Both the position numbers and the translations under genes were made by a program. Positions 1 to 43,661 of a DNA stretch of 43,661 nt are shown in pieces; position 1 is the stretch's first letter, and each line of letters opens with the position of its first letter. Where the stretch lies: contig JAKSIH010000023.1 of NCBI GenBank assembly GCA_024398935.1, positions 1 through 43,661 on the forward strand. The letters are read 5' to 3'. Source of the DNA: Fibrobacter sp. GTDB taxonomy: Bacteria > Fibrobacterota > Fibrobacteria > Fibrobacterales > Fibrobacteraceae. Below the pieces are notes generated by a model, which made no database searches, was not told the DNA's origin, and worked only from the letters and a program-made list of their open reading frames with translations.

Positions 1-1315
1 GTTCCAGCTTCAGCTTACGGCACTCTTCCAGGGTGTCCAGCCATTTCTGCTCATCTAGGGGGAGGATCCTTCCGCAGCTGTCGTCACCCACGATATCGCG
101 GGGCCCGCCGTAGTTGCTGACGATGGCGGGAGTGCCCGTGGACATGGCTTCCACCACCACATTTCCGAAGGTGTCGGAGGTGCTTGGGAAAAGGAAAAAG
201 TCTGCATCTGCGTAGAGGGCGGCAAGTGTCTCGCCCCCCTGTTCTCCTGCAAAGTGGACGCTGTCGTTTCCCTTGAAAAAGTTCTTGATTTCCTCAAGAT
301 ACCAGCCGTAGCCTACATACATCAGTTCTACATCATCGTGGAGTGCTGCGAATTTCTTCCATACTTCGTTCAGGAAGGGGAGGTTCTTCTCCTTGGAAAT
401 TCTTCCGATAAAGGCGAATCGCACCTTGCGCTGTTCTCGAGTGCAGCCGAACTTTTCCCAATAGCCCTTGCCGCGAAGGTCTGCAGAGAATTTTTCCAGA
501 GGGAGTCCGCGGGGCATAAGTTTAATCTGTCCCTTGGGAACATTCAGTTCCTTGTTCAGCGCCCTGGAGTAGTCGTCGCAGGGGCTGATGACCGGACGAG
601 CCATCCAGTAGAAAATGCGCATGAGCCAAAGTACATAGGTGTGCATCCACTTTGCCTTCACCAGTGTACGTGCATAGGTCGGAACGTCGGTGCGGTAATG
701 GCTCATGACCTTGATGCCTGCAATCTTTGCGCAGAGGCATACCGCCCATGCGCCGGGGGATGGTGTTTCCAGCTCAATCAGGTCTACAGGGTAGCGTTTC
801 AGCAATCGCAGGACGGGGCTTATGCGGGGAATGGCCAGCTCGCTATTGGCATATCCCAGCTGTTCCATGCTGAACATACGAGGGAGCAAAATGCAATAGC
901 TGTTCTCGATGACACCACAGGGCCTCGTATTGAACACGTTGCCTGCCAGATAGGCCTTCAGACCGTGTTCCCGCATATAGGGTACAACATTACGCAGGTT
1001 GTTGGCGATGCCGTTGGTCTCGTCCAGGCAGTCCGCATAGTAAAGGACGCGGATATCGTCGGGGTGCTTCCTGTGGTACTTCTTCCGTTCCTTCTTGAAA
1101 TATTTACGCAATTCCAGAAGCTTCGGCAAATTGAAAAGTACCGTCCCGAATACAACGGGTGGAATCATGCAGGTGCGGATGTTTCCCGGTTTCTGATGCC
1201 TGAAACTAAACATCTTCTTGAACGTACTCGTAATGGTTCGTCCAAAGATGGGAGGGCGGGTATCCAGCTTGTCGGTCGCCCTAGGCTTCCGCATTGAATT
1301 TGACGCACTCGTCAT
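1..1315 (-). CDS. Group 4 glycosyltransferase, 3' end beyond the window edge
   Basis: This frame stays open from position 1315 to the window edge, so the C-terminus is missing. The product would transfer a sugar from a nucleotide donor to a glycan or lipid acceptor at the cytoplasmic face. About 438 residues are visible. They show the GT-B, GT4-like C-terminal half: 'FAFIGRISKEKNLP' followed by 'FLFPSTSDTFGNVVVEAMS' and 'TPAIVSNYGGPRDIV', the usual donor-binding E-x7-E type region. I placed the start at 1315 because AAGGAG lies six bases before that ATG. An ATG at 1294 is an alternative without a clear ribosome site. The start overlaps the end of hisA by about 35 bases, suggesting translational coupling. 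Acceptor and donor cannot be read from the sequence. Confidence 0.8.
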   Translation of the reverse strand, partial: MTSASNSMRKPRATDKLDTRPPIFGRTITSTFKKMFSFRHQKPGNIRTCMIPPVVFGTVLFNLPKLLELRKYFKKERKKYHRKHPDDIRVLYYADCLDETNGIANNLRNVVPYMREHGLKAYLAGNVFNTRPCGVIENSYCILLPRMFSMEQLGYANSELAIPRISPVLRLLKRYPVDLIELETPSPGAWAVCLCAKIAGIKVMSHYRTDVPTYARTLVKAKWMHTYVLWLMRIFYWMARPVISPCDDYSRALNKELNVPKGQIKLMPRGLPLEKFSADLRGKGYWEKFGCTREQRKVRFAFIGRISKEKNLPFLNEVWKKFAALHDDVELMYVGYGWYLEEIKNFFKGNDSVHFAGEQGGETLAALYADADFFLFPSTSDTFGNVVVEAMSTGTPAIVSNYGGPRDIVGDDSCGRILPLDEQKWLDTLEECRKLKLE

Positions 1316-2063
1316 ACTTCACTCCTTTGCCACCAAAAAGGTCAAGTGCACTTCCGATGGTAAGATCTATTTTCCCGTCTGAAATTTCCTTGCAATGCTT
1401 CAAGTCTTCCAAAGACTTGGCGCCACCGGCATAGGTTACCGGAATGGGACTTTCCCTTGCCAGGAATCGGATCAGGTCGTCGTCCATCCCTTGCTGCTTT
1501 CCTTCTACATCTGCGGCGTGAACCAGAAATTCATCACAGTAGTTGGCCAATTCGGAAAGAGTTTCGGGTGTGATTTGAATGTCTATTAAGGTCTGCCAGC
1601 GGTTGATGGCGATACTCCACTGGGGATTGCCATCCTTGTCCTCGCCGGTTCGCTTACAGCTAAGATCCAGGATCAAATGGTCCTTGCCGACTGTTGCTAC
1701 CAGCCGGTTTAACCGGTCCATATCCAGCTTCCCTTCTGGGAAAATCCAGCTGGTTACGATGACATGGCTTGCTCCTGCATCCAGGTATTCCCGGGCATTG
1801 TCTGCGGTAATGCCTCCGCCGACCTGAAGTCCGCCGGGATAGGCCGCGAGGGCGGCCTTTGCGGCGTCCTCATTGCCCTTGCCTAGCATGATTACATGCC
1901 CGCCCCTGATATGGTCTTTCTTGTAGAGTTCCGCAAACCAGGCGGAGGACCTGTCCGTTTCAAAATTGGTCTTGAGGCCAGCGCCACTGTCAGACAGTGA
2001 ACTTCCGACGATTTGCTTGACCTTTCCGTCATGAAGGTCTATGCAGGGGCGAAACTTTGTCAT
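1281..2063 (-). CDS. hisA: Phosphoribosylformimino-AICAR ribotide isomerase, eukaryotic His6 type
   Basis: This enzyme isomerises ProFAR to PRFAR, the fourth step of histidine synthesis, in the cytosol. The 260-residue protein is a full TIM barrel opening with 'FRPCIDLHDGKVKQIVG'. It has the phosphate-binding 'LQVGGGITADNAREYLDAGA' and a second phosphate loop near 'VTYAGGAKSLEDL'. Long insertions such as 'CKRTGEDKDGNPQWSIAINR' are typical of the fungal and plant His6 form and not of ordinary bacterial HisA. I recall that the family description of this type mentions Fibrobacter as a bacterial holder, probably by transfer. Its ATG overlaps the TAA of the upstream gene by one base, and the glycosyltransferase start lies inside its 3' end. 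No other his gene is present. Confidence 0.9.
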   Translation of the reverse strand: MTKFRPCIDLHDGKVKQIVGSSLSDSGAGLKTNFETDRSSAWFAELYKKDHIRGGHVIMLGKGNEDAAKAALAAYPGGLQVGGGITADNAREYLDAGASHVIVTSWIFPEGKLDMDRLNRLVATVGKDHLILDLSCKRTGEDKDGNPQWSIAINRWQTLIDIQITPETLSELANYCDEFLVHAADVEGKQQGMDDDLIRFLARESPIPVTYAGGAKSLEDLKHCKEISDGKIDLTIGSALDLFGGKGVKYDECVKFNAEA

Positions 2064-3100
2064 TACTTAGCTCCTGTTACGCACCAGTCAATTTTCTTGC
2101 CGTGACTTCCGTCCGAGCGACCTCTATAGAAGAACACTTCGCCGGCGGTAGCCTTAAAGGCTTTCTTTGCAAACCAGCCATCTATCTTATCCAGGATGCT
2201 TGCCTTCTGGTAAGTCTTGTTTGCTGGGAACTGCAGGGTAGGGGTATCGTCCTGCCATTCGATGCTTAGGTTCCCCTTGGGAAATCCCTTGCCGTTATAG
2301 ATGGAGGTGTCGTCCTTGATAACCTTGGGCTTTACCACCTTGCTTCCCTCGGGGCCGTTGTAAAGGGCATAGCCCACCAGGTTCCCGTCAGAGGTTAGGG
2401 AAATGCGGCCTGCAAAAAGCGGGCTACGGGCGTTTGTACTGAAGTTGACTGAGCGAGCCGCAATGTCTGTGGCCTGGACCGTTTGCCAAATCTGATCCAT
2501 GTAGGCATAGCCCTTTACGGTTATAGTATCCTCGTTGTAGGCGATTTTGCCCGTAACGCGGCCATAGGGAATGTGGATATACTGCCCCATCTTTGCAGTG
2601 CCAACCGTCCATACGCCATTTCCCAGGGTCTTTCCCGGCTCTGCGGATTCAAAGGTGACATCCAGAAGGTATTTTCCGTCCTTGTCGGCGGAAAAGAGCA
2701 CGTGGTGACCTTTGCCGGGCTTGTGCTCCATCTTGTATTCGTTCTTGATGTTCAGGGTTGCGGTGGACTTGTCGGTCTTGAGTCGTTCCGGAGGGTACTG
2801 ACGACCTACAGTATAGGTTTTTCCCTTAAAGTTCCAGAAGGTCATGTCGCAGCCAAGCTTCGTTCCCGAGCCGGGTACATAAAGAATGGCGTAGTTTACG
2901 AATGCGCGGGTCCCATTGTCGAAAACAAACTGGTAACTCCAGGTCTCGTTAAATTCCTTGGAAGAAATGGGATGAGGCATGAAATCCTCTATGGTTGTCC
3001 CACGAGGACCGCCGCTCGGTGCGCTCACGCTGGCGGAGAATGCGAAGGTCACCGAAAATAGCAGGGTGACCAGAAATGTTTTAAGAACGAATTTCATCAT
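2063..3100 (-). CDS. Secreted Svf1/AttH (CrtC-like) lipocalin-fold protein
   Basis: The 345-residue protein begins with a signal peptide (hydrophobic 'FLVTLLFSVTFAFSASVS', cleavage near residue 25), so it should be exported. The mature part is all-beta in character. It carries features I associate with the AttH/CrtC and yeast Svf1 superfamily: 'NETWSYQFVFDNGTRAFVNY' near the front, and 'IHIPYGRVTGKIAY' followed by 'VKGYAYMDQIWQTVQATD' in the middle, matching the 'G.gY.DH.w' signature with Gln in place of His. Members bind or hydrate lipids or carotenoids; the ligand here is unknown. It overlaps hisA by one base (TAATG). ATGATG gives two possible starts three bases apart, and no ribosome site is visible before either. 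A TATAAT lies six bases upstream, so the message may be leaderless. Confidence 0.6.
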   Translation of the reverse strand: MMKFVLKTFLVTLLFSVTFAFSASVSAPSGGPRGTTIEDFMPHPISSKEFNETWSYQFVFDNGTRAFVNYAILYVPGSGTKLGCDMTFWNFKGKTYTVGRQYPPERLKTDKSTATLNIKNEYKMEHKPGKGHHVLFSADKDGKYLLDVTFESAEPGKTLGNGVWTVGTAKMGQYIHIPYGRVTGKIAYNEDTITVKGYAYMDQIWQTVQATDIAARSVNFSTNARSPLFAGRISLTSDGNLVGYALYNGPEGSKVVKPKVIKDDTSIYNGKGFPKGNLSIEWQDDTPTLQFPANKTYQKASILDKIDGWFAKKAFKATAGEVFFYRGRSDGSHGKKIDWCVTGAK

Positions 3101-3107
3101 GACAAAA

Positions 3108-3141
3108 TTATAAAAAGTCAGCTAAGGAAGGTAGCCGACTT
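3108..3141 (-). terminator. Hairpin terminator after the reductase gene
   Basis: On the minus strand a ten-pair stem (3115-3124 with 3132-3141, one G-T pair) is followed by TTTTTATAATTTT. It lies 45 bases after the reductase stop codon and just before the Svf1-like gene, so the same T/A-rich tail may double as that gene's -10 region. Confidence 0.6.
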
Positions 3142-3185
3142 TCTTATAAATGGGATGAATATCCGATTTGATGGATAAGTGCTTT

Positions 3186-4169
3186 TTAGAGACGGAGATC
3201 CTTGCCCATGCCCATCTTTAGTTCTATGCGGCGGCGTTGTACCATCTCGTTGAATAGGTCTGTAAGGCTGTCTTCCATACTGATCATGGGCTTCCAGCCG
3301 ATGTTCATAGCCTTGGCTGGGTCTCCGATGAGTAGGGGAATCTCGTTTCTACGCTCGTAGCCGGGATCGAATCGGAAGTCTACGCTTACATCGGCGATAT
3401 CCACCATCATTTCCACAACTTCTCGAATAGTGTAGGACTTTCCGCAGCAAAGGTTATAGACTTCACCGGATTCAGCCTGGTTGAGAATCTGGATCATGCC
3501 GCGAGCGACGTCACGTACATCAATAATGTCACGGCTTACATCAAGACTACCGGAGTAGATAATGGGTTCTGCGCCGTAATACTTTATCTTCACCAGCTGG
3601 TAGGCGATGGAAGGAATTACAAAGCGACGGCTATGGTGGGGACCGGTAAAATAGAAGGGCCGGACGAAAACAACATGCAAACCATTGGCGTTACGGAACT
3701 GGTTGCCTAGAAGTTCCATGCAGGCCTTGGATGTGGCGTAGGGTGTCAAAGGGTTTGGGGGATCAACTTCCTTATGGAGGTAGGTCAGGTTCCGGTCTGT
3801 ACGGCCATAGACTTCGCTGGAACTGAGCAGCATAATCTTTGCCCTGGGAGTGACCTGTCGAACGGCTTCCAGAAGGTTCTGGGTTCCCATCATGTTGATG
3901 TTCAGTGTCTCGTTGGGCTTCATATAGCTGATGCCAACGGAAGATTGACTTGCCAGATGGTAAATGTGTGTAGGATTTACCTTCTGGAGCATCTCGATGA
4001 CTTCCTTGGAATTTAACAAGTCGCCATTTAGATAGGTGACTCCTTCCACCTTTTGCCAGGGCTGAGGCTGTTCGTCACTGAAACTGTATAGTTCGTGGGC
4101 GGTTCCGCATAGGCTAGAGAGAATATGGTAACCAAGTGCGCCTGTTCCACCCGTAACAAGAATACTCAT
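3186..4169 (-). CDS. GDP-4-dehydro-6-deoxy-D-mannose reductase-like SDR enzyme
   Basis: This extended short-chain dehydrogenase probably reduces the 4-keto group of a nucleotide-linked 6-deoxy sugar for surface glycans. The N-terminal Rossmann motif is 'VTGGTGALGYH' (residues 5-15). The catalytic set is Ser-Ser-Ser in 'MLLSSSEVYG' and YxxxK in 'PYATSKACMELL'. 'RPFYFTGPHHSRRFVIPS' and 'YERRNEIPLLIGDPAKA' are much like Rmd proteins that make GDP-D-rhamnose. At 327 residues it is the normal length for the family. It starts two bases after the aroKB stop codon, so the two genes are co-transcribed. No GDP-mannose 4,6-dehydratase is present nearby. A related epimerase or dehydratase activity remains possible. 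Confidence 0.75.
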   Translation of the reverse strand: MSILVTGGTGALGYHILSSLCGTAHELYSFSDEQPQPWQKVEGVTYLNGDLLNSKEVIEMLQKVNPTHIYHLASQSSVGISYMKPNETLNINMMGTQNLLEAVRQVTPRAKIMLLSSSEVYGRTDRNLTYLHKEVDPPNPLTPYATSKACMELLGNQFRNANGLHVVFVRPFYFTGPHHSRRFVIPSIAYQLVKIKYYGAEPIIYSGSLDVSRDIIDVRDVARGMIQILNQAESGEVYNLCCGKSYTIREVVEMMVDIADVSVDFRFDPGYERRNEIPLLIGDPAKAMNIGWKPMISMEDSLTDLFNEMVQRRRIELKMGMGKDLRL

Positions 4170-4171
4170 AA

Positions 4172-5782
4172 TTAACCTCGAATTGCTTGCCAGGAGTCCG
4201 CTACAATCTGTTTATCGATGTTGGTAACCTTCTTTACGGCACCAATCTTTGTGGGGAGAATGTAGACGCGGGTTCCCTTTTCTGCCTTCTTATCTACAGC
4301 CATGGCGTCCCATGCAGCCTCCACATTGATGTTGTAGGTCTTGGGGAATCCAAGATCGTCCAGCAGTTTGTTGTGACGTGCTTCTTCCTCCTTAGTAATC
4401 ATGCCTAGGAGAACGGAGGCGCGGGCAGCAACACGCATGCCAAGGCTTACGGCAATACCGTGAGTGTAGGTAGTATAATGAGTCAGATTTTCAATGGCGT
4501 GACCGAAGGTGTGACCGTAGTTCAGAATCGCACGGAGACCAGCTTCCTTTTCGTCGATACCCACCACTTCTGCCTTGATGGAGCAGCTTCGGTAAATCAG
4601 GTGTTTCAGGACATCCAGGTTGTGGGCCTTGATTTCGGCAACATGCTCTTCCATATAGCGGAAGAATTCTTCGTCATAAATGACACCGTATTTCACGATT
4701 TCGGCAAGGCCTGCCAGATATTCGTTTTCGGGAAGGGTGCTGAGAACAGCCATGTCGCAAACAACCGCTTCCGGCTGGTAGAATGCGCCGATCATGTTCT
4801 TTCCCTCGGGATGGTTTACTGCCACCTTGCCGCCTACGGAACTATCTACCATGGAAAGTAGGGTAGTAGGGAACTGGATAAACGGAATGCCTCGCTGGTA
4901 GGTGGCTGCACCGAAACCAGCCATGTCTCCAACGACGCCACCGCTGAACTGCAACAGACAGCTCTTGCGGGTGTAACCGCGATGAAGCATAAAGCTGTAG
5001 AGCTGATTCAGGTTGTGAAGGGTCTTGTTCTTTTCGCCGGCCTGGAACTTGAAGATGGGGCAGCGTCCCGCCTGATTCCGCAGGTCGCCCAGAGTACGAC
5101 TCTGGGCCTTTGCGATGTTCGTGTCGGTGCAAACCAGGAATTCGTACTTCGGCGTTAGGCGAAGCCCTTCCAGCATGGCGCCTACATCGGGAATGATGTT
5201 CTTGCCGATAAAGATGGGATAGCGTCCGCCGCTGCTGGGTAAAACATCCAAAGCGTGGCTTTCCCAGAAGTTCAGCAGGTGGAGAATTTTTTCGATGACA
5301 TGTTCCTCGGTAAATTCGTTGGAACTTTCCACGCTGAAGTCGGCGTTCGCATAATTGGGCTCACGGTCCTTCAGCATCTGCTTGATTTTCTCGAGGCGCT
5401 CCTCATCGCTTAGGTTTGCAAGAAGCGGGCGGGTGTTCTTGCGGCCAATGCGTTCGGAAAGGACCTCGGGCTTTGCCCACAGGCGGATAATGGTTCCGTT
5501 TTCGCGAATAACCTTCAGGTTTGCGGCCTGGGTAAGGGCGCCTCCGCCAAGGGAGATTACATGGGGTTCCGCTTTTGTCGCGAATTCGGCAACGACATCT
5601 CGCTCCATTTCGCGGAACTTGGCTTCGCCTTCCTGTTCAAAAATTTCACTGATGGTCTTGCCCGCTCTTTCTACAATGACCGCATCCGTATCCACATAGG
5701 GACGATGCAAGCGGTCTGCAAGGGCTCTGCCGGTACGGGACTTTCCGCTGGCCATGAATCCGGTAAAAAAGATGTGCTTCAT
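4172..5782 (-). CDS. aroKB: Bifunctional shikimate kinase / 3-dehydroquinate synthase fusion
   Basis: One 536-residue polypeptide carries two steps of the shikimate pathway. Residues 1-165 are shikimate kinase: Walker A 'GFMASGKSRTG', shikimate-binding 'VDTDAVIVE', 'SLGGGALTQ', and the lid region with 'RKNTRPLL'. Residues about 180-536 are 3-dehydroquinate synthase: 'FSGGVVGDMAGFGAATYQRG', 'FPTTLLSMVDSSVGGKV', the metal-binding 'NYGHTFGHAIE', and 'HGIAVSLGM'. The kinase phosphorylates shikimate with ATP and the synthase closes DAHP to 3-dehydroquinate with NAD. The order is kinase first. aroE lies four bases upstream, so three pathway activities sit in one transcript. There is no internal stop or frameshift, so the fusion is genuine in this sequence. 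Confidence 0.93.
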   Translation of the reverse strand: MKHIFFTGFMASGKSRTGRALADRLHRPYVDTDAVIVERAGKTISEIFEQEGEAKFREMERDVVAEFATKAEPHVISLGGGALTQAANLKVIRENGTIIRLWAKPEVLSERIGRKNTRPLLANLSDEERLEKIKQMLKDREPNYANADFSVESSNEFTEEHVIEKILHLLNFWESHALDVLPSSGGRYPIFIGKNIIPDVGAMLEGLRLTPKYEFLVCTDTNIAKAQSRTLGDLRNQAGRCPIFKFQAGEKNKTLHNLNQLYSFMLHRGYTRKSCLLQFSGGVVGDMAGFGAATYQRGIPFIQFPTTLLSMVDSSVGGKVAVNHPEGKNMIGAFYQPEAVVCDMAVLSTLPENEYLAGLAEIVKYGVIYDEEFFRYMEEHVAEIKAHNLDVLKHLIYRSCSIKAEVVGIDEKEAGLRAILNYGHTFGHAIENLTHYTTYTHGIAVSLGMRVAARASVLLGMITKEEEARHNKLLDDLGFPKTYNINVEAAWDAMAVDKKAEKGTRVYILPTKIGAVKKVTNIDKQIVADSWQAIRG

Positions 5783-5785
5783 AAG

Positions 5786-6673
5786 TTAACCTTGCATTCC
5801 TTTGCGCATAATAGCGGCGAGTTCGTCGTTAGTCTTGTCCTTGGTTTCTGCCGGAAACCACTTGCGGAAACTTTCAATGCCCTGGTGTACCAGCATGCCT
5901 TCGCCTGTTACCACCTTGCAGCCGGTTTCCTGGGCCATCTGCAAAAGCTTGGTGCATAGCGGGGTGTATACGATGTCGCATACGGTCTGGTGCTGGTGCA
6001 GGTCCTTCATGGTCAGGGGAGATTCGTCCACATTGGGAGTCATTCCCACGGATGTCGCATTGATTATAATGTTGATGTCGGGAGAGACTGCGTAGAAATC
6101 CTGGAAGGTCACTGCCTGGACTTCCTTTGCCTTACCTCCAAAGAACTTGTTGAGACTTTCCGCAAGGGCCAGTCCCTTGGACAGGGTCCTGCAGACGATG
6201 GTCACCTGGTTTCCCATTTCTACCAGGGTGTAGGCAATCGCTTTTGCTGCACCGCCGTTTCCGAGAAGGGCCACGGTCGTGTCTTTCGGGGTGACGCCGA
6301 ATTCTTCCAGGTTACGGATACTCCCGTAAGGGTCTGTCGTGGTTCCGCAGAGAATGCCACCCACATTTCCGTCTTTCCAGTATAGCGTGTTGACGCTGCC
6401 TGTAAATCTAGAAATGTCCGAAAGTTCATCCACCAGATCCATAACAGGAGTCTTGTGGGGGATAGTCACATTTGCGCCTCTAAAGCGCATGGATTTGAAT
6501 CCCTTGATGGCATCGGCCAGTTTTTCTGGCTCCGGTGCATAGGGAAGGTAGGCCGCATTGATGCCCAGTGCCTCGAAAAGGGCGTTATGCATCAGGGGCG
6601 ACTTGCTGTGTCCGACGGGATAACCGAAAATACAGAGAGTTTCGGTCTTTCCGTTAATTTTTTGTTGGCTCAA
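5786..6673 (-). CDS. aroE: Shikimate dehydrogenase
   Basis: The enzyme reduces 3-dehydroshikimate to shikimate with NADPH. The 295-residue protein has the substrate pocket 'YPVGHSKSPLMHNALF', the catalytic Lys in 'NVTIPHKTPVMD', the NADP-binding glycine loop 'LLGNGGAAKAIAYTL', and the closing 'GEGMLVHQGIESFRKW'. The reading frame opens with TTG at 6673. AGAGG lies about six bases before it, so TTG is the likely start. It is the first gene of an aroE-aroKB-reductase run. A TATATA-rich stretch at about 6700-6715 is the plausible promoter. Confidence 0.93.
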   Translation of the reverse strand: MSQQKINGKTETLCIFGYPVGHSKSPLMHNALFEALGINAAYLPYAPEPEKLADAIKGFKSMRFRGANVTIPHKTPVMDLVDELSDISRFTGSVNTLYWKDGNVGGILCGTTTDPYGSIRNLEEFGVTPKDTTVALLGNGGAAKAIAYTLVEMGNQVTIVCRTLSKGLALAESLNKFFGGKAKEVQAVTFQDFYAVSPDINIIINATSVGMTPNVDESPLTMKDLHQHQTVCDIVYTPLCTKLLQMAQETGCKVVTGEGMLVHQGIESFRKWFPAETKDKTNDELAAIMRKGMQG

Positions 6674-6753
6674 AAAAACCTCTTTTCTTACACCACAAAG
6701 ATATATAAAAAAGGAAAAAAACGAAAAATATGGATGTAAGAAAATGAAATAGA

Positions 6754-6788
6754 CGGTGGAAACTCTGGCAAATGCGTCGTTTCCACCG
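6754..6788 (-). terminator. Terminator after the XPB-type helicase gene
   Basis: Ten-pair stem (6754-6763 with 6779-6788). On the minus strand it follows the helicase stop codon and is followed by a T-rich tail. On the plus strand it also ends in five T, so it could work both ways. Confidence 0.6.
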
Positions 6789-6825
6789 CCTTTTTAAAAC
6801 CGGACATGGCTGGTTAGCCGGAAAT

Positions 6826-8607
6826 CTACTTTCTGGCGGCCAGTTCCTCGGGTGTCCGGCAGAGAATATCCCAGTCACCGCGCTTGATGATCTTGTAGGC
6901 GTAGCCCTGCTCGGTAAGGAACAGCTGGCGGTTCATGGCGAACTCCTGCTCCTTGGAATCCTGGGTCACGATGCTGTAGAAGTGTGCTGCACCGCCATCG
7001 CTCTTGGGGCGAAGCACTCGGCCAAGACGCTGTGCTTCTTCCTGACGGCTTCCGAAGGTACCGGAAATCTGGATTAGCACATTTGCATCGGGCAGGTCTA
7101 TGGCAAAGTTTCCCACCTTGGAAATCATCAGGTTCTTCAGACTGCCATCGCGGAAAGCGGCGTAAAGACGGTCGCGGTCCTTGTTGGGGGTCTTTCCGGT
7201 AATCAGGGGAATGTCCAAAGTGGCGGACAGGTTTTCCAGCTGGTCGATGTACTGGCCGATAATCAGCACGCGGTCTTCCGGGGCGGAGAAATGTTTTAGC
7301 AGACGCTGAACGATATCCGTCTTTTCGGGATTGGTGCTGGCCAGGGTAATCTTGTCGCGGACGGGCGCCAGGGCGTACTTCATCTTCAGATCCGCTTCCA
7401 TGGGGATGCGGATCTCGTTACAGTCGGCAGTGGCGATCCAGCCCTGGGCTTCAAGAATGCGCCAGGGAATGTCGTACTTCTTGGGGCCAATCAGGCTGAA
7501 TACTTCCGTTTCCTTATGGTCTTCGCGGACTAGCGTTGCGGTAAGGCCCAGACGGCGGGTGGCCTGCATTTCGGTACTCAGGCGGAACACCGGGGCAGGA
7601 AGCAGGTGGACTTCGTCGTAAATCATCAGGCCCCACTTCTGCTGGCTGAACAGCGGGAAGTTGGCCAGTTCCTTCTTGACTTCTTCCTCGGAAACGCCTT
7701 CCAGGTCGATTTCCGAATTTTCGTCGCCCGCCTTCTTTGCACGCTTGCGCTGGGTCAGGATCTGGTAGGTTGCAACCGTTACGGGACCGATTTCCTTCAC
7801 CTCGCCGGAGTACTCCTTCACCATGTCGGGAGTCAAATCCGTCTTGTCGCAGATTTCGCGGATCCACTGACGGGATGCGGAAATGTTCGGGGTAAGAATC
7901 AAAGTCTTGGTCTGGATGAGAGCCATGGTGGCAATACCGATGACCGTCTTACCGGAACCGCAAGGCAGCACGATAACGCCGGAACCGCCCTTCTCGGAAC
8001 CGGAGGCGTAGAACACCTGGGCGGCTTCCTTCTGGTAGTCGCGGAGCTTGAATTCCTTGCCGCTAAGCATGATGTCGCGGAGTTTGATAGGCAGCGGGTC
8101 ACCTACGGTATAGCCTGCCAGGTCTTCCACCGGGAAGCCTGCATTGGTAAGCGCCATCTTCAGGTGGCCGCGACGTTCCGGATCTACGATGGCGTGGGTG
8201 TCGTCGATGAACTCTACGATGTAGGGCTCCACGTCCTTCAGCTTGCAGATTTCCGTGAACATGAACTTGTCGTCGGATTCCACAATGAGATTGTTGCCGT
8301 CATCCTTCTTCATACGGAGAAGGCCGTAGCGGCTCATGTAGTCTTCCACTTCGGTAATGACGGTCTGGGGAATGGGGTAACGGCTCTGGCTATCCAGTCG
8401 TTCCAGGACTTCCTTGGCACGAAGGCCGGTTGCAGCGGCATTCCACAGGCTAAGGGGGCTGATCTTATAGGTGTGCAGGTGTTCGGGGCTCTTCACCAGT
8501 TCGGTAAAAGGGGCGATTGCGTCTCGAGCCGCTTCGTAGGTGGGAGCGTCCACTTCCACCATGATTTCCATGTTACTTTGAACAATAATAGCGCCATTCG
8601 GATTCAT
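6826..8607 (-). CDS. XPB/Rad25-type superfamily 2 DNA helicase
   Basis: This is a 3'-5' helicase or translocase of the bacterial XPB group, linked to DNA repair or transcription. Residues 1-180 form the XPB N-terminal region (opens 'IVQSNMEIMVEVDAPTY'). A damage-recognition-like segment follows. The motor then has Walker A 'LPCGSGKTVIGIA' (about residue 210), DEVH in 'IYDEVHLLPAPVFR' and 'LGLTATLVRED'. The second RecA fold has 'VLIIGQYIDQL' and the arginine-finger motif VI 'EEAQRLGRVLRPK'. At 593 residues it matches the short bacterial form without TFIIH tails. It stands alone, with a terminator after it. The start ATG at 8607 lies just inside an AT-rich leader. Confidence 0.9.
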   Translation of the reverse strand: MNPNGAIIVQSNMEIMVEVDAPTYEAARDAIAPFTELVKSPEHLHTYKISPLSLWNAAATGLRAKEVLERLDSQSRYPIPQTVITEVEDYMSRYGLLRMKKDDGNNLIVESDDKFMFTEICKLKDVEPYIVEFIDDTHAIVDPERRGHLKMALTNAGFPVEDLAGYTVGDPLPIKLRDIMLSGKEFKLRDYQKEAAQVFYASGSEKGGSGVIVLPCGSGKTVIGIATMALIQTKTLILTPNISASRQWIREICDKTDLTPDMVKEYSGEVKEIGPVTVATYQILTQRKRAKKAGDENSEIDLEGVSEEEVKKELANFPLFSQQKWGLMIYDEVHLLPAPVFRLSTEMQATRRLGLTATLVREDHKETEVFSLIGPKKYDIPWRILEAQGWIATADCNEIRIPMEADLKMKYALAPVRDKITLASTNPEKTDIVQRLLKHFSAPEDRVLIIGQYIDQLENLSATLDIPLITGKTPNKDRDRLYAAFRDGSLKNLMISKVGNFAIDLPDANVLIQISGTFGSRQEEAQRLGRVLRPKSDGGAAHFYSIVTQDSKEQEFAMNRQLFLTEQGYAYKIIKRGDWDILCRTPEELAARK

Positions 8608-8675
8608 AGGGGCGCAAAGATAGAAAAAAACGGAGAATTCCGCAAGTTTACATTTGTGCTATAAACTGGGCGTAC

Positions 8676-9485
8676 CTACTCCAGCAAGGGCGTATACATC
8701 ACGATGGCGTTGTTTTCCGTGACCAGTTCTGTGGATTCTATGCCGGTGCTCAGACTGGTGGTCTTTTTCCAGATGCAGTTGTGACGGGTGTAGCCTCCCC
8801 ACCACTGAAGTTCGAAACGGTGGTCTGTCTCGTAGACTTCGTATTTCGAGTAGGGCGGAATGTCGGAAGTTATGCAGCCGTTTAGATATTCGTCATCGAC
8901 CCAGAGTTTAATCTGGAATGTGTGGTCTGTCTTATTTTCCAGCTGGAGGTCAATGTAGTTGTACGCAAGGGTTGCTCCGCAGGCGAAGGGGATGGTGCGT
9001 CCTGCATCAGGAAACACATCGAAACTGTGGCGCCATCTTTCCTTGATGGAGAGGTCTGTGTGCAGGGCCATCCAATACAGCAGGTTTCCCAGCTGGCATA
9101 ATCCGCCTCCGATACCGGTGCCCACTTTCCCATTGTGGATCATCATTCCTTCCTTGTATCCTTTTCTCTTGGAAGGGCGTCCCACCAGCCGCCAAATGGA
9201 AAAAGTCTCTCCGGGTTTGATGACCACTCCGTCTAGTTTTGCGACAGCCAGTTTTAGATTGGTAATCTTGTTGTACTGAAGGTGCATGTCCACGTCTTTC
9301 AGCTTACGGAGCATCAAGGATCTGTGGTTCATCCACACATGGGGAAGGCTGGCCTTGCGGTCTACCCTCGAAAACTTCGTGCCGGAAAAATGCCAGGAGA
9401 GAATGCGCTTGACGATGTAGAACTCCTTGCCAAGAAAACGGCGGAGCTTGCTACGATGTATGGGCTTTTCTACCTGATGGATCAT
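8676..9485 (-). CDS. VanW family protein
   Basis: A 269-residue protein of the VanW family, named from vancomycin resistance clusters but with no settled biochemical role. The VanW core is clear: 'KPGETFSIWRLVGRPSKRKG', 'GTGIGGGLCQLGNLLYWMA' with the family's conserved Cys, 'ERWRHSFDVFPDAGRTIPF' and 'TLAYNYIDLQLENKTD'. The N-terminal 60 residues are basic and I see no signal peptide. There is no resistance gene nearby, so the name should not be read as a resistance phenotype. It is monocistronic. Confidence 0.85.
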   Translation of the reverse strand: MIHQVEKPIHRSKLRRFLGKEFYIVKRILSWHFSGTKFSRVDRKASLPHVWMNHRSLMLRKLKDVDMHLQYNKITNLKLAVAKLDGVVIKPGETFSIWRLVGRPSKRKGYKEGMMIHNGKVGTGIGGGLCQLGNLLYWMALHTDLSIKERWRHSFDVFPDAGRTIPFACGATLAYNYIDLQLENKTDHTFQIKLWVDDEYLNGCITSDIPPYSKYEVYETDHRFELQWWGGYTRHNCIWKKTTSLSTGIESTELVTENNAIVMYTPLLE

Positions 9486-9676
9486 AGACAGTGCGAGGTG
9501 AGAGTCGCTGAAAAATATAAAAAAGGATGTGTGAGGGCTTGAAGGGGAATTTTAGAATGCAAGTCAAATAAACTAACAAAATTACGATGATTTTGAATGG
9601 CTCTGTAATCTGCTCCGAGTCTGTTCTTGCGGTAAAATGAAAAAAGGCTTGGGGTGGAAAAGGGAATGTTCGTTCG

Positions 9677-9740
9677 CAGTCACCCTGCTTCGCAGGGCTG
9701 CTCACTCACCCTAAAGGGCTTATCGCTTCGCTCAAAGCTC
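9677..9740 (+). repeat. Hairpin module F, copy 1
   Basis: The module has an opening hairpin (CCCTGC-TTC-GCAGGG), the constant string CTCACCCTAAAGGGC, then a second stem GGGCTT paired with AAGCTC around TATCGCTTCGCTCA. It is matched by copy 2 at 9975-10039, where the stems differ on both sides. Confidence 0.65.
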
Positions 9741-9780
9741 ATTATTTTCCTTTTCGCACTTCGTGCATAAGAAAAATATT

Positions 9781-9856
9781 GACGCCTTCGGCGTCCGCTT
9801 GGTCGGCTCGGCAATAAAAATCTATAAATAGATTTTTACAGCACTCGCCTCGGGCG
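9781..9856 (+). repeat. 61-bp palindromic element R5 with leading hairpin
   Basis: A perfect leading hairpin (GACGCC-TTC-GGCGTC, 9781-9795) touches a 61-bp element (9796-9856). The element has weak outer arms (CGCTTG with CGGGCG), the constant internal motifs CTCGG and CACTCG, and a nine-pair inner stem (AAAAATCTA with TAGATTTTT). It has the same layout as the elements around valS, but its helices are quite different in sequence. Confidence 0.65.
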
Positions 9857-9905
9857 CTACTGCCGCCCCCTCTTCGAGGGTGCTTGATTCCCTTTCTCTA
9901 CTTCT

Positions 9906-9937
9906 AAAAAAAAGAAAAACACCACTTTAGTGGTGTT
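9906..9937 (-). terminator. Terminator following a partial tRNA 3' end
   Basis: Perfect eight-pair stem AACACCAC/GTGGTGTT with loop TTTA, then a T-rich tail on the minus strand. It sits just downstream of the 16-bp tRNA copy, as the functional terminator does for the real tRNA. Confidence 0.6.
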
Positions 9938-9947
9938 CTTTCTTTTT

Positions 9948-9963
9948 AGAGCGGGAAAAGGGA
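9948..9963 (-). pseudogene. 16-bp copy of the tRNA-Gly 3' end
   Basis: Identical to 10171-10186, which is the last part of the tRNA acceptor and T arm plus three flanking bases. The rest of a tRNA is absent. A shorter related string (GAAAAGGGAATG) recurs at about 9657-9668. Confidence 0.55.
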
Positions 9964-9974
9964 ATGATTCGTCG

Positions 9975-10039
9975 CCTGTCCCTGAGCTTCGCTCAGCAGG
10001 CTCCTCACCCTAAAGGGCCTATCGCTATGCTCAAGGTCC
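9975..10039 (+). repeat. Hairpin module F, copy 2
   Basis: The opening hairpin is CTGAGC-TTC-GCTCAG inside CCTG/CAGG, followed by CTCACCCTAAAGGGC. A second stem pairs GGGCCT with AGGTCC. A further long hairpin follows (CTGAATT/AATTCAG and GGGC/GCCC, about 10040-10082). Confidence 0.6.
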
Positions 10040-10134
10040 TGAATTCCACCCACGGGCTTCGCCCACGGTGTAATTCAGTCGCACCCTCGACCCCGAGGGG
10101 TCTTCTGTCCCGAGTCTGTTCTTGCGGTAAAATG

Positions 10135-10159
10135 AAAAAAGACACCCAAAAAGGATGTC
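10135..10159 (-). terminator. Terminator of tRNA-Gly
   Basis: On the minus strand, GACATCC-TTTTT-GGGTGTC followed by six T. One pair is U-G in the minus-strand RNA but would be C-A on the other strand, which fits use on the minus strand. It begins about 14 bases after the tRNA end. Confidence 0.75.
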
Positions 10160-10172
10160 TTTTTCATTTTAG

Positions 10173-10245
<73 letters not shown>

Positions 10246-10257
10246 GAGAGTGACCCA

Positions 10258-10286
10258 ATATTAGAAATGAAATTTAGGTTTGTCAA
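10258..10286 (-). promoter_or_regulatory. Promoter of tRNA-Gly
   Basis: TTGACA (10286-10281), 17-base spacer, TAATAT (10263-10258), twelve bases before the tRNA 5' end. The -35 box overlaps the TGA stop codon of the cyclase gene, which lies on the same strand. Confidence 0.8.
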
Positions 10287-11353
10287 GGGATTTGCAGTGA
10301 AAAAATTAAAATTGCGTTCTTTTTTCCCCTCAATTCGAAGGATCCTGCCTTGGTGCAGATGAATTTATGAGGGAGCGGGAGGGGGAGCTTGGCAAAAAAA
10401 TCCTCGGAAATAAGGAAATCCTGGCCTAACTTGGAACAGAGGGACTGGATTCGGGAGGTGGTGTTCAGTACATCCCCGTGGTAGGCCATTTCGCTTCCGA
10501 AGTTTCCTACCTCTGCTGAAATTACCTTTCCGCAGTGGACAGCCGCCTTGAAATCGGGAATGACTCCATAGCGGCGGAGAAATTTCTTCTGGGTATGCTG
10601 CAGAGCGTCCTTGAAGTCATAAAAGCAGTTGAGCGGTCTTGCCTTGTGCTTGCAGGCGGAGGTCTTCCAGGTAAGGAATACGCCGTCTCCTGCAATCTGG
10701 TAAATCTCTCCGTGATTTTCTTCGCAGCAGTTGGATAGCAGCTTGTAGTAATCCTTGATAAAGGCGCTGTACTTTACGTTTCCCAGATCTTCGCAGATCG
10801 TGGTGGAGTTTTTCAGGTCCATGAACATGAAGACCAGGTCTTCTTCCTTGGGGTCCTGGTATTTCCCCAGAAGGGTGTTCACGAAGACCCTCGATCCGAA
10901 TTTCTTATGGACGGAGCGGATAAACGTAATCAGATGCCCCAGCAGGAACAGTGCAAAAATGAGAACATGGGTAGAAGGATCCCTAAAGGTCTCCCTCACA
11001 AAATCCAGGGATGCTTCGTTGAGTATGCCTTCCTCGGCATCGACTTTCCATACAAGAAGACTTAGGATGAAGTTTGCGGTAATGGTCGCCAGAAAGAAGA
11101 AGGAACGGATGAGAAGTGCAGTGATTGCAGGTCGTCCGTCCATTTCGTCCTGAAGAATAACCACATCGTAGATGCCGTGGGATAGACCTGTAAACAGCGA
11201 GAGCTGGAACATTAAGATCAGCTTGTTAAATTCCAGCGCCTGGTAAGTACCGTACATAAAAAGCACTGTGGTGCCCAATGTAAGAATCACCCAGCTAGAT
11301 ATATAGAAGCAGAGAGCCTTGAACTTTCTCTGTGTTAAACGAGTCATCGCCAT
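10283..11353 (-). CDS. Membrane-bound class III adenylate/guanylate cyclase-like protein
   Basis: A 356-residue protein. Residues 10-155 hold about four membrane helices (around 'FYISSWVILTLGTTVLFMYG', 'LILMFQLSLFTGLSHGIY', 'SFFFLATITANFILSLLVW' and 'HVLIFALFLLGHLITFI'). The C-terminal half is a class III catalytic domain: first metal Asp in 'VFMFMDLKNSTTI', second in 'IYQIAGDGVFLTW', and the late 'AYHGDVLNTTSRI' carrying the transition-state Asn/Arg pair. It should make cAMP or cGMP, or act as a degenerate sensor; the substrate-specifying residues cannot be judged by eye. It begins seven bases after a small membrane-protein gene and probably shares its transcript. Confidence 0.85.
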   Translation of the reverse strand: MAMTRLTQRKFKALCFYISSWVILTLGTTVLFMYGTYQALEFNKLILMFQLSLFTGLSHGIYDVVILQDEMDGRPAITALLIRSFFFLATITANFILSLLVWKVDAEEGILNEASLDFVRETFRDPSTHVLIFALFLLGHLITFIRSVHKKFGSRVFVNTLLGKYQDPKEEDLVFMFMDLKNSTTICEDLGNVKYSAFIKDYYKLLSNCCEENHGEIYQIAGDGVFLTWKTSACKHKARPLNCFYDFKDALQHTQKKFLRRYGVIPDFKAAVHCGKVISAEVGNFGSEMAYHGDVLNTTSRIQSLCSKLGQDFLISEDFFAKLPLPLPHKFICTKAGSFELRGKKNAILIFSLQIP

Positions 11354-11360
11354 AGGTCAA

Positions 11361-11549
11361 TCAGTGAATAAATAGGGGGAGAGCCCAGAACATTGCAATG
11401 ATGATGATGTCCTTGTTGATATCGAGCAATGTGGAGGCTAGGAAGAATATGATGGTGGACAATGTAAGAAAGATAAGAAGCGGGATTCGCTTCTTAAACT
11501 TGGTTTTCCAGTTCTTTCTGTTTTCGTTCTCCATAACCTCATTCTCCAT
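11361..11549 (-). CDS. Small two-helix membrane protein of unknown function
   Basis: A 62-residue protein with a charged front half rich in Glu, Asn and Lys, then two hydrophobic stretches ('IPLLIFLTLSTIIFFLAS' and 'IIIIAMFWALPLFI'). I do not recognise a family. It lies directly upstream of the cyclase gene with a seven-base gap, so it may be a partner of the cyclase. ATG codons at 11549 and 11534 are both possible starts. Confidence 0.55.
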   Translation of the reverse strand: MENEVMENENRKNWKTKFKKRIPLLIFLTLSTIIFFLASTLLDINKDIIIIAMFWALPLFIH

Positions 11550-11615
11550 GTTCTCTATATAATCTAAATTATAAAAAAAAATTAAATTATTTTGAAAAAG
11601 TTATCTCGTAGGATC

Positions 11616-12776
11616 ATGTTCGGCATTTATCTCCATATTCCCTTTTGCAAGAAAATTTGCGATTATTGCGATTTTCGTGTAATATCTGCAAATGAAAGGC
11701 TGTTTGGTGAATATTCCGACTTGATATGCCAGGAAATAGAATTTTTCAATTTTAGACACCCAGGGCTTCTGAAAACGGCTGAAACATTGTATTTGGGGGG
11801 TGGAACGCCTTCTGTTCTCCCCGGAGATAACCTCCGACAGATTTTTGCGTGTCTGGAGTCCGTAGGAGTGGCGATAGGAAATCTCCGGGAGGTTTCCATG
11901 GAGTTTAATCCGGAGTCTACAACGCCCCAAAGTATTGAAAATGCAATGGATTTAGGGGTGAAACGATTCAGCCTGGGGCTCCAGACCTTCGATCCGGAAA
12001 TGTTAAGGCGGATTGGCCGTTCCCATTCGGTTGAAGCTGGAAAACAAGCCCTGGAACAGCTTCTGAAATATCCTGAAATACAGGTTTCCGGCGACCTCAT
12101 GTTCAATCTGCCGGAACAGACCGTGGAAGGCTTCTTAAGGGATGTAGACTGTCTTTCGGACTATCCCCTGAACCATATCAGCTTTTATGGACTGACTGTA
12201 AATCCCAGGTCCATTTTAGGTCAGAAAGTTGAAAAGGGAATCTTTCATCTGGACGAAGACCTGTACGAACCGATGTATGCTGGCGGCGTGGAACTCCTTG
12301 AGAGAAAAGGATTTAGACGCTATGAGGTGTCTAATTTCGCAAAGCCCGGTTTTGAAAGCGCTCACAACCGGAATTACTGGGAGCGGGGCGAGTACGCGGG
12401 CTTTGGTCCAGGGGCGCACAGCTATGTGGGAAACACCCGTTTTTATGCGCCGGAGATGTATCCCCGTTGGCGCGAGTATGTGCGTGAAAATTGTCCCGAA
12501 AATCTCCTGACGAAAGATTCGCTAACCGAAGAAGATGTCCTGATGGAATTTTTCTGGCTGTCCCTTCGCCAGGCCTCCGGACTGGATTTGCGACAGCTTG
12601 AAAAAATGGGAAAGCGTCTTCCTGAAAAAAGCTACTCCAAGTGGCTGGACAAAGGTTTTCTGACCCTTGAACCCAGCGATGGAAAGCCCTCGAAACTAAC
12701 CCTTTCTGGGCGAGGCTGGATCTTTATGGATGATATCGTTACGGACCTTGCGGAAAAGTGTTCCAACTTGGAATAA
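11616..12776 (+). CDS. hemW: HemW-like radical SAM protein (heme chaperone / former HemN-like oxidase)
   Basis: A 386-residue radical SAM enzyme of the HemW group, which binds heme and delivers it to target proteins. The cluster motif is C-x3-C-x2-C in 'FCKKICDYCDF' right at the N-terminus, followed by 'ETLYLGGGTPSVLP', 'SMEFNPE' and 'GVKRFSLGLQTF'. The later 'YEVSNFAKPG' plus 'AHNRNYW' is typical of HemW; the latter holds a heme-binding His in known members. The frame is open from a TTG at 11592, but the ATG at 11616 gives the family's usual beginning and has AGGA just before it. It is divergent from the cyclase operon. Confidence 0.88.
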   Translation: MFGIYLHIPFCKKICDYCDFRVISANERLFGEYSDLICQEIEFFNFRHPGLLKTAETLYLGGGTPSVLPGDNLRQIFACLESVGVAIGNLREVSMEFNPESTTPQSIENAMDLGVKRFSLGLQTFDPEMLRRIGRSHSVEAGKQALEQLLKYPEIQVSGDLMFNLPEQTVEGFLRDVDCLSDYPLNHISFYGLTVNPRSILGQKVEKGIFHLDEDLYEPMYAGGVELLERKGFRRYEVSNFAKPGFESAHNRNYWERGEYAGFGPGAHSYVGNTRFYAPEMYPRWREYVRENCPENLLTKDSLTEEDVLMEFFWLSLRQASGLDLRQLEKMGKRLPEKSYSKWLDKGFLTLEPSDGKPSKLTLSGRGWIFMDDIVTDLAEKCSNLE

Positions 12777-12913
12777 CGCGCTGCTGCCAAACCTTGGGTT
12801 TAGAGCCCTATAACGCTTTTTTGCGTTTTGAAAATTCAAAAAAAAACATACATTTGGAAATGGATGGAAAGCGAAATTTCGTTTCGCAATTTTATGTGGT
12901 TATGAGGTCTACG

Positions 12914-15595
12914 ATGTGGGTGCGCTATCAACATTTTTTCAGCTCAATCTGCTTGTTGTTGCTGTTGCTTGCGACAGGTGTTTTTGCTGTTGAAAAAATT
13001 GACTGCGTAAACTATTCCGGTGAACCGGATAGCCGCTGCATGTACCTGCGGGTTCTTTCCTCCAAGGGATTTGGCCTTTTTGTTGTGCCCGATGGAGAAG
13101 ACGTTGTCTTGTCCAATGCCATTCCTAACGAGGACTTTTATGTCTACGCTCCCCTTGCCGATAATGATTCCGTTGAAGTGTTTCAGCAGGTGAGTGGTTC
13201 CAGGATTCCTGTGGGTCATATGGATATGGTAAATTCCGGGGAATCCCGCTATATTTCTCTTGGAATCAAGGGACTGTATCCCTATTCCAACATCGTGGTT
13301 GGAACGTCGGCAACCTCTACAGACGAACCAAACATTTTCCGTGTCTATAATTTTTACGCCCCGGCACTCAAGTACTATGTCGACGGAACGGAGGTGACGG
13401 ATCTTTCCAAACTGCAGTTGGAGGTTGGTGATACCCTGCGGGTGGATGTTCAGGCTGTCGTAACCATGGGGCCTTCTACAAATACCCTGGATACTACGGT
13501 AACGGAAAAGTTTTTCGTTTCTGCTACAGGTGCCAGCGCAGATCTTGATTTCCGTAAGCTGTCCGGAAAATCCCTGGACGAAGTCGGTGGCGTTCCCTAT
13601 GTGGATCTAAAAAACGGTGAAGGAAGCTTTCTGGTCATGGCCCCTAGGGCGGTTACCGACGGGTCTACATTTACCCTGAGCGGGTACAAGGATACTAAGG
13701 ACCCGAAACACTTCTTTGTGGTTGGTCCTTTCCCAGGCGACCTTCAGTTTGTAAATCCCGACATGCCCATTCTTGAAAAGGCTGCCATTTACGATGTGGA
13801 TGGGGATGGTATCGGCGATAGCATTTCCACCTGGTTCGGAGGCAAGATGGATTCCGTGGAGGTGAAGAAGTTCTTCTACACTTGGCCTACGGACAAAAAG
13901 TTCAATGAATATGGCGGCGATGTAAAGAACCTCAGTAAAGGTTTTGGACTTCCCGATGTTGATGTGGATCTTCAGTCTGAAGATGCGACTGGCGCAGTCA
14001 AGGCCTATGTCTGTTCTTCCGTAGGTAATCGCTGCGATACCTTGAAGACTGCCTTGCTGGATAGTATCGGCGCCGTAATCCAGATGGCAACCTTGGTAAA
14101 AGGCAACTCTACGACTGATACTTTGGTTCTTCGCTTCAACAAGAGTCTGGATACGGCCTGGACCGAAGGTGACGGTTTGATGGTCAATGGAAAATCCATC
14201 GATGTGGAAGCCATCAGGAAGGTTGAAAATGTATGGACCTTTGTGGTGGAATCCGGTGTGGTTTCTGTAGGGGACAGAATAAAAATCGAAACCACCTGCG
14301 AAAAGGTTCTTACTGCTGCGGATGGCGTTTCTACCAAGAAGAATAACCAGGAAGTTGTAGTAAAGAATGCAGGACGGGTCTACATGGATGGCGAGAATAA
14401 CGGCTTCTATGACCGCGATGGGGATGGTCGTATGGATAGCGCTTCCGTTGGTTTTGACATGCCTGTGACCGAAGACGACCTGAAGAACATGGAACTGATT
14501 TTCTACTGGCTGGATAACGATGGCGATGTTATTGAAATTAAACCTTCTCCCCGTGACCTGACGATTTCCGATGACGGCCTGGTGGTGGGTTTTGCCCTGG
14601 ATCCTCAGAAGTTCAATGTTATGGAAATGCTGACATCCATCGATTCCAGTAGGGTTTCTAGGAAGTCTACTCAGAAGAAATACGGCTATGTTGCCATGAC
14701 CAACAAGATGACTGTGGACGGCAAGGATACCACGGAAGAGTTTCTGTTCGACATGAACGATTACATGGCTCCTGTGATTGCCGAAAACTTCCTGAACCCG
14801 GAATCCTTCCAGTACATGGCTCCGGATAAGTTTACGGTGACATTCTCCGAAGCCATTGACTACGAAAAATTTTCCATGACGGATGATTGCCTTGCTTTCT
14901 ATGTGGATGGGGCCTGGATGCATTACAGTTTGACCTCTGCGGAATGGAGTGACGGTGGCCGTAAGGTAACGTTCTTCATGGAAGCCGGAGAAGACCTGGC
15001 GGAGCGCATGAATCCTGCAGACTCTGTCCGTTTTGATAATTTCACTTCGGGTCTTGTTGACATGAAGGGAAATCTGGTTTCTGAAAAGTCTCCTGCAGTC
15101 ATGGTGGAAGGCGATCCCCGCGTGATTATGAAGACCACCTCCTTTGCGGACTTGAACCGTGCCCAGGAACTTAGCGACAAGGTGAAGCCTTTCTCCATTG
15201 ACCATGTGGCCGACAAACTGGATAAGGATGACGCGTCCTCTCTCGGGGTGCTTATGGATATCGGTTTCTCCACCATCATGAAGAATGATTCCGGTGTAAC
15301 TGCCCTGGACCTGGAAAATAGCGGTCTTACCTGGGAACTTAACGTTTACACTAATCTGGGTGTCTATGTAGGTGGTGCCTCCGGAAAAATTTCCTGTGAT
15401 GATTCGTTCTTCAAGGGGAACTGCTTTGAAAATCCGGATAAGCTCTATGTCCGCTGGAATATGCGCTCCGACGATGGCCGTCGGGTTGGTGTTGGCGTCT
15501 ACCTTGCAAAGTTCAAGGTGAAAGTCTTTGGTGCAAAGGATGAATTTTTGATTGAAAGAGTATTTAGGTGGGGGGTAGGTGCTTCCCGGAAGTGA
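12914..15595 (+). CDS. Large secreted protein with Ca-binding-like loops and shared C-terminal domain
   Basis: About 893 residues from the ATG at 12914, which has GAGG six bases upstream and gives a clean signal peptide ('SSICLLLLLLATGVFA'). The frame is open further upstream, to 12758. The mature protein is beta-rich. It carries two acidic Ca-binding-like loops ('DVDGDGIGDS' near residue 293 and 'DRDGDGRMDSAS' near 499), each followed by a segment resembling an SbsA-type Ig-like fold ('KFTVTFSEAIDYEKF' is one). The last 100 residues ('CDDSFFKGNCFENPDKLYVR' through 'VGVGVYLAKFKVKV' to 'RWGVGASRK') match the end of the next gene. It is probably cell-surface or matrix. The next gene lies close downstream, indicating an operon. 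Confidence 0.7.
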   Translation: MWVRYQHFFSSICLLLLLLATGVFAVEKIDCVNYSGEPDSRCMYLRVLSSKGFGLFVVPDGEDVVLSNAIPNEDFYVYAPLADNDSVEVFQQVSGSRIPVGHMDMVNSGESRYISLGIKGLYPYSNIVVGTSATSTDEPNIFRVYNFYAPALKYYVDGTEVTDLSKLQLEVGDTLRVDVQAVVTMGPSTNTLDTTVTEKFFVSATGASADLDFRKLSGKSLDEVGGVPYVDLKNGEGSFLVMAPRAVTDGSTFTLSGYKDTKDPKHFFVVGPFPGDLQFVNPDMPILEKAAIYDVDGDGIGDSISTWFGGKMDSVEVKKFFYTWPTDKKFNEYGGDVKNLSKGFGLPDVDVDLQSEDATGAVKAYVCSSVGNRCDTLKTALLDSIGAVIQMATLVKGNSTTDTLVLRFNKSLDTAWTEGDGLMVNGKSIDVEAIRKVENVWTFVVESGVVSVGDRIKIETTCEKVLTAADGVSTKKNNQEVVVKNAGRVYMDGENNGFYDRDGDGRMDSASVGFDMPVTEDDLKNMELIFYWLDNDGDVIEIKPSPRDLTISDDGLVVGFALDPQKFNVMEMLTSIDSSRVSRKSTQKKYGYVAMTNKMTVDGKDTTEEFLFDMNDYMAPVIAENFLNPESFQYMAPDKFTVTFSEAIDYEKFSMTDDCLAFYVDGAWMHYSLTSAEWSDGGRKVTFFMEAGEDLAERMNPADSVRFDNFTSGLVDMKGNLVSEKSPAVMVEGDPRVIMKTTSFADLNRAQELSDKVKPFSIDHVADKLDKDDASSLGVLMDIGFSTIMKNDSGVTALDLENSGLTWELNVYTNLGVYVGGASGKISCDDSFFKGNCFENPDKLYVRWNMRSDDGRRVGVGVYLAKFKVKVFGAKDEFLIERVFRWGVGASRK

Positions 15596-15628
15596 CTTGC
15601 CTAAATGACTTTTTCAGAGGTTAGCGAT

Positions 15629-18600
15629 ATGTTGAAAATGACAAAGTACATCACTGCTTTGCTTATGCTCATGGCGGCAACGTCTGCCATGTCTGCGGAA
15701 TATGCTGCTCCGGAAAATCCTGCAACGGGTATCTGGATTCAGCAGGTGGGTGAAATCGTTCCTCATGCAGGGACGAAGGCTACTTTGTATTACACGAAGT
15801 ACGCCCAGAACGATCGAGTGAAGAGCATCAGCTATCAGTATAATGGTGCCGGTTACTTGTTGATGAAACCCTCCGACAAGAAGACCCTCTGTACTTCCGA
15901 TGATGGTCTTGCCGGTGCAGACGGTATCGTTCACCATCCGGATGGAGACTTGCTCATTGCGGGGCAGGGGACTAGCGTCCATAAGGTAAGCAAGACCGCC
16001 AAGGCAAATGGAGGCAAGTGCCTGGTTTCAACTGCAAAGCCCGCTACTTCTACCAGCGGTTTCTGGCATTTGATGATGGACCCCAACCAGAAAAATCTGT
16101 GGGGTGCCGGTATTCCGGGACCGCTGTATCGCTTTTCCACCGAAATGGGTGGCGTTAACCAGAATAACTTTGCTGAAAAAGGCTACCATGTAAAGCTTTT
16201 GCCTGCAAAGGATAGTCGTCGAAAGGATTCTGTCCTTGCAACCATTATCTGGGATGGTGAAGGCCAGGCTTTCTTTACCTATTCCGATTATTTTGGTGGT
16301 GGCTGCGAAGCTTCCAGTGGTACGCTTTGTTCCCAGTCTGCGAAGGATAAGAGAAAGGCTGGTGCCTACTTTGGCATGTTCACGGATACGGTATGGACAA
16401 AGGTCAATGCGACCAATCAGAAAACCATCGGTGGAAAAATTGGAGATTCCGTCATTACGGCTTTTAATACGAAAATCCTGATTGACTCTCTGGAAGGGGC
16501 CCACGGTGGAACCTATGACCCCTATTCCAAGACCATCTTTGTCTTTGGCGGAGCCCGCATTGTTCAAATTTTGCCCTATAGGGAAAATGGGGAAGTCAAG
16601 GCAAAAGTGGTTGCCCATATTGACCTTCGTGATTTCTTCTTTGTGGAATCCCTGGAAAACTTGACTCTTCCGAGAACGAATGATGGCGGTTATGTCGGCT
16701 GGCGTCTGGATCAGGGAACTGTAGATGGCTATGGACACTTGTTTGTGGCGAGCAATACGGGACATATGGTCTTTGTAGACTATACTGCAAATCCCAAGAT
16801 GTACATTAACGACAATGTTCTCGTTCATCTGCAGTGGATAGATAACTATCTCGATGACCTGGCGCCTCTTTCCGGAGTGAGTGTGGACCGCGATACGGCG
16901 AGCACCGGTACGGACCTGAACATTTCCAGCAGCGCACACCAGAGTAGTTCCTCCCTTGAAATTTATGAGGAATCCTCCAGCAGCAGGGCTTCTTCTAGTA
17001 GTTCTGCAAAATCCAGTAGCAGTATTTCCAGCAGTGGTTCTACGGGTACATCCTCTGCATCAGAATCCTCATCCAGCGGTTCAGGGCCTTCCTCTAGTGG
17101 TTCTATAGGTTCCTCCGCTTCCGTCCCCGGATCCAGTGGCAGTATTTCCAGCAGCGGTTCCACGGGTACATCCTCTGCATCAGAATCCTCATCCAGCGGT
17201 TCCGAGCCTTCCTCTAGTGGTTCTATAGGCTCCTCCACATCCGCCCCCGGATCCAGTGGCAGTGTTTCCAGCAGCGGTTCCACGGGTGCATCCTCTGCAT
17301 CAGAATCCTCTTCCAGCGGTTCCGAGCCTTCCTCTAGCGGCTCCATAGGCTCTTCCGGATCTACAGGAAGTTCTTCCGGTTCAGAACCTTCCTCCAGTAG
17401 TTCTTATGGTCCCTCCTCCAGCGCTAACCATGGTTCCGGTCTGGACATAGACGATCAGTCCAGTTCCTCGAATCGCTATTTCGGTGTGGAAGACTTCGAT
17501 ATTGACGATGTGGATCCTGAAGAATCCTACCCCAATCCCGAAGACTTTGAAAAGGGCGATAGCATCGTGACTTCTACGGTTGTGCTTGTTCCCACGGACC
17601 CGGATCCGTCCAATCCTAACATTGTAATCATTAACGGTAATAACTATCTCCTGGGGGATGATCCCACGGGGCTTCCCATGGACCTGCATTACAATTCCGG
17701 CAAGGATTCTGCCAAGGTCGGGGATGTAATTGCCATTACCCTGGATAAGGACAAGGTAGACGAATACTTCAGGGATGTGGATTCCCTGAAATTCATCGGC
17801 GATGGGGAAGTGAAGTTGATTGATCCTGTAACAGGGGAAAAGACGGATGTCATCAAGAAGAATGCCGACGGTACGGTAACGGTCTTTGTTACTGCGGACA
17901 AGGTGGTGAACGGTGGCTCCATCAAGGTTGTCGGCGGGGATACCAAGGTTGTCATCGACAACATCAACTTCTTTGATCCTATTCCGGAAACCCGGGTGGG
18001 CTACATCAAGGATTCCGACAATGATATGACCCTGGACTATATGGAAATTCTCCTGAAGGATACGCTTTCTGCAACATACCTGCTGGACAATGTATGGATT
18101 GTAGTGGGGAAGGATACGGTCAAGTGTACTAACCCCAGGATGAACAGCTCCAGTGACCGTATTCTTGTGGATGTGAGCGATCTAAAGCTTCCCGATGCGG
18201 ATAAGTTCCCGGTGGAGGATGCCAAGGCTATTATTTCCTATAGCGATAAGAGCTCTGGTGCGGTTCATTATCGAGACACCAAGCTGATTAAACTTGGAAG
18301 TAACGTTATTCGGGATGCCTACGCAATTCGTAGTTCCAGCGGAAAGGATTCCCTGTTCATCCAGTTCAATATCGATTTGATTCCTGCCGATGTAGGGGCT
18401 CCTGAGATGCTGGTCATGCTGAAACAGGAAGGGGATCGCTATGGCTTTAATCTTGACCAGGTTTCCAAGGTCTACATGCCTGCAAAGGACATTATTATCA
18501 TTACCGGAGAAAAGTTCGGTCTGAAGGGAGACTTGAAGGATAGTGTATCCCTGTACCCGGGAGTGTCGTTCAGCGAACTGCCCTACATCACTTCCGATGA

Positions 18601-19888
18601 ATACGAACGTGAGGTTCCCGTGACCGTGGTGGATCGCTTCCCCTCGGCAAGGAACGTGGAGTACTGGGATACCGACGGCAATGGAACCTTGGACCAGGTT
18701 GTTGCAGTCTTTGACAGAAAGCTGACTGCCGCTGATATCGATAGCACTCTCTATATGTCCTTCCCTTGGTACAGCTATCGCGGAATGCTTATCCAGCTAC
18801 AGGCTCAGCCTGCTGATCTGGAAATCGATCCCCAGGATTCCACTCGTGTTATCTGGAAGGTTCGTTCTACGACCCGCCTGGCAGAAGGGGTGACCAGCAT
18901 CAGTGATAAGCTGCCGCCGGCAACCATCTACACCTACTATCCTATCTTTGGTGAAACTTTTGTAAATGAGGAAACCGCAGTCCTGGTTGACAAGATGTCT
19001 CCGGTGGTGTCTTCTGCGACCTTGAGCTACGGCAAGAAGGCGGATACCCTGGTGGTTACCTTCTCCGAGCCTATCATGACCAAGAACCTGAAGGGGGATG
19101 ACTTCTTCTCCTTCATTCACGGAAATGAAACCATTGAGCTGGATCCCACCCGTATCGACTGGTCCTCTGATGGTATGTCTGCCAAGCTGATTCTGGACGG
19201 TAGCGTTGCTACGATCCTTCCGGGAGATTCCCTGCTGGTCCGCCGTGGAGAAAAGGATGCGATTAGGGATAACTATGGAAATATCGCGGGTGAAAATCCC
19301 CAGCCGGTGGTGATTGGCGGCCTGTTGAACCATCTGGTGGAATCTACCAATATGGGTTCCTTCGATGCTAGCGACGACCGGGTGGTGGATGAGGGTGAAA
19401 AGCAGAATTATACCCTCCAGACGGTAAGCTCCGTTAACCTTCGCTATGTTCCGGGATCTACCACCAAGGAAGATATGGAGAAGGAGGGGGCCTTGGGCCA
19501 GCTAGTTCAGCTGGGTGAACGTTTTGTTCCTCAGTTGCTGGATCGGGCTCAAGTTTCCGCAGATGGTTCCTACGACCCCTCTGTTCTTGATTCCCTGAAG
19601 GCGGAAGATGTGTTTATCTCCTTCATCGTGAACTATACGGACCATTTGGGACAGTATGTCAACGATACCATTATTACAGTTCCCTGTAATAGTCCAAAGT
19701 TTGGCGGAAACTGCCTGGAAACCGACAAGAAGGTCTTTGTGAACTGGAATTTCAAGGACCATCGTGGCCGGTTTGTGGGGACGGGTGTCTATAATGTGCA
19801 GTTCAAGATGATTGTCCGTTATGAAAACAAGAAAATCGAGGAGGAAATGAGAGACAAGTGGGGTGTCCGCCGTAAAAAGCGGAAATGA
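15629..19888 (+). CDS. Very large secreted protein with Ser-rich repeat linker
   Basis: About 1,419 residues. The ATG at 15629 has AGAGG eight bases upstream and starts a signal peptide ('YITALLMLMAATSAMSA'); an ATG at 15605 is weaker. Residues 30-430 look like a propeller or other repeated beta domain ('GIVHHPDGDLLIAGQG', 'GGTYDPYSKTIFVFGGARI'). Residues about 430-600 are a Ser/Gly linker with three tandem 40-residue units. The rest is acidic and beta-rich with 'DSDNDMTLDYME' (near 796), 'DTDGNGTLDQVV' (near 1014) and an SbsA-like 'KKADTLVVTFSEPIM'. The tail ('PKFGGNCLETDKKVFVNW' to 'DKWGVRRKKRK') matches the previous protein. Ser-rich linkers are typical of Fibrobacter secreted proteins. 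No catalytic motif was found. Confidence 0.7.
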   Translation: MLKMTKYITALLMLMAATSAMSAEYAAPENPATGIWIQQVGEIVPHAGTKATLYYTKYAQNDRVKSISYQYNGAGYLLMKPSDKKTLCTSDDGLAGADGIVHHPDGDLLIAGQGTSVHKVSKTAKANGGKCLVSTAKPATSTSGFWHLMMDPNQKNLWGAGIPGPLYRFSTEMGGVNQNNFAEKGYHVKLLPAKDSRRKDSVLATIIWDGEGQAFFTYSDYFGGGCEASSGTLCSQSAKDKRKAGAYFGMFTDTVWTKVNATNQKTIGGKIGDSVITAFNTKILIDSLEGAHGGTYDPYSKTIFVFGGARIVQILPYRENGEVKAKVVAHIDLRDFFFVESLENLTLPRTNDGGYVGWRLDQGTVDGYGHLFVASNTGHMVFVDYTANPKMYINDNVLVHLQWIDNYLDDLAPLSGVSVDRDTASTGTDLNISSSAHQSSSSLEIYEESSSSRASSSSSAKSSSSISSSGSTGTSSASESSSSGSGPSSSGSIGSSASVPGSSGSISSSGSTGTSSASESSSSGSEPSSSGSIGSSTSAPGSSGSVSSSGSTGASSASESSSSGSEPSSSGSIGSSGSTGSSSGSEPSSSSSYGPSSSANHGSGLDIDDQSSSSNRYFGVEDFDIDDVDPEESYPNPEDFEKGDSIVTSTVVLVPTDPDPSNPNIVIINGNNYLLGDDPTGLPMDLHYNSGKDSAKVGDVIAITLDKDKVDEYFRDVDSLKFIGDGEVKLIDPVTGEKTDVIKKNADGTVTVFVTADKVVNGGSIKVVGGDTKVVIDNINFFDPIPETRVGYIKDSDNDMTLDYMEILLKDTLSATYLLDNVWIVVGKDTVKCTNPRMNSSSDRILVDVSDLKLPDADKFPVEDAKAIISYSDKSSGAVHYRDTKLIKLGSNVIRDAYAIRSSSGKDSLFIQFNIDLIPADVGAPEMLVMLKQEGDRYGFNLDQVSKVYMPAKDIIIITGEKFGLKGDLKDSVSLYPGVSFSELPYITSDEYEREVPVTVVDRFPSARNVEYWDTDGNGTLDQVVAVFDRKLTAADIDSTLYMSFPWYSYRGMLIQLQAQPADLEIDPQDSTRVIWKVRSTTRLAEGVTSISDKLPPATIYTYYPIFGETFVNEETAVLVDKMSPVVSSATLSYGKKADTLVVTFSEPIMTKNLKGDDFFSFIHGNETIELDPTRIDWSSDGMSAKLILDGSVATILPGDSLLVRRGEKDAIRDNYGNIAGENPQPVVIGGLLNHLVESTNMGSFDASDDRVVDEGEKQNYTLQTVSSVNLRYVPGSTTKEDMEKEGALGQLVQLGERFVPQLLDRAQVSADGSYDPSVLDSLKAEDVFISFIVNYTDHLGQYVNDTIITVPCNSPKFGGNCLETDKKVFVNWNFKDHRGRFVGTGVYNVQFKMIVRYENKKIEEEMRDKWGVRRKKRK
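17021..17390 (+). repeat. Tandem 120-bp repeats coding a Ser-rich linker
   Basis: Units begin at 17021, 17141 and 17261 (for example at AGTATTTCCAGCAG), giving 40 residues each in frame. The third unit is cut short and runs into a less regular Ser/Gly stretch. Unit-to-unit differences are few. Such repeats change number by slippage or recombination. Confidence 0.85.
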
Positions 19889-19910
19889 TACGAAAATCCT
19901 TAAATTTTCA

Positions 19911-19939
19911 GAAATTCGGCCCTTTTTGGACCGAATTTC
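19911..19939 (+). terminator. Hairpin after the large secreted-protein pair
   Basis: Perfect nine-pair stem GAAATTCGG/CCGAATTTC with an eleven-base loop, 23 bases after the stop codon. The following bases are T-rich but not a clean T run, so efficiency is uncertain. Confidence 0.55.
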
Positions 19940-20016
19940 GTTGTTTATGAGGATTTTTTTTACTTCATCGTTGCTGTTTTGTCAATGATAATTGCTTTTT
20001 GCGTTAAAAGGGACTA

Positions 20017-20046
20017 TTGAATGTAAATTAAATGTTTCTATATTTG
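20017..20046 (+). promoter_or_regulatory. Promoter-like pair before the first ompA gene
   Basis: TTG at 20017, 19 bases, then TATATTTG at 20039-20046. This fits the TAnnTTTG -7 element known from Bacteroidetes promoters. A strong AGGAAGG ribosome site follows before the ATG at 20078. Confidence 0.5.
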
Positions 20047-20077
20047 AGTCCAGTTTTTTTAGGAAGGATTTAACAAT

Positions 20078-22207
20078 ATGAAAAAACTTCTTGCAGCATC
20101 TCTTTTGACTGCAGGCGTAGCATTCGCTCAGAGTGGTATTGCCGGTGGTCAGGACGGTTTGCATCAGTACAATGCAAATACCATGGGCCAGTGGCGTTTT
20201 GAACTGGGTACCGGTGGTAATGTCTCCCTGGATAACTGGTCCCTGGCAAAGGGCGGTGTCGTTAAGGACGCCAAGACTGGCAAGGATTTCGGCATTTACG
20301 AAATCGACGGTTCCTTTGCAGGTAACTTCAACTTTTCTATGGGTCTGTTCAGCTGGATGGACATCGGTTTTAACCAGTCCCTGAACTATGACTATGCAGG
20401 TTCCAGCACCGGTCTGGAAGAAGATCATCACATGACCACCATCGGTCTGGGTGACTTCGAAGGCTGGGTCAAGTTTGCCCTGCCCTTTACCAGCGATAGC
20501 TCCGTCATGAGCTTTGCTGCAATCGTTCGCGCAACTGGTGCGATTGGTGAAACCGCTGCCGGTATCCGCCCCCGTCACGCATGGTATGTGGGCCCCGGTG
20601 GCTTCACTGAACCGTTTACTGCAAATGGTCCTACCATTGGTGCCGACTTGATCATGACCGCCGACTGGACCAAGCGTGGCGTGCCTCTGCGCTGGAACAC
20701 CCAGGTTGGCTTTATCTTCGCTCTCGAAGAAGATTACCCCAATGCCATTACCTATAGCACCGGTCTGAACTGGTTCCTCCACAAGAAGGTGGATGCCTTC
20801 CTGGAATACTCCGGTGAAATGCGCGTTTCCGGTGACTACGATTTCGAGTTCATGATCGATCCCAACATCATTACTCCGGGTTTCCGTTTCCACCTGAGCC
20901 GTTCCCTGGATCTGGGTATTGGTCTCGAAGTTGCACTCCGCAACGTAAAGAACTTGACCTACAAGTACAGCAAGGAAATGGATGAGGATGATTACATTGC
21001 CATCCACCGCTATGGCGAACATGGCGAACATGCTACTTATGGCTATGCTTCTACTCCTCTCTATGCTGGTGCCGCTACCTTGGTCTACCGCTTCGGTGGC
21101 GATGACGAAGATCCGGCTGTAGCTGCTGCCCAGTCCTTTGCTGTGGACTCTACCGCACAGGCCCGTCTGGATTCCCTGGTTGCCGCTCGCGCTGTTCGTA
21201 ACGATTCTCTCGCCCGCGTCGATAGCGACAAGGACGGTATCGTGGATCTTAAGGACCAGTGCCCCAACACCCAGGAAGGTGTAAGCGTCGATAGCCTTGG
21301 CTGCCCGCTGGATGCCGACAAGGATGGCGTACCTGATGGTCTGGATAAGTGCCCGTCTACCGAAGCGGGTGCTCCGGTTGGTCCGGATGGTTGCGAAACC
21401 GACTTCGACAAGGATGGCGTTGCTGACCATAAGGATAAGTGCCCCAATACCGCTGAAGGTGTAAAGGTTGATGCAACTGGTTGCCCAGTGGACACTGACA
21501 ATGATGGCATTGCTGACGATAAGGATAAGTGCCCCAATACCGCTGCCGGCATTACTGTTGATGAAACTGGTTGCCCCAAGGATTTCGACAAGGATGGCGT
21601 TCCTGACTCTCAGGACAAGTGCCCCAACACTGCTGCTGGCATTACCGTTGGTGCCGATGGTTGCTCTCTTGACGGCGACAAGGACGGCGTTCCCGATGGT
21701 CTGGACAAGTGCCCCAATACCGAAGCCGGTATCACCGTTGACGAAAACGGCTGCGACCTGGACTTCGACAAGGATGGCATTCCCGACGTGAAGGACAAGT
21801 GCCCCAACACTCTCCCTGGCGTTAAGGTCAAGGAAGATGGTTGCCCGGTCAACAAGAAGCAGGACCTGGATGCACTCAAGAAGGGTATTCAGTTCAAGAA
21901 CAACTCTGCTAAGCTGACCTCCAAGAGCTATGGTACCTTGGATGATATCGTGAAGCTCATGAATCAGATTCCTGAAGCAAATCTGGAAGTCCAGGGCCAT
22001 ACCGATAATGTTGGTTCTGACGATGCAAACCAGAAGCTTTCCCAGGCACGCGCTCAGGCAGTGATGGACTACTTCACCAAGAAGGGCATCGCTTCCGATC
22101 GTCTCCGTGCAGTTGGTTACGGTCCTACCAAGCCTATCGCCGACAACAAGGATAAGGCTGGCCGTGAAAAGAACCGCCGCGTGGAACTGGTTCCGTTCTC
22201 CAAGTAA
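20078..22207 (+). CDS. OmpA-family outer membrane protein with seven thrombospondin type 3 repeats
   Basis: A 709-residue protein. Its signal peptide is 'KKLLAASLLTAGVAFAQ'. Residues 20-350 are an N-terminal membrane-barrel-like domain that ends in 'AATLVYRFGG'. Residues about 380-590 hold seven thrombospondin type 3 units of the form 'DKDGVPDGLDKCPNTEAG', each with Asp-rich Ca-binding positions and two Cys. Residues 595-709 are the OmpA peptidoglycan-binding domain, with 'LEVQGHTDNVGSDDANQKLS', 'RAQAVMDYF' and the closing 'NRRVELVPF'. It should anchor the outer membrane to the cell wall through a Ca-stiffened stalk. A strong ribosome site and terminator flank it. Its closest relative in the window is the gene at 24399. 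Confidence 0.92.
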   Translation: MKKLLAASLLTAGVAFAQSGIAGGQDGLHQYNANTMGQWRFELGTGGNVSLDNWSLAKGGVVKDAKTGKDFGIYEIDGSFAGNFNFSMGLFSWMDIGFNQSLNYDYAGSSTGLEEDHHMTTIGLGDFEGWVKFALPFTSDSSVMSFAAIVRATGAIGETAAGIRPRHAWYVGPGGFTEPFTANGPTIGADLIMTADWTKRGVPLRWNTQVGFIFALEEDYPNAITYSTGLNWFLHKKVDAFLEYSGEMRVSGDYDFEFMIDPNIITPGFRFHLSRSLDLGIGLEVALRNVKNLTYKYSKEMDEDDYIAIHRYGEHGEHATYGYASTPLYAGAATLVYRFGGDDEDPAVAAAQSFAVDSTAQARLDSLVAARAVRNDSLARVDSDKDGIVDLKDQCPNTQEGVSVDSLGCPLDADKDGVPDGLDKCPSTEAGAPVGPDGCETDFDKDGVADHKDKCPNTAEGVKVDATGCPVDTDNDGIADDKDKCPNTAAGITVDETGCPKDFDKDGVPDSQDKCPNTAAGITVGADGCSLDGDKDGVPDGLDKCPNTEAGITVDENGCDLDFDKDGIPDVKDKCPNTLPGVKVKEDGCPVNKKQDLDALKKGIQFKNNSAKLTSKSYGTLDDIVKLMNQIPEANLEVQGHTDNVGSDDANQKLSQARAQAVMDYFTKKGIASDRLRAVGYGPTKPIADNKDKAGREKNRRVELVPFSK

Positions 22208-22239
22208 TAGACTTTAAAAAAGTTTTTGCTTAAGAAAGT

Positions 22240-22265
22240 CCCCTGCTTTAGCAGGGGATTTTTTT
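22240..22265 (+). terminator. Terminator of the first ompA gene
   Basis: CCCCTGC-TTTA-GCAGGGG followed by ATTTTTTT, 33 bases after the stop codon. A textbook intrinsic terminator. Confidence 0.9.
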
Positions 22266-22310
22266 GTATTTGAAAGTTGCTATTATTTCTTCAAAAAGGT
22301 TTGGTATATT

Positions 22311-23225
22311 ATGAAGTTCTTTGTTACCGGTGTGAACGGCCAGTTGGGTCATGACGTGATGAATGAATTGATCCGACGTGGTCATGTGGGTGTCGGTTCC
22401 GACATCGCTCCTGAATATGCTGGCGTTGCGGATGGTTCTCCGGTTACTTGCGCTGAGTATCGTCAGATGGATATTACGGATTCTGTGGCTGTGGACCGGG
22501 TCATCGAGGAGGTCAAGCCCGATGCCGTAATCCATTGTGCCGCCTGGACTGCCGTGGACATGGCCGAAGATGATGCTCTTGTTGCAAAGGTTCGCGGGAT
22601 TAACGCGGGTGGTACCCAGAATATTGCCGATGCCTGCAAGTATCGTGGCTGCAAGATGACTTACATCAGTACGGATTACGTTTTTGATGGACAGGGGACT
22701 GAACCATGGAAACCGGACTGCAAGGACTACAAGCCCTTGAATGTCTATGGACAGACCAAGCTGGAAGGGGAACTTGCAGTTTCCAATACTCTGGAAAAGT
22801 TCTTTATCGTCCGTATCGCCTGGGTATTTGGCTTGAATGGGAAGAACTTCATTAAGACCATGTTGAACGTGGGTAAAAATCACGACACGGTCCGTGTGGT
22901 GAATGACCAGATCGGAACGCCGACCTATACTTTTGATTTGGCTCGTCTCCTGGTTGATATGAATGAAACCGAAAAGTATGGTTACTATCACGCCACGAAT
23001 GAAGGTGGCTTTATTAGCTGGTATGACTTTACGGTGGAGATTTATCGTCAGGCAGGACTGGCAACGAAGGTTCTTCCGGTAACAACTGCGGAGTATGGAC
23101 TTTCCAAGGCGGCGCGACCTTTTAACAGCCGTCTGGATAAGAGCAAACTGGTTGAAGCAGGCTTTAAGCCCTTGCCTACATGGCAGGATGCCTTAGGCAG
23201 ATACCTGAAGGAAATTAAGGAATGA
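22311..23225 (+). CDS. rmlD: dTDP-4-dehydrorhamnose reductase
   Basis: The last enzyme of dTDP-L-rhamnose synthesis, reducing dTDP-4-dehydro-L-rhamnose with NAD(P)H. The 304-residue protein has the nucleotide loop 'VTGVNGQLGHDVM', 'VIHCAAWTAVDMAEDD', 'YISTDYVFDGQG', the catalytic YxxxK in 'NVYGQTKLEGE', and 'RIAWVFGLNGKNF'. The length is typical. Its stop overlaps the next gene's start (ATGA). The other three rhamnose genes lie about 3.4 kb downstream. Confidence 0.93.
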   Translation: MKFFVTGVNGQLGHDVMNELIRRGHVGVGSDIAPEYAGVADGSPVTCAEYRQMDITDSVAVDRVIEEVKPDAVIHCAAWTAVDMAEDDALVAKVRGINAGGTQNIADACKYRGCKMTYISTDYVFDGQGTEPWKPDCKDYKPLNVYGQTKLEGELAVSNTLEKFFIVRIAWVFGLNGKNFIKTMLNVGKNHDTVRVVNDQIGTPTYTFDLARLLVDMNETEKYGYYHATNEGGFISWYDFTVEIYRQAGLATKVLPVTTAEYGLSKAARPFNSRLDKSKLVEAGFKPLPTWQDALGRYLKEIKE

Positions 23226-24259
23226 AAGTCCTAGTCACAGGTGCGGCCGGATTTATAGGGTCAAAGCTGATGTATATGCTCGCCGCCCGCGGAGACGAGG
23301 TGGTTGGTGTTGATAATATCAACGACTATTATGATGTCCGCTTGAAATATGGGCGCCTTAGGGAGTGCGGTTTTGACATTCCCGAAGACCAGCTGGAATT
23401 TGGAAAGGTAGTCCTGAACTCCAGGTTCGCAAAATGCAGCTTTATTCGTTTATCTATAGATGACAAGGCTTCGCTGGACTCCTTGTTTTCTGCGGGACAT
23501 TTCCAGAAAGTGGTTAATTTGGCCGCTCAGGCCGGCGTTCGTTATTCCATCACAAATCCCTATGCCTATATGCAGAGTAACCTGGTAGGATTTCTCAACA
23601 TCCTGGAGGCTTGCCGGAACTTTAAGGTAGAGCATCTGGTGTTTGCCTCGTCCAGTTCCGTATATGGTCTGAATACCAAGGTTCCCTATAGTGAAGACGA
23701 TAAGGTGGATTCCCCGGTAAGTCTTTATGCGGCAAGTAAGAAGAGTAACGAACTGATGGCGCATGCCTATAGTAAGCTTTATTCCTTGCCGGTGACAGGG
23801 CTTAGATTTTTTACCGTGTATGGTCCCTGGGGGCGTCCCGATATGTCTCCCATGCTTTTTGCCAAGGCAATTTCCAGGGGTGAACCCATTAAGGTTTTCA
23901 ACAACGGCGACATGATCCGGGATTTCACCTACATCGACGATATTGCGGAAGGTACCATTCATGCCCTGGACTGTAAGCCTGACGCCGCCCAGTGCGAAAA
24001 TGGTGTGGCTTACAAGATCTATAACATCGGATGTAGCCATCCTGTAAAATTGATGGACTTTATTAGCGAAATCGAAACGGCCTATGGAGAACCGGCAAAA
24101 AAGGAATTTTTGCCCATGCAGCCGGGGGATGTCTACCAGACCAATGCCGATACCGCGAAACTGGAGTCGGAATGTGGCTATAAGCCTCATTGGAGTCTTC
24201 ATGACGGCATCGGCCAGTTCATGGCCTGGTACAAGAGCGAAAAGAACCCTCTGCGGTAA
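23222..24259 (+). CDS. UDP-glucuronate 4-epimerase-like SDR enzyme
   Basis: A 345-residue extended SDR enzyme. 'VTGAAGFIGSKLMYML' binds NAD. 'VDNINDYYDVRLKYGRL' and 'QAGVRYSITNPYAYMQSN' are typical of the UDP-glucuronate 4-epimerase branch, which makes UDP-galacturonate. The catalytic set is 'FASSSSVYGLN' and YxxxK in 'SLYAASKKSNELM', followed by 'LRFFTVYGPWGRPDM' and 'DFTYIDDIAEG'. UDP-GlcNAc or UDP-glucose 4-epimerase activity cannot be ruled out. It overlaps rmlD by four bases and a terminator follows. Confidence 0.8.
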   Translation: MKVLVTGAAGFIGSKLMYMLAARGDEVVGVDNINDYYDVRLKYGRLRECGFDIPEDQLEFGKVVLNSRFAKCSFIRLSIDDKASLDSLFSAGHFQKVVNLAAQAGVRYSITNPYAYMQSNLVGFLNILEACRNFKVEHLVFASSSSVYGLNTKVPYSEDDKVDSPVSLYAASKKSNELMAHAYSKLYSLPVTGLRFFTVYGPWGRPDMSPMLFAKAISRGEPIKVFNNGDMIRDFTYIDDIAEGTIHALDCKPDAAQCENGVAYKIYNIGCSHPVKLMDFISEIETAYGEPAKKEFLPMQPGDVYQTNADTAKLESECGYKPHWSLHDGIGQFMAWYKSEKNPLR

Positions 24260-24290
24260 ATTCTCAAAAAAATCCTGAATGAATTCCTGG

Positions 24291-24327
24291 AGTAAGCGGA
24301 AAAACTTCCTTTTCGCTTACTTTTTTC
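24291..24327 (+). terminator. Terminator of the rmlD-epimerase pair
   Basis: AGTAAGCG pairs with CGCTTACT, with an inner AAAA/TTTT extension, followed by TTTTTT. It separates the sugar genes from the second ompA gene. Confidence 0.85.
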
Positions 24328-24338
24328 GTAGATTCCTG

Positions 24339-24369
24339 TTGTCGCTTGCGATTAGTATAGCTACATTTT
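24339..24369 (+). promoter_or_regulatory. Promoter-like pair before the second ompA gene
   Basis: TTG at 24339, 20 bases, TACATTTT at 24362-24369, 30 bases before the ATG. It departs from TAnnTTTG at the last base only. Confidence 0.4.
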
Positions 24370-24398
24370 ATCCGTCTATACAACATATAGGTGGAATT

Positions 24399-26483
24399 AT
24401 GAAAAAAACAATTAGTTCTGTAGTCGCTGGCTCCTTGATGGCTGCCGGTCTCGCATGTGCCCAGACAGGCCTTGCAGGCGGTCAGGAAGGCTTGCACCAG
24501 CACACTGCAAATACACTGGGTCAGTGGGGCTTCTCCTTCGCTGCCGGTGGTGATGTTTCCTTCGATAACTATTCCCTTGCTAGCGGTGGCGTTATGACCA
24601 CCGATAAGGGTCAGACCATCGAATTGAACGAATCTGCAATTTCCATTAGCGCAAATGTTAGTGCCGCCATTGGTTTTACCAATTGGTTTGACATGGGTGT
24701 TAGCTTCCCCATCTACTTTGATATGGCTACCGACAAGCAGAATCGCTTGGCTGGTAACAATATGACCGATATCGGTATCGGTGACCTGGAAGCCTGGGCT
24801 AAGTTCCGCATCGTGGGCAAGAACGACTCCTTCTTCAAGTTGGCCTTGCTTGCAAACTTCTATGCTCCTACAGGTTCTGATGACGCAGGTATCCGTCCTC
24901 GTCACTCCTGGTACCTGAGTTGGACCACTAAGGCCTATACTGGCGATGAGATGGCTGCAGGCTTGAGCGCAATCCTCTCCCTGCACTGGAGCAAGGTTCA
25001 CTGGAATACCCAGGTTGGTTATGTCCAGCCCTTTGATTTTGACTATGATAACTATTCCGGCGCTATTACCTATAGCACAGGTCTTACCTATAAGCCGGCT
25101 AGCATGATCGACCTGTTCCTGGAACTTTCCGGCGAAGCTCATACCAACGACTTCCGCGCACCCTTCGATCCGGCTGTTGATCCTATGATCGTTACTCCGG
25201 GTGCCCGTTTCCATCTTTCCGACAATATCGACCTGGCTCTGGGTGTTGACATCGGCGCCCGTATCGTGAAGAACCTGGATTACGATGCCGAGAAGGATCG
25301 TAAGGAAAAGCAGGGCTTTGAAATCTATTACAAGGACGACAAGGGTACTCTGAAGTATGACTACTCTTCTACTCCGCTGCTGGCCGCTACTGCCAACCTG
25401 ACCTGGAACTTCGGTGGTCACAACGACAAGGCCGCCAAGGAACAGGCTCGTATTGATTCCCTGGTAAAGGTCATGGCAGAAAAGATCGCTCAGGAAAAGC
25501 TTGATTCCGCACTGAAGGAAATGAAGCCTGTTGTCCGTGTTGATACGCTGACCAAGACCGATACTCTTGCCGTAACCAAGACTGACACCCTCTCCATCAC
25601 CAAGACCGATACTCTGTCCATCACCAAGACCGATACCGTAAAGGTTGTTGATCTGGTTGCTGATTCCCTGAACAAGGCCAAGATGGACTCTATCGCCGCC
25701 GTGAGCGATTCTCTGGCACGCCTCTCCGCAGACGATGACAAGGATGGCATTCCCAATATGAGTGACAAGTGCCCGGATACCAAGCCTGGTATCGTTGTCG
25801 GTGCAGATGGCTGCGAAGTGGATACCGACGGTGACGGCGTTGTTGACTCTCAGGACAAGTGCCCTGCTTCTACCCATGGCGCACCGGTGGATGCCGAAGG
25901 TTGCGAACTGGACGAAGATGGCGATGGCATTGTTGATGCAAAGGATGCATGCCCCGCTACCCTCAGCGGTGTGAATATTGACGAAAAGGGTTGCCCCACC
26001 AACAAGGATGAGGATCTGGTAAAGCTCCAGGCTCTGATCAAGTTCGGTAAGGGTAATGCAAAGATTGCCAAGGCATCCAACAAGACCTTGGATAAGATTG
26101 CTAAGCTCATGATTGCTCGTGAAGCTCTCCGTATCGAAATTCAGTCTCACACTGATGAAAAGGGTGCTGACGCTGACGCAAATATGGAACTGTCCCAGAA
26201 GCGCGCCCAGGCCGTTGTGGACTACCTGGTAAAGAAGGGTGTACCTTCCAAGCATGTACGTGCCGCCGGTAAGGGAAGTACCGAACTGGTTGTTCCCCAG
26301 AAGCCTGCTAAGAAGGGCAAGAAGGTGAAGAGCAACCCCAAGAACGTTCGCGTTGTTTTGGCTGCACACACTAAGAAGCCGAAGGCTGAAGCAGCTCCGG
26401 CACCTGCCGCTGAAGCAGCTCCGGCTGCCGCACCTGCAGCACAGCCCGCTGCAGACGCTGCTCCGGCTCCTGCCGCAAAGTAA
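24399..26483 (+). CDS. OmpA-family outer membrane protein with three thrombospondin type 3 repeats and Ala/Pro tail
   Basis: A 694-residue protein. I chose the ATG at 24399 because AGGTGG precedes it and the signal peptide ('SSVVAGSLMAAGLACAQ') starts there; the frame is open upstream to 24279. Residues 20-350 are a barrel-like domain related to the protein at 20078 ('GLAGGQEGLHQHTANTLGQW'). Residues about 380-420 are a coiled stalk with four 'KTDTL'-type steps. Three thrombospondin type 3 repeats (445-533) come next, then an OmpA domain ('IEIQSHTDEKGADADANMEL', 'RAQAVVDYL'). A low-complexity Ala/Pro tail of about 35 residues ends the protein and is absent from the paralogue. It probably tethers the outer membrane to peptidoglycan. 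Confidence 0.9.
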   Translation: MKKTISSVVAGSLMAAGLACAQTGLAGGQEGLHQHTANTLGQWGFSFAAGGDVSFDNYSLASGGVMTTDKGQTIELNESAISISANVSAAIGFTNWFDMGVSFPIYFDMATDKQNRLAGNNMTDIGIGDLEAWAKFRIVGKNDSFFKLALLANFYAPTGSDDAGIRPRHSWYLSWTTKAYTGDEMAAGLSAILSLHWSKVHWNTQVGYVQPFDFDYDNYSGAITYSTGLTYKPASMIDLFLELSGEAHTNDFRAPFDPAVDPMIVTPGARFHLSDNIDLALGVDIGARIVKNLDYDAEKDRKEKQGFEIYYKDDKGTLKYDYSSTPLLAATANLTWNFGGHNDKAAKEQARIDSLVKVMAEKIAQEKLDSALKEMKPVVRVDTLTKTDTLAVTKTDTLSITKTDTLSITKTDTVKVVDLVADSLNKAKMDSIAAVSDSLARLSADDDKDGIPNMSDKCPDTKPGIVVGADGCEVDTDGDGVVDSQDKCPASTHGAPVDAEGCELDEDGDGIVDAKDACPATLSGVNIDEKGCPTNKDEDLVKLQALIKFGKGNAKIAKASNKTLDKIAKLMIAREALRIEIQSHTDEKGADADANMELSQKRAQAVVDYLVKKGVPSKHVRAAGKGSTELVVPQKPAKKGKKVKSNPKNVRVVLAAHTKKPKAEAAPAPAAEAAPAAAPAAQPAADAAPAPAAK

Positions 26484-26540
26484 GGAACTCCTGAAGCCCA
26501 TGTCGTAAATGACTGAGCTTCAATGGCGTGTAAAATAAGT

Positions 26541-26570
26541 CCGTCCCTTGGAAAAGGGATGGGCTTTTTT
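26541..26570 (+). terminator. Terminator of the second ompA gene
   Basis: CCGTCCCTT-GGAA-AAGGGATGG (one G-T pair), then GCTTTTTT, 58 bases after the stop codon and 29 before rmlA. Confidence 0.85.
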
Positions 26571-26598
26571 ATATTTTACTTACAAAATAGGAGCCTCT

Positions 26599-27486
26599 AT
26601 GAAAGGTATCGTTCTTGCCGGTGGTTCGGGCACCCGCTTATACCCGCTGACCATGGTCACTTCAAAACAGCTTTTGCCGGTTTACGACAAGCCCATGATT
26701 TACTATCCGCTTTCCACTCTCATGTTAGCGGGTATTCGTGATATCCTGATTATTTCCACTCCTACGGATTTGCCTAATTTTGAACGCCTGCTGGGGGACG
26801 GTTCCTCCATGGGCCTGAACTTGAGTTACAAGGTGCAGCCTAGTCCCGATGGCCTGGCTCAGGCTTTCATTCTGGGCGAGGAATTTATCGGAGATGACTG
26901 CTGCGCCATGGTTCTTGGCGATAATATTTTCTATGGTAACGGCTTTAGCCCGCTCCTGAAGGCTGCGGTAAAAAATGCAGAAGAAAAAGGCCGCGCCAGT
27001 GTGTTCGGTTACTATGTCGATGATCCTGAACGATTCGGCGTGGTGGAATTTGACGATACCGGCAAGGTAATCTCGGTAGAAGAAAAGCCCAAGGAACCCA
27101 AGAGCAACTACGCTATCACGGGGCTCTATTTTTATGACAATCGCGTGTGCGGGTTCGCAAAAAAACAAAAACCCAGCGCCCGTGGCGAACTGGAAATCAC
27201 TGACCTGAACAAGACCTATCTGGATATGGGCGAGTTGGATGTGAAACTCCTTGGTCGCGGTTTTGCGTGGCTGGATACGGGTACCATGGATAGCTTGATT
27301 GAAGCTGGTGATTTCGTGAAGATGGTGGAGAACCGTCAGGGGATCCAGATTAGCGCGGTTGAAGAAATCGCCTACATCAACGGCTGGATCACCAAGGAAA
27401 AGCTGCTGGAATCTGCCGCCAAGTATGGCAAGAGCCCCTACGGCCAGCATTTGAGAAAAGTCGCAGAAGGAAAGATTAGGTATTAG
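26599..27486 (+). CDS. rmlA: Glucose-1-phosphate thymidylyltransferase
   Basis: It joins dTTP and glucose-1-phosphate to dTDP-glucose, the first step toward dTDP-rhamnose. The 295-residue protein opens with the pyrophosphorylase signature '[20 protein letters not shown]', then '[17 protein letters not shown]', the metal Asp in '[13 protein letters not shown]', '[20 protein letters not shown]', and '[16 protein letters not shown]'. The ATG at 26599 has AGGAG five bases upstream; the frame is open from 26548 without such a site. rmlC follows 81 bases later. Confidence 0.95.
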
Positions 27487-27560
27487 TTAGGGTATAGGGT
27501 ATAGGACTCAATCCCTAACCCCTAGACCCTGTCCCCTCAGACGAATTTATTACGAGGTTC
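27487..27560. repeat. Short imperfect palindrome between rmlA and rmlC
   Basis: GTTAGGGTATAGGGTATAGG is followed by CCCTAACCCCTAGACCC, so the spacer folds on itself. The TAGGG/CCCTA words repeat. No T tail follows, so it is not an obvious terminator. Confidence 0.45.
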
Positions 27561-27567
27561 TTTTATC

Positions 27568-28131
27568 ATGGGAAAGTTTAATTTTATCAAGACTAGTATT
27601 GAAGGTGTGACCATCGTGGAACCCACCGTTTATGGCGACCATCGTGGCTACTTCATGGAAACCTACAACAAGGCTGAGTTCGACGCGGCAGGCCTCGACA
27701 TGGTCTTTGTGCAGGACAACGAATCCAAGTCCAAGAAGGGCGTGCTCCGCGGTCTTCATTTCCAGAAGAAAAATCCCCAGGGCAAGCTGGTCCGCGTGCT
27801 GGAAGGCGAAGTCTACGATGTAGCTGTGGACCTGCGCAAGGGTAGCCCGACTTTCGGCAAGTATGAAGGCGTTGTGCTCAGTGCCGAAAACAAGCGTCAG
27901 TTCTATATTCCAGAAGGCTTCGCCCATGGCTTTGTAGTCCTTAGCGAGACTGCAACTTTTGTATACAAGTGTACTCGTCTCTATGACCCCACAGATGAAG
28001 GCGGCCTGTTCTGGAACGACCCTGCCATCGGCATCCAGTGGCCCGTGGGTAATGGCTTCGAACCCCTCCTCAGCGAAAAGGACACTAAGAATCCGCTCTT
28101 GAAGGATTTGGGATTTGCGTTTGAACTATAA
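27568..28131 (+). CDS. rmlC: dTDP-4-dehydrorhamnose 3,5-epimerase
   Basis: A cupin epimerase of 187 residues acting on dTDP-4-dehydro-6-deoxyglucose. The catalytic His lies in 'KGVLRGLHFQKKNPQGKLVR', the substrate pocket in 'EVYDVAVDLRKGSPTFGKY', and the late 'YIPEGFAHGFVVLSE' and 'YKCTRLYDPTDEGG' carry the catalytic Tyr region. The length fits the family. It lies between rmlA and rmlB. Confidence 0.95.
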   Translation: MGKFNFIKTSIEGVTIVEPTVYGDHRGYFMETYNKAEFDAAGLDMVFVQDNESKSKKGVLRGLHFQKKNPQGKLVRVLEGEVYDVAVDLRKGSPTFGKYEGVVLSAENKRQFYIPEGFAHGFVVLSETATFVYKCTRLYDPTDEGGLFWNDPAIGIQWPVGNGFEPLLSEKDTKNPLLKDLGFAFEL

Positions 28132-28206
28132 TGTCATTCTCGCGAAAGCGAGAATCTAGATTCACGGTCTTCCCCGTCAAGCGAGGACAAACGCCGGGAA
28201 TGACAA
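28132..28206. repeat. Inverted-repeat element between rmlC and rmlB
   Basis: TGTCATTC at 28132-28139 and GAATGACA at 28197-28204 are inverted. Inside lies ATTCTCGCGAAAGCGAGAAT, a perfect palindrome around GCGAAAGC. A related copy at 32753-32773 has ATTCCC and GGGAAT, so both arms changed together. Confidence 0.65.
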
Positions 28207-28218
28207 AAGGAAAAGAAG

Positions 28219-29355
28219 ATGAAAAATATCGTAATCACCGGTGGTGCAGGCTTTATTGGTAGCCACGTTGTGCGCCTGTTCGTGAATAAGTACCCGCAGT
28301 ACAATATCATCAATTTGGATAAGCTGACTTACGCTGGTAACCTTGCCAACCTCAAGGATATTGAGGACAAGCCTAATTACAAGTTCGTGAAGATGGACAT
28401 TTGCGACTTCGACGCTTTCTACAAGCTGATGCAGTACGAAAAAATCGACGGCATCATTCATCTGGCTGCCGAAAGCCATGTGGACCGTTCCATCAAGGAT
28501 CCGTTCACCTTCGCACGTACTAACGTGATGGGAACTCTGGCTCTGCTCCAGGCTGCAAAGCTCTACTGGGAATCTCTGCCCGAAAAGTACGAAGGCAAGC
28601 GCTTCTACCATATTTCAACCGACGAAGTTTATGGCGCCCTCAAGATGAACCATCCCGAAGGCATTGAGCCGCCGTTTACTACTACGGCCTCCAGCTCTGA
28701 ACATCACCTGGCTTACGGCGACGACTTCTTCTACGAAACTACTAAGTACACTCCGCATTCTCCGTATTCTGCTTCTAAGGCTGGCTCTGACCATTTTGTG
28801 CGCGCCTTCCACGACACCTACGGCATGCCCACAATCGTGACCAACTGCAGTAACAACTACGGTCCGTACCAGTTCCCAGAAAAGTTGATCCCGCTGTTCA
28901 TCAACAACATTCGTCACAAGAAGCCGCTTCCGGTTTACGGCAAGGGCGAGAACGTTCGTGACTGGCTCTTTGTCGAAGATCACGCCCGCGCTATCGACGT
29001 TATCTTCCACAACGGAAAGATTGCCGAGACCTACAACATCGGCGGCTTCAACGAATGGAAGAACATCGACATCATCAAGGTTGTGATCAAGACTGTAGAC
29101 AAACTATTGGGTCGTGCCGAGGGCGAAGACCTTGACCTCATCACTTATGTTACCGACCGTCTTGGCCACGACGCACGCTATGCTATCGACAGTACCAAGC
29201 TCCAGAAGGAACTTGGTTGGGAACCGTCCTTGCAGTTCGAGGAAGGCATCGAGAAGACTGTCAAGTGGTATCTGGACAACCAGGAATGGCTGGACAACAT
29301 CACCAGCGGCGATTACGAAAAGTACTACGAGAATATGTACAAGGGCAAGGTTTAA
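28219..29355 (+). CDS. rmlB: dTDP-glucose 4,6-dehydratase
   Basis: It converts dTDP-glucose to dTDP-4-dehydro-6-deoxyglucose. The 378-residue protein has 'ITGGAGFIGSHVVRLF', 'LDKLTYAGNLANLKD', 'HLAAESHVDRSIKDP', the catalytic 'YHISTDEVYGAL', YxxxK in 'SPYSASKAGSDHFV', 'TNCSNNYGPYQFPEKLIP', and 'YVTDRLGHDARYAID'. It is slightly longer than average because of an insert near residues 155-180. It ends the rmlA-rmlC-rmlB run and a terminator follows. Confidence 0.96.
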   Translation: MKNIVITGGAGFIGSHVVRLFVNKYPQYNIINLDKLTYAGNLANLKDIEDKPNYKFVKMDICDFDAFYKLMQYEKIDGIIHLAAESHVDRSIKDPFTFARTNVMGTLALLQAAKLYWESLPEKYEGKRFYHISTDEVYGALKMNHPEGIEPPFTTTASSSEHHLAYGDDFFYETTKYTPHSPYSASKAGSDHFVRAFHDTYGMPTIVTNCSNNYGPYQFPEKLIPLFINNIRHKKPLPVYGKGENVRDWLFVEDHARAIDVIFHNGKIAETYNIGGFNEWKNIDIIKVVIKTVDKLLGRAEGEDLDLITYVTDRLGHDARYAIDSTKLQKELGWEPSLQFEEGIEKTVKWYLDNQEWLDNITSGDYEKYYENMYKGKV

Positions 29356-29426
29356 TCAACCTTGTAATCATAAAAACGCGACTGCGTCATTCTGAGTGGC
29401 GCAGCCACGAAGACTCCAGAAACATA

Positions 29427-29461
29427 AAAAAGAGGGCATCCTGTTGGATGTCCTCTTTTAA
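29427..29461. terminator. Bidirectional terminator after rmlB
   Basis: AAAAGAGG-CATCC pairs with GGATG-CCTCTTTT around TGTT, with A and T runs on the two sides. It can end rmlB and also transcripts arriving from the valS side. Confidence 0.85.
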
Positions 29462-29509
29462 GTTTTTCTAGAAAGCCCAAAGCCAACTTGCGTTGGCGTG
29501 GACGAAGAA

Positions 29510-29535
29510 TTACTTCAGTTCAGCGAGAGCCTTTT
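29510..29535 (-). pseudogene. Minimal copy of the valS 3' end (last codons and stop)
   Basis: On the minus strand it reads Lys-Ala-Leu-Ala-Glu-Leu-Lys-stop, the exact end of ValS. It begins directly after the leading hairpin of palindromic element R1. Nothing else of valS is left here. Confidence 0.6.
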
Positions 29536-29619
29536 GTACATTCGCTACGCTCATGTACCAAGTACTAGCCTCGGTCATAGACAAATGAATTTGTCTGCGA
29601 CACTCGGCTTACGTACTTG
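29536..29619 (+). repeat. Palindromic element R1 with leading hairpin
   Basis: A 23-bp hairpin (GTACAT/ATGTAC) touches a 61-bp element (29559-29619) bounded by CAAGTAC and GTACTTG. Inside are CTCGGTCAT, an eight-pair stem AGACAAAT/ATTTGTCT and CACTCGGC. It lies between two valS 3'-end copies. Confidence 0.85.
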
Positions 29620-29625
29620 TCGTTC

Positions 29626-30421
29626 TTACTTCAGTTCAGCCAAAGCCTTCTCATTCTTAGCAATGATATCCTGCTGAGTAGCCAGCTTGACACGTTCTGC
29701 GTTGACGACGGCTTCGGGAGCGCCAGAAACGAACTTCTCGTTGCTGAGCTTCTTTTCGATGCTAGCAGCAAAGCTCTTGGCCTTTTCGATTTCCTTTTCG
29801 AGGCGTGCGATTTCTGCAGCCGGGTCAAGGATACCTTCCAGCGGGATGAAGAGTTCGCCACCGGGCACAACGGCAGAGGCGCTGAACTTGGGCTTTGCGG
29901 CCTTCACGCCAACGGTAATGCTTTCGATGCCACCCAGTTCGGTGATGATGGCGAGGCATGCATTCACGGAAGCTTCGGTTGCTGCGTCGTCCACAGAAAC
30001 AACGGCCTTCAGCTTGGTTGCCGGAGAAACGCTATAACGGCCACGGACACCGCGAACGGCTTCCACCACGGCGAATGCCTGGTCGAAGGCGGCTTCGATA
30101 TCCTTGTTGATGAGAGATTCATCAGCGGTGGGCCAGGGGCGGCTGATCACCATTTCGGAACCCTGGAACAGGATGCTGTTCAGTTCTTCAGTGATGAAGG
30201 GCATTACCGGGTGGAGAAGGTCAAGGACGTTCTTCAGCACGTAGCTGAGGATTGCCATGGCGTTCTTCTTTTCGGCGTCCAAAGTTTCACGGTTGATCAC
30301 TGCCTTCTTGATTTGCGCAAGCGCCAAATGCTAGCCTCGGTCATGGACAAATATATTTGTCCGCGACACTCGGCTTGTGCATTTGTCAAGGTACTGGCTG
30401 CAAACGTCATCCCACACGAAG
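29626..30421 (-). pseudogene. Duplicated C-terminal part of valS, split by a palindromic element
   Basis: About 230 codons of the ValS C-terminus (from 'IKKAVINRETLDAEKKNAMA' to the stop codon). A tract of 572 bp (29681-30252) is identical to 33233-33804 of the intact gene. The two flanks differ clearly: several changes in the last 55 bases and in the 60 bases before the insertion. A 72-bp palindromic insertion at 30315-30386 brings an in-frame TAG. Beyond it about 35 more valS-like bases occur, then the match stops. There is no class I catalytic core, so it cannot charge tRNA. A TTG inside the insertion opens a 233-residue frame, but I see no ribosome site. Confidence 0.85.
30315..30386 (+). 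repeat. Palindromic element R2 inserted into the valS copy
   Basis: A short hairpin GCGC-AA-GCGC is followed by a 61-bp element (30325-30385) bounded by CAAATGC and GCATTTG, with CTCGGTCAT, the inner stem GGACAAAT/ATTTGTCC and CACTCGGC. The intact valS lacks exactly these 72 bases at the matching place (between CTTGATTT and CAAG). Confidence 0.9.
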
Positions 30422-30435
30422 AATTCTGTTTTTAT

Positions 30436-30567
30436 GGGCGTTCCCTTGCCTACGCAAGGTCGGGCTATATTTTAGGGGCTGCCGTCTGCGCTTCGCTTAT
30501 CGCCAACCTCCTAAAACGGAGCATTGCATCGCAAGTCTCCGCCCCAAGGGGTCACTATCCCTAACGC
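30436..30567 (-). repeat. Complex 132-bp inverted-repeat element
   Basis: On the minus strand it opens with GCGTTAGGGATAGTGACC and closes with TATAGCCCGACC and GGGAACGCCC, so the ends GCGTT and AACGC are inverted. Inside, TTTTAGG/CCTAAAA and CTTGCG/CGCAAG pair. I recall similar strings between genes in Bacteroidetes genomes, but I cannot verify this here. It starts right where the valS copy ends. Confidence 0.55.
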
Positions 30568-30573
30568 AAAACG

Positions 30574-31059
30574 CTAGTCATCTGCCTCGTTAGCCAGCTT
30601 GATAAAGTTGTCAAAAGCCTCGATTATGGAGTCTGCGTTTGTATAAGACTTACGGATAATCAAGAACGAATAGGACTCTGTTTCGCTAAAGATAATTTCT
30701 CTTGGGGTGATGGAAAATTCATTTTCGCCATACATACGGAACCAAGACTGAAAAAGTCTATGTCTTGCCCGTCCCTTACTGTCGGTCGATGTGTCGATGA
30801 ACGCAACTAAGGCACTGTCGAATTTGTCCAGGAAATTTCGAATAATCGAAACAATGGTATCTCTAGTATTACTTCCAGAAAGATCGTTTACATGATTATT
30901 TGGCTGTAAACCGCTTTCTACACGGTAGATGTCCACGCAGAAGATTGGGAAGTTGGCTTCAAATTGTGGCGTTAGATTATTGAAAATGACGGAAATTTTA
31001 TTTTGAGTTTCAGTCTCAAAATAAAAAGAGTCGCAATCTTCAATTACTGGATAAATCAC
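30574..31059 (-). CDS. DUF6169-like protein of unknown function
   Basis: A 161-residue soluble protein. 'ALVAFIDTSTDSKGRARHR' followed by 'LFQSWFRMYGENEF' and the end 'SIIEAFDNFIKLA' resemble proteins annotated DUF6169 in Bacteroidetes as I remember them. No function is established. The start is six bases after the stop of a 40-residue gene, so the two are co-translated. The codon use is more AT-rich than that of the neighbouring housekeeping genes, consistent with acquired DNA. It sits between duplicated pieces of valS, as cargo. Confidence 0.6.
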   Translation of the reverse strand: MIYPVIEDCDSFYFETETQNKISVIFNNLTPQFEANFPIFCVDIYRVESGLQPNNHVNDLSGSNTRDTIVSIIRNFLDKFDSALVAFIDTSTDSKGRARHRLFQSWFRMYGENEFSITPREIIFSETESYSFLIIRKSYTNADSIIEAFDNFIKLANEADD

Positions 31060-31065
31060 AAAAAA

Positions 31066-31188
31066 CTACTTTGCCGGGACAAAGCCCTTCAAAGTACCAT
31101 TGGCCTTGAAGTATTCTGCCCGCTGTTTCTTTTCGGCAAGAATATCCTTCAAAAGTTTCTTTGCTTCGGATGTAGTAAACTGCTTCAT
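31066..31188 (-). CDS. 40-residue basic small protein upstream of the DUF6169-like gene
   Basis: The peptide begins 'MKQFTTSEAKKLLKDILAEK' and is rich in Lys, with an amphipathic helix-like front. GAGGAT lies about six bases before the ATG at 31188, so I prefer it to the longer frame opening at 31272. The close spacing to the next gene suggests a two-gene unit. I do not recognise it. An antitoxin-like or regulatory role is only a guess. Confidence 0.55.
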   Translation of the reverse strand: MKQFTTSEAKKLLKDILAEKKQRAEYFKANGTLKGFVPAK

Positions 31189-31308
31189 AGCATTATCCTC
31201 ACTTATAATATAGGTTTTTAGTCGTAGATTTGTCAATAAGACTTTGAATGTGCTGTGTGAAATGAATTTCAAAGTCTGTATTTAGAATGGTAATGCATAG
31301 GCGTATTA

Positions 31309-31340
31309 TTTGTTTTTTGTTCAAAATGGAGCTATATTTG
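31309..31340 (+). promoter_or_regulatory. Promoter-like pair in the 31.2-31.66 kb spacer
   Basis: TTTG at 31309, 20 bases, TATATTTG at 31333-31340. It matches the -33 TTTG / -7 TAnnTTTG pattern. It faces the structured element at 31481 and the zinc-ribbon gene. The rest of the spacer (31189-31659) holds no credible gene. Confidence 0.45.
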
Positions 31341-31470
31341 TAAGGTAAAATAGAATAAGAGGCGAATTATAAGATTTTAAAAATCTGTTGACATATTTGA
31401 GCATTTGCTCCACTCTCCAATTGAAATCGGCAAAATTATCAATGCAAGAGATTCGGTGCGAACGCTCACG

Positions 31471-31558
31471 TCCCTATGGGGCGTGGGTCGTTTGTGTTTA
31501 TCTTGCATGGGCTTTGCCGAGCCTCAATTGGGTAAACCAAATGAGCCCACGCTTTTTT
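31471..31558 (+). ncRNA. Candidate structured RNA ending in a terminator-like stem
   Basis: A small hairpin precedes a large closed structure: GCGTGGG (31481-31487) pairs with CCCACGC (31546-31552), GTTTG pairs with CAAAT, GTTTA with TAAAC, and an inner GGGCT with AGCCT. Six T follow the closing stem. It lies about 130 bases downstream of the promoter-like pair. It could equally be a repeat element that carries a terminator. Confidence 0.4.
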
Positions 31559-31659
31559 ATATGCAGAATTTGGGATTCCTTGGTTTTTGAGAAGGTGCTC
31601 GTTTGTTGGTGGATTCTTCGCCATGAGATTGAATGAAAAATAAAACCAAGGAGAAAAAT

Positions 31660-32454
31660 ATGTTTTGTAGAAAATGTGGCTGTCGGGTGCAGGATGATTC
31701 TGATTTTTGTCCGAAATGTGGAGAGAAATTAGCTGATGAAAGCATTGATGCTAAAAATGAAAAACTTTCTGCAATAGGTGCTGAATCCTCGAATTCGGAA
31801 AAGAAATCTGCTGGATGGGTGGCTCCCGCCCTTGTGGTTTGTGCTATTGCTTACGTAATATTGAAATTGGCTGGATGTATGGATGTTCCTGGTGAAAACA
31901 CATCTTCCCGGTCTACGCCGTCTGTACAAACAGTTTCTGTAAAAAAGGAACCCCCTCCTTATACTCTAGAAGATGCTTTAAAAGAACTTTCGTGGTATGA
32001 AAATCGTTTGTCAGAGTATGTAAAGATGAAATCAATGGATTTTGCAACAGCAATAAAGGCTGCTGGAGAAATGAAAATTATGTGGACTGAAATACAAGCT
32101 GTTTATGACAAGAAACACAATGAAGAACAAGTGAGAAATGCTTATTTGAAATTGCAAAAAGAACTTCCTAAAGCGCAAAAAAATATTTTTCCTAAAATTC
32201 GTAAGGCATGGGTAAAAGGTATCACTGAGGATATGGCTAGAAAAAATGTTCGTATCTCTTGCCGTAACACTTCTTGTAATGAAATTAATTTGAAATCACC
32301 TGAATTTTTAAGCATAGCAGTTGTTCAAACGGTGATGGATTCATTTGATTCTGACTTTAATAAATTAAGAGTGAAAAAAATTTGGTTTCATGATACGTTT
32401 GGTTCTGGGACAAATGTTACTAGGCAAGATGTTAGTGATGGTGCGTTGGAATGA
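31660..32454 (+). CDS. Zinc-ribbon membrane protein, apparently frameshifted near its end
   Basis: The ATG at 31660 has AAGGAG six bases upstream and gives a zinc ribbon 'FCRKCGCRVQDDSDFCPKCG' (two C-x2-C pairs). One membrane helix follows ('WVAPALVVCAIAYVILKLAG'), then a Lys/Glu-rich helical region and a C-terminal domain. The frame stops at 32454 after 'DVSDGALE'. The +1 frame from the same place reads on for about 35 residues ('MVRWNENARVRYVKGSADDS', then 'YSFALSETKSLEIKSL') to 32548 and looks like a natural end. I infer a one-base shift near 32430-32445. The gene is AT-rich. It is not assigned to a family beyond the zinc ribbon. Confidence 0.7.
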   Translation: MFCRKCGCRVQDDSDFCPKCGEKLADESIDAKNEKLSAIGAESSNSEKKSAGWVAPALVVCAIAYVILKLAGCMDVPGENTSSRSTPSVQTVSVKKEPPPYTLEDALKELSWYENRLSEYVKMKSMDFATAIKAAGEMKIMWTEIQAVYDKKHNEEQVRNAYLKLQKELPKAQKNIFPKIRKAWVKGITEDMARKNVRISCRNTSCNEINLKSPEFLSIAVVQTVMDSFDSDFNKLRVKKIWFHDTFGSGTNVTRQDVSDGALE

Positions 32455-32562
32455 AAATGCTAGGGTTCGGTATGTAAAAGGGAGTGCTGATGATTCATAC
32501 TCTTTTGCATTAAGCGAGACCAAAAGTCTGGAAATTAAAAGTCTTTAGAACAAAGGGTAAAA

Positions 32563-32595
32563 AAAGGACTTGAGAAAAATCTCAAGTCCTTTTGT
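32563..32595 (+). terminator. Terminator of the zinc-ribbon gene
   Basis: Perfect twelve-pair stem AAAGGACTTGAG/CTCAAGTCCTTT with loop AAAAAT. It lies just after the extended +1 frame ends at 32548, which fits that longer product. Confidence 0.8.
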
Positions 32596-32639
32596 AATAC
32601 TAGATCCTGCTTCAAGGAACCTAAGAATTGTAGGGCAAC

Positions 32640-32780
32640 AAGTTGCTGACAATTCTATATCGCTTCGCTCGAATGACTCCTTGAATGCCAGATCCCCGTT
32701 CAAGCCGGGGATGACAACCTGAGGTTTGCCGGTATGACTCGCTGCATTGTCATTCCCGCGAAAGCGGGAATCTGAAATTA
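32640..32780. repeat. Cluster of GTCATTC-type palindromes
   Basis: CCCCG-TTCAAGC-CGGGG followed by ATGACA, and further on GTCATTCCCGCGAAAGCGGG. The latter contains ATTCCC-(8)-GGGAAT, the pattern of the Neisseria dRS3 repeat. No gene is present here. Confidence 0.6.
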
Positions 32781-32890
32781 CTACAATTCTTCCAAGGCCT
32801 TTTGGTTCTTAGCAATAATATCTTGCTGGGTTGCGAGCTTGGTGCGTTCAGCATTGACAACGGCTTCCGGAGCGCCGGAAACGAACTTTT
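32781..32890 (-). pseudogene. Divergent copy of the valS 3' end
   Basis: It translates as 'KFVSGAPEAVVNAER', then Thr, then 'KLATQQDIIAKNQKALEEL' and stop. The protein is nearly that of ValS, but the DNA differs at roughly one base in five, mostly silent. It is therefore an older or foreign valS end, not a recent duplicate of the neighbouring gene. It starts directly at the leading hairpin of R3. Confidence 0.75.
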
Positions 32891-32974
32891 GTATGCTCGC
32901 TTCGCTCCCATACCAAATGCTGGCCTCGGTCATGTCCATGCAAGCATGGCCGCGACTCTCGGCCTAGGCATTTG
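32891..32974 (+). repeat. Palindromic element R3 with leading hairpin
   Basis: A 23-bp hairpin (GTATG/CATAC) touches a 61-bp element (32914-32974) with ends CAAATGC/GCATTTG and CTCGGTCAT. The inner stem is CCATGC-AA-GCATGG, followed by CTCGGCC. The inner stem differs entirely from R1, R2 and R4 yet pairs perfectly. Confidence 0.85.
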
Positions 32975-33045
32975 CACTTTGTGCAACACCCTTCGGCTCG
33001 GATATACGAAAACAAGTTTTCGTGCATCATTCGCCTTACGGGTGT
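32974..33045 (+). repeat. Palindromic element R6 with leading hairpin
   Basis: The hairpin GCAC-TTT-GTGC is followed by a 60-bp element (32986-33045) with ends ACACCC/GGGTGT. It contains CTCGGATAT, a perfect eight-pair inner stem (ACGAAAAC/GTTTTCGT), and CATTCGCC. It stands in tandem with R3. Confidence 0.75.
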
Positions 33046-33087
33046 TTGTCTTGCTGAGAAATTATCGCAAGTCCTGCAGAGCAGTTT

Positions 33088-33171
33088 GTACATTCGCTAC
33101 GCTCATGTACCAAGTACTAGCCTCGGTCATGGACAAATGAATTTGTCCGCGACACTCGGCTTACGTACTTG
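33088..33171 (+). repeat. Palindromic element R4 with leading hairpin, next to the valS stop codon
   Basis: Same layout and nearly the same sequence as R1. The inner stem is GGACAAAT/ATTTGTCC where R1 has AGACAAAT/ATTTGTCT. It ends six bases beyond the valS stop codon. Confidence 0.85.
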
Positions 33172-33177
33172 TCATTC

Positions 33178-35925
33178 TTACTTCAACTCAGCTAGAGCCT
33201 TTTCGTTCTTAGCAATGATATCTTGCTGAGTTGCCAGCTTGACACGTTCTGCGTTGACGACGGCTTCGGGAGCGCCAGAAACGAACTTCTCGTTGCTGAG
33301 CTTCTTTTCGATGCTAGCAGCAAAGCTCTTGGCCTTTTCGATTTCCTTTTCGAGGCGTGCGATTTCTGCAGCCGGGTCAAGGATACCTTCCAGCGGGATG
33401 AAGAGTTCGCCACCGGGCACAACGGCAGAGGCGCTGAACTTGGGCTTTGCGGCCTTCACGCCAACGGTAATGCTTTCGATGCCACCCAGTTCGGTGATGA
33501 TGGCGAGGCATGCATTCACGGAAGCTTCGGTTGCTGCGTCGTCCACAGAAACAACGGCCTTCAGCTTGGTTGCCGGAGAAACGCTATAACGGCCACGGAC
33601 ACCGCGAACGGCTTCCACCACGGCGAATGCCTGGTCGAAGGCGGCTTCGATATCCTTGTTGATGAGAGATTCATCAGCGGTGGGCCAGGGGCGGCTGATC
33701 ACCATTTCGGAACCCTGGAACAGGATGCTGTTCAGTTCTTCAGTGATGAAGGGCATTACCGGGTGGAGAAGGTCAAGGACGTTCTTCAGCACGTAGCTGA
33801 GGATGGCCATGGCGTTCTTCTTTTCGGCGGTCAAAGTTTCGCTGTTGATCACAGCCTTCTTGATTTCAAGATACTGGCTGCAAACGTCATCCCACACGAA
33901 GCGGTAGAGGAAACCTGCAAGTTCTGCGAAGTGGTATTCTTCCAGCATGCGGGTTGCATCCTTGATGGTGGTCTGCAGGCGAGAAAGGATCCACTTGTCT
34001 TCCAGTGCGAACAAATTCTTGTCCATGGGAAGTTCGGCGGCAAGGGCGCCAGCCTGTTCCAGCTGCGGGTAGAGGAAGCGGCAAGCGTTCCAAATCTTGT
34101 TGGAGAAGTTACGGCCGATTTCGAACTTTTCAGAAGTGTTGATTTCGGTACCGTCTTCCTGCTTTTCCTTCTTCACCGGCAGACGAACGTCCTGGTTGTC
34201 GGTGCAGAGGCTTGCCATCACAAAGCGGAGAGCGTCGGTACCGTACTTGCGTTCGATGTCCATGGGGTCCACGCCGTTACCCTTGGACTTACTCATGGTC
34301 ATGCCATTGCCGTCCAGGATCTTCGGGTGGATGTAAACGGTGTGGAACGGGATCGTACCCATGTTTTCCTGGGAGAACAGCACCATGCGAGCCACCCAGA
34401 GGGTGATGATGTCGCGGCTGGTCACCAGCACGGAAGTGGGGTAGTACTTCTTAAGAGTGTCGGTGTTTTCCGGCCAACCCATGGTAGAGTGGGGCCAGAG
34501 ACCACTGGAGAACCAGGTGTCCAGAACGTCGTCTTCCTGCTTGAGAACGTGACCCGGAACTGCGTCTTCTGCAAGGTTTTCTTCCTGAGAGCAGACCAGG
34601 TAGCCGCCGTTTTCTGCCTTGTAGAAGAAGATGTCTTCACGGTTGCCGAATACGGCCTTCAGTTCTTCTTCGCTTGCGTCGGTGTGCCAGATAGGAATGC
34701 GGTGGCCCCACCAGAGCTGACGGCTAATGCACCAGTCGCGCTTTTCGCCCAGCCAGTCAAGGTACTTGTTGGCGTAACGTTCGGGGATAATCTTGATTTC
34801 ACCGGACTTCACGGCGTTCATTGCGTTTTCGGCAAGAACGTCCATCTTCACGAACCACTGGTCGCTGAGGTACGGTTCAATAACAGTCTTACTACGGTCG
34901 GAGTGGCCCACATCCATTTCGTGGTCTTCCACCTTGATCAGGAGGCCAAGTTCTTCGAGGCCTGCCACAACGGCGTCGCGGGCAGCCTGGCCCTTAAGGC
35001 CCTGGAACTTGCCGGCGTTTTCATTCAGGGAGCCGTCGTCGTTCATGATGTTGATCATGGGGAGCTTGTGACGGAGGCCGGTAGCATAGTCGTTGGGGTC
35101 GTGAGCCGGAGTCACCTTCACGGAACCAGTACCGAAGTCCTTGTCCACGAGGATGGCGTCTGCAATCACGGGAATTTCGCGATCAACGAAGGGAACCTTC
35201 AGCATCTTGCCGATGAACTGTGCATAGCGTTCGTCGCTGGGGTGCACGGCAAGAGCGGTATCGCCCATGATGGTTTCCGGACGGGTGGTGGAAACGGGAA
35301 TGAAGCCCGAACCATCGGCCAGAGGATACTTGAAGGTCCAGAAGTGACCCTTCACATGTTCGTAATAGATTTCGTCGTCGGCAACGGCAGTCTGGAGCTT
35401 GGTGTCCCAGTTCACCAGACGCTTACCGCGGTAGATCAAGCCCTTCTTGAACAGGTTGAAAAAAGCGTGGCGAACAGCCTTGGCGCAGATGGGGTCCAAG
35501 GTGAAGCGCTGACGGCTCCAGTCGCAGCTCACGCCCAAGCTCTTCAGCTGCTTGGTGATGCGGGCTTCGTATTCTTCCTTCCACTTCCAGATGCGTTCCA
35601 CCAGAGCGTCGCGGCCAATGTCGTGACGGGTCTTGTGTTCGTCCTGGAACAAGCGCTTTTCCACAACAGCCTGGGTTGCGATACCGGCGTGGTCCGTACC
35701 CGGAATCCACAAAGTGTCGCGGCCAGTCTTACGGCGGTAGCGTACCAAAATATCCTGAAGGGTGTCGTTCAAGGCGTGGCCCAGGTGCAGGGCGCCGGTC
35801 ACGTTAGGAGGCGGAATGACGACAGAGAACGGTTCGCCCTTACCGCTAGGTGCAAAGCTATTTTTGTCAGCCCAGGTCTGGTGCCAGCGGGCTTCAACTT
35901 CTGAAGAATTATAACGTGTTTCCAT
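33178..35925 (-). CDS. valS: Valyl-tRNA synthetase
   Basis: It charges tRNA-Val with valine. The 915-residue class I synthetase has the HIGH motif as 'PPNVTGALHLGHALNDT' near residue 45, the editing (CP1) domain with 'STTRPETIMGDTALAVHP', 'WFSSGLWPHSTMGWPE', the KMSKS motif as 'MTMSKSKGNGVDP', the anticodon-binding helices, and the C-terminal coiled-coil arm ('EIARLEKEIEKAKSFAASIE'). It is complete and of normal bacterial length. The ATG at 35925 follows an AT-rich leader. Its 3' end is duplicated three more times downstream, and palindromic element R4 begins right after the stop. Confidence 0.97.
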   Translation of the reverse strand: METRYNSSEVEARWHQTWADKNSFAPSGKGEPFSVVIPPPNVTGALHLGHALNDTLQDILVRYRRKTGRDTLWIPGTDHAGIATQAVVEKRLFQDEHKTRHDIGRDALVERIWKWKEEYEARITKQLKSLGVSCDWSRQRFTLDPICAKAVRHAFFNLFKKGLIYRGKRLVNWDTKLQTAVADDEIYYEHVKGHFWTFKYPLADGSGFIPVSTTRPETIMGDTALAVHPSDERYAQFIGKMLKVPFVDREIPVIADAILVDKDFGTGSVKVTPAHDPNDYATGLRHKLPMINIMNDDGSLNENAGKFQGLKGQAARDAVVAGLEELGLLIKVEDHEMDVGHSDRSKTVIEPYLSDQWFVKMDVLAENAMNAVKSGEIKIIPERYANKYLDWLGEKRDWCISRQLWWGHRIPIWHTDASEEELKAVFGNREDIFFYKAENGGYLVCSQEENLAEDAVPGHVLKQEDDVLDTWFSSGLWPHSTMGWPENTDTLKKYYPTSVLVTSRDIITLWVARMVLFSQENMGTIPFHTVYIHPKILDGNGMTMSKSKGNGVDPMDIERKYGTDALRFVMASLCTDNQDVRLPVKKEKQEDGTEINTSEKFEIGRNFSNKIWNACRFLYPQLEQAGALAAELPMDKNLFALEDKWILSRLQTTIKDATRMLEEYHFAELAGFLYRFVWDDVCSQYLEIKKAVINSETLTAEKKNAMAILSYVLKNVLDLLHPVMPFITEELNSILFQGSEMVISRPWPTADESLINKDIEAAFDQAFAVVEAVRGVRGRYSVSPATKLKAVVSVDDAATEASVNACLAIITELGGIESITVGVKAAKPKFSASAVVPGGELFIPLEGILDPAAEIARLEKEIEKAKSFAASIEKKLSNEKFVSGAPEAVVNAERVKLATQQDIIAKNEKALAELK

Positions 35926-35983
35926 AATTTATTTCCACAAATAATTTCTTAATGTGGGCAAATTTAGAAAAAAACAGCGAACT

Positions 35984-36472
35984 TCACGATTGAGATGTCT
36001 TTGAACAGGACGAACTCTTGTCTTTTTTTACCTGATAAACACTTTTGGCTTCGCAGGTACAGAGGGCTTTTTGATTTGTTAGAATTGCCATGGCGTCTGT
36101 GGAATCCCGCAGGATGCGAAGCAGGTTGTCCATGGAACGGCTCTGTGTTACAGTTCCTTTTTCATACTTGGCAAAGGCCTTCGGTCCGCCACCTACGATT
36201 TCTGCAAATTCTTCCTGGGAGTAACCGAACTTCTTGCGAATTTCAACAATCTCCTGGGGTTGCAATAAGCCCTCCGCTTCCCTGTAGAGAGCATCAAGCT
36301 TTTTGTTGACATTACCTTCCCGTTCTTCATCACAAAAGTCTTCGCCACAGCCTGTACAGTGGTAGATGGGAATGTTTTTGATTGTGATACTCTTTCCCTT
36401 GTAGGTGTATGTGTCTGTGATTTTTTTACGAATTACTTTTGCTTCGCAAATAGGGCATATCTTTATAATCAT
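35984..36472 (-). CDS. mqsA: MqsA-like antitoxin (zinc finger plus HTH)
   Basis: A 162-residue antitoxin-type regulator. The N-terminal zinc-binding part has 'CPICEAK' and 'HCTGCGEDFCDEER', as in MqsA/YgiT. Residues about 70-125 are an XRE-like HTH ('RKKFGYSQEEFAEIVGG', 'FAKYEKGTVTQSRSMDNLLR') that should bind the operator upstream of the toxin frame. The last 30 residues are an extra Ser/Lys tail not seen in E. coli MqsA. The gene begins directly after the toxin stop codon, toxin first, as in mqsRA. Confidence 0.85.
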   Translation of the reverse strand: MIIKICPICEAKVIRKKITDTYTYKGKSITIKNIPIYHCTGCGEDFCDEEREGNVNKKLDALYREAEGLLQPQEIVEIRKKFGYSQEEFAEIVGGGPKAFAKYEKGTVTQSRSMDNLLRILRDSTDAMAILTNQKALCTCEAKSVYQVKKDKSSSCSKTSQS

Positions 36473-36661
36473 CTATAACTCCTTGAACGAAATAATGACT
36501 CCGTTTTCATTTTTTGCTATTTGAATTTTGATGTATAGCTTTACGCAAGAACCATCCTCTTTTTTGTCGGAGGAATGGTAAACATCTTGCCAAAGCGTTG
36601 TGTCTGCGTCGGTTGTCATAGTGCGCTTTGCCGAGGTGTTCCATTTAGAAAGCCTCCTCAA
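36473..36661 (-). CDS. Short MqsR-like toxin frame lacking the N-terminal half
   Basis: The 62-residue frame matches the second half of E. coli MqsR (98 residues): 'TMTTDADTTLWQDVY' against SMTTYSDHTIWQDVY, then 'KLYIKIQIAK' and the closing 'VIISFKEL'. Catalytic Gln, Tyr and the late Lys are kept; the first catalytic Lys lies next to or at Arg13. About 45 N-terminal residues are missing. The only in-frame early start is TTG at 36661, which has no ribosome site. A good GAGGAGG instead serves an ATG in another frame. A promoter with palindrome lies 35 bases upstream, leaving no room for the missing part. It is probably a deletion remnant, but a truly short toxin is possible. Confidence 0.65.
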   Translation of the reverse strand: MRRLSKWNTSAKRTMTTDADTTLWQDVYHSSDKKEDGSCVKLYIKIQIAKNENGVIISFKEL

Positions 36662-36695
36662 AAGCAGAAGAATCTGTTACAATGAAAATATAGAT

Positions 36696-36725
36696 ATAAA
36701 AGTACCATAATGGTACTTTTGGCAA
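36696..36725 (-). promoter_or_regulatory. Promoter with palindromic operator of the MqsRA-like locus
   Basis: TTGCCA (36725-36720), 18-base spacer, TTTATA (36701-36696). A 21-base palindrome, AAAGTACCAT-A-ATGGTACTTT (36700-36720), fills the spacer. This is the layout expected for repression by the MqsA-like protein. Confidence 0.75.
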
Positions 36726-36745
36726 ACGATATTTTTGTCATTTTA

Positions 36746-36806
36746 CCTCCTGTCGCTACATGCGTAAAAAGCGACGGTTTCGTGCTTCGGTTTTATTTAT
36801 CAAAAA
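36746..36806 (+). repeat. 61-bp direct repeat, copy 1 (3' side of higBA)
   Basis: It starts CCTCCTGTCGCTACATGC and contains the stem GTCGC/GCGAC. It differs from the copy at 37537-37597 at about five positions. The two copies have the same orientation on either side of the HigBA-like genes. Confidence 0.85.
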
Positions 36807-36833
36807 GTGGTTTAAGTTCGGCGAAACATTTGC

Positions 36834-37178
36834 CTAAGCTTTGTAAGCGGCTTTCTTTTCGGCCACGGCAAGTTTGCGGGTAACCTTTCTCTTTGTACGA
36901 ACTTTAGGAACCGCGATCATTTGAACATTTAGTGCGTTCAATACGCGTAAAATGGTGTCAAAACGGGGGTGGGCATCTTCATCCAGCGCCTTGTAAAGAC
37001 TTTCTCTGCCGAGGCCTGTTGCTTTTGCAATTTGTGCGATGCCGCGAGCTTTGGCTACGTATCCGATGGTCCTCAACAAAACGGTGCTGTCGTTTGACTG
37101 CAATGCGTCGCTGATGACTCCTGCGATAACCTCCTCGTTATCCAAAAGCTCTGATAAATCCAGCTTACTTGTTTTCAT
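36834..37178 (-). CDS. HigA-like antitoxin (addiction module antidote, HTH)
   Basis: A 114-residue DNA-binding antitoxin of the HI1420-type family. 'YVAKARGIAQIAKATGLGRE' and 'SLYKALDEDAHPRFDTILRV' form the HTH with its dimerisation helix. A Lys-rich tail follows. I start it at the ATG at 37178, inside the toxin's last codons (14-base overlap). The longer frame from 37247 lies wholly over the toxin. The antitoxin follows the toxin gene, as is usual for this type. Confidence 0.85.
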   Translation of the reverse strand: MKTSKLDLSELLDNEEVIAGVISDALQSNDSTVLLRTIGYVAKARGIAQIAKATGLGRESLYKALDEDAHPRFDTILRVLNALNVQMIAVPKVRTKRKVTRKLAVAEKKAAYKA

Positions 37179-37470
37179 TTTGAATCGTCCTCCACATTTC
37201 CTTTGCCTTTTCAATGTCTCGCCGTTGTGTTGATTTGTCTCCACCACATAGGAGAATGATTACAACCTGTCCTCGTATGGCGTAGTAGAGCCTATATCCA
37301 GGTCCAACATCAAATCGCATTTCGGATATCCCGTCACCAATGTTTTTGACATCACCAAGATTTCCTAGTTCAACTCTCAATAATCGAGAGAATATTCTCT
37401 GCTTTGCCTGATTGTCCTTAAGGTTCGCGTACCATTTTGAGAAGGTTTCAGTTTTCTCTATTGAAAACAT
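37165..37470 (-). CDS. HigB/RelE-like toxin (Gp49 family)
   Basis: A 101-residue toxin of the RelE/ParE fold, HI1419-type. 'FSKWYANLKDNQAKQRIFSR' is the front helix. The beta core has 'ISEMRFDVGPGYRLYYA' and 'VVIILLCGGDKSTQRRDIEK', with Arg and Lys residues at the family's usual catalytic places. Known members cleave mRNA on the ribosome. AGGAGG lies five bases before the ATG. The antitoxin gene overlaps its 3' end. Confidence 0.88.
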   Translation of the reverse strand: MFSIEKTETFSKWYANLKDNQAKQRIFSRLLRVELGNLGDVKNIGDGISEMRFDVGPGYRLYYAIRGQVVIILLCGGDKSTQRRDIEKAKEMWRTIQNENK

Positions 37471-37482
37471 CTTAACCTCCTA

Positions 37483-37511
37483 AATGTATCTAATTGGATA
37501 CATAATGTCAA
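37483..37511 (-). promoter_or_regulatory. Promoter with palindromic operator of the HigBA-like locus
   Basis: TTGACA (37511-37506), 17 bases, TACATT (37488-37483). A near-perfect palindrome, ATGTATC-TAATTG-GATACAT (37484-37503), covers the spacer and the -10 box. The ribosome site follows within a few bases, so the untranslated leader is very short. Confidence 0.75.
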
Positions 37512-37536
37512 GTACATTACTTGCGTACTCATCGTT

Positions 37537-37597
37537 CCTCCTGTCGCTACATGCATAAAAAGCGACGGTTTTGTGCTTCGGTTTTGCTTATCTAAAA
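37537..37597 (+). repeat. 61-bp direct repeat, copy 2 (5' side of higBA)
   Basis: Same orientation and about five differences from 36746-36806. Two of the differences fall in the bases between the stem arms. The following 130 bases (to 37727) hold nothing I can name. Confidence 0.85.
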
Positions 37598-37727
37598 AAC
37601 AGAAATCAATTTGAATTCTGCGCGAATTTTGCTGCAATCAAATGTACATACAAATTCTTGTCACAAAGTGTCAAAATAGTGCTGGAAACTACAAGTTTGT
37701 TCCAAAAAATACCGAAAATGGTCCCAA

Positions 37728-37749
37728 TTTTTGCCGTTTTCGGCAAAAA
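37728..37749. terminator. Symmetric hairpin before the FISUMP gene
   Basis: Perfect TTTTTGCCG-TTTT-CGGCAAAAA. It can stop transcription in either direction, or it may be a control site next to the promoter that begins four bases later. Confidence 0.5.
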
Positions 37750-37752
37750 TAC

Positions 37753-37781
37753 TTGACTTTGTTTTTTTTTGTTTACATTTG
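37753..37781 (+). promoter_or_regulatory. Promoter of the FISUMP lipoprotein gene
   Basis: TTGAC from 37753, an 18-base spacer after the TTG, then TACATTTG at 37774-37781. It has both a normal -35 box and the TAnnTTTG element. The ATG is 52 bases further on. Confidence 0.6.
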
Positions 37782-37833
37782 GTGATATAAATAATGATAC
37801 AGTGTGGGTGGTTTTTGAACCCAAAGGAATCTT

Positions 37834-39255
37834 ATGAATAAGAAAATAATCACGGTGCTATCATTAAGCGCATTTTTGTTCGCTGCATGTGGTAGCGATG
37901 ATTCCAGTAGCGCAAATGATAATGAAAAGAGCAGTAGTTCCGTTGCAGTAGAAGAATGTGACGAAGATGACTGCGATGAAGAACTTGATGAAAAAAGTTC
38001 TTCTAGTAAAAAGGGCGGTAGCAAATCCTCCGACTCAAAGGATGAAAAATCCTCTAGTTCCAGTGCTGAAGTTCCTTCAGTAGTCTCTAAAGGTGAAATC
38101 AAGGACTCCCGTGACGGAAAGGTTTACAAGACTGTAAAAATTGGTGCCCAGACCTGGATGGCCGAGAACCTGGCTTACAAGACCGCCGATAGCAAATGTT
38201 CCAGCGACGATTCGGATTGTAAAAATGGTCGCCTCTACCACTGGGCCGATGTTATGGATTTAGGGATTGCCGCAAATACAAGCTCTGCCGCATTGCTTAT
38301 TAAGTCAAGGAACAAGGGAATTTGCCCTGAAGGATTCCATGTGCCCAATAAGAGTGATTACGAAAGACTTTTTACCCAGCCTTGGGTAGACAATGTGTTC
38401 CGAAACTACTTTATTCGTGAAAACGGCAGGTACGAATACATTGACCATCCGACTGATGCGGAAAGTCTCGTATTCGGTAGTGATGAAGAATGCAAGATGA
38501 TTCTTTCCGCAAATTCATCCTACAAAGAAAGTGACCTTAAGAGCTGCAATTTGTACAAGTTTAATGGATCTTTGCATAAAAACGAAAAAAGCAACGTGGA
38601 TTATTGGACCGCGTTGGAAAGTGGCGATGACAAGGCCCTTGGTGCAAGTCTGCTTAATGCAAAGTATGTGTTTGGCGAAAAGGCGTTTAGCAGTAAGTCC
38701 GACATGAATTACCTGCGCTGTGTATCTGATGAAGAACTGTGCGGTGGCAAGGAATTGCAAGACAATCAGTACTGCTATAACGATAAGGTCTATGAAAAGG
38801 CAAAACCTAGCGATGGTGTCTGCGATGAATTCGCTGCCGATGATGCCCAGCTTGAGAATCGCTGCTATGGCCCTAAGGATAGCGAAGGGCTTGTCGCATA
38901 TAGTCCTGTAAAGTTTTATGCGGAGGGTGGTATGTTCTACCCCCTATGCGGAGGAAAAAAACTTGCGGCTGAACAATTCTGTGCTGCTGGCAAGGCTTAT
39001 GATAAATGCGGTGGTGAGACTTATGATGTTGAAAAGGAATTCTGTAGCTATAGTACAATTTATAGCCGAGTCTGTGGCGACAAGCTTCTTGACGATACGC
39101 AATTCTGTGTAGATGGGGTTGCCTATGACAAGTGTGGTGGTGAAGGGTATGATGTTACCAAAGAAAAATGTGTAAATAACGTAGTGAATAGAATGTGTGG
39201 AACATCTTATTACTCCCGTGACAAGCAATTTTGTGTAGAAGAAACTGTCTACTGA
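37834..39255 (+). CDS. FISUMP lipoprotein, N-terminal part, cut by an IS21-family element
   Basis: A lipoprotein signal ('VLSLSAFLFAACGSDD', lipobox Cys19) is followed by a Ser/Asp/Glu-rich linker to residue 85. A first FISUMP domain comes next ('EIKDSRDGKVYKTVKIGAQT', 'WMAENLAYK', 'GRLYHWADVM', 'GICPEGFHVPNKSDYE', 'YLRCVSD'). Cys-rich units of about 38 residues then begin ('QFCVDGVAYDKCGGEGYDV', 'VVNRMCGTSYYSRDKQFC'). The frame meets a TGA supplied by the insertion-sequence end, after Val-Tyr at 473. Before the insertion the protein would have run on at 41824, giving about 773 residues with two FISUMP domains. It is probably outer-membrane attached. The truncated product may still be made from the intact promoter. 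Confidence 0.88.
   Translation: MNKKIITVLSLSAFLFAACGSDDSSSANDNEKSSSSVAVEECDEDDCDEELDEKSSSSKKGGSKSSDSKDEKSSSSSAEVPSVVSKGEIKDSRDGKVYKTVKIGAQTWMAENLAYKTADSKCSSDDSDCKNGRLYHWADVMDLGIAANTSSAALLIKSRNKGICPEGFHVPNKSDYERLFTQPWVDNVFRNYFIRENGRYEYIDHPTDAESLVFGSDEECKMILSANSSYKESDLKSCNLYKFNGSLHKNEKSNVDYWTALESGDDKALGASLLNAKYVFGEKAFSSKSDMNYLRCVSDEELCGGKELQDNQYCYNDKVYEKAKPSDGVCDEFAADDAQLENRCYGPKDSEGLVAYSPVKFYAEGGMFYPLCGGKKLAAEQFCAAGKAYDKCGGETYDVEKEFCSYSTIYSRVCGDKLLDDTQFCVDGVAYDKCGGEGYDVTKEKCVNNVVNRMCGTSYYSRDKQFCVEETVY
39247..39252. repeat. Target-site duplication, left copy
   Basis: GTCTAC directly before the insertion element, repeated at 41818-41823 directly after it. A length of 6 bp fits the IS21 family. 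Confidence 0.9.
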
Positions 39256-39334
39256 TTATTCCGGAGCGGCGGAGCCGCCAGTCCGGAGAAGATAGAGCCA
39301 CTAGTCCGGTCTGACGGAGCCACCTGTTTTAGGG

Positions 39335-40111
39335 TTATTGAGCTTCCGATGGGTTCAACCCATACACTTCTCGCATGGATTTGTCAACGGACTTGTCGAC
39401 GTACTCGATGTTTATCTTGTAGGAGTCGAAGGATATCCGGTCCATTATGGCATCCGCAAGCGTACTTTCTCCTTCGCATATCTGGTCATACCAGTCCTTC
39501 TCCTCGAACTGCGAACAGAATATGGTCGAAGACTTCCTGCGTCTCTTGTGGATTACCTCCAGGAGCAACCTCGCCTCATTTTCCCGCAACTTGAACAAGA
39601 GCCATTCATCGATGATCAGGAGCGTGGGCTTGGTGTATTTCTGCAGGGCGTTTTCAAGCGTATGCCGATCCTCCGCGGCCGACAGGTCTATCAGAAGGTC
39701 GGGCAACCTAATGAACTTTACGGAATAGAACCGCTTGCAGGCCTCCATCCCGAAGGCACATGCGAGATATGTCTTCCCGCTGCCTGTTGCTCCTGTGATG
39801 AAGATGTTCCTGTACTGGGATATGTATTCACAGCTGGCCAGTTTCTGGATGAGAGCCTTGTTCAGCTTGCGTCCGGAGTGATAGTCCAGCGCGGCTATGC
39901 TGGCGTCATTCTGTTCCAGTTCGGCTCTCTTTACCAGGCGCTCCAGGGCGTGGCTCTTGCGGCTGGCGTATTCGGCATCGACCAGCATGCCGAAGCGCTC
40001 CTCGAAGGGGATTCCCGCCATGTTCGGGTCCTTTTGCTGGTTGACGAACATGTCCGACATGGTGGTCATGCGCATCTCTATCAACTTGTCGATTGTACTG
40101 CTATTGTTCAC
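39335..40111 (-). CDS. istB: IS21-family helper ATPase IstB
   Basis: A 258-residue AAA+ ATPase related to DnaC that helps the transposase choose and engage target DNA. Walker A is 'ITGATGSGKTYLACAFG', Walker B 'PTLLIIDEWLLF', and the arginine region is 'FCSQFEEKDWYDQI' with 'AIMDRISFDSYKI'. The length is normal. Its ATG overlaps the end of istA by four bases, so it is made by coupled translation. Confidence 0.95.
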   Translation of the reverse strand: MNNSSTIDKLIEMRMTTMSDMFVNQQKDPNMAGIPFEERFGMLVDAEYASRKSHALERLVKRAELEQNDASIAALDYHSGRKLNKALIQKLASCEYISQYRNIFITGATGSGKTYLACAFGMEACKRFYSVKFIRLPDLLIDLSAAEDRHTLENALQKYTKPTLLIIDEWLLFKLRENEARLLLEVIHKRRRKSSTIFCSQFEEKDWYDQICEGESTLADAIMDRISFDSYKINIEYVDKSVDKSMREVYGLNPSEAQ

Positions 40112-41646
40112 TTGTTTCCTCCGTAGTTTCTCGCTCCGCGAGTGATTCCTCGACGAGACTCTTTTTCCCCGTCAGGTTTTGCCTGCTGCCTGTCACTTCC
40201 GCCCAGCAGCAGATCCCGGATATTCTTGTAGCTTGGTCTGCTTGTGTATCGTAGAGCCCTCTCACAGGCCCACTCAAGCATGGCGTTGCCGTGACGCTTG
40301 CCCAGTTTCAGTACCCCCATGCAGGACCTGTAGGACTGCTGTTCAGCGTAGCTTCCCGACAGCAGGGCGTTTATCACGGCGGCTGTATTTTCACCCACCC
40401 CGGTGGCCCAGCGGCGGAACCGTTCTCCGTCCCATTCCAGGTATCCCTGGTGGCTGTCTGGCATATGGGATTTTACCGTGGAGTATTGGCTCGGCCTTCC
40501 GTGAAGCCTTGCGTGGCTGGCGATCCGTTCATGCTCGTAATACACCTCCACCGTGGAGTCGGTCAACCGTGACTCCACCTGCTTTTTTATATACTGATAG
40601 GGGACGGAGTAGTACATGCCATCCAGGACGATGTGGTAGTTGAACTGGACGGTGGATGTCTTCCATTCCGCAACCTCGAAGGGTGTGGCGGGCAGGGGCC
40701 TTAGCTGCGGACGTTCCTCGTTCTCGAAGATCTCCTGCCTGCTGCATTCCTTCTTCTGGAACGGCCTCGCATTGAACTGGTCGAGACGGTTCCTTATGGC
40801 TGCATTGAGTTCCGCAAGCGAGAAGAACTCCTCGTTACGGAGGGCTGCTGTTATCCATGAGGATATCTTGCCCACGTTCCCCTCTACGCTAGCCTTGTCC
40901 TTCGGGTGCCTCACCCTTGCCGGGACTACTGCCGTGCCATAGTGTTCCGCCATCTCGCCGTAGGTTCGGTTTAGTGCTGAAGTATACCAGTCGCTTCGAG
41001 CGTGATTCACTGCCGTCGTGCAGTTGTCCGGAACGAGCATCGTCGTTACCCCTCCGAAGAACTCGTACATGTGCACATGCGCCCTGATCCAGTTTCTGGT
41101 CTTTTCGTCAAGGAAAGCCTCCACGTAGGTGTACTGGCTGTACGGAAGCGTGGCGACGAACAGGTAGGCGTTCAGGAGTTCTCCGGTGTCGGGGTCTATT
41201 ATGTGGGCCGGATCGCCCGCCCAGTCCACTTCCACCATTTCTGCTGGACGGCGAGGGATGTGCATGGTTGCCCTGCGTTTTTGTTCCTCCTGCTGGATGT
41301 AGTAACAGAACTGGGAATACATCAGCGGTTCCCGGTTACATAGCCTGCAGCTCTCGCAGTATTCCGTCCACAGGAGTTTCTTGGTGACTCCGTTGCGCAT
41401 CAGTTCCTTGCGGATGTATTCGAAGTCTATTGTATGGGTAGGCTCCGACGATTTCCGATTCGGGAAGAGCTGCTTCTCTATCGTCGCGTCGTCCATCTGC
41501 TCAACAGCATTCCAGTCGATATTGTTCGCCGAAGCGGCCTGGGCGACGCGCTTCACCGTATTACGGGATACCCCCGCATTCCTTGCGATATTACGCTCGC
41601 TGAAGCCTAGATGCTTCAACCGGAGTATTTCGCGATATTTGGTCAT
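40108..41646 (-). CDS. istA: IS21-family transposase IstA
   Basis: A 512-residue DDE transposase. The ATG at 41646 gives the usual IS21 start 'MTKYREILRLKHLGFSERNI', an HTH continued by 'ARNAGVSRNTVKRVAQ', with GGAGG upstream; the frame runs open up to 41799 through the end repeats. The catalytic triad is Asp in 'MVEVDWAGDPAHI', Asp in 'TTMLVPDNCTTAV' and Glu in 'KDKASVEGNVGKI'. No frameshift or internal stop is seen, so it should be active. Confidence 0.95.
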   Translation of the reverse strand: MTKYREILRLKHLGFSERNIARNAGVSRNTVKRVAQAASANNIDWNAVEQMDDATIEKQLFPNRKSSEPTHTIDFEYIRKELMRNGVTKKLLWTEYCESCRLCNREPLMYSQFCYYIQQEEQKRRATMHIPRRPAEMVEVDWAGDPAHIIDPDTGELLNAYLFVATLPYSQYTYVEAFLDEKTRNWIRAHVHMYEFFGGVTTMLVPDNCTTAVNHARSDWYTSALNRTYGEMAEHYGTAVVPARVRHPKDKASVEGNVGKISSWITAALRNEEFFSLAELNAAIRNRLDQFNARPFQKKECSRQEIFENEERPQLRPLPATPFEVAEWKTSTVQFNYHIVLDGMYYSVPYQYIKKQVESRLTDSTVEVYYEHERIASHARLHGRPSQYSTVKSHMPDSHQGYLEWDGERFRRWATGVGENTAAVINALLSGSYAEQQSYRSCMGVLKLGKRHGNAMLEWACERALRYTSRPSYKNIRDLLLGGSDRQQAKPDGEKESRRGITRGARNYGGNK

Positions 41647-41817
41647 GAGACCTCCATGTAAAAAGCCCGCGGCATTCATTGTCGTGGACTTTTGCATTAT
41701 AGAGTTTTCATGATATTTTGTGGGTGGTTCTCTGACTCCGGAAGGGTGGCTCCGTATTTTCCGGAAAGGTGGCTCTCTAGCGCCGGACTGATGGCTCAAA
41801 GTACGCCGGAATAATCA

Positions 41818-42726
41818 GTCTACGACAAGTGCGGTGGTGAAGAGTACGATATCACCAAGGAAAAATGTGTAAATGATGTAGTGAATAGAATGTGTGGAAC
41901 ATCTTATTATCTCCATGATAAACAATTTTGTGTGGAAGAAAAGGTCTATGACAAGTGCGGAGGCAAAGAGTTCGATGTCACTGAAGAAAAATGCATAAAT
42001 AATGTAGTGAATAAGATTTGTGGCCCGTCCTATTATGTTCCTGGAGACAATGTTCGTTGTTTAAACGATGAAATAATAGAACTTTCTTACGGAGAACTAA
42101 AAGATTCCCGAGATGGTCAAATTTACAAGACCATAAGGATTGGTGACCAGACCTGGATGGCAGAGAATTTGAATTATCGCTACGTGGGTGTGAAATACTT
42201 GTTCAATGATGGATACAAAATTAGTGAATCAGACTCCACCAGCTGGTGCTACAAAGATGAACCCAGCAACTGCGAAAAGTATGGTCGTCTTTATACCTGG
42301 AGTGCTGTGATGGATAGTGCTGCCCAGTTCAGCACAAATGCAAGAACCGAATGTGGCTACGGGAAGCTGTGTACCCCCAACAGTCCCCACCGCGGTATTT
42401 GCCCTGTGGGCTGGCACGTTCCTGCGAATGAGGAGTATCATACCTTGTACACGTATGTAGGTGGAATATCTATTGCCGGAAAGCTGTTGAAATCAATCAG
42501 TGATTGGAATGGTGCAGACAGTTATGGCTTCTCATTGCTCCCCGCCGAAGAAAGGGATAGTGATGGTGCTTTTCGCAAATACAGTGAAACCAGTTTGTGG
42601 ACCACCGATGAGGACAATAAAGATAGCCGCTACGTGTGGTTACAGTCTTTCATCGACCGCGACGGCGCATATGAGGGCGGTTCATACAAGAGCAAAGGCT
42701 ACAGTTTACGTTGTTTAAAGGACTAG
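41818..42726 (+). pseudogene. FISUMP lipoprotein, C-terminal part, separated by the IS21 element
   Basis: It resumes the interrupted frame at 41824 with 'DKCGGEEYDITKEKC', two more Cys-rich units, then a second FISUMP domain ('YGELKDSRDGQIYKTIRIGD', 'QTWMAENLNYR', 'GRLYTWSAVMD', 'RGICPVGWHVPANEEYHTL', 'SLWTTDEDN' and the end 'YSLRCLKD'). 300 codons and a stop remain. It has no signal peptide or promoter of its own, and any internal start (ATG at 41881) would give a cytosolic fragment. The join restores an uninterrupted frame once the element and one target copy are removed. Confidence 0.88.
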
Positions 42727-42785
42727 GTGCAATGATGCTTTTGCATTTTTCACCTTAATTCACATTTAAAATAGAGAAAATATAT

Positions 42786-43358
42786 ATGTCAGAAAATATA
42801 CCTCAATGGATGTCTACTGCTTTGCAAGGCATTACTGCCTGGATTGACTATAAAAGGTGCTTCTATTCAAATAGTAAAATTCTTGAACTACCTCTAGTTT
42901 GTGCAATGAGTGATATTGTGGCAGCACGGCTTCCAAATGACATGGAATTACGTTGCGAAGTTCCTTACAAGTTGTTTTCAAAAGTCAAGGATTCTACTCG
43001 AGCCGATATGGTTATATGTAAAAAGAAAACTTCTAATGAAGATGGGCTTGATCCTATTTTTGTTATTGAAGTTAAACGTGGCGATGAAGCTTGTGTATTA
43101 AGGAAAGATTTGACTCGTTTAGCAAGGCTGAAACGTGAAAATCCAAGTATACGTGTTTTTGAAATTGTTATTAAGGAACACGAAATGCCGAATAATCTGG
43201 TCAGTGAGAGTGGAGTTGCCCAAAGTATAGACGAATTGCACGGCTTTAATGCGAAAGTGATGAGAGTCTGCAAAACGATTCATACATCAAGATTCAATGA
43301 CAATCGGAAAAATCTTGAAACGGCAAATTACGCGTGTGCCATAGAAATTTTCGGTTAA
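42786..43358 (+). CDS. PD-(D/E)XK nuclease-like orphan protein
   Basis: A 190-residue soluble protein. 'RADMVICKKK' followed by 'DPIFVIEVKRGDEA' has the D...ExK core of the PD-(D/E)XK fold, found in restriction enzymes and repair or defence nucleases. The upstream helix and the 'LRKDLTRLARLKRENPSIR' region fit that fold too. No methylase or helicase partner is adjacent, so the role is open. Codon use is AT-rich. It could be a lone defence gene or a remnant of one. A strong terminator follows. Confidence 0.6.
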   Translation: MSENIPQWMSTALQGITAWIDYKRCFYSNSKILELPLVCAMSDIVAARLPNDMELRCEVPYKLFSKVKDSTRADMVICKKKTSNEDGLDPIFVIEVKRGDEACVLRKDLTRLARLKRENPSIRVFEIVIKEHEMPNNLVSESGVAQSIDELHGFNAKVMRVCKTIHTSRFNDNRKNLETANYACAIEIFG

Positions 43359-43380
43359 TTTCTATTTGTTTGAATAACGA

Positions 43381-43416
43381 AACGCCGGTTGGTTTAAAAC
43401 CAATCGGCGTTTTTTA
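43381..43416 (+). terminator. Terminator of the PD-(D/E)XK-like gene
   Basis: AACGCCG-G-TTGGTTT pairs with AACCAA-T-CGGCGTT, followed by six T. It starts 23 bases after the stop codon. Confidence 0.9.
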
Positions 43417-43500
43417 CGAAGGTTGCAAAAAATGGAAAAACGTACGGCTCGCTTGTCTGGAGTTATCATTCCATTTTTAACTCAGCCTAAAATGCTGAAA

Positions 43501-43577
43501 TACATTTTTCTGCACCTAATTTCAACTACAGACTACATTTTTCTGCACCTAATTTCAACTACAGACTACATTTTTCC
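43501..43577 (+). repeat. 33-bp tandem repeat near the window end
   Basis: Two perfect units of 33 bp (43501-43533, 43534-43566; each starts TACATTTTTCTGCACC) and the start of a third. A small open frame runs through it, but it has no recognisable product. The remaining bases to 43661 show nothing clear. Confidence 0.8.
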
Positions 43578-43661
43578 GCACATATTTTTACGTAGGATGA
43601 CCATTTTGACCTTCCCTAAAAAAGGTTGACACTTTTGGGGTGTTTTTACTGACCGAGTTGA

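Follow-up and report, generated by a model that had tools for sequence, protein, structure and literature searches.

Mobile palindromes of the Fibrobacteraceae with a constant fold and mostly variable letters

A stretch of 43,661 nt of Fibrobacter DNA (contig JAKSIH010000023.1; hereafter the window) carries six short palindromes, and the question is what they are and how they came to be there. An earlier note, made from the letters alone, had described them as 61-bp copies (one of 60 bp) of a selected fold with fixed internal motifs, and had suggested a REP-type element or a structured RNA. We found that they belong to a family of mobile palindromes of about 80 letters that keeps its fold while most letters change. 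As a rule, mobile palindromes are known by sequence; here, in a group spread widely through a single bacterial family, the Fibrobacteraceae, the fold is kept and the letters of the stems are free.

Copies in the window and layout of the unit

All six copies were recovered where they had been described (a fitted pattern gave 6 matches in the window vs 0.03 in shuffles), and all have the same orientation. The unit is longer than had been thought, comparison with empty sites giving 72 bp for R2 and 74 bp for R6. Furthermore, the small hairpin preceding each copy, regarded earlier as free sequence outside it, is part of the element, since inserts compared with empty sites start at this hairpin (hairpin 1); their right end falls 12 nt past the core. 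From 5' to 3', the unit opens with hairpin 1 and arm A', which lies at the 5' foot of the core hairpin; the core hairpin itself follows, and then arm A2, the right end of the unit, which pairs with A'. The units and their hosts are:

9781..9861, + strand: R5, whole unit, 20 kb away from the others; ends set as for R1
29536..29620, + strand: R1, whole unit (hairpin 1, A', core hairpin, A2); left end placed at the base of hairpin 1, right end placed 12 nt past the core
29626..30421, - strand: duplicated 3' part of valS (last ~720 nt), interrupted by R2 and with R1 past its stop
30315..30386, + strand: R2, whole unit, 72 bp; its flanks abut in intact valS
32778..32888, - strand: a third valS 3' end (last 110 nt), to the left of R3
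32891..32973, + strand: R3, whole unit until R6 interrupts its right end; right-hand motif CTCTCG
32974..33047, + strand: R6, whole unit, 74 bp, inserted into the right end of R3
33088..33172, + strand: R4, whole unit, antisense to intact valS, whose stop codon is 5 nt away
33178..35925, - strand: intact valS (valyl-tRNA synthetase; Pfam tRNA-synt_1, Anticodon_1, Val_tRNA-synt_C), host of R4

The end of R1 and the reverse-strand stop codon of the duplicated valS fragment are 5 nt apart. R2 sits inside this fragment, and the intact valS represents its empty site; the empty site of R6 is found in Fibrobacter succinogenes RUG10152 (L082). The nearest named valS, with a 99% identical protein, comes from Fibrobacter sp. 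Horse_feces15, in agreement with the Fibrobacter origin assumed in the earlier note. Duplicated gene 3' ends, from valS and as carB fragments, adjoin copies.

Of 144 matches to the covariance model described below, 9 were the same place met again in overlapping loci and 4 were weak or incomplete; without these, 131 copies remained. Four of the 131 did not fit the core motif, and the counts of arms, gene ends, tags and wobble pairs rest on the remaining 127. An A'-A2 stem of at least 5 bp was present in 74 of these 127 copies, as compared with 86 of 2,540 swapped pairs. Among 117 distinct arms, T occupied position +12 in 77% and C position +13 in 50%, and no base exceeded 38% beyond +13. In the raw list of hairpin-1 loops, CTTCG (28/108) and CTACG (11/108) recurred.

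Fold, fixed letters and distribution

The covariance model was built on 21 rows, 20 of them distinct. Since the first rows were picked through a motif pattern, the conservation of that motif in A1 is partly a matter of choice. The helices changed on both sides at 16 of 16 pairs, with 394 compensated cells vs 139.8 expected (sd 8.9), and the covariation score was 0.625 vs 0.206 in the control and 0.06-0.17 in slid registers. The helices thus covary, as the earlier note had claimed, and two controls support this.

As the core motif used for the wobble and tag counts forces TC/TC, the fixed letters were taken from a separate count. Two blocks were fixed and unpaired, TC opposite TC and AT opposite GC, with GGC/GCC flanking the left and right motifs; together with the covariation, they bear out the idea of a selected fold with fixed internal-loop letters. 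The two motifs had been said not to pair with each other. This holds for the two blocks, but one pair does join the motifs: base 2 of the right NYTC pairs and covaries with the final base of the left TCG (G-C 77, A-T 9, G-T 2, other 1). The right-hand motif given as CACTCG or CATTCG is present in the other window copies and not in R3, which has CTCTCG.

We considered the possibility that the family is a structured RNA at the 3' ends of mRNAs, serving in processing, stability or ribosome stalling, which spread and was then kept for that role, its functional strand being that of the upstream gene's transcript. On that strand, TC/TC becomes GA/GA, and the opposite strand of the core was the more stable one in just 17 of 131 copies with RNA parameters and 18 of 131 with DNA parameters, both in keeping with an RNA. 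Yet, G-T mispairs (7) were as rare as A-C mispairs (8) among 1,524 pairs, so that G-U is tolerated on neither strand; this lack of any wobble bias disfavours an RNA. Nor did the curated models of Rfam match the family.

The model had matches in 37 of 37 genomes of the genus, in 7 of 11 of sister genera and in 1 of 52 outside the family; the window's own genome held 72. A restriction to the genus, hinted at by 0 of 23 genomes outside it, was overturned by the sister-genus matches. Carriage by phages was also dismissed: 13 viral contigs fitted the bare pattern, and the six reported by the model scored at most 23.5 bits, which we took as chance.

At one site, inner stems differ while the arms match. 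We do not claim that inner stems are swapped by a recombination reaction, because homologous recombination or array turnover could give the same pattern.

Precise insertion and position relative to genes

Mobility was assessed with nine chosen pairs of filled and empty sites. The flanks abutted in the empty partner in 9/9, and the inserts, 67-92 bp long, held the palindrome and nothing else; 8/9 began with hairpin 1, and they ended 10-12 nt past the core. The left flank ended in T in 9/9 and the last inserted base was T in 8/9, with which the frequent T at +12 of the distinct arms agrees. These palindromes are therefore mobile and precisely inserted after a T.

Integron attC sites are palindromic and likewise conserve a fold while leaving the sequence free, which raised the possibility that the copies are tyrosine-recombinase sites of this kind, with the valS and carB fragments as captured cassettes. 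The shared orientation of the six window copies and the duplicated gene 3' ends beside copies would agree with this. The consensus boxes of attC are RYYYAAC and GTTRRRY; such R boxes occurred in 0 of 127 copies on either strand, and the family has no cassettes. The short, precise inserts, made of the palindrome only, largely refute this explanation, which we consider extremely improbable.

No consistent target duplication was observed across the nine pairs, one of which had a 7-nt and one a 5-nt repeat. Direct repeats were noted at L199:7352 (7 nt), near L199:7629 (5 nt), at the start of valS (about 10 nt; L080, L214) and at a ferredoxin site (6 nt), and the valS 3' end showed a repeated valS tail of about 24, 41 or 110 nt. 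Direct repeats at these sites are also expected from a duplicating transposon. The left flank (A) resembled A2 more often than expected: at least 6 identities in 8 were found in 11 of 35 single copies vs 3.1% in swaps (0 of 2,000 permutations), which favours the single-strand element with a guide proposed below. Words of at least 5 nt were shared by A and A2 in 18 of 53 single copies. The family might be the remnant of a conventional transposon (MITE), its short and variable target duplication being the A/A2 repeats. The shared words and the 6-nt repeat speak for this, as do the 7-nt and ~10-nt repeats, which belong to copies without hairpin 1. Clean pairs without a repeat exist, however, and the A' arm complementary to A2 lies in the inserted DNA, which a target duplication does not account for; a MITE seems to us highly unlikely.

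Positions relative to genes were counted on codon-usage gene calls. A stop codon lay inside the right end of the copy or within 15 nt of it in 39 of 123 copies, as opposed to 2 of 122 on the left side, and within 40 nt on the right side in 45 of 123. The copies thus favour the 3' ends of genes, where about one third of them sit, with a single orientation and frequently across the stop codon. They may affect the mRNA of the gene next to them, and copies at stop codons in one orientation would suit the structured RNA considered above. Yet, fewer than half lie within 40 nt of a stop codon on that side, further copies sit in duplicated gene fragments and within an IS200, and the precise mobility also disfavours an RNA. 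Overall, we judge this explanation unlikely.

Only 5 of 131 copies lay within predicted genes. In two of them (L024 and L228), the frame stays open through the element, which in L228 is spanned by a DUF5915 match. Of the remaining three, L080 is a case at a gene start, L199 lies in a carB fragment, and in L195 the frame reaches its synthetase domain only past the element. Rickettsia palindromic elements are mobile palindromes inserted in frame in open genes. The present family resembles them by its mobility; at least two of its copies lie in frame inside an ORF, but in-gene placement is the exception here.

Candidate mobilising enzymes and proposed mechanism

REPs are frequent at gene 3' ends and, with REPINs, BIMEs and their RAYT (TnpAREP) transposases, offer the analogy suggested earlier: short mobile palindromes with an imperfect hairpin, in many copies that mostly lie outside genes; here, this genome holds 72 matches, and 5 of 131 copies fell within predicted genes. 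The analogy stands as such, but the unpaired foot tags of REPs were practically missing (GTAG in 4 of 127 copies, CGTC in 1 of 127) and no RAYT-type gene with these ends could be tied to the family, which also differs by its unconserved stem letters, its additional hairpin and its pairing arms. A RAYT-like or other Y1 transposase, which the earlier note had advised to look for, was not detected by profile search (Y1_Tnp) in the window's genome, which is 82.6% complete; Y1 genes were present in 23 of 62 genomes and missing from 39, and none could be tied to the family. Genomes G070 and G096, both 100% complete in 9 contigs and each with at least 54 copies, also lack Y1_Tnp. A Y1 gene flanked by the repeats was found neither in the window's genome (0) nor at the 18 Y1 loci searched, where the elements did not form the ends of an IS either; two of these loci, both from G020, hold an element as an insert in the 5' leader.

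The copies could also be relics of an ordinary REP family whose RAYT was lost or missed. Mobile palindromes at gene ends and sporadic Y1 genes would be consistent with this, and PMC3733652 reports CGTC-class REPs without a dedicated transposase. Besides the missing tags, each stem pair has both of its bases variable, unlike a repeated sequence, and one core sequence is identical at three loci in the window's genome, where (at 82.6% completeness) no Y1 was detected. We regard such relics as quite unlikely. With none of the other families tested fitting either, the earlier statement that no named family matches still holds.

As Y1 occurs in only 23 of 62 genomes, the mobilising enzyme is unproven. 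Y1 was too sporadic for a universal mobiliser, and the same was true of reverse transcriptase (PF00078, 12 of 41 genomes) and IS110 (PF02371, 4 of 41). IS91-type transposases (PF04986) gave 0 of 41, an uninformative result as the control had no match either.

We hypothesized that the family is a miniature IS200/IS605-like element moving as single-stranded DNA, a proposal with even chances of being right. The palindrome would fold as single-stranded DNA and be cut and joined in that form, just 3' of a T, by a transposase of the Y1/HUH type (IS200/IS605-like) acting in trans, with arm A' as a predicted guide that pairs with A2 and might also choose the target. PATEs are known miniature derivatives of the IS200/IS605 family. 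Members of this family carry hairpins at both ends, as does the present unit. They insert just after a short motif and leave, for the most part, no duplication; the nine inserts here follow a T, though direct repeats stand at some sites. Their guide, at the base of the right hairpin on its 5' side, pairs with the right terminus, a logic described in PMC6006769 and matched here by the A'-A2 stems. In contrast, the guide of our family measures about 5-8 nt, varies between copies and has no counterpart 5' of the left hairpin.

A guide role of A' for the target is not general, because A is unlike A2 in several clean pairs (L213:1959, L211:2016, L217:2678). Where A2 does resemble the target, a copy entering at a stop codon would restore that codon, and this may be why copies are tolerated at gene ends. 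A further-reaching version, which we hold tentatively and think somewhat unlikely, is that of a self-guided miniature single-strand transposon: the variable A' would pair with the target as well as with the element's right end, each copy thereby carrying the address of its target; insertion would restore the site of cutting along with the entered gene's stop codon; and recognition would rely on shape and the two fixed mismatch blocks rather than on sequence. If the arm truly addresses the target, the element would amount to a re-addressable unit for DNA insertion that is natural and very small. The clean before-and-after sites make testable how REP-like elements move and why they stand at stop codons.

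The ends of the genus's IS200 copies differ from those of the element, and no ends common to it and resident IS200/IS605 were found. The resident IS200 junctions were nevertheless similar (12 loci): a T-run preceded the left end in 7 of 10, and one was present at the right end in 4 of the 4 found by patterns.

Fold and spread of the palindrome family

The palindromes are a real, family-wide and mobile family with covarying helices. They are a new form of the REP/IS200-type kind, and we count them as a variant of that kind; the mechanism proposed for their movement has roughly equal chances of being right or wrong. Direct look-up confirmed the six copies in the window (R1 29559-29619, R2 30325-30385, R3 32914-32974, R4 33111-33171, R5 9796-9856 and R6 32986-33045). 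The right-hand motif CACTCG or CATTCG, which the earlier note had ascribed to all of them, is replaced by CTCTCG in R3. A pattern fitted to the six copies matched 6 times in the window, versus 0.03 times in shuffles; a gapped pattern matched 22 places in the window's own genome and the reversed pattern none. On either side of R5 stands one copy of an imperfect direct repeat about 80 nt long (window 9656-10040).

Each unit consists of hairpin 1, arm A', the core hairpin and arm A2, which pairs with A'. Covariation was assessed on 92 distinct rows of alignment A2, whose fitting to the model leans towards structure. The covariation of the helices claimed in the earlier note was borne out: paired cells made up 86.5%, 394 cells were compensated versus 139.8 (sd 8.9) expected, and the covariation score was 0.625 versus 0.206 in the control, falling to 0.06-0.17 when partners were slid by 1-3 columns. 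Both sides changed in 16/16 pairs (mean of 13.7 in shuffles, 16 being reached by 8/500), and further pair types were no higher than in shuffles (43 versus 47.0). Alignment A1, made with MAFFT, agreed (77 compensated cells versus 32.4, score 0.559 versus 0.188). Since the linkers differ in length, a fixed register left the outermost four pairs only 58.7% paired; once the linkers were freed, an A'-arm A2 stem of at least 5 bp was found in 74/127 copies versus 86/2,540 swaps.

The internal motifs described as fixed are indeed near-invariant in alignment A2, gaps set aside: TC on the left (T 89/89, C 88/89) stands opposite TC on the right (T 91/91, C 91/91), and AT (A 91/91, T 90/91) opposite GC (G 86/92, C 87/92). 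Read in the sense direction of the neighbouring gene, the TC/TC block becomes GA/GA; tandem G-A pairs are stable. Among the 12 core pairs of each of 127 copies, 1,447/1,524 were Watson-Crick, 7 G-T, 8 A-C and 62 other. In an RNA under selection, one of the two wobble classes is expected to be frequent. Both were rare, and the constraint on the core therefore looks like one on DNA or on templated copying. The + strand was the more stable for the core in 17/131 copies with RNA parameters and 18/131 with DNA parameters, and for the whole unit in 34/131 and 35/131, respectively.

A covariance model of the kind proposed in the earlier note was built from 21 aligned rows, 20 of them distinct since one place had been entered twice. 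It gave at least 72 matches at E 0.01 or better in the own genome, where 150 of 749 first-look candidates were scored; all per-genome counts are lower bounds. Matches occurred in 37/37 genomes of the genus and 0/23 others in a first set and, in a larger set sharing many genomes with it, in 37/37 of the genus and 7/11 of other genera of the family. Outside the family, 1/52 genomes gave one weak match (E 2.4e-4). Three loci of the own genome (L032, L033 and L039) carry the same core letter for letter, which suggests that the family spread recently. A genome of a sister genus (G110) holds ten copies within about 2.2 kb (L284 1900-4060). No Rfam family matches the palindromes. No title or abstract in the mostly open-access Fibrobacter/Fibrobacteres literature searched (palindromic or repetitive DNA, insertion sequences, noncoding RNA, REP elements) describes the family. 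The literature drawn on comprised PMC3733652, PMC6006769, PMC8266576 and PMC3079729.

Insertion sites and candidate enzymes

In nine filled/empty pairs, the flanks of the insert abut in the empty partner. These pairs were picked because the empty partner was visible, their anchors were set by eye, and a junction may shift by one or two bases where partners differ by substitutions.

Inserts and their empty partners (L, extracted locus; G, genome)
R2: 72 bp; intact valS
R6: 74 bp; L082
Two inserts in a carB 3' fragment: 92 and 67 bp; intact carB
L217:2678: 80 bp; intact carB
Three inserts in a gene fragment: 80 bp each; compared between L211 and L213
Insert in an IS200 leader in G020 (L066; L077 reads alike): 74 bp; L069

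Hairpin 1 starts every insert except L199:7352. The inserts end 10-12 nt past the core, with T as last base in 8/9. The same end is visible across copies, since among 117 distinct arms position +12 is T in 77% and +13 is C in 50%, and no base exceeds 38% farther out. When these insertion-derived rules are used to delimit the six window copies, each has TT on its left and a T at its right end. Some copies lack hairpin 1 and have a left end like CAGAAA or GAAGAAA; this variant occurs at L041, L192:1996, L202, L206, L023, L025 and L199:7352, several times directly after a T-run.

Flank A, to the left of the unit, resembles arm A2: the longest common word was at least 5 in 18/53 single copies versus 4.6% in swaps, and at least 6 identities in 8 were found in 11/35 versus 3.1%. 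Either target choice by A' or target duplication may account for this likeness; we favour target choice, because some filled/empty pairs lack a repeat.

The Y1 transposase (Y1_Tnp) suggested in the earlier note was present in 12/41 genomes of one set and 11/21 of another; the own genome, included in the former, had none. RVT_1 was found in 12/41 genomes, the own among them, and IS110 in 4/41. IS200 copies of the genus mostly have a T-run at the junctions found: in 12 loci, pattern search found 10 left ends, 7 of them preceded by at least 5 T, and 4 right ends, all with a T-run. The palindrome inserts are likewise preceded by T (9/9 pairs), and this likeness of junctions hints at IS200-type movement. 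A reverse transcriptase gene (G000:C67:36242-36940) lies about 230 nt from a palindrome copy.

Position relative to genes

Gene positions came from our own codon-usage calls, and copies are partly non-independent (orthologous loci, arrays). The right neighbour shows its 3' end in 88/123 copies; in 39/123 its stop codon falls inside the right end or no more than 15 nt from it. The left neighbour presents its 3' end in 71/122, but equally near in 2/122. Gene starts lie within the same distance in 12/123 on the right and 9/122 on the left. In 27 of 35 distinct near-stop loci the stop codon overlaps the element's final 12 nt, and in 23 of these it lies wholly inside.

Some sites fit plain insertion less well. 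At the valS start there are 0 copies in the window, 1 in L080 and 2 in L214, with a repeat of about 10 nt. Just past the valS stop codon, the element is present in the window, L080, L138, L082 and L088, each with a second valS tail after it; L081 has it there too, at a weaker score. The tails come from inspection by eye; BLAST showed only those of L138 (39 nt, 84.6%) and the window.

Length of the second valS tail
About 24 nt: L080, window R1, window R4 (decayed)
41 nt: L138, L082
110 nt: L088, window R3

Window 29626-33171 holds three copies of the valS 3' end; the 2.3 kb between them carry genes for a DUF6169 protein and a zinc-ribbon protein. Among named organisms, the closest valS comes from Fibrobacter sp. 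(99%), and the genus name was taken from it. In the own genome an additional carB 3' fragment lies behind intact carB, and G024 has several carB stretches (loci L199 1-2915 and 6700-7849, and L217); carB and the ferredoxin gene were named from Pfam.

In 6/30 loci of the ferredoxin gene examined (41 genomes matched), the element comes immediately after the stop codon, and the protein with the element ends as in 20/24 loci without it. At this gene (L249-L264), one- and two-unit arrays share hairpin 1 and arms, and the inner stems differ between genomes.

Only 5/131 copies lie inside a predicted gene. The frame stays open through two of these five, L024 1501-1561, whose frame has no Pfam match, and L228 2504-2560, where a DUF5915 match spans the element; both resemble in-frame inserts.
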